Source: a virus
IMG/VR virus record: IMGVR_UViG_3300018410_000040
Span: 1-26,198 of that record
Strand: one strand, 5' to 3'
Length of the DNA stretch: 26,198 nt
Below, piece after piece: positions 1-26,198 of this stretch. The stretch's first letter is position 1; each line of letters begins with the position of its first letter. Made by a program: the position numbers and the translations under genes. The notes beneath the pieces are model-generated. The model saw only the letters and a list, made by a program, of their open reading frames with translations, had not been told where the DNA came from and ran no database searches.

Positions 1-99
1 ATATTAAAAATTTTTTAATTTAAAATTATTATTTAAATTAATTTTTTTTTTTTGATATTTAAAAAAAAATTATTATAATATTTGAAAAAAAAAAAAAAA
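1..99. other. AT-only lead-in with a weak promoter-like site
   Basis: Non-coding stretch made almost wholly of A and T. Bases 77-84 read AATATTTG, one mismatch from the Bacteroidota -7 element TAnnTTTG, 15 nt before the ATG at 100, so it may drive the first gene. An A/T-only inverted repeat around 41-72 could be the tail of a terminator for a gene to the left, but in sequence this AT-rich such repeats arise easily. Nothing else is visible. Confidence 0.3.
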
Positions 100-420
100 A
101 TGAAAACTAAAATTCAAAAATACAAAAAATTAAGTCAAACGTTAAAAGAAGCAAAAGAAAAAAAATCTATTGCTAGTGTACAATTCAATGAATTGTTAAA
201 TTTACGAACAGAACAAAAAAAACAGTTACATAATTTATACAATCTAGAATATAATTTAGATTATTATTCAAAAGAAATAGTAGGTTCTATTAATCGAACT
301 AAAACAAATATCGAATTTTTAAGTGAATCTATTGTGACTTTAAATTCTTATATTAAAAGCAAAAGTGTTTATATTAAACATATTTTATCTAAAATGTCTA
401 ACCTTAATAATAATAATTAA
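100..420 (+). CDS. Small coiled-coil protein of unknown function
   Basis: About 106 residues, not recognised. It is rich in Lys, Glu, Asn and Leu with long polar/hydrophobic alternation, which suggests a mostly helical, perhaps coiled-coil, soluble protein. I start it at the ATG at 100. An in-frame TTG at 82 would add a poly-Lys run, but that TTG lies in the promoter-like AATATTTG, so it is probably not the start. The stop TAA shares one base with the next ATG (TAATG), so the two genes are translationally coupled. It belongs to the small-gene cluster at the left of the window, typical of phage early accessory genes. Confidence 0.6.
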   Translation: MKTKIQKYKKLSQTLKEAKEKKSIASVQFNELLNLRTEQKKQLHNLYNLEYNLDYYSKEIVGSINRTKTNIEFLSESIVTLNSYIKSKSVYIKHILSKMSNLNNNN

Positions 421-875
421 TGAAAAATAAAATTACATTTTTTACAAAACTAAAAAGATTTTTTAGTTTTAAGAGATTAATTATAAGTAATAACTTAGTA
501 AGTCGGTATGGCTCAACTAATTTAGATTATAGAAAATTACCGGAAGGTTTAACACACCACGCATTACAAATAGTAAATATATATAAAGTTCTTTTATATA
601 AACCATTAGCTAAATGTAAATTCAATACAAAAACTAAAACTTTATTAATTAGTTATGTAATAGATACTAATGTTAATTATATGTTCATAACAGAAGAACA
701 AATTAAATTAGTAACTAATGATGTAACCGAAACGTTAAATATTACACATGGTATTTATAATTATTTAATGTTTCTTTATATAAATAAAGAAAATATCGAA
801 TTTATTAAAATAGAAAAAGATATTAATTTAATAAGTGATAATAAAATCGATAAAGTTTTAAACGATATTAAATAA
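420..875 (+). CDS. Hypothetical protein, 151 aa
   Basis: Not recognised. The first 25 residues are basic and aromatic (Lys, Arg, Phe), with no clear membrane segment after them. The middle reads as alternating strands (KTLLISYVID, YMFITEEQ) and the C-terminal third is acidic and Lys/Asp rich. Its start overlaps the previous stop by one base, and the next gene begins 11 nt after its stop, so it sits in the middle of a co-transcribed run. No catalytic motif is visible. Confidence 0.6.
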   Translation: MKNKITFFTKLKRFFSFKRLIISNNLVSRYGSTNLDYRKLPEGLTHHALQIVNIYKVLLYKPLAKCKFNTKTKTLLISYVIDTNVNYMFITEEQIKLVTNDVTETLNITHGIYNYLMFLYINKENIEFIKIEKDINLISDNKIDKVLNDIK

Positions 876-886
876 TTTTTTTTTGT

Positions 887-1231
887 ATGGAAGAATATAT
901 TGTAAAAACAGAAGTTGAGTATGATACATTTAATGTATTTATTGATAAATATAAAAATGATGTATTAGAAACTTTAATTGAAAATTATAATTTTTTCAAA
1001 AACAAAGTAGAAGATTTTGATCATTATGTCAAAAATGTTTTAAATGTTTTAGATAGTATAAAAATTAATGAAAAATCATTTATAAAATTATCATATAATG
1101 ATTTTCGTAATATGTACGCTCTATATAATAATATACAAAGTCAAGAAATGAATTCTATTTTAGAAAAATGGAAACTAGATTTTTTAGAAAATATGAAAAA
1201 TAAATTAGATACTTTGTGGAATTTTAAATAA
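887..1231 (+). CDS. Hypothetical acidic helical protein, 114 aa
   Basis: Not recognised. The protein is acidic and predicted largely helical, with regular spacing of Phe, Leu, Ile and Tyr and no Cys or His cluster. It follows the preceding gene after 11 nt and ends just before the promoter of the HAD phosphatase gene. The TTTG inside its 3' end (1213-1216) could serve as the upstream -33 element of that promoter. A small phage accessory protein is the most that can be said. Confidence 0.55.
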   Translation: MEEYIVKTEVEYDTFNVFIDKYKNDVLETLIENYNFFKNKVEDFDHYVKNVLNVLDSIKINEKSFIKLSYNDFRNMYALYNNIQSQEMNSILEKWKLDFLENMKNKLDTLWNFK

Positions 1232-1238
1232 TTATTGT

Positions 1239-1246
1239 TATATTTG
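1239..1246 (+). promoter_or_regulatory. Bacteroidota-type -7 promoter element (TATATTTG)
   Basis: Exact match to TAnnTTTG, the -7 consensus of Bacteroidota primary-sigma promoters. A TTTG lies about 22 nt upstream at 1213-1216, a plausible -33 element. The G at 1246 is only 4 nt before the ATG at 1251, so initiation at the usual distance would give a leaderless or nearly leaderless mRNA. Confidence 0.65.
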
Positions 1247-1250
1247 TAAT

Positions 1251-1760
1251 ATGAAAAATAAAATTGTATTTTTTGACTTTGATGGTTGTTTAGGTGATAC
1301 ACCTTTACCAGAATATGGTAAACCTATCTGGTCAAATTATCATGGAAAAGAATGGCCATTCCAAGGTTGGTGGGGTCGAGTTGAATCTATGTGTCCTGAA
1401 GCATTTGATATTAAATTAATTGATGAACAACATCAAAAATTAATAACATATAAAGAAGAAGGATATTTAGTATTTATACTTACCTCTCGATTATTAAGAT
1501 TTGAAAATATAATTTCTGATATTTTACTAAAACATAATATCGAAATAGATGGAATTTTAACTAAAACAAATCATACTAAAGGTGAACGTATTTTACAAAC
1601 GGTAAAAGATTTTAAATCTAAAGGTCATGATATATCACATACAGTATTTTATGATGATAGACAAAAAGAAATTGTAACAGTTGAAGCAGTAAAAGATGAT
1701 TTATTATCTTTAGGAACTACTATTGATATTATTAAAGTACAATCCGATGCTTTAGATTAA
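1251..1760 (+). CDS. HAD-family phosphatase, Swiss-army-knife RNA-repair type (HAD_SAK-like)
   Basis: A 169-aa haloacid-dehalogenase-fold protein. Motif I is FFDFDGCL, with the nucleophile and acid at D9 and D11. Motif II is LTSR around T78. A Lys in TKTNHTKGE (105-110) can serve as motif III, and YDDR (D135, D136) is motif IV. The combination DTPLP, then W, then a GWW segment near residues 39-43 resembles the HAD domain found in Swiss Army Knife RNA-repair proteins, where it is proposed to remove terminal phosphates from nucleic acid. A role in end repair of cleaved RNA (for example after a host anticodon-nuclease response) is inference. The gene has its own TAnnTTTG promoter and a strong terminator, so it is a single-gene unit. 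The HAD assignment is firm, the substrate is not. Confidence 0.78.
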   Translation: MKNKIVFFDFDGCLGDTPLPEYGKPIWSNYHGKEWPFQGWWGRVESMCPEAFDIKLIDEQHQKLITYKEEGYLVFILTSRLLRFENIISDILLKHNIEIDGILTKTNHTKGERILQTVKDFKSKGHDISHTVFYDDRQKEIVTVEAVKDDLLSLGTTIDIIKVQSDALD

Positions 1761-1773
1761 ATAAATAATAAAT

Positions 1774-1814
1774 AAAAAAAAAAACTCTTTTAATATTAAA
1801 AGAGTTTTTTTTTT
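1774..1814. terminator. Bidirectional intrinsic terminator
   Basis: Perfect inverted repeat centred at 1794/1795. The core ACTCTTTTAA/TTAAAAGAGT is flanked by an A run on the left and a T run on the right, so it can work on both strands. It closes the HAD phosphatase transcript. Confidence 0.85.
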
Positions 1815-1850
1815 ATTTAAACTTTTTTAATTTATTTTAATATAATATTT

Positions 1851-2078
1851 ATGTATCAAAATAAGAATTCCATAAATATACAAGATCAGGCTAAAATAAT
1901 AGCAAATAAAATTATAAAACAAAAAAAAAGAAAATTATTTATTAAAAAATATTGGAAATTATTTTTTATATTATTTTTTATATTATTATCTTTTATTTTT
2001 CCTGTTCAAATAGGTACTAGTATAGGTGTATGGATAAATGATTTTTTTGGTAATATATATAAAAATAGTATAAAATAA
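1851..2078 (+). CDS. Small single-pass membrane protein, 75 aa
   Basis: Not recognised by family. Residues 20-34 are strongly basic (KQKKRK..KK). They are followed by a hydrophobic segment at about 35-52 (FFILFFILLSFIFP) and a short C-terminal tail. By the positive-inside rule the N-terminus should face the cytoplasm. The size and topology would suit a phage inner-membrane accessory protein or a one-span holin-like protein, but no lysis gene is adjacent. It starts after a terminator, and the next gene starts 2 nt after its stop, so the two are probably coupled. Confidence 0.6.
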   Translation: MYQNKNSINIQDQAKIIANKIIKQKKRKLFIKKYWKLFFILFFILLSFIFPVQIGTSIGVWINDFFGNIYKNSIK

Positions 2079-2080
2079 AT

Positions 2081-2779
2081 ATGAATTTTAATTATAAAGA
2101 ATTAAGTAAAACTATATTAGAAGCTACAAAAACTAAAAATAAAAATACAGATTTAATCGAAGTAATATCTGATATTATACGTAATGAAGTAGCAAAAATT
2201 AAAAGAGCTGACAAATATAAAGAAAAAATAAAAAAACAACAAGAAGATTTAAAAGAAAATAAATTAATTTTAGATAATCCTATGGATATTTTAAATAAAT
2301 TAAATGACGAATCAAATGACGAATCAAATGTTGAATTAAAAATTGACTCTTTAGAACAACGTATTTTTCAAGAACATGATGATGTTGATACTATAAATAT
2401 TTTTAATACTGTATCAGATATTAATAAATTAAATAATAAATTTAAAGAACACAAAACTGAAAAAGTAGAAGAGAAAATAAATACAACAAATTTAGAAAGA
2501 TTTCAAGTACGAGTTAAAATAAATTCAAATTTAAAAGTAAAACCTAAATTTCAAGTATTTAAAGAACCATCGGAAGATGTTGTTGGTTCTAATGGTTTAG
2601 TTGAAAGTACTTTTCATAATTTTTTATTTTTTATTGATTCAATTGATGAAGCAACAATTAGAAAACACATGACAGAAATATTTGAACCAGGACAAATGTC
2701 GTTTGATATTTCAGTAGTACCATTTGATTATATACCTGTACAATATAAAGAACTATGGAGAAATCAAACAACAATGTAA
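2081..2779 (+). CDS. Hypothetical protein, 232 aa, with acidic tandem-repeat linker
   Basis: Not recognised. Residues 1-65 are helical and Lys-rich (coiled-coil-like). Residues 66-150 are a low-complexity acidic linker containing an NDES NDES NVEL repeat. Residues 150-232 look like a compact domain with strands and a helix (FQVRVKINS; HNFLFFIDSIDEATIRKHM). It begins 2 nt after the small membrane protein, and its last 25 bases overlap the SLOG gene in another frame, so all three are likely translated together. A two-domain adaptor layout (helical N-terminus, linker, globular C-terminus) is visible, but no function can be assigned. Confidence 0.6.
   Translation: MNFNYKELSKTILEATKTKNKNTDLIEVISDIIRNEVAKIKRADKYKEKIKKQQEDLKENKLILDNPMDILNKLNDESNDESNVELKIDSLEQRIFQEHDDVDTINIFNTVSDINKLNNKFKEHKTEKVEEKINTTNLERFQVRVKINSNLKVKPKFQVFKEPSEDVVGSNGLVESTFHNFLFFIDSIDEATIRKHMTEIFEPGQMSFDISVVPFDYIPVQYKELWRNQTTM
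2302..2337 (+). repeat. 12-bp in-frame tandem repeat
   Basis: AAATGACGAATC occurs twice in direct succession (2302-2313, 2314-2325), followed by a diverged third unit AAATGTTGAATT. It encodes NDES-NDES-NVEL in the acidic linker and could expand or contract by slippage without a frameshift. Confidence 0.8.
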
Positions 2780-3282
2780 ATTATTTTACTGGTATTGGAT
2801 CTAGAGAAACACCAAAATCATTGATCAATGATATATCTTTGATCAATGATTTTTTATTTAAAAATAATTATATTTTAAGATCAGGTGGTGCTGGTGGTGC
2901 TGATACTTTTTTTGAAGATAATTGGAAAGGTAAAAAAGAAATATTTTTACCATGGAAAGGATTTAATAATAATAATTCAGAACTATATCAAATTAGTTCT
3001 GAATCAATGGTTTTAGCTGAAAAATTTCATCCAGCTTGGTCAAAATTATCTTTACCTGTTAAAAAATTAATGTCTAGAAATATTTGTCAAATTTTAGGAC
3101 AAAATTTAAATACACCAACCAATTTTGTTGTATGTTGGACAAAAGATGGTAAAGATACAGGTGGAACAGGACAAGCAATAAGATTAGCTCAATCTTTAAA
3201 TATACCAATATTTAATTTATATCATAGAGATAAAGCAATACAAGGAATAAGTGATTTTGTTAAACCTAGAAGTATTTTTTAA
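2755..3282 (+). CDS. SLOG-superfamily (DprA/YspA-like) nucleotide-binding protein
   Basis: A 175-aa Rossmann-like protein. The signature parts are FTGIGSRETP (11-20), RSGGAGGAD (42-50), a predicted strand VVCWTKDG (125-132) and the loop GGTGQAIRLA (136-145). These match the SLOG fold of DprA, YspA and related nucleotide-sensing proteins, in which the glycine loops bind a nucleotide or nucleotide-derived ligand. The family includes DNA-processing proteins and sensors of NAD-derived signals in anti-phage systems, so a phage copy could sense or sequester such a ligand; that is inference. The ATG at 2755 gives a natural start before the first Gly loop and overlaps the previous gene by 25 nt. Residues 22-33 carry a duplicated SLIND, written by a direct DNA repeat with TTGATCAATGAT at 2820-2850. 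Confidence 0.75.
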   Translation: MEKSNNNVNYFTGIGSRETPKSLINDISLINDFLFKNNYILRSGGAGGADTFFEDNWKGKKEIFLPWKGFNNNNSELYQISSESMVLAEKFHPAWSKLSLPVKKLMSRNICQILGQNLNTPTNFVVCWTKDGKDTGGTGQAIRLAQSLNIPIFNLYHRDKAIQGISDFVKPRSIF

Positions 3283-3311
3283 AATAGTTTTTTTAATTAA
3301 ATTATTTTTTG

Positions 3312-3319
3312 TATATTTG
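3312..3319 (+). promoter_or_regulatory. Bacteroidota-type -7 promoter element (TATATTTG)
   Basis: Exact TAnnTTTG match in the gap after the SLOG gene, 26 nt before the ATG at 3346, followed by TATTG. No convincing TTG -33 element is seen at the usual distance, only T runs. It should start a short transcript ending at the terminator at 3515-3559. Confidence 0.65.
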
Positions 3320-3345
3320 TATTGTTCAATTAAAAACTAGAAAAT

Positions 3346-3516
3346 ATGCAAAATAAATTTAAAATCGGAAAAGCTACAACAGATATGATGTTAAAAATGG
3401 ATAGAGCTATTCGTAGAGAAGAAGAAATTCAAAATGGTTTAAGAATTAATCATCATAAAGTAATTGCATCTAAAAAAACATATAATCGTAAACCAAAATA
3501 TAAAGTAGAATATTAA
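3346..3516 (+). CDS. Small basic protein, 56 aa
   Basis: An uninterrupted ATG-to-TAA frame with its own TAnnTTTG promoter upstream and a strong terminator directly after the stop, which supports a real gene despite its length. The product is basic: an N-terminal amphipathic helix (KATTDMMLKMDRAIRREEEIQ) and a Lys/Arg/Tyr-rich tail, with no membrane segment. It could bind nucleic acid or the host RNA polymerase like other tiny early phage proteins, but nothing in the sequence proves it. The nearest ATGs are in phase but internal, so 3346 is the natural start. Confidence 0.65.
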   Translation: MQNKFKIGKATTDMMLKMDRAIRREEEIQNGLRINHHKVIASKKTYNRKPKYKVEY

Positions 3517-3559
3517 AAAAAAAAAAAGATAGAAATTAATTTCTATCTTTTTTTTTTTT
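3515..3559. terminator. Bidirectional terminator between convergent genes
   Basis: Perfect 20-base palindrome GATAGAAATTAATTTCTATC (3528-3547) with an A run before it and a T run after it. It separates the 56-aa plus-strand gene from the minus-strand gene ending at 3561 and can stop transcription from both sides. Confidence 0.87.
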
Positions 3560-3560
3560 A

Positions 3561-4628
3561 TTAAATTTTTGAATTTTTTAAATTTATTGCTACACTTGTC
3601 ATTAACAATAAAGTTGCTATTTCACCATTATTTATAAATTCTAAATATTCTAATTCGGTTTGTCTAAATATAGAAGATATATAATTTAATATAATTGTAG
3701 GAACTGCGAATTCGTTATCTAATTTTTCAGATAAATCACTTTCAGGTGATTTAAAATCTTCAATTGATACATCACATTTTCTAATTTTTTCAATTATATC
3801 AATTATTTCTAAACTATCTGTTATTGCATTAATAGCATTTTTAATATCTTGGGTATATAATTTAAAATTATTTTTATTATATTCTATATTTTCAGATAAA
3901 TTTGAAGATAATTTATTTATTATAGTACTTAATTGGTTTTCATTTGAAATATCTAAATTATATTGAGATAAAATATCATAAAAAATAGAAGCATATGTAC
4001 TTTTTTCATTTTGATTTTCAAAAATATATTTTGTATAATTTTCATATGTTTTTAAAGTATCTAACATATCATCATTATTTTTAATATATGTATCATATAA
4101 TTTTTTCATGTCTGTTATAAACTCACCAGTTTTTAAATGGTCATATGCAAATTTCATCATCATGTCATGTTGTAACATATTTTGAACTGCATACGGATTA
4201 AATTCCTTCTCTTTTTTTTCTACATTATCAAAAATATTCCAAGGGGTTAATTCTCTTCTATTATACATAAATTCTTGTTTTTCATTAGTTAATTCTAAAT
4301 CTGCTAAATAATTTTCTATATTTTGTTGTTCATTAATATCAACTATAGCATATCCTAATTCTTGTGCTTTTAATTTAAATTCAATAGCATATTCTGGAAA
4401 ATTTAAATCATCTAAAACATTTGATTGGATCCATGTTAAAATAGGATCTTTAGAATTTAAAAGAATAATTAATATTTCTTCTTTTATTTTTTCAGATCCA
4501 TTTATATCTTTAGAATATTTATCAAAAATATTTAATATTTTTTTTAATTCTTTATTATATGCGTCTTTTACTTCAAATGGTGCTTTAGTAAGTTCTTTAG
4601 CATTTATATTTAATTCATTATTTTCCAT
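3561..4628 (-). CDS. Hypothetical acidic helical protein, 355 aa
   Basis: Not recognised. It is acidic and looks almost wholly helical, with many Asn/Lys/Glu/Ile residues. The C-terminal 45 residues are more hydrophobic (VPTIILNYISSIF, ATLLLMTSVAINLK). There are no metal-binding clusters or ATPase motifs. It lies 21 nt downstream of the ECF-like sigma gene on the same strand and is probably co-transcribed with it; the gap also holds AATATATAAATT (4629-4640, minus strand), similar to the phage late-type element but too close to the ATG to be a normal promoter. A partner or regulator of the sigma factor, or a virion protein, are both possible; neither is supported by motifs. Confidence 0.6.
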   Translation of the reverse strand: MENNELNINAKELTKAPFEVKDAYNKELKKILNIFDKYSKDINGSEKIKEEILIILLNSKDPILTWIQSNVLDDLNFPEYAIEFKLKAQELGYAIVDINEQQNIENYLADLELTNEKQEFMYNRRELTPWNIFDNVEKKEKEFNPYAVQNMLQHDMMMKFAYDHLKTGEFITDMKKLYDTYIKNNDDMLDTLKTYENYTKYIFENQNEKSTYASIFYDILSQYNLDISNENQLSTIINKLSSNLSENIEYNKNNFKLYTQDIKNAINAITDSLEIIDIIEKIRKCDVSIEDFKSPESDLSEKLDNEFAVPTIILNYISSIFRQTELEYLEFINNGEIATLLLMTSVAINLKNSKI

Positions 4629-4649
4629 AATTTATATATTAAAATTTAA

Positions 4650-5300
4650 TTAATAATGTTCTGTAATAAATTCAAATTTTTGTTGAATATTTTTTTGAAT
4701 TTTAGATCTTCCATGAAATAATCTATTTTTTACTGTTTGTAAATTTATACCTAATATATCACATATTTCATTATATGAATGTCCATCAATATCACATAAC
4801 TTTACTATATTTTTATATTTAGGACCTAATTTATCAATTTCTTTTAATGTTTCATTATATTTCATCATAGAAATATTTTGTGATTCTAAATCAATATCTA
4901 ATTCATCTATTTTGGCATTAATATAATATTGCATAGCATTATTAGCATAATCTTCTGTTGATGAATTATCATTAATATCCACAACTAATGTTTTTGCATT
5001 ATCTTTTTTAAATTTACGACCTAAATTAATACCTATAATAAATAACCATGTACCAAAATTACTTTCTATTGATTTAGGTGTATAATTACTATTTTTTGTT
5101 TCGGGATCGAATTGGTGGATTTTATCAATAGATTGAATAAACGCTTTATTAGCTAAATCCTCAGCATCTAATTTATTAATATTTAATGCTTTTATTTTCC
5201 ATACTAGTTTCGGAAAATATTTGTTGTAAAATTTTGTAAAATTTTGTCCTGTTACTTCTTTAAATTTTTCTTCATAATTTAATTCTCTTTGATTGTTCAT
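4650..5300 (-). CDS. ECF-like RNA polymerase sigma factor (sigma-70 family)
   Basis: A 216-aa protein with two sigma domains and no region 1 or 3. Region 2 spans about residues 20-100: FYNKYFPKLVWKI, AEDLANKAFIQSIDKIHQFDPE, then FGTWLFIIGINLGRKFKKDN, the region 2.3/2.4 pattern that melts and reads the -10 area. Region 4 spans about 155-205 and ends in the helix-turn-helix SYNEICDILGINLQTVKNRLFHGRSKIQK. The linker (100-150) is longer than in many ECF factors and acidic. It should direct host core RNA polymerase to phage promoters, and a late-gene role comparable with T4 gp55 is an inference. It is divergent from the primase gene across a 203-nt gap and followed by the 355-aa gene. The family call is strong. 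Confidence 0.85.
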   Translation of the reverse strand: MNNQRELNYEEKFKEVTGQNFTKFYNKYFPKLVWKIKALNINKLDAEDLANKAFIQSIDKIHQFDPETKNSNYTPKSIESNFGTWLFIIGINLGRKFKKDNAKTLVVDINDNSSTEDYANNAMQYYINAKIDELDIDLESQNISMMKYNETLKEIDKLGPKYKNIVKLCDIDGHSYNEICDILGINLQTVKNRLFHGRSKIQKNIQQKFEFITEHY

Positions 5301-5503
5301 AATTTCTTTTTAGTTCTTTTTATTGCTTTTAATTATTAAATACACATTGTAAAAATGTATAAAGTATATATTAATTAAAAGATCGTTTGTATAATAATAA
5401 ACAGATATTTAGATATAAGTTTCATTGAAAATTAATATTTTTTTTTAAAATTAAAATAAGATAAGTCTATTAAACTTTTTTATAAAAAATAAATATAAAA
5501 AAT
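5301..5503. promoter_or_regulatory. Divergent regulatory region between ECF sigma and primase genes
   Basis: Non-coding, about 200 nt, between two genes that start away from each other, so it must hold promoters for both. I see no exact TAnnTTTG element and no exact copy of the AATATATAAAAATAAAA element. A short imperfect inverted repeat lies around 5341-5361 (ACATT..AATGT). The primase side ends in an A-rich leader (TATAAAAAATAAATATAAAA) without a Shine-Dalgarno sequence. No small ORF in it looks credible. Confidence 0.45.
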
Positions 5504-6685
5504 ATGTTAGAATCAATAAATAAAGAATTTTTAGTAACTTCTATACAATCTATATTAGATAAAGTACATACAAATCCAGAAAAAAGAAAGATAAATTATA
5601 AAAAAATAGATCGTATTTCTTTTGCTTGTCCTATATGTGGTGATAGTTCTAAAGATTCACACCAAAAACGTGGACATTTATTTTTAAATAATTTGTATTA
5701 TAAATGTTATAATGAAGATTGTAGATCTACTTTTACAAAATTATGTAAAGATTATAATGTACATATAGATCCTAATATGAAAATGGAAATTATAAATTAT
5801 ATAGATACACAATTTAATTTATACCATAAAGCAGATAATGATTGGTTTATTTCTAATTTTGATAAATTAATATCTATGGACGATTTAGAAAATTGGTTTA
5901 AATCTGGTAAAGGACCATTAAAAAATTTTAAAAAAGTAGAATTTGGTTCTTCTGTGTATTTTTATTTATTAAATCGTGGAATTCCAAAAGATCTAATAGA
6001 AAATAATTTTTATGAAGGTCTTAAAATTAAAGGTAAATGGGCAGAACCTTATGTATTATTTATAAATAAAATAGGTGATAAAATTATAGGTATGCAAGAA
6101 CGTAATATAGAATCAACGTTTAGACGATTCACTATTTGGTCGTTTAAAGATTTATATGATTCTATTTATGAAACAGATTTAGATATTATAGAATCAATAT
6201 CATATAATAAATTATCTTATTTATATAATATTCTAAATATAAATTTCGAAAAAACTATTACAATTTTTGAAGGATATATAGATTCTATATTCATGCCTAA
6301 TTCAGTCGGTGCTGTTGGTATTAATACAGATTTTGGAATATTTACTGAAAATGAATTAGATGTTAGATTCTTTTTTGATAATGATAATATAGGAAAAAGA
6401 AAATCAGATAAATGGTTAAAGAAGGGTTTTAATGTGTTTTTATGGGAAAAGTATATAAATCATTTAGCCAAAGATAATATTGATCCTCATACGTTTAAAA
6501 GATGGTTTAATTTGAATATAAAAGATATGAATTCATTGATGAAACATTTACCTACAGATTACAAAAATTTACTACCATTTTTTTCAATAGATAAATCAGA
6601 TACTATTTATCTAAATTATGAAAAAAAATATAAAAAGAAAATTGAAGAAAAAAATATAAATACATACGAATGGAAAATAAAATAA
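5504..6685 (+). CDS. DNA primase (zinc ribbon plus Toprim)
   Basis: A 393-aa DnaG-type primase that should make RNA primers for lagging-strand synthesis of phage DNA. An N-terminal zinc ribbon is formed by C42-x2-C45 and C68-x4-C73 (ACPICGD; KCYNEDC). The catalytic Toprim fold has its glutamate at E256 (IFEGYIDS) and the metal-binding pair D292/D294 (FFFDNDNIGK). The length is similar to T4-type primase. No helicase domain is fused, so a separate replicative helicase must lie elsewhere. The start at 5504 follows an A-rich leader, and the C-terminal Lys-rich tail overlaps the next gene by 16 nt. Confidence 0.85.
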   Translation: MLESINKEFLVTSIQSILDKVHTNPEKRKINYKKIDRISFACPICGDSSKDSHQKRGHLFLNNLYYKCYNEDCRSTFTKLCKDYNVHIDPNMKMEIINYIDTQFNLYHKADNDWFISNFDKLISMDDLENWFKSGKGPLKNFKKVEFGSSVYFYLLNRGIPKDLIENNFYEGLKIKGKWAEPYVLFINKIGDKIIGMQERNIESTFRRFTIWSFKDLYDSIYETDLDIIESISYNKLSYLYNILNINFEKTITIFEGYIDSIFMPNSVGAVGINTDFGIFTENELDVRFFFDNDNIGKRKSDKWLKKGFNVFLWEKYINHLAKDNIDPHTFKRWFNLNIKDMNSLMKHLPTDYKNLLPFFSIDKSDTIYLNYEKKYKKKIEEKNINTYEWKIK

Positions 6686-7182
6686 TAACAGAAAATTTAG
6701 AACTTTTAAAATGGTTTTATAATGAAGAAAAAATAATTACTGATGATGAAGAAAAAAATAATATATTTATTCTTCTTTCTTTATGTTATAGCGAAGATCC
6801 TCATGTATTTTTAAGAATTTTTAAATACATTATCAATAAAAGAAATAATCCAATACAAGAAGAAAAATATAGAATCATTATACATTTCTTATGTATAATG
6901 ATCCCTAATATACTTATAGCTAATATGGATGATTTTATCGATTTAGGATTTAAAAATGATGTTATATATTATGCTAAATGTGAATCATTCACTAAACATA
7001 TTTTAAAATATGTAAATTATAAAGCTAAAACTGATAAAGATTTTAAACAATTAATAACTGATGGTAAACTATTATCTAATAATAAAAAAATAAATATAGA
7101 ATTTAATTTAGAAAATAATAATTATATAGAACTACTAGAAAAAATTCTAGATGAACCTATATTTAATAATACAATGTTTTAA
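6670..7182 (+). CDS. Hypothetical helical protein coupled to primase
   Basis: A 170-aa protein of unknown function starting inside the last codons of the primase gene. It is predicted all-helical. The run from DPHVFLRIFKYI through PNILIANMDDFIDLGFKNDVIYYAKC has the rhythm of TROVE/DUF2828-type helical repeats, in which a pair of helices is followed by a Gly and an Asp-Val/Leu, but the protein is much shorter than that family, so the link is tentative. Coupling to primase hints at a replication-related role. Its stop codon shares TTAA (7179-7182) with the stop of the convergent minus-strand gene. Confidence 0.6.
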   Translation: MENKIITENLELLKWFYNEEKIITDDEEKNNIFILLSLCYSEDPHVFLRIFKYIINKRNNPIQEEKYRIIIHFLCIMIPNILIANMDDFIDLGFKNDVIYYAKCESFTKHILKYVNYKAKTDKDFKQLITDGKLLSNNKKINIEFNLENNNYIELLEKILDEPIFNNTMF

Positions 7183-7808
7183 GATGTAAATACATGTTTA
7201 TTAATTTCTATAGTATATGAATATTGTCTATCCCATGTTGTATTTCTAGGAAAATTAAATTGAACAAATGATGTAGAAATAATAGCATTTAAATTCGGTA
7301 AATTTGGTACATTTGAACTATTTTCTTCAATAACTACAACAGAACCTAATAGATATGGGTTTACACCTGGTTGTTTAAAAAAAGTATATAATTTTTCTAT
7401 TTTATGAATATTATTAATAGTTGTAGAATTTACTCTATCTATAATAGCTAATTTTACTTTAAATGTCCATATAAAACTAGTACTTATATGATTTGTTATT
7501 TCAGTTTCAAAAAACATATTTGGTACTACGGATCCTTTAGTAAGATAGCCTGTTCCATTAAATACTGTATTATTAAAATAATTTGGACCTAAATTATTAA
7601 TACTAGCGTTAATATTTGTAAATGATGCAGTAGATAATGAAGTTATATGACTTGTTAATGTTGTTTTTAAAATATCACCAGGTATTTTTTTAGTAACATA
7701 CGTACCAGGTGAAACTAATACATCAACAGGTATAGATATATCAGAATTAAAATTCACTGCCGTTATAGCGCCTGTAGTTGGTAATAAATGTATATTAGTA
7801 TCAGCCAT
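7179..7808 (-). CDS. Probable virion/tail-fibre-associated protein, 209 aa
   Basis: Not firmly recognised. It is rich in Thr, Ser, Asn and short beta strands, with few charged residues, as in phage appendage proteins. The N-terminus (PTTGAITAVNFNSD..IPVDVLVSPGTYVTKKIP) resembles an attachment or collar segment, and the C-terminal half looks like a compact beta domain ending in RQYSYTIEINKHVF. It follows the 987-aa fibre-like gene on the same strand, with its own phage-type promoter element just upstream at 7819-7835. A minor tail-fibre or fibre-tip protein is the best inference. Confidence 0.55.
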   Translation of the reverse strand: MADTNIHLLPTTGAITAVNFNSDISIPVDVLVSPGTYVTKKIPGDILKTTLTSHITSLSTASFTNINASINNLGPNYFNNTVFNGTGYLTKGSVVPNMFFETEITNHISTSFIWTFKVKLAIIDRVNSTTINNIHKIEKLYTFFKQPGVNPYLLGSVVVIEENSSNVPNLPNLNAIISTSFVQFNFPRNTTWDRQYSYTIEINKHVFTS

Positions 7809-7818
7809 ATAAATTATA

Positions 7819-7835
7819 TTTTATTTTTATATATT
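7819..7835 (-). promoter_or_regulatory. Phage late-type promoter element, exact 17-mer copy
   Basis: On the minus strand the sequence reads AATATATAAAAATAAAA, identical to the elements at 23070-23086 and 26175-26191. It lies 10 nt before the start of the 209-aa gene and overlaps the last codon of the upstream fibre-like gene. The position before a structural gene and the conservation support a phage-specific promoter. Confidence 0.6.
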
Positions 7836-10797
7836 AATAATTATAATTTATATTTTCATTATTATTAGTTATTAAATTATCACCACTAACAGTTATCAAA
7901 TTATAAGTTTCATTACTATATACAAATTTGTTTTTTATAACATGTTTTGTTCTATGACCAGATATAATTGTATCATCTGTATATAGATTTTCAGGAAATA
8001 GTATATTTGGCATTGGTATATAAAATTGATAAAACCATGTTATCCAATATTCTAAATGTGTTTCAATATAAGTATCAGTAGTATTATCTAAATTAATAGA
8101 TAAATTATTATTAGTAGAATCTTTTATATCTATAGATGTTGGATATGTTGAATATACTTTATTATTAAAATCATTTATTCCAGTTGGATTAAAATTACAA
8201 TTAGTAATAGTATAATCTAAAATGGCATCAGTAATTGAATCTCTTTTTATAATTACTAAACGTTCTACTTCAATAAATGAATTTAATACTGTGGTAGCTA
8301 AATTATTATTATAATCTACAAATACATTATTAAGCCTTAATTTAAATTTAGATATACCAGATGGAACACTAATAGGTGACACAATACCATCATTATTATG
8401 TATATTAGTAATATCTGGACCTATATTTGTATTTAATTCTAACCATATATTAGTATCAATATTAGGTTCATTTAAAGTATAATCTGGAAAATATGGACGT
8501 GTTTTATTAATAGTATTTATACTTGTTGTAATATATATAGGTCTATTATTTGTTGTAAAATACGTATAATTTGGATTTGTATATATTACAGTATCAGGAA
8601 CACCAGTAAGATCACTTTTAGTTATAGATGGATCATCATATGCTAGTCCTGGAAAAGTTGTACTTGTACCTGTTATATAATATACAGATTTATTTGTTAA
8701 TTTAGTTACCATTTCTGTATCTGAATTAGTATATGGATTAGAACCATATAAAATTCTTATACCTGAAACATTATCTCGTTCCCATGTTGATATAGGTGCG
8801 GTATATTTAGCATCATATTCTTGTATAATAGCTATTTGTGTATCGAATTCAGTTAGATCAATAACGTTATTTGAATTAACATTAAATAAATTTGGTACAT
8901 CAAATTTTAAAGTATATTTACCACCAGTAGATGATGTTATTTTATGTTGTGAATTATAATATCCTTGAGTACCAAATAATATAATTCTATTAATATTATC
9001 TGAAATAGAATTATTAGTTCCTACTATAAATTTAGTTTTTCTCTTTCCTAAATATGATACTTCTTTTATTTCATTATTCAATAATATATCTGTAGGACCA
9101 ATAAAATTTATTTTTATTTTATCCCAAAACACATTATCTTTTATTTTAGAACCATCATTTAATGTACTATTATAAATAAATGTATTTTGCTCATCATTAG
9201 ATACTACTGAATTTGATATTGTAGAATTTAATATTAATCCATTAATAATTTCACTATCACTAATATTTCCTTTAATCGTTGTTTTAACATCTATATGTGC
9301 TCCAGATATTATTTTATTAGGTATAGTTTCATCTGAATAAGTGTAAAATAAATTATATGTATTTTTCATAAAAACAGGTTCATTATATGAACCTATAATA
9401 TCAGTATTATTATATCCTACATTATTATAATATCCTGTATTTATTTCACTATTTTCACAACGAATAAAATCATTAATATTAATGCTATAATCACATATAG
9501 CATATGTTGATATTTTAGAAAAATTAAAGAATGTTTCTTCTGACCAATATGTATTAGATTTTTTATGTATTTTAAAATTAGAAAAATCTAATGAATTTAT
9601 ATCATTATCTAAAATATATTGATCCCAATCTATATCACTAAAATCCGGTAATTCTATTTCAATATATGCCGAATCAATATCACCAAATGTATAATATGCA
9701 TCAATTAAATTAAAATCATTAACGCTATTTAAAATATCAAAATTTAAACTATTTTTAATACCAAACATTATATATGGTACAGCTAAAGTTAATACTTTAT
9801 TAGCTAAAAAATCATATCCTACATTCAATTTAAAACCGTTATATCCATCAACACTTGTAGTTGTATATTCAGCATTTAATACTTTTATATCTATAAATGT
9901 ATTTACATTACTATTATATGTATTGAACACATCTGATACATTTAAATCAAAAATATCAGAATTATTAATACTAACACTATACATTAATAATTCTGATTTA
10001 ATTTCATTAGATCCATATTTACCACCAAAAATATTAGTATTTATGATATAAATATCATTTGTACCTGAAAATACACCATTATTAATAGTTAATTGAGTAT
10101 CTATTTTTTGTGTAAATTTATCAAATATATTATATCCATATGTTTTATTATTAATACTTATATTTTTTGTATAAGTACTAAATGGATTTGTTAAACTAAT
10201 TGATGAATCTTCTTTAATTCCTATTTCAGTTATTAATGATTGTGATGTATCTGTTTTAGAATTAATAGTACATCCATTAGAAATAATATTAACACCAATC
10301 ATATGATTAATAATAATATTACTTTGTGTATATGGCCAACCATTAAGATTTATAGGTAAATTATATGTACCATAAACACCATTATTAATTATATTTTTAT
10401 TTATAGTTCCTGATGAAAATATAACTTTACTTACATATACTGATTTATATAAATCATCATTTAAATAATTATTATATGCTAAATTTACTGTATCTTGTGG
10501 ATTTCCAAATTTATTCAATAAAACACCATACGGATAAATTAAATCTATTTCTTCTATATCATAATCTATTATAAATGAATTATTTATAGAATTTACATTT
10601 AATATTTTATATCCTTTTTTTGTTTTATTAAATATTCCTTCACTTTTTAAAAGATTTTGTGTATTGTCAAAATAACCACCACTTATATAAACATAATCAC
10701 CTATATTAAAATCATGAGTTAATTCAGTAAATAATTGTAATTTAGAATTAACTGATTTACTATAATTTAATAGTTTAAGAGATTTATTAGATGCCAT
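7834..10797 (-). CDS. Large tail-fibre/adhesin-like protein, 987 aa
   Basis: A 987-residue protein very rich in Asn, Ser, Thr, Ile and Tyr, poor in Cys, with many short strands and repeated N-I/N-G turns (for example IINNGVYG; SEIINGLILNSTISNSVVS around residues 500-520), a pattern typical of beta-helical or beta-rich phage fibres and receptor-binding proteins. The N-terminal 60 residues include FNIGDYVYISGGYFD, a short barrel-like domain. I see no signal peptide, peptidase or lyase active site. Its placement with a second beta-rich gene downstream suggests the two build an adsorption appendage. It is next to the HNH endonuclease gene, and the AATATATATTT directly before its ATG is too close to be a normal promoter. 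No homologous family is recognised by name. Confidence 0.6.
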   Translation of the reverse strand: MASNKSLKLLNYSKSVNSKLQLFTELTHDFNIGDYVYISGGYFDNTQNLLKSEGIFNKTKKGYKILNVNSINNSFIIDYDIEEIDLIYPYGVLLNKFGNPQDTVNLAYNNYLNDDLYKSVYVSKVIFSSGTINKNIINNGVYGTYNLPINLNGWPYTQSNIIINHMIGVNIISNGCTINSKTDTSQSLITEIGIKEDSSISLTNPFSTYTKNISINNKTYGYNIFDKFTQKIDTQLTINNGVFSGTNDIYIINTNIFGGKYGSNEIKSELLMYSVSINNSDIFDLNVSDVFNTYNSNVNTFIDIKVLNAEYTTTSVDGYNGFKLNVGYDFLANKVLTLAVPYIMFGIKNSLNFDILNSVNDFNLIDAYYTFGDIDSAYIEIELPDFSDIDWDQYILDNDINSLDFSNFKIHKKSNTYWSEETFFNFSKISTYAICDYSININDFIRCENSEINTGYYNNVGYNNTDIIGSYNEPVFMKNTYNLFYTYSDETIPNKIISGAHIDVKTTIKGNISDSEIINGLILNSTISNSVVSNDEQNTFIYNSTLNDGSKIKDNVFWDKIKINFIGPTDILLNNEIKEVSYLGKRKTKFIVGTNNSISDNINRIILFGTQGYYNSQHKITSSTGGKYTLKFDVPNLFNVNSNNVIDLTEFDTQIAIIQEYDAKYTAPISTWERDNVSGIRILYGSNPYTNSDTEMVTKLTNKSVYYITGTSTTFPGLAYDDPSITKSDLTGVPDTVIYTNPNYTYFTTNNRPIYITTSINTINKTRPYFPDYTLNEPNIDTNIWLELNTNIGPDITNIHNNDGIVSPISVPSGISKFKLRLNNVFVDYNNNLATTVLNSFIEVERLVIIKRDSITDAILDYTITNCNFNPTGINDFNNKVYSTYPTSIDIKDSTNNNLSINLDNTTDTYIETHLEYWITWFYQFYIPMPNILFPENLYTDDTIISGHRTKHVIKNKFVYSNETYNLITVSGDNLITNNNENINYNY

Positions 10798-10841
10798 GAA
10801 ATATATATTAAAAATCTCAGTTATTAACTAACTTGGATTTT

Positions 10842-11225
10842 TTAATATGTATTTCCTTTTTCGTGGTTACATGTATAACACATTACTTGGTAATTAGACA
10901 TTATATTTTTACCACCTTTAGATTTTGGTATGATATGATCTTTAGTAAATAAAAGTTCTTTTCCATATATATCATATCCGTATAGATTAAAATGATATGT
11001 CTTGTCATGTTGATGTTTTTCTTTTCTAAAGAAAACACCATTATTTTTACAGTTAACACAAGTTACACCATCACGTTTAAATAATCTATATCTTTGTGAT
11101 TCCATTTTCATTAAATCACCATCAAAGATAACATAATGTTTTTCTCCTGTATATGGAATTACATTATCTAAAACTTCATTAATAGTATATGATTCTTTTA
11201 TATCTATTTTTTTTAAATTACTCAT
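10842..11225 (-). CDS. HNH endonuclease
   Basis: A 127-aa protein with a zinc-stabilised HNH (beta-beta-alpha metal) nuclease at its C-terminus. It shows C56-x2-C59 (CVNC), then TKDHIIPKSKGGKN with D96-H97, the conserved N111, and C116-x2-C119 followed by NH (CYTCNHEKGN). The order C-C, DH, N, C-C-N-H is that of standard HNH endonucleases. Residues 1-50 form a short N-terminal extension with a possible strand region (KHYVIFDGDLMKM). Its ATG overlaps the stop of the RpoD-like sigma gene as ATGA, so it is translated together with the sigma factor. A free-standing homing-type nuclease or a DNA-processing enzyme are both possible. Confidence 0.82.
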   Translation of the reverse strand: MSNLKKIDIKESYTINEVLDNVIPYTGEKHYVIFDGDLMKMESQRYRLFKRDGVTCVNCKNNGVFFRKEKHQHDKTYHFNLYGYDIYGKELLFTKDHIIPKSKGGKNIMSNYQVMCYTCNHEKGNTY

Positions 11226-12196
11226 AATGAATATTTTAATATTAAATTTTTACTATATTCATTATTTTTTTTTATTAAATTATCGGATATTTTTTTATTG
11301 TAATTATTTCTTTCAATATCTCTAATTTCATTTTTTGATAATGTAATATCAATATTATTATAATTTCTTAATTTTATTTTTAATTTTCTAAAAATTTTAT
11401 TTAAAACTGGTTTAAAATTAGAATAATTGATATTAAATTTATCAGATATTTCTTTTTTAGATAAAATATCTCTATCAAAAATTCCAAAATATGATATTAT
11501 AATTTCTCTATCTGTATATGATAACTCTGATATGGCATTTTGAATAATATCTTTTTTTTCATTTATCAATAATACATCCATAGGTGTTTTTGAATCTGAA
11601 CTAATTAAATTTCCTAATTCTTCATCACTATCATTAAACACATCATTTAATGATTTAATATTTTCAGTAGATTTAATATATTCATATCCTATTATTTCAT
11701 TTTTTTTATAATATTCATCTAAATATGGTTTTACATTAGATGTACTATATAATTGTTCTAATTCATTTATTTTTTTATTTATAGAAGATAATAAAGTTAT
11801 TTTATTTGATGGTAATCTAATAGATCGTCCATTTTTAGTTATATATGCTAAAATAGATTGTCTGATCCACCACACGGCGTAAGATATAAATTTAAAACCA
11901 TGAGTACTATTAAATAAATTAACAGCTTTAATTAATCCAATATTTCCTTCATTAATTAAATCTTCTAATTCTATACCTTTAATATATTGATATTGTTTAG
12001 CAACCGAAATAACAAATCTTGTATTATGCCTAATTATTTTTATTTTAGAATTTTCACAATTATTTTCTTTTATATTTTTAAATAATTCTTCTTCATTAAA
12101 TGATATATCATTAATAGAATAAATATCTTTAAAATATCTAGATATATTATTTGTTTTTTTAGATAATATATTTGTTCCTATTTTTAATTGTCGCAT
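11222..12196 (-). CDS. RpoD-like sigma factor of Bacteroidota type, phage-encoded
   Basis: A 324-aa sigma-70 protein. It begins MRQLKI and continues with RHNTRFVISVAKQYQ (56-70), DLINEGNIGLIKAV (79-92) and FKFISYAVWWIRQSI (101-115), which is close to the region 1.2-2.4 text of the Bacteroidota housekeeping sigma. Region 3 is present but diverged (120-210). Region 4 (about 215-275) is recognisable (ISELSYTDREIIISYFGI; LSKKEISDKFNI). However, the recognition helix, which in the host factor reads close to TRERVRQIKEKAIRRLK, here reads NYSNFKPVLNKIFRKLK. About 45 extra residues follow region 4. It should compete with the host sigma and probably reads a different upstream element. It ends with TGA in an ATGA overlap with the HNH gene, and its leader carries a 28-bp hairpin. 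Confidence 0.87.
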   Translation of the reverse strand: MRQLKIGTNILSKKTNNISRYFKDIYSINDISFNEEELFKNIKENNCENSKIKIIRHNTRFVISVAKQYQYIKGIELEDLINEGNIGLIKAVNLFNSTHGFKFISYAVWWIRQSILAYITKNGRSIRLPSNKITLLSSINKKINELEQLYSTSNVKPYLDEYYKKNEIIGYEYIKSTENIKSLNDVFNDSDEELGNLISSDSKTPMDVLLINEKKDIIQNAISELSYTDREIIISYFGIFDRDILSKKEISDKFNINYSNFKPVLNKIFRKLKIKLRNYNNIDITLSKNEIRDIERNNYNKKISDNLIKKNNEYSKNLILKYSL

Positions 12197-12214
12197 AATA
12201 TGTTTTTAATATGT

Positions 12215-12276
12215 TTTAAGAGTGTTTAATACTTATTTAATATAATCTTATTAAATAAGTATTAAACACTCTTAAA
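12215..12276. repeat. 28-bp perfect inverted repeat (hairpin) before the sigma gene
   Basis: Arms 12215-12242 and 12249-12276 are perfectly complementary over 28 bp around the 6-nt loop TAATCT. The hairpin lies between two minus-strand genes, only 18 nt before the ATG of the RpoD-like sigma gene. No T run follows it on either strand, unlike the terminators elsewhere in this window. It could be an RNase III site, a translation-control element of the sigma mRNA, a protein-binding cruciform, or a terminator of unusual form. Confidence 0.85.
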
Positions 12277-12324
12277 CTCATTAATTTTAATACAATTATA
12301 TATATATATTATTAATAATAAAAA

Positions 12325-12660
12325 TTATTTATTTTCTTCTTCTAGAAATTGTGAAGGTGTAAAATTAATACCAATTTTTTTTGCACTATTAATTAAAAAA
12401 ATTACAATAAATGTAGAACCAGGAATTGGAATAATACATAAAGAACCAATTCCAACCATTTTCAAATTATCAACAACAATAGTTCTAATCAATAATGCTT
12501 CATCTTTACTGATTTTTTTTGTTTTACTATATTTAATAAGAATATTTTTCAATTCTTTATTTAACATAATTTGTTTCTTAAATTTAATAAAAAATAAAAT
12601 AAAACTAGCTTTATTTTTTTCTAATAATTTAATAGACCAATTTTTTGCTAATGAAATCAT
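12325..12660 (-). CDS. Small LETM1-like membrane-associated protein, 111 aa
   Basis: The C-terminal two thirds (about residues 33-108) run as follows: a Lys-rich helix, KDEALLIRTIVVDNLKMVGIG, a hydrophobic Pro-rich turn IIPIPGSTFIVIFLINSAKKIGI, then TPSQFLEE. This resembles the short LETM1-like domain proteins of Bacteroidota and their phages, which end in a conserved Pro-Ser-x-Phe. Residues 19-28 and 72-90 are hydrophobic and may insert in the membrane. The function is unknown in bacteria. The first ATG is used because a TAnnTTTG promoter lies 12 nt before it; an internal ATG at 12567 would give a shorter 80-residue protein containing the full LETM1-like part. Family assignment is from motif shape only. 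Confidence 0.55.
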   Translation of the reverse strand: MISLAKNWSIKLLEKNKASFILFFIKFKKQIMLNKELKNILIKYSKTKKISKDEALLIRTIVVDNLKMVGIGSLCIIPIPGSTFIVIFLINSAKKIGINFTPSQFLEEENK

Positions 12661-12672
12661 ATTTTTTTTTTA

Positions 12673-12680
12673 CAAATATA
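12673..12680 (-). promoter_or_regulatory. Bacteroidota-type -7 promoter element, minus strand
   Basis: The minus strand reads TATATTTG, an exact TAnnTTTG match, followed by an A run and the ATG at 12660. The spacing implies a leader of only a few nucleotides. No TTG is seen at the normal -33 distance. Confidence 0.65.
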
Positions 12681-12864
12681 ATAAAATATTTTTAAACATA
12701 ATTAATAATTTATAAATATTTTATTTTTTTTTTTACTATATATCATATGTGGTCAAAAAACTTATTAACAATTATTAAACTTTTCTAATTTTCTAGTATA
12801 TAAGCAATTTTTATTTTTAAATTATAAAATTATATGAAAAATAAAAATAAAATATATACATTAT
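12681..12864. promoter_or_regulatory. Divergent regulatory gap before the virion gene block
   Basis: Non-coding, AT-rich stretch between the LETM1-like gene and the 596-aa structural gene. It contains a T run at about 12724-12735 and, near the plus-strand gene, A-rich leader sequence with AATTATAAAATTATATG-like text. I find no exact copy of either promoter element for the plus strand. Two ATG frames inside it are shorter than 16 codons and are not credible. Confidence 0.4.
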
Positions 12865-14655
12865 ATGGCAACAAATTCTAGATTTATACAAGTACATCAA
12901 GATGTACTTATCGAATATATACAAGATGATCAATTTTATTATGAAGAAGATTATTCTATAATAAATGATATTAAAAATAATACTAATTTTTTCTCATTTT
13001 CTAAAGATATTTCTGATACGACTAATTATAACAAATTACCTAAACAATTATATTTAATAGATAAATTAATAAATAAATATGGTATATCTGATCCAGATAA
13101 TAAAACATTTTTACAGGAAAGTAAATTTGTAAATAATCAACCAATAATTTATGATAAAGTAAAAATATGGTTTCCTATTCATTATACTTTTCCTAATAAT
13201 ATAGGATTTTATCTTAGAACATATACAGGTGGCTATAATAGTGATAAATATTTTGATTTATCTAATTTTTATCTTGACACATCAATTCCTAGTGATTTTA
13301 ATTTGATTGATATAGAAGCTAAAGCGTTTAATATGAATGGTAAATTATGGGGTAAAAGTATAACACTTTATATTCCGTCTATATATAATGAATCAAGAAA
13401 ACGAATTGGATCTTTACCAACGGCTGGTACTATTAATTATAATTTAACAGGTGGTATAGGATTATCACAAACTAGTCCTGTTTATTTTGATTTTAGATTT
13501 TTATATAAAAAAAATACAATATTAAATGAAATAACATATAATAGTCAACCAGAATTAATAACATCATTATCACAATCTCCAGAATTTAACACTTTAGGTG
13601 TAGAAATTAAAGCAGCTTCAGATGGTGATTATTTTACTATCAATGGTTTATATAATGGAAATATTGGAGAATTCGATATATTTATGAATACATTAAAGGA
13701 AAGTGGTCGTCCTAGTTATATTATTTTTACTTTATCTAAATATGAAGATAATATTTTACAAGATACTATAGATTATTACGTTTATGAAAATTTTTTAACT
13801 AAAATAGATTATAGACCGGTATTTAAATATACTAATACAATAGCGTCATTAAGAGTAGATTTAAAATTATACGGATTAGATGATTCATCATATATTACTA
13901 AAACTACTGAAATATCAATTATAGGTAATGAAGTATCTAAATATGGAAAAGTATTAACTTCTATAAATATATCTAAATCAATAAAACCAAAATTATATAA
14001 TTCTAAACCAGTTCAAATTAATTTACCATCTAATGAAATAATTAATTCACATTTAAAAAGAAAATCACAAAAAAAATTAGAAATACGTTATGTACCATAT
14101 CCAGTATTAATGGATGTACATAATGTTGTAGCTAGTGATGTTACTAATAATAGTAATTTTTTAGGATTAGGTGAATTAGAATTATATATTAAACCATTTG
14201 ATAATGTTATAAAAATAGCTATTTATAAAAATGTAAATAATATAATAACACCCTTTGAAATACCTACAAATAATACTATAGTTAATTTGGTTTTTAGAAC
14301 TGATTATAAAGAAATTAGAATTCCTTTATATTTAGAATCTAATGAAGTTGATTTAATAAATGGTATTTTAATTTTTAAAATATTATCAACTAATATACAA
14401 ATATTAAATGAAATATATAAAAATAATAATTTATTTTATATAACATTATCAACAAATGGTATAGAAACAAGTATTTATGATGGAAAATTTACATTAAATA
14501 CTAAAAAACCATCTAGTACAACAACAACAACAACATCAGATACATTTAGTGGTACTAAAATAATAAATAATAAAATAACTAATGTATTATCAAATGAATC
14601 AAAATTAAAAATTAATAGTACATTATTATCAATTTTAAAAAATAAAATAAAATAA
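12865..14655 (+). CDS. Probable virion structural protein, 596 aa
   Basis: Not recognised by name. It is beta-rich, with Asn, Ser, Thr, Ile and Tyr, and lacks membrane or enzyme motifs. The N-terminal 100 residues are mixed helix and acidic. The middle contains strand-turn repeats such as SLPTAGTINYNLTGGIGLSQ. A Ser/Thr linker (about 550-560, STTTTTTSDT, encoded by a CAA repeat near 14516-14540) precedes a basic helical tail. It opens the plus-strand virion block, and its TAA overlaps the ATG of the tube-fold protein, so the two are made together; a baseplate, neck or tail-completion protein is likely. Confidence 0.6.
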   Translation: MATNSRFIQVHQDVLIEYIQDDQFYYEEDYSIINDIKNNTNFFSFSKDISDTTNYNKLPKQLYLIDKLINKYGISDPDNKTFLQESKFVNNQPIIYDKVKIWFPIHYTFPNNIGFYLRTYTGGYNSDKYFDLSNFYLDTSIPSDFNLIDIEAKAFNMNGKLWGKSITLYIPSIYNESRKRIGSLPTAGTINYNLTGGIGLSQTSPVYFDFRFLYKKNTILNEITYNSQPELITSLSQSPEFNTLGVEIKAASDGDYFTINGLYNGNIGEFDIFMNTLKESGRPSYIIFTLSKYEDNILQDTIDYYVYENFLTKIDYRPVFKYTNTIASLRVDLKLYGLDDSSYITKTTEISIIGNEVSKYGKVLTSINISKSIKPKLYNSKPVQINLPSNEIINSHLKRKSQKKLEIRYVPYPVLMDVHNVVASDVTNNSNFLGLGELELYIKPFDNVIKIAIYKNVNNIITPFEIPTNNTIVNLVFRTDYKEIRIPLYLESNEVDLINGILIFKILSTNIQILNEIYKNNNLFYITLSTNGIETSIYDGKFTLNTKKPSSTTTTTTSDTFSGTKIINNKITNVLSNESKLKINSTLLSILKNKIK

Positions 14656-15236
14656 TGAATAATTTAACAACATTAAACAATCAATTCCATTTTAATTTAC
14701 CTTCAGATTTTGTACCTGAAAAATTAGAAGAAAGATATTTAGATTTATTAGGTGCTAAACGTAAATTATATCCTAGAGTAATAGATTTTATAAATTCAAC
14801 TATACAATCTGTTAGTTTTCCCGGTATAAATTTTCCAACGACATCTAACCCACAAAATTTAAGAAGAAAACAAATTAAATGGAAAACTGTAGGTAATATT
14901 TATGATTTATTCGATGATAGTATAACTGTTACGTTTTTAAATGTAGATTCAAATTTAAATTATTTAATAATGTTAGATATATTAACTAATCATTATTTAA
15001 ATGTAGATAAATCATATGATGAAAATATAATTATAACTGTAGTGGATGAAAATAAAAATGCTTTATATCATATACAATTTAGAGATGTTATATGGACTGG
15101 ATTAAGTGATAACTTATTATCATTCAATGATCAAACTATTTCTACAAAAACTTTTACTGGTACTTTTACTTATAATTTTTTAGATTTTCAATATGTAAAA
15201 GATAAAGTAGATTTAATTTCCGATAATAAATATTAA
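14655..15236 (+). CDS. Tail-tube-fold protein (T4 gp19/gp54-like)
   Basis: A 193-aa protein with the layout of contractile-tail tube-fold proteins. An N-terminal helix is followed by INSTIQSVSFPGINFP (about 46-61, the I-x-S-V-x-F-P-G pattern), then FDDSITVTFLNVDSNLNYLIMLDIL (beta-hairpin and helix), IIITVVDENKNALYHIQFRDVIWTGLS, and a C-terminal TFTGTFTYNFLDFQYV strand. In T4 the same fold serves the tube (gp19) and tube-like baseplate proteins gp48 and gp54. It lies upstream of the sheath by about 4 kb and beside a probable baseplate gene, so a baseplate or tube-initiator role is at least as likely as the main tube. The overlap with the 596-aa gene is one base. Confidence 0.6.
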   Translation: MNNLTTLNNQFHFNLPSDFVPEKLEERYLDLLGAKRKLYPRVIDFINSTIQSVSFPGINFPTTSNPQNLRRKQIKWKTVGNIYDLFDDSITVTFLNVDSNLNYLIMLDILTNHYLNVDKSYDENIIITVVDENKNALYHIQFRDVIWTGLSDNLLSFNDQTISTKTFTGTFTYNFLDFQYVKDKVDLISDNKY

Positions 15237-15281
15237 ACTTTTTTATTTATTTGGTTTATAATTATTATAAATTAAATAATT

Positions 15282-16367
15282 ATGACAAAAACAGGAACAG
15301 GAACAAATTTAGGATTTGAAATTGAAGATAATTCAGTATTCGCTAAAGTTTATTCAGAGTATGAAAAAAATAATACTATTTTTAATGAAAATAATATTAT
15401 AGGTGTTGGACAACAAGTAGTAGGAGTTATCCAATCAATTAATGATAAATACGCTTTAATTGATTTTGACTATAAAACAAATATTATAGTAGATATGGAT
15501 ATTACAGAAAAAATTATTATTGATGAATTATCAGTAGGAGATAATGTGGCATGTGTTATAACTGAGATTATAGATAATAAACAAGGATTTACTATTAAAG
15601 GTTCTTTACACCAAGTAAAAATGTTAAATATTGATAACTTTTTAAATTTAGCTGTAGAAAATAAAACAGTTTTAACTGGTACACCTATCGAATATAATGA
15701 ACATGGATATATTGTTTTAGTAAATATTAATGAAGAAAATATTGGATTATTTATGCCACATTTATTAACCGATGTTAATAAATTACCAGATCCAAATTCT
15801 ATAATTAATACAGAAATTGAATTTATTTTAGATAAATTTACAAAAGATAATAAAAATAATTTTATTGTTTCTAGAAAAAAATATCTAATGACTTTAATTA
15901 AAGAAGAAACAAAAAAATTAGTTGTTGGAGAATTATATGAAGGATTTATAACTGGTACTATAAATTACGGTATTTTTGTTCAATTTAAAACATGTTTAAC
16001 TTGTATGATCCATAAATCTAATTTAAGTGATATAGCTATTGATCTTTTAGAAAAAGGTGAATTACAAAATGGACAAAAAATAGAATTTTATATTAAAGAT
16101 ATTCAAGGTAAAAATATAAATGCAACTCAAGTATTTAGAGAATCATTATTAGATACTATACAAGTAAATGATATATTATTAGGAAAAGTATCAAGTATTA
16201 AACTTCCTGGTATATTAGTTGATTTAGATCATGAATCTAAAGGATTAATTCATGAAAATAAATTAAATGGAAAAACATTTAATTTAAATGACGAAATTAA
16301 AGTTTATGTAACTAAAATAGATAAAAATAAAAGACAAATAACTTTAGCATTATATGATGAACAATAA
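15282..16367 (+). CDS. Protein with four S1 RNA-binding domains (ribosomal protein S1-like)
   Basis: A 361-aa protein made of consecutive S1-type OB folds at about residues 43-108, 128-200, 215-285 and 297-357. The third is the clearest (GELYEGFITGTINYGIFVQF..CMIHKSNLSD) and the fourth keeps GKVSSIKLPGILVDLDHESKGLIHENKL with DKNKRQITLAL. The protein is shorter than a host S1 (usually six repeats). It should bind single-stranded RNA and could dock on the 30S subunit or act on phage mRNA. The 45-nt gap before it carries TTTATAATTATTATAAA (15255-15271), a near-palindromic AT element, and no Shine-Dalgarno sequence. The next gene overlaps its end by 14 nt. A polynucleotide phosphorylase or RNase fragment is unlikely, as no catalytic domain is present. 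Confidence 0.8.
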   Translation: MTKTGTGTNLGFEIEDNSVFAKVYSEYEKNNTIFNENNIIGVGQQVVGVIQSINDKYALIDFDYKTNIIVDMDITEKIIIDELSVGDNVACVITEIIDNKQGFTIKGSLHQVKMLNIDNFLNLAVENKTVLTGTPIEYNEHGYIVLVNINEENIGLFMPHLLTDVNKLPDPNSIINTEIEFILDKFTKDNKNNFIVSRKKYLMTLIKEETKKLVVGELYEGFITGTINYGIFVQFKTCLTCMIHKSNLSDIAIDLLEKGELQNGQKIEFYIKDIQGKNINATQVFRESLLDTIQVNDILLGKVSSIKLPGILVDLDHESKGLIHENKLNGKTFNLNDEIKVYVTKIDKNKRQITLALYDEQ

Positions 16368-16806
16368 TATAGAAAATATTATAAAAGATATTATACATGA
16401 TATAATTACAAACGATACTAGTATATATTCAGCTTTATGTTTTAGTGAAAGTAAAAAATTACAAGATTTTACATTTAATTTTAATTTTACAAAAACTGAA
16501 TCAGAAACAGAATTAAAAAACAATGTATTGTTTTTTATTGATAATATCATCGCCAAAATTTTAGAAATAAATTATAACGTAGATTATAGAACAACAAAAA
16601 ATTTAGGTGGAACTATTACTTATAATAATATTGTAAGTAAAAATGATTTTATTATTAACGACTATATATTTTTAGATAATACAAGTATTTCAAATTTAGA
16701 TTTATATATAGAAGATTTAAAAATTATAGAAAATAATAATAAATATACTATAACTTTAAAATTACCTATATTAGAATTAGATAAAACAAATATAGTTATT
16801 AAATAA
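16354..16806 (+). CDS. Hypothetical protein, 150 aa
   Basis: Not recognised. An N-terminal helix (MMNNNIENIIKDIIHDIIT) is followed by strand-rich sequence (LQDFTFNFNFTKTES; TIKLPILELDKTNIVI at the end). This is compatible with a small tail-completion or sheath-terminator-like structural protein, but no family match is claimed. Start is at ATG 16354 or 16357, both inside the last codons of the S1 gene (overlap 11-14 nt), so translation is coupled. A strong terminator follows, ending this transcript before TerL. Confidence 0.55.
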   Translation: MMNNNIENIIKDIIHDIITNDTSIYSALCFSESKKLQDFTFNFNFTKTESETELKNNVLFFIDNIIAKILEINYNVDYRTTKNLGGTITYNNIVSKNDFIINDYIFLDNTSISNLDLYIEDLKIIENNNKYTITLKLPILELDKTNIVIK

Positions 16807-16830
16807 TTAAAAATTAAACTACTAAAGTAA

Positions 16831-16864
16831 AAACCATAATAGAATTTCTATTATGGTTTTTTTT
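16831..16864 (+). terminator. Intrinsic terminator before TerL
   Basis: Inverted repeat AAACCATAATAGA/TCTATTATGGTTT (13 bp, 3-nt loop) followed by an eight-base T run. It closes the 596-aa to 150-aa transcript and insulates the terminase gene. Confidence 0.87.
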
Positions 16865-16895
16865 ATATATAAGAAAAATTAACATATATATAAAT

Positions 16896-19055
16896 ATGGC
16901 TAAAAAAATAAAAAAAACAGACAATATAGATAAACAATTTGTATTTGATTCTGAGAATATATTAGAAATTATAGATAAGCAATCACAAGGTTTTGCTTTA
17001 CCTAGATATATGAACCCGTGGTTTAAAAATCAAATTGGTGTTAGAAAAATGAAAGCACCATATGCATGGTCTAAACATGAATTAGATGAATTTACAAAGT
17101 GTGCTTTAGATATACATTATTTTGCTAATAATTATTGTAAAATTAAAACAGAAGATAGTCAAGTAAGACAAATGAAATTACGTGATTATCAATATAAAGT
17201 ATTAGATACATATACAAAAAATAGGTTTACTTTGAATATGTCTAGTCGTCAAACAGGTAAAACCATAACTGCCGCAATTACATTATTACATTATTGTATA
17301 TTTAACACAAATAAAGGGTGTATGGTTGTAGCTAATAAAGGTGAAACTGTAATAGAAATTTTAGATAAAATAAAGAATATTTATAAATTACTACCATTTT
17401 TTTTAAAACCTGGAATTGTAAACTGGAATCAAAAAACTATTGTTTTTGATAATGGGTGTAGAATTAAATCACAAGCACGTTCTAAAGAACCTGCAATTGG
17501 TTTTACTATTGACTTTTTATATATGGATGAATTTGCCCATATACCACCAAATATAATTAACCACTATTATAAAGCTGCCGTACCAACAGTATCATCTATT
17601 AAAGGATCAAAAATTGTTATTACATCTACACCTAATGGTGCTAATTTATTTAAAGATTTAGTAATAGGATCACAATTACCTGAAGGTGATGATAATAAAA
17701 ACATGTATACTTTAATTAAAGTATTATGGTGGCAAGTACCTGATGGAACATTTGAAGACGGTTCAAAAGGGACTAGAATGGATCCTAAATTATATCCTAA
17801 TGATTTTGAAATGAATAATTACGGATATACTATTAATTCACTTCAAGAAGAATTAAGATCTTTAGGGATGAAAACAATAATTGAAACTGAAACGAGTGAT
17901 TTAGGTGAAAAATATTTTATTAGAATATTAAATATACCAGATTTTTCTGATATAGATTCAATTAGAAAATTAAAATTAAAAGATGATTTAGGTATAGTTA
18001 AATTATGTTCATTAATTACAAATTGGAAAGAACAAGAGGTTAAGTTAATTGGTGGAGAAGAAAATTTTAATCAAGAATATAATATTCAATTTATTGCTGG
18101 TTCTAAAAGAGTTTTATCCGCAAATAAAGCTAAAGAAATGGAAACACGTTCTATTAAATATGTAAATCATGATATTGATGTTTTAAATAAAAGATTAAGA
18201 TTCACTACAGATCAACTTAGATGGCATCCTGACTTTGATTTAAAACAAATTAATAAATACTATTGGTTAACATCTATAGATGTATCAGAAGGTCTAGGAC
18301 AAGATGATTCTGTAATTAATGGATTTAGATTAATGGTTAGAAGTAATGAATGGTTAAAAGAAAATAAAATAAAATCATTATATGATGCATTTTATTTTAA
18401 ACAAACATTTATTTATAATTTCAATAGATTAGATCATAAAAAAGAATTATCAGAATTATATTATTTATTACATTTTGAAATATTAGATAAAGAAAGAGTT
18501 AAAACCGTTTTAGAAATAAATGGACCAGGTGGTGCATTTTTAGCAGCTTTACCTGGTGTATTTGATAGTAATAATAATTATGGTAATTTTGTATTTTTAA
18601 AATATTTACATAATAAAGAAAATAAAAAAAAGAAAATAGGTTTAAAAGTAACTAGAAATAAAAAAGAATTAGTTAGAGATTATATTGAAGCAATAGAAAC
18701 TGATTCTATGTATGTTGATGAAGAAGCTACATTAAATCAAATGGATTCCTTTATTAAAGTAAATACACCATCTGGAGATACTACATATAAAGCAGATTCG
18801 GGACATGATGATATAGTTATGACTTTAGTTGATGGGTGTACTATTTTCAATAAAAAAGAATATAAAAATATGTGTACAGAATATTATAAAGAATTACCAT
18901 TTGAAATACAAAAAAATATAGATAATGCATTAGATTTAGAATATAATCCTAGTGCAATTTCATATAAAAATATCAGTAACATGGCTAATAAAAAAACCGG
19001 TATAAATAGAACTGGTAGATATAGTAATGGTACTGGTAGATTTATGAGAAAATAA
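16896..19055 (+). CDS. Terminase large subunit (TerL), T4 gp17-type
   Basis: A 719-aa packaging motor. The N-terminal ATPase has the Walker A-like SSRQTGKT at about 116-123 and Walker B with catalytic glutamate FLYMDEFAH at about 206-214, followed by the coupling motif ITSTPNG. The C-terminal RNase H-like nuclease has its first Asp in SIDVSEGLGQDDS (about 458) and the last acidic pair in GHDDIVM (about 634). About 90 residues precede the ATPase, and the protein is longer than T4 gp17 (610 aa). It translocates phage DNA into the prohead and cuts it. It lies after a terminator with TATATATAAG-like sequence upstream (16864-16873) and is followed by the sheath gene, the same order as T4 genes 17-18. 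Confidence 0.93.
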   Translation: MAKKIKKTDNIDKQFVFDSENILEIIDKQSQGFALPRYMNPWFKNQIGVRKMKAPYAWSKHELDEFTKCALDIHYFANNYCKIKTEDSQVRQMKLRDYQYKVLDTYTKNRFTLNMSSRQTGKTITAAITLLHYCIFNTNKGCMVVANKGETVIEILDKIKNIYKLLPFFLKPGIVNWNQKTIVFDNGCRIKSQARSKEPAIGFTIDFLYMDEFAHIPPNIINHYYKAAVPTVSSIKGSKIVITSTPNGANLFKDLVIGSQLPEGDDNKNMYTLIKVLWWQVPDGTFEDGSKGTRMDPKLYPNDFEMNNYGYTINSLQEELRSLGMKTIIETETSDLGEKYFIRILNIPDFSDIDSIRKLKLKDDLGIVKLCSLITNWKEQEVKLIGGEENFNQEYNIQFIAGSKRVLSANKAKEMETRSIKYVNHDIDVLNKRLRFTTDQLRWHPDFDLKQINKYYWLTSIDVSEGLGQDDSVINGFRLMVRSNEWLKENKIKSLYDAFYFKQTFIYNFNRLDHKKELSELYYLLHFEILDKERVKTVLEINGPGGAFLAALPGVFDSNNNYGNFVFLKYLHNKENKKKKIGLKVTRNKKELVRDYIEAIETDSMYVDEEATLNQMDSFIKVNTPSGDTTYKADSGHDDIVMTLVDGCTIFNKKEYKNMCTEYYKELPFEIQKNIDNALDLEYNPSAISYKNISNMANKKTGINRTGRYSNGTGRFMRK

Positions 19056-19099
19056 ATTATTAAAATAAATTATTAGTAAAATATTAAATTAATTAATTT

Positions 19100-19116
19100 A
19101 ATATATAAATAAAAAT
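19100..19116 (+). promoter_or_regulatory. Late-type promoter element before the sheath gene
   Basis: AATATATAAATAAAAAT, a close variant of the AATATATAAAAATAAAA element, lies 14 nt before the sheath ATG. It overlaps a 20-base AT palindrome (19083-19102). It also contains TATAAATA, the T4 late promoter core, though no common descent is implied. Confidence 0.6.
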
Positions 19117-19130
19117 ATTAAAATATACAA

Positions 19131-22100
19131 ATGAGTATTAACATATCAGATTACAATAGAAATGGTGTTTATATTGAAGAAAAAACTACATTAATAGAAA
19201 ATACAGTACAAACAAATGAAATTATTAATTTCATTCCAGGATTTTCTAGAAAAGGTACAGTTTTTAATAAACCAATTTTAATCCAAAATAAAAATCAAAG
19301 ATTAACTAAATTTGGTGATATTGATAGATTATTAGAAAAAAAAGGTTCTTATTTCCATAGAACTATTGATGTTGCTTTACAATCTGCTCCAGTGTATGCT
19401 ATGAATTTATTAAAAACAAATTCATTAGATACTTTAAATTATGTATCTATGTCATTATCAGCACAATATGACAACGATATTGTAAAAGAACAATTATATG
19501 ATGATTTTTTCGATAAATCTGGATTTTGGCAAAGAGATACAGAATCATTTTTATATTTCGCAAAAGATCCAGAAAAAATGATTCACTTTACAAATGTAAG
19601 TGATAAAAAAATTACTTTTTTCATGTTTAAAACAACTTTACCTGGTTATGATGTAACTGCTGAAGTATGGTATGGTGGAAAAAATAATGTTCCAACTTGG
19701 ATTAGACCTGAATCTATTATGAATGACTTCTTAGTTAGATTAGTTGTTTTATCAGGAGACTGGAGTAATTATATTACTTTATCTGTTGATTCTAATTGGT
19801 CAAAATATTTTAATACTTCTGGTTTAAGAAAAGATAAATTAGATAGTTTTATTAATGATAAAAATGTTTCAGTATTAGCTGACTATAAAGGTTCGGTTAT
19901 TCCATATTTTAAAGATAATAATGGTCGTGGTTTATTTATAGAAACTTTAGTAAATATTGATACTGATGTAACAGGTTTATTTTGTTCTTTCGATATAGAC
20001 GCGGTTGAAACTGATTATCCAAATGGTAACATTGATTTAATAGGTGAAACATTAGTAGGTTTAGATAAATCTAAAATTAATTTCATGTCATATAATGATA
20101 CTATTGAAGAAATTGATTCATATGAATCTAAATTATTAGATACATCTAATAATGTATTAGGATTAGGTACAATTTCTTCAAGAACTGTATCATATGCTAA
20201 TAATACTTTAGTAAATTTAACTAATGCTACATTTACATTACCTACTACAGCAAATCCAGTTTTAACATTATCTGCATTAGGAACAACTAATAGTAGTCCT
20301 AAATGTATTATAAATGGAACTGATTTATTATTAACTGGTTCTAATGTTATTACATTTGATTCTATATCAACTGTACCATCAACTGGTGATATGACATATA
20401 GAATTGATATGGTATATATAGATCCAACAACAGGTGAAATTACATTATTATCTGGTACTGAATTTAATGATGTTGAATCTTTAACTGAAAGTGTTGTTGT
20501 AAGTAATGGATTAACTTATCCAAGTAATTACCCTAATGGATCAATTATTTTAGGATATTTATTTAGAACATTAGATGATTCAAGTGTATATAACGCAACT
20601 TATGTTCCAGTATCATTAAAAATAGGTGTTGGAAATAGTTTTAATCAATTAACTATGGGTGTAGGTTCATCTTATGATATTTCTATAGTTGCACCAACTG
20701 TTAATAATATTACATTAACATTCGAAAATACATCAAATGTTACTAAAGCAGATTATAAAGCATATAGATCTTCATTATTCTTTACTGAATTATCTTCTAA
20801 ATTCAATGTATCTAATTCTGTAATTATTGATAATAATGCAGATAAAGTTAAATTTTCAATGAGTGTTAATAATATAGGTGATAAATCATTAACATTATTA
20901 ACAGATTCTGCAGATATTAAAACACAATCTTTATTAGGTAATTTTATTGTATATTATAACGATAATGAATTTATAATGGATGTTGATGGTTTAAGTTCAT
21001 CAAAATCTGAATTTTCTGGTTCAGGAGTAGGTATTGCATCTATTAATTCTGAATTTTATAGTGATTATGTAAATGGTATGATAAATACTGGAGATTATTT
21101 CTATGAAAAATTAGCTATTTTAGATGATTTTAAATTTAATAAATATATTAATTTAAATTATACTAATTCTATTGGTAATTATATTATATTATCTTCTACC
21201 GATGCTAATACTTTAGGATTAAGTGTTGGTGCTAATAATATGAAATTATTAATAAAAACAAATCTTAATGATAATGTATTTACTGTAAATACAGGATATG
21301 CTTATAATTCTACACCTACTACAGGTTCAGTGATAGAAGGATTAGTTAATGATGGTGTATTATCTAGTGGTGAAATTGCGTTTTTAATTCAAGAAGAAGT
21401 TATAAATGAAACAATTACAGAAAATACAAATATTTATGATTATAATTTAAAAGTATATTTAAAAATATATTTATTAAGTTCATTATTAAAAGTAGATTTT
21501 ATGTCAGATAGAGAATTAATGACTCCATATAGTATTAATAATTTATCTTTAAATCAAGATATTAATGTTTATTCTGGAGAAGCATCATATACACAAACTT
21601 TAGAAATTGAAACACATCCATCATATATACAAACACCTAATAAAATTTTAGTTGATTCTGTTAGATATTCAGAAATTAAAGTAGGTGATTATATTAAAGC
21701 ATATGTTGATACAAATGAATTAGAACCAGGTGAATATCCTAAAAAATTCGCAAGAATTTTAAAAAAATCACCATGGTCTGAAAATTCAGCTAATAATGTA
21801 CAATATGTTGAATTAACAACAGATATTAAAATTGATATTACTGATTTTAATGGTGATTTACAAACTACAAGATATACAAATATTGATAATTATATAGATA
21901 CATATAAAGGAAATGTATTAAAAGGTTTTACAGTACAGTCTACATCAATTCCAAATGGTACAGAAACTAGATTAAGTGAAATTTTAGATATTATAGGAAA
22001 AGATACATCATTATATAATGCTATTGTAGATAAAAATAAATTTAATTTTAGATATTTAATTGATAGTTTTGGTTTAGGTTTAACTGAATATTCTAAACAA

Positions 22101-22958
22101 CAATTAGCTGATATTACAGGTAAACGTAAAAATTGTTTAGCATTCATTAATGCACCAAGTGCTAAATCATTTAAACAATCTTCATCACCATATTTTATAA
22201 ATACTAATGGTACATTAAATTTAGATTATGTAAGACAAGGTGGAAATCCAGATCAAAATCCTGCTTTCTTATATACATTTGCACAAGGTTCTGGTTTAGA
22301 AGAAGGACAATCTACATCGGCATATTTCTTTCCTTATGTAAATATTAATGATAATGGAAGACCTTTATCATTTCCACCATCAGCATTTATAGCAAATACT
22401 TATATGAGAAAAAATAATTCTTCTATTGCTGGTAAATATAATCATACAGTTGCAGCTGGTGTTGAAGATGGTATAATTTTAGGTATTTCTAATGTTGAAA
22501 TGGCATTTACAGATGATGACTTAGTAGCTATGAATACTATGGGTCTTAATCCTATATTATATGCTAAAAATACAGGATATTATATAGGATCTGAATATAC
22601 GGCGTCAGTCACACCTAAATCACCATTATCATATATTCACTCAAGAGAAGTATTAATCGATCTAGAGAATGAAATATATGCAATGTTATTCAAATATCAA
22701 TATAAATTCAATATTGCACCAATTAGAGCTAAAATTAAAAGACAAGCCGATGCTATATGTCAAAAATATTTAGATCGTTCTGCAATTGTATATTATGATA
22801 ACGTAATTGATGAAAGTAATAATACAGCTGAATTAATTGATAATCAATTTGGATTATTAGAAACAACAATTATAATTGTTTCTTCAATGGCAACAATAGT
22901 AAATCAAATCAATATTACAACAAATGGTGCTTTAGCTAGTAGTACAGGTTTTAATTAA
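19131..22958 (+). CDS. Contractile tail sheath protein, oversized (1275 aa)
   Basis: The N-terminus (NISDYNRNGVYIEEKT; IINFIPGFSRKGTVFNKP) and C-terminus (SPLSYIHSREVLIDLENEIYAML; IRAKIKRQADAICQKYLDR) match T4 gp18-type sheaths, whose polymer contracts to drive the tube. The C-terminal part carries the conserved core that holds neighbouring subunits. At 1275 residues it is about twice T4 gp18 (659). The excess is in the middle: residues about 350-510 are a beta-rich insertion with the phrase YRIDMVYIDPTTGEITLLSG, typical of small domains on phage appendages, and about 510-850 is further beta-rich sequence. Such insertions sit on the outside of sheath tubes in other phages. A late-type promoter precedes it and a terminator follows. 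Confidence 0.88.
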   Translation: MSINISDYNRNGVYIEEKTTLIENTVQTNEIINFIPGFSRKGTVFNKPILIQNKNQRLTKFGDIDRLLEKKGSYFHRTIDVALQSAPVYAMNLLKTNSLDTLNYVSMSLSAQYDNDIVKEQLYDDFFDKSGFWQRDTESFLYFAKDPEKMIHFTNVSDKKITFFMFKTTLPGYDVTAEVWYGGKNNVPTWIRPESIMNDFLVRLVVLSGDWSNYITLSVDSNWSKYFNTSGLRKDKLDSFINDKNVSVLADYKGSVIPYFKDNNGRGLFIETLVNIDTDVTGLFCSFDIDAVETDYPNGNIDLIGETLVGLDKSKINFMSYNDTIEEIDSYESKLLDTSNNVLGLGTISSRTVSYANNTLVNLTNATFTLPTTANPVLTLSALGTTNSSPKCIINGTDLLLTGSNVITFDSISTVPSTGDMTYRIDMVYIDPTTGEITLLSGTEFNDVESLTESVVVSNGLTYPSNYPNGSIILGYLFRTLDDSSVYNATYVPVSLKIGVGNSFNQLTMGVGSSYDISIVAPTVNNITLTFENTSNVTKADYKAYRSSLFFTELSSKFNVSNSVIIDNNADKVKFSMSVNNIGDKSLTLLTDSADIKTQSLLGNFIVYYNDNEFIMDVDGLSSSKSEFSGSGVGIASINSEFYSDYVNGMINTGDYFYEKLAILDDFKFNKYINLNYTNSIGNYIILSSTDANTLGLSVGANNMKLLIKTNLNDNVFTVNTGYAYNSTPTTGSVIEGLVNDGVLSSGEIAFLIQEEVINETITENTNIYDYNLKVYLKIYLLSSLLKVDFMSDRELMTPYSINNLSLNQDINVYSGEASYTQTLEIETHPSYIQTPNKILVDSVRYSEIKVGDYIKAYVDTNELEPGEYPKKFARILKKSPWSENSANNVQYVELTTDIKIDITDFNGDLQTTRYTNIDNYIDTYKGNVLKGFTVQSTSIPNGTETRLSEILDIIGKDTSLYNAIVDKNKFNFRYLIDSFGLGLTEYSKQQLADITGKRKNCLAFINAPSAKSFKQSSSPYFINTNGTLNLDYVRQGGNPDQNPAFLYTFAQGSGLEEGQSTSAYFFPYVNINDNGRPLSFPPSAFIANTYMRKNNSSIAGKYNHTVAAGVEDGIILGISNVEMAFTDDDLVAMNTMGLNPILYAKNTGYYIGSEYTASVTPKSPLSYIHSREVLIDLENEIYAMLFKYQYKFNIAPIRAKIKRQADAICQKYLDRSAIVYYDNVIDESNNTAELIDNQFGLLETTIIIVSSMATIVNQINITTNGALASSTGFN

Positions 22959-22969
22959 TCATTTAAAAT

Positions 22970-23004
22970 AAAAAAAGTGGAATTTAAAATTCCACTTTTT
23001 TTTT
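22970..23004. terminator. Terminator after the sheath gene
   Basis: Inverted repeat AAAAAAGTGGAATTT/AAATTCCACTTTTTT with an A run before and a T run after it. It ends the sheath transcript; its right half is repeated at 23035-23054. Confidence 0.85.
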
Positions 23005-23087
23005 ATATTTTTTTTTTAATATATAAAAAACAAAAATTTAAATTCCACTTTTTTTATTTATAATTTTTTAATATATAAAAATAAAAC
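22981..23087 (+). repeat. Tandem duplication of terminator half plus promoter element
   Basis: Two imperfect direct copies of about 53 nt (22981-23034 and 23035-23087). Each contains AATTTAAA-TTCCACTTTTTTT, a T-rich stretch, and TTTTTTAATATATAAAAA. The first copy overlaps the sheath terminator stem, so only the right half of the stem was duplicated. The second AATATATAAAAA sits at the normal distance from the next gene. Confidence 0.75.
23070..23086 (+). promoter_or_regulatory. Phage late-type promoter element, exact 17-mer copy
   Basis: AATATATAAAAATAAAA, 5 nt before the ATG of the 295-aa gene. A sister element AATATATAAAAAACAAA lies 52 nt upstream at 23018-23034 in the other copy of the tandem repeat. 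Confidence 0.62.
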
Positions 23088-23091
23088 AATT

Positions 23092-23979
23092 ATGGCAGGA
23101 CTATTAATTAAAGATTATTCAGAATATTTAAATTTAATACCAAAATTAAATAATGATGAGTTAAATAAATTTAATTTATTTATTAATAAAAAAGATAATT
23201 TTTATGATCAAAATATAAATTTAATTACAGCATGTGATGCAGCTATTAATTTTGGTAGTAATAAAAATTATGATGTAAAAGCATTGAATGTTTTTTATAA
23301 TTATATTAATGATTTTATTATTAATCAATATTATTTTTATATATTTATTCAAACCATATCTATATTAGATCGAGTAGATTTAATTTCTAATATAACTGAT
23401 ATATTTCCTAATATAAATATTGAAGAATTGAATGAAATAGAAGACGATAACGATAAATTAATTTATATTAGAAATTATATGATTAATGATTATAAAAATA
23501 ATTCATTAACGTATTTATATACTTATATGGATAAAATAAAAAATATTATTTTATTATTAGCACATTTTGTAAAAAATGTAAAATCTAACCCAATTAGAAC
23601 AGATGATGGTAATATATTTTTAAATATATCATTTGATATAACATTAGAAAAAATGATAAAAACTTTTGGTATATTTGAAACAAATGGTGTATTATATAAA
23701 TATGGTGAACATAAAATAGACGTTGAAGATACTGATACACAATTAAATATGAATACACAATTTAATTCTATGTTTGGAGAAATTATATCAAATGATATAA
23801 TTAATAAATTAGTTGAAAGCACAATTTATACTGATGAAGATGGAAACCCGGCGTATGATATAGAAAATATTCTATTTATACCATTATTATATAATGTACC
23901 AATATATTTTGATCGTACTTATATTACCTTTATGTTTCAAAGTATAAAAATAAAAGATTTATTAATTTTTGATAAATAA
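23092..23979 (+). CDS. Probable virion protein downstream of sheath, 295 aa
   Basis: Not recognised. The N-terminal 140 residues are helical and acidic (NLIPKLNNDELNKFNLFI; NYINDFIINQYYFYIFIQT), and the C-terminal part is mixed, with strands near the end (NILFIPLLYNVPIYFDRTYITFMF). No tube-fold signature is evident even though the tube usually follows the sheath in T4-like order. It has its own promoter element and ends in a bidirectional terminator, so it is transcribed as a single late gene. A tail or neck component is the best inference from position. Confidence 0.55.
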   Translation: MAGLLIKDYSEYLNLIPKLNNDELNKFNLFINKKDNFYDQNINLITACDAAINFGSNKNYDVKALNVFYNYINDFIINQYYFYIFIQTISILDRVDLISNITDIFPNINIEELNEIEDDNDKLIYIRNYMINDYKNNSLTYLYTYMDKIKNIILLLAHFVKNVKSNPIRTDDGNIFLNISFDITLEKMIKTFGIFETNGVLYKYGEHKIDVEDTDTQLNMNTQFNSMFGEIISNDIINKLVESTIYTDEDGNPAYDIENILFIPLLYNVPIYFDRTYITFMFQSIKIKDLLIFDK

Positions 23980-23981
23980 AT

Positions 23982-24024
23982 AAAAAAAAAAACACATTCT
24001 AATTAGAATGTGTTTTTTTTTTTT
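23982..24024. terminator. Bidirectional terminator between convergent units
   Basis: Perfect palindrome AAAACACATTCTAATTAGAATGTGTTTT extended by A and T runs on either side. It stands between the plus-strand virion block and the minus-strand PARP block and can stop both. Confidence 0.88.
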
Positions 24025-24027
24025 ATT

Positions 24028-24063
24028 TTAAGCATTTACAATAACTAAATATTTAATGTATCT
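24028..24063 (-). pseudogene. Relic of a PARP gene 3' end
   Basis: Immediately after the stop of the 165-aa gene, and in the same frame, the minus strand encodes R-YIKYLVIVNA-stop. The intact PARP-like protein at 24885-26138 ends TIKYLVIVNA-stop. DNA identity over the 27 bases 24031-24057 versus 24888-24914 is 24 of 27. It therefore looks like the last codons of a lost second PARP copy. Confidence 0.65.
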
Positions 24064-24561
24064 TTAATCATTGAACTCTATTGTATTAACATCATTCAAT
24101 TTAGCAAAGAATCTAAATTTTTTCTTTTGTCCTGGTAATGTGGCATAAAAAGAAAGAGAAGAATATTCTGACATACCAGCACCTTTTCTAATATAAATTC
24201 TATCTACTTTAAGAATAGTTCCTATAGGAAATGTAATAGGTTCTAAATTTTCTTCAGGAAGCAATTCAGAGATATTTTCTTCAAATATTTTTATTGATTT
24301 TTCTTTGGCTTGATTCAAATCTAACATTGACATATCTTTTGTATACAATTCATCTATAATAGAAGATATTTTTTTAGATTGAAGACATTGACCATTGAAT
24401 CCTAAACTTTCGATATAGTTATTTCGATACGAATAACTGACATTATAATCAGGATAAAAAATTTCAACAAGCTTATTATTTCTGTGTTCTAAAACGAGTT
24501 TAAAATTCCATTCTTTAGAAAGAGAAAATTCAAATCCTATTTCCGGTATAAACATTTTCAT
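24064..24561 (-). CDS. Hypothetical protein, 165 aa
   Basis: Not recognised by name. The first 55 residues form a strand-rich segment (FELSLSKEWNFKLVLEHRNNK in outline); a helical middle (KKISSIIDELY..EENISELLPEEN) follows; and the C-terminus from about 108 (FPIGTILKVDRIYIRKGAGMSEYSS) ends as a small beta barrel (FRFFAKLNDVNTIEF). The last part recurs in phage proteins of unknown function as far as I can judge from memory. TATATTTA, one base off the -7 consensus, lies upstream in the gap to the 69-aa gene. Its stop directly precedes the PARP relic in frame, so it may once have been joined to that tail. Confidence 0.6.
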   Translation of the reverse strand: MKMFIPEIGFEFSLSKEWNFKLVLEHRNNKLVEIFYPDYNVSYSYRNNYIESLGFNGQCLQSKKISSIIDELYTKDMSMLDLNQAKEKSIKIFEENISELLPEENLEPITFPIGTILKVDRIYIRKGAGMSEYSSLSFYATLPGQKKKFRFFAKLNDVNTIEFND

Positions 24562-24594
24562 ATTTTAAATTTTATTGTAAATATACTAAATATT

Positions 24595-24804
24595 TTATAA
24601 TTCTGTACCATCCCATGCAAATATTACTTCTTTAAGATGTTCTATATCTTTAATCTTGCATATAAGTTCTTCACACATACCATCATCGGTAAAGAATAAT
24701 TCTTGTGTTTTGATATTGAATAAAAAATCATGTGAATCATGTAAAAATTCATGTCCATTGATTTGATTGAAATTGCAAAATTCTAATTGTTCTTTAGTGA
24801 CCAT
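24595..24804 (-). CDS. Hypothetical acidic protein, 69 aa
   Basis: Not recognised. It is small, acidic and free of membrane segments, with patterns FLHDSHDFLFNIKTQELFFTD and a C-terminal IEHLKEVIFAWDGTEL. An exact TAnnTTTG promoter on the minus strand 17 nt before its ATG supports a real gene. The leader shows no Shine-Dalgarno sequence. It is followed after 33 nt by the 165-aa gene, probably in the same transcript that ends at the 23982-24024 terminator. Confidence 0.6.
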   Translation of the reverse strand: MVTKEQLEFCNFNQINGHEFLHDSHDFLFNIKTQELFFTDDGMCEELICKIKDIEHLKEVIFAWDGTEL

Positions 24805-24821
24805 TAAGGATTTATTTTAGA

Positions 24822-24829
24822 CAAATATA
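24822..24829 (-). promoter_or_regulatory. Bacteroidota-type -7 promoter element, minus strand
   Basis: The minus strand reads TATATTTG, an exact TAnnTTTG match, between the PARP terminator and the 69-aa gene. No TTG is visible at the -33 distance; the upstream region holds the terminator stem. Confidence 0.65.
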
Positions 24830-24844
24830 CACATAAATTATATA

Positions 24845-24886
24845 AAAAAGAAAAAGAGACATATTAATATGTCTCTTTTTCTTTTT
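24845..24886. terminator. Bidirectional 21-bp terminator overlapping the PARP stop
   Basis: Perfect palindrome over 42 bases centred at 24865/24866, core AAAGAGACATATTAATATGTCTCTTT. It shares bases 24885-24886 with the TAA stop of the PARP gene, so the hairpin starts inside the stop codon. Confidence 0.85.
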
Positions 24887-26138
24887 ATGCATTTACAATA
24901 ACAAGATATTTAATAGTTGATTGTTCTGATTTATATACAATATATTCGTTATTTCTAAGATCAATTCCACCTTCGGCGAAAACAGAGTCATATCCATCTT
25001 TACTTAGAATAGAATTTGATAATTTATAACATGATGAGTCATGTCGTTTAATATGTTTTTGTTCACCTACATGAACACTATATAATGCTAATACAGCTTC
25101 TGATTGTGATCCATTTGCAAAATATGAACCTCTTCCACTAGTATACCCAAACGATTTTTGAAATTTATCGGCAAAATAAATACCATCACCAAACATAGAA
25201 CCAGAATGAACAGCATTAGAAGGTCTAATTAATAAACCTGTTGTAATGATTGACCACCAATTTTCATTTCTTGAACCGTGCCAGAATAATTCTTCTTTTT
25301 TATTTTTTGCTAATTTAAAATTAGAGTTATATTTTTCTTGAGTTGTATTATTAACTACTTCATATGCCTGTTTGAATTTATGAGAATTATCAGCCATTAA
25401 TTTTTTAATAGTATCTATAACTGATTGTTCTGTAACTTCTTTAAGATCTAAACCTGAAGATTTAATAATATCAGTTTCTAATTCTTGTTCTGTTTCATCA
25501 TCAATATCCTGAGATGATGCGGTGTTTAAAGATACTTGTCCTGCCATTACATCTAATGTATCTTGTTCTGATGTAATTATATTATTTTTTTGTTCTTGTA
25601 AATCAGAATCAGAATTAACTAAATGATCTCTTACTTGTTTCATTTTTCTAGGAACAACAGCAAAGAATTTAAGTAATAATTGATTAAATTCATCAATATT
25701 ATCTTTAGTTAAATTATAAGCTACTAATTCATTTAGAATATTTTGAGCATAATCTATTTGTTTTTGACTTACTTCTTCGGATGTAACATTATAATTTTCA
25801 GCAATACTACCTTTAGCCCATCCTTGTAATTTTTTAACAATTTCAACAACTAAAGGAGTTCTAGATGGTAAAAAATCTTTAAAAACCGCTTTTCTTTTAG
25901 TAGTTGTTCCATCAGTATTAGATTCTACTATAAAAAGTTCAGTTAGATCTTCATAACCTTTTTTTGTTTTTGCTTTAATAGTACTATCCCATTTATGCAT
26001 AGGATATGTTTTAGTTTGTGGATTAGAACCAACTCTACCATATTCTGCTGTAAATGTATCATTTTCATTATCAGTCATCGTATAATATTTATTATTATTT
26101 GATGTACTAGTCATAATTAATTTTACTACTCTTGCCAT
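24885..26138 (-). CDS. PARP1-like ADP-ribosyltransferase with WGR and regulatory domains
   Basis: A 417-aa protein with three PARP1-type parts. Residues 1-70 are a WGR-like domain (KYYTMTDNENDTFTAEYGRVG..QTKTYP), with the usual Trp replaced by Tyr. About 85-175 resemble the PARP helical regulatory domain (SQKQIDYAQNILNELV; FNQLLLKFFAVVPRKM). About 195-250 are a linker. From about 275 comes the catalytic fold with the triad H287 (FWHGSRNENWWSI), Y321 (GSMFGDGIYFAD) and E398 (NNEYIVYKSEQ), all intact, so poly- or oligo-ADP-ribosylation from NAD+ is expected. Zinc fingers and BRCT are absent. In human PARP1 the WGR and regulatory domains tie activity to DNA breaks; that this holds here is inference. 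Phage T4 uses unrelated ADP-ribosyltransferases to modify host RNA polymerase. Confidence 0.88.
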   Translation of the reverse strand: MARVVKLIMTSTSNNNKYYTMTDNENDTFTAEYGRVGSNPQTKTYPMHKWDSTIKAKTKKGYEDLTELFIVESNTDGTTTKRKAVFKDFLPSRTPLVVEIVKKLQGWAKGSIAENYNVTSEEVSQKQIDYAQNILNELVAYNLTKDNIDEFNQLLLKFFAVVPRKMKQVRDHLVNSDSDLQEQKNNIITSEQDTLDVMAGQVSLNTASSQDIDDETEQELETDIIKSSGLDLKEVTEQSVIDTIKKLMADNSHKFKQAYEVVNNTTQEKYNSNFKLAKNKKEELFWHGSRNENWWSIITTGLLIRPSNAVHSGSMFGDGIYFADKFQKSFGYTSGRGSYFANGSQSEAVLALYSVHVGEQKHIKRHDSSCYKLSNSILSKDGYDSVFAEGGIDLRNNEYIVYKSEQSTIKYLVIVNA

Positions 26139-26174
26139 TTTTTTTTTTTTTTAAAAAATATATATATTTAAAAT

Positions 26175-26191
26175 AATATATAAAAATAAAA
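26175..26191 (+). promoter_or_regulatory. Phage late-type promoter element at right edge
   Basis: Third exact copy of AATATATAAAAATAAAA, oriented rightward, followed by AAGAATA at the window end. It predicts a plus-strand gene, probably virion-related, starting just beyond position 26198 and divergent from the PARP gene. Confidence 0.55.
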
Positions 26192-26198
26192 AAGAATA

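Follow-up and report, generated by a model that had tools for sequence, protein, structure and literature searches.

PARPs encoded by phages were reported by Perina et al. in 2014 from Cellulophaga phage phi4:1 and Aeromonas phage Aeh1 (PMC4245714), and a report of 2021 names the protein of phage XacN1 and proposes a transfer of longer chains by phage PARPs (PMC7824862). In 21,191 viral proteomes that were surveyed, the ADP-ribosyltransferases (ARTs) found most often include PARTs (PARPs, the H-Y-[EDQ] clade) as well as the Alt and Mod families of the R-S-E type (PMC9503650). Thus, the view that most known phage ARTs are R-S-E enzymes, which was put forward in a sequence-only reading of the locus described here, is outdated. 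With reports from 2014, 2021 and 2022 and annotated examples in several GenBank phages, phage PARPs are not a new kind of protein. A biochemical study of any phage PARP was not found in literature searches limited to open-licence papers. There are characterised bacterial enzymes of the same layout, HaPARP and CdPARP, and these are described as DNA-dependent PARPs (PMC5966428).

The locus is a stretch of viral DNA of 26,198 nucleotides from IMG/VR, which is called the window throughout. Our favoured reading, which we hold to be somewhat probable, is that it encodes a catalytically intact phage ART of the PARP1/2/3 type that responds to nucleic-acid ends, whose modification is reversible and whose nicotinamide product is recycled by the phage. 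To the earlier reports this analysis adds the abundance of the family, the co-occurrence of NAD+-salvage and hydrolase genes, a winged-helix neighbour and, in some phages, an upstream macrodomain gene.

Domains, active site and predicted fold

An uninterrupted minus-strand reading frame of 417 amino acids occupies positions 24885..26138, and its product (P0001) is identified as a WGR-helical-ART PARP-like protein by Pfam, PHROG and PDB matches and by its predicted fold. Pfam matches above the curated cut-offs are found for PARP (PF00644, 1.6e-23, residues 252-415) and for WGR (PF05406, 4e-7, residues 11-62), and the profile of PHROG 23333 matches over the full length (4.5e-58, residues 13-414). 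In a phmmer comparison with PDB sequences, human PARP1 aligns with residues 119-413 (7.2e-16). PARP_reg scores 0.038 on P0001, below its cut-off, and is found by Pfam in only 2 of 56 relatives.

All three domains are nevertheless delimited on the minus strand. The predicted WGR domain covers residues ~4-69 (25932..26129), as judged from Pfam, the model and conservation, and the ART (PARP catalytic) domain is placed by Pfam and the model at residues ~224-417 (24888..25469). Between them, a helical regulatory-type domain is predicted at residues ~92-214 (25497..25865) from the helices of the model and from fold and profile alignments.

The codons for H287 (25278..25280), Y321 (25176..25178) and E398 (24945..24947) specify residues that align with the PARP catalytic triad. 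None of the 78 non-identical relatives departs from these three residues or from K328, Y332, G34 and R35, and the intact H-Y-E triad proposed earlier is thereby upheld. Such a triad is compatible with, rather than proof of, the formation of poly(ADP-ribose) chains by P0001. Within the WGR domain, the blocks NNNK, Y-G-R and KGY are kept across the 78 relatives. The WGR motif itself reads Y33-G34-R35, and its first position is Y in 63 of the 78 and W in 9; Y is usual at this position in bacteria (PMC5966428). The helical domain retains L195 in 77 and D196 in 76 of the same 78 sequences.

An AlphaFold2 model of P0001, built from 56 relatives, has a pLDDT of 88.7 and a pTM of 0.83. Residues 1..417 of this model align to residues 551..1007 of human PARP1 on a DNA double-strand break (4dqy_C; Z 26.6, 364 residues, 3.7 A), and the top Foldseek ranks are taken by PARP1-DNA and PARP2-DNA complexes. 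The WGR elements in the model are strands at residues 4-11, 15-23, 28-35 and 41-46 and a helix at 47-59, and the helices of the helical domain lie at 95-115, 125-140, 145-161 and 180-214. This helical region aligns by fold to the helical domains of PARP1/2/3, and a profile of the 56 relatives aligns to PARP2 through the helical domain (2.1e-30). Because the fold match to PARP1 is full length, the helical domain missed by Pfam is present in the model; Cytophagales PARPs likewise have helical domains that Pfam misses (PMC5966428). For residues 1-175, on which the proposal of WGR and regulatory parts had hinged, there is thus both a WGR match and fold agreement with PARP1. By its sequence and predicted structure, P0001 is an ART of the H-Y-E clade with the WGR, helical and ART domains in the order of PARP1/2/3, as had been proposed.

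Phage source, family size and origin

The window carries genes for a T4-type large terminase, a contractile tail sheath, two sigma factors and primase, and has a GC content of about 15-27%. The terminase and contractile-tail-sheath genes identify it as phage DNA, which bears out the earlier description of the PARP frame as phage-encoded. Judged by its genes, the source is a myovirus-like phage, probably a large bacteriophage with a host among the Bacteroidota. Among long relatives, the closest is an IMG/VR contig of 313,708 bases (G001), with identities to the window of 73% for terminase, 59% for sheath and 65% for PARP. The other closest relative (G002, 110 kb) encodes a PARP that is 59% identical to that of the window. 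The two sigma-70-family factors (4650-5300 and 11222-12196) are distinct, one being ECF-like and the other RpoD/RpoS-like. By eye, YspA/SLOG-like proteins with a GGAxGADTxxE motif are encoded at 2755-3282 in the window and at L004:19953-20498 in another phage locus; Pfam leaves the window copy unconfirmed and gives only a hint (0.04) for the other.

The PARP gene lies on the strand opposite to the structural genes. A strong terminator-like hairpin with a 19-bp stem, a 4-nt loop and a T-rich tail (24845..24886, minus strand) overlaps its stop codon, which suggests that transcription terminates with PARP. There are four terminator-like sites in the window where 0.3 would be expected. At 23982-24023, a perfect inverted repeat with A/T tails lies between converging genes and forms a bidirectional terminator-like hairpin. 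Two small minus-strand genes downstream of PARP (24064-24561 and 24595-24804) have no match to a Pfam family and no winged-helix match, and a PARP partner downstream in the window was rejected on this basis. Upstream of PARP the window stops after 60 bases, so that the neighbourhood on this side is outside view, and an exact 46-base probe for sequence beyond the window end gave no match.

From PARP, the large terminase gene is ~6 kb and the tail sheath gene ~2 kb away, and the PARP gene of G001 is within ~8 kb of its terminase gene. Nearness to packaging genes has been taken as a sign of head packaging (PMC9503650), and phage PARPs have been suggested to act on host proteins like other phage ARTs (PMC7824862). 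These points would fit a host-takeover transferase comparable to T4 Alt, ModA and ModB, which would modify host RNA polymerase and ribosomal or other proteins independently of nucleic-acid ends and might be packaged in the virion. We consider this role unlikely for P0001. The opposite strand and the separate terminator-like hairpin speak against it, the neighbours of PARP in many relatives are RNA-repair genes rather than capsid genes, and neither a packaging signal nor a fusion to a head protein was seen. In addition, a T4-like role would leave the retention of the WGR and helical domains unexplained.

A tblastn search with PARP against the annotated collection yields 15 records, and an alignment-based scan of IMG/VR yields 159 relatives. 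Phage PARPs are therefore far commoner in uncultured phages than the few annotated examples indicate. The best 80 of the 159 IMG/VR relatives were retrieved and, together with annotated phages and bacterial relatives, they form 64 clusters at 90% identity. In a tree, the window PARP groups with two phage sequences (L017 and L018) at 100/100 support inside phage-only branches, and the Bacteroidota PARPs come together, with weak support (74/65), in a single group that lies among phage sequences. This placement disfavours the view that the gene was recently captured from a host. The existence of close relatives in Bacteroidota hosts (44-49% identity) could still be taken to mean that the gene is inactive or ornamental and has been kept only briefly after such a capture. 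However, the frame is intact, the triad and NAD+-site residues do not vary among the 78 relatives, and the homologues are rare in Bacteroidota, with strong matches in 6 of 395 sampled genomes. Together with the phage-only branches, these observations leave the idea of an inactive relic largely refuted and very improbable.

Accompanying genes and a possible mechanism

The occurrence of NAD+ and ADP-ribose genes was compared between 37 PARP-bearing records and 16 PARP-free records picked by terminase relatedness. NAPRTase/NAMPT (PF04095) is found in 24 of the 37 and in 1 of the 16 (Fisher p 7e-5), in a comparison where many records are fragments and the PARP-free set is one terminase lineage, so that the co-occurrence could reflect common descent instead of function. 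When only records of 80-233 kb are considered, the counts are 14/25 and 0/15 (p 3e-4). Macro domains occur in 16/37 against 1/16, ADP-ribosylglycohydrolases in 7/37 against 0/16, and one or the other in 19/37 against 1/16 (p 0.002). The co-occurrence of PARP with salvage and hydrolase genes is thus an association across records, drawn from a one-lineage comparison. The window is too short to show hydrolase or salvage genes. By sequence, G001 and G002 each encode a nicotinamide phosphoribosyltransferase and an ADP-ribosylglycohydrolase, and the latter enzymes carry TDD and GGD/SGD metal-site motifs.

Genes that recur near the PARPs of relatives encode RNA ligases, DNA ligase, an RlaP-type nucleotidyltransferase and CCA-type enzymes; none of the recurrent neighbours (ligases, nucleotidyltransferases, macrodomain, NAD+ genes) is visible in the window. 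In seven phage loci, the end of a macrodomain-like gene overlaps the PARP start or lies within ~50 bases of it (L081:7526-7945, L082:7501-7980, L083:7557-7967, L084:4053-4508, L085:3841-4263, L086:7485-7904 and L092:7498-7956), an arrangement that resembles a writer-eraser gene pair. A related macrodomain-like gene is located ~0.8 kb upstream of PARP in L089. In a 482-kb phage (L003), genes for an adenylyltransferase, a NUDIX protein and NAMPT lie within 9 kb of PARP (L003:13692-17368). In the same phage, visual inspection suggests another ADP-ribosyltransferase in a short frame (6071-6430), which has no Pfam match. In one bacterial locus, an ADP-ribosylglycohydrolase gene (L013:4014-4787) is divergent from PARP and just upstream of it.

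In the favoured end-responsive reading, the WGR domain would bind an end of a nucleic acid; DNA breaks, which are plentiful during phage replication and packaging, are the probable ligand. End binding would loosen the helical domain, which would otherwise block access of NAD+. The H-Y-E site would then use NAD+ to ADP-ribosylate the enzyme, neighbouring proteins or the bound end, with release of nicotinamide. A phage ADP-ribosylglycohydrolase or macrodomain hydrolases could remove the ADP-ribose mark, and a phage nicotinamide phosphoribosyltransferase could recycle the nicotinamide. We infer that the enzyme is active and end-dependent, that it carries out poly- rather than mono-ADP-ribosylation of such targets, and that PARP is linked to these other genes. 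By analogy, a DNA-end switch in P0001 is plausible because HaPARP and CdPARP, with the same layout, are described as DNA-dependent (PMC5966428). Against the end-responsive reading, the PARP genes of many relatives are near genes for RNA ligases and nucleotidyltransferases and not only near those for DNA functions, and the zinc fingers of human PARP1 are absent from P0001. These fingers provide most of the break recognition by human PARP1; PARP2 and PARP3 also lack them.

The RNA ligase, RlaP and CCA-type genes close to PARP in many relatives could also point to counter-defence, wherein P0001 would ADP-ribosylate a host immune effector or the ends made by a host nuclease, and the salvage and hydrolase genes would independently counter defences that deplete NAD+. 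Phage salvage genes are generally taken as counters to NAD+ depletion (PMC12774641, PMC9503650), and AcrIF11 is a phage ART active against CRISPR. However, PARP itself consumes NAD+, no defence target is known, and the salvage-gene association was seen only in PARP-bearing records with an imperfect control. We judge this role improbable, somewhat more so than host takeover.

There is also a recurrent protein neighbour. With Microscilla L015 set aside, all eight Bacteroidota loci that were examined (L012/L190, L013, L014 and L191-L195) encode, just downstream of PARP, a domain of ~70 residues with the motif TTTLEVKxxLRxxGYWAxQxxVS. Pfam names no family for this protein, and its model (pLDDT 88.8) is a winged helix that matches mostly winged-helix regulators, with Z up to 9.7. 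In the bacterium of L014 the winged-helix domain is fused to a WGR domain. Winged-helix-like genes are found near PARP in nine phage loci (L003, L004, L018, L024, L025, L052, L056, L090 and L093), and gp030 of phi4:1 (L005:9115-9579), which lies beside the PARP gp031 and outside the profile-building set, matches the winged-helix profile. Of the 37 phage records with PARP, 11 match this profile (alignment A5), against 0 of the 16 without PARP; the association is no longer significant (p 0.15) once the six profile-building records are set aside. G002 has a match ~2.5 kb from PARP, and there is none in G001 or in the window, which ends 60 bases upstream of PARP. Seven of the 395 Bacteroidota genomes have the protein, and these include all six with strong PARP matches. 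This count is partly circular because the profile rows came from PARP neighbours; the non-circular part is that only one of the other 389 genomes carries it. The winged-helix protein looks like a conserved PARP partner.

A broader proposal, which we regard as possible though doubtful, is that an end-sensing PARP, its dedicated winged-helix partner, a macrodomain or ADP-ribosylglycohydrolase removal enzyme and nicotinamide recycling constitute a mobile module common to Bacteroidota and their large phages. If so, a phage would run a complete reversible ADP-ribosylation circuit. The co-occurrence of removal and salvage genes and the winged-helix neighbour provide hints to the function of prokaryotic PARPs, including those of bacteria. 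P0001, with complete domains and a confident model, is a good member of the family for testing.

Comparison with known systems

T4 Alt, ModA and ModB are phage ADP-ribosyltransferases like P0001, but they belong to the R-S-E class and lack WGR and helical domains. Membership of P0001 in this type was rejected on account of its H-Y-E active site. Closer in architecture are the full-length homologues of Xanthomonas phage XacN1 (ORF414, BBA65562.1), Stenotrophomonas phages RAS14 and CM1, and Klebsiella phages 05F01, FBKp34 and KP13-16, which possess all three domains; for that of FBKp34, the annotation itself names WGR, regulatory and catalytic domains. These proteins are 25-30% identical to P0001, and they form a separate branch in phages of Gammaproteobacteria.

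The PARPs of Cellulophaga phages phi4:1 (gp031) and phi17:2, which belong to PHROG 23333 and are annotated as PARPs, are 34% identical to P0001 over 95% of the length and have the same layout. Their genes adjoin those for a CCA-type tRNA nucleotidyltransferase, a DNA ligase and the winged-helix protein (gp030), whereas the window has no winged-helix match. The PARPs of Bacteroidota (Saprospiraceae, Cytophagales and Microscilla) are 41-49% identical and also share the layout, but they are chromosomal.

Identity to the human PARPs is ~22%. P0001 differs from them in having no zinc fingers, BRCT domain or basic N-terminal tail, in the Y that begins its WGR motif and in its PARP_reg score below the Pfam cut-off. 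Yet it shares with PARP3 and with the WGR-HD-ART part of PARP2 and PARP1 the domain order, the whole-chain fold, the H-Y-E triad, the (W/Y)GR motif and the NNNK(Y/F)Y block, and PARP2 has NNNKYY at the same place as the NNNK block in the WGR domain of the phage family.
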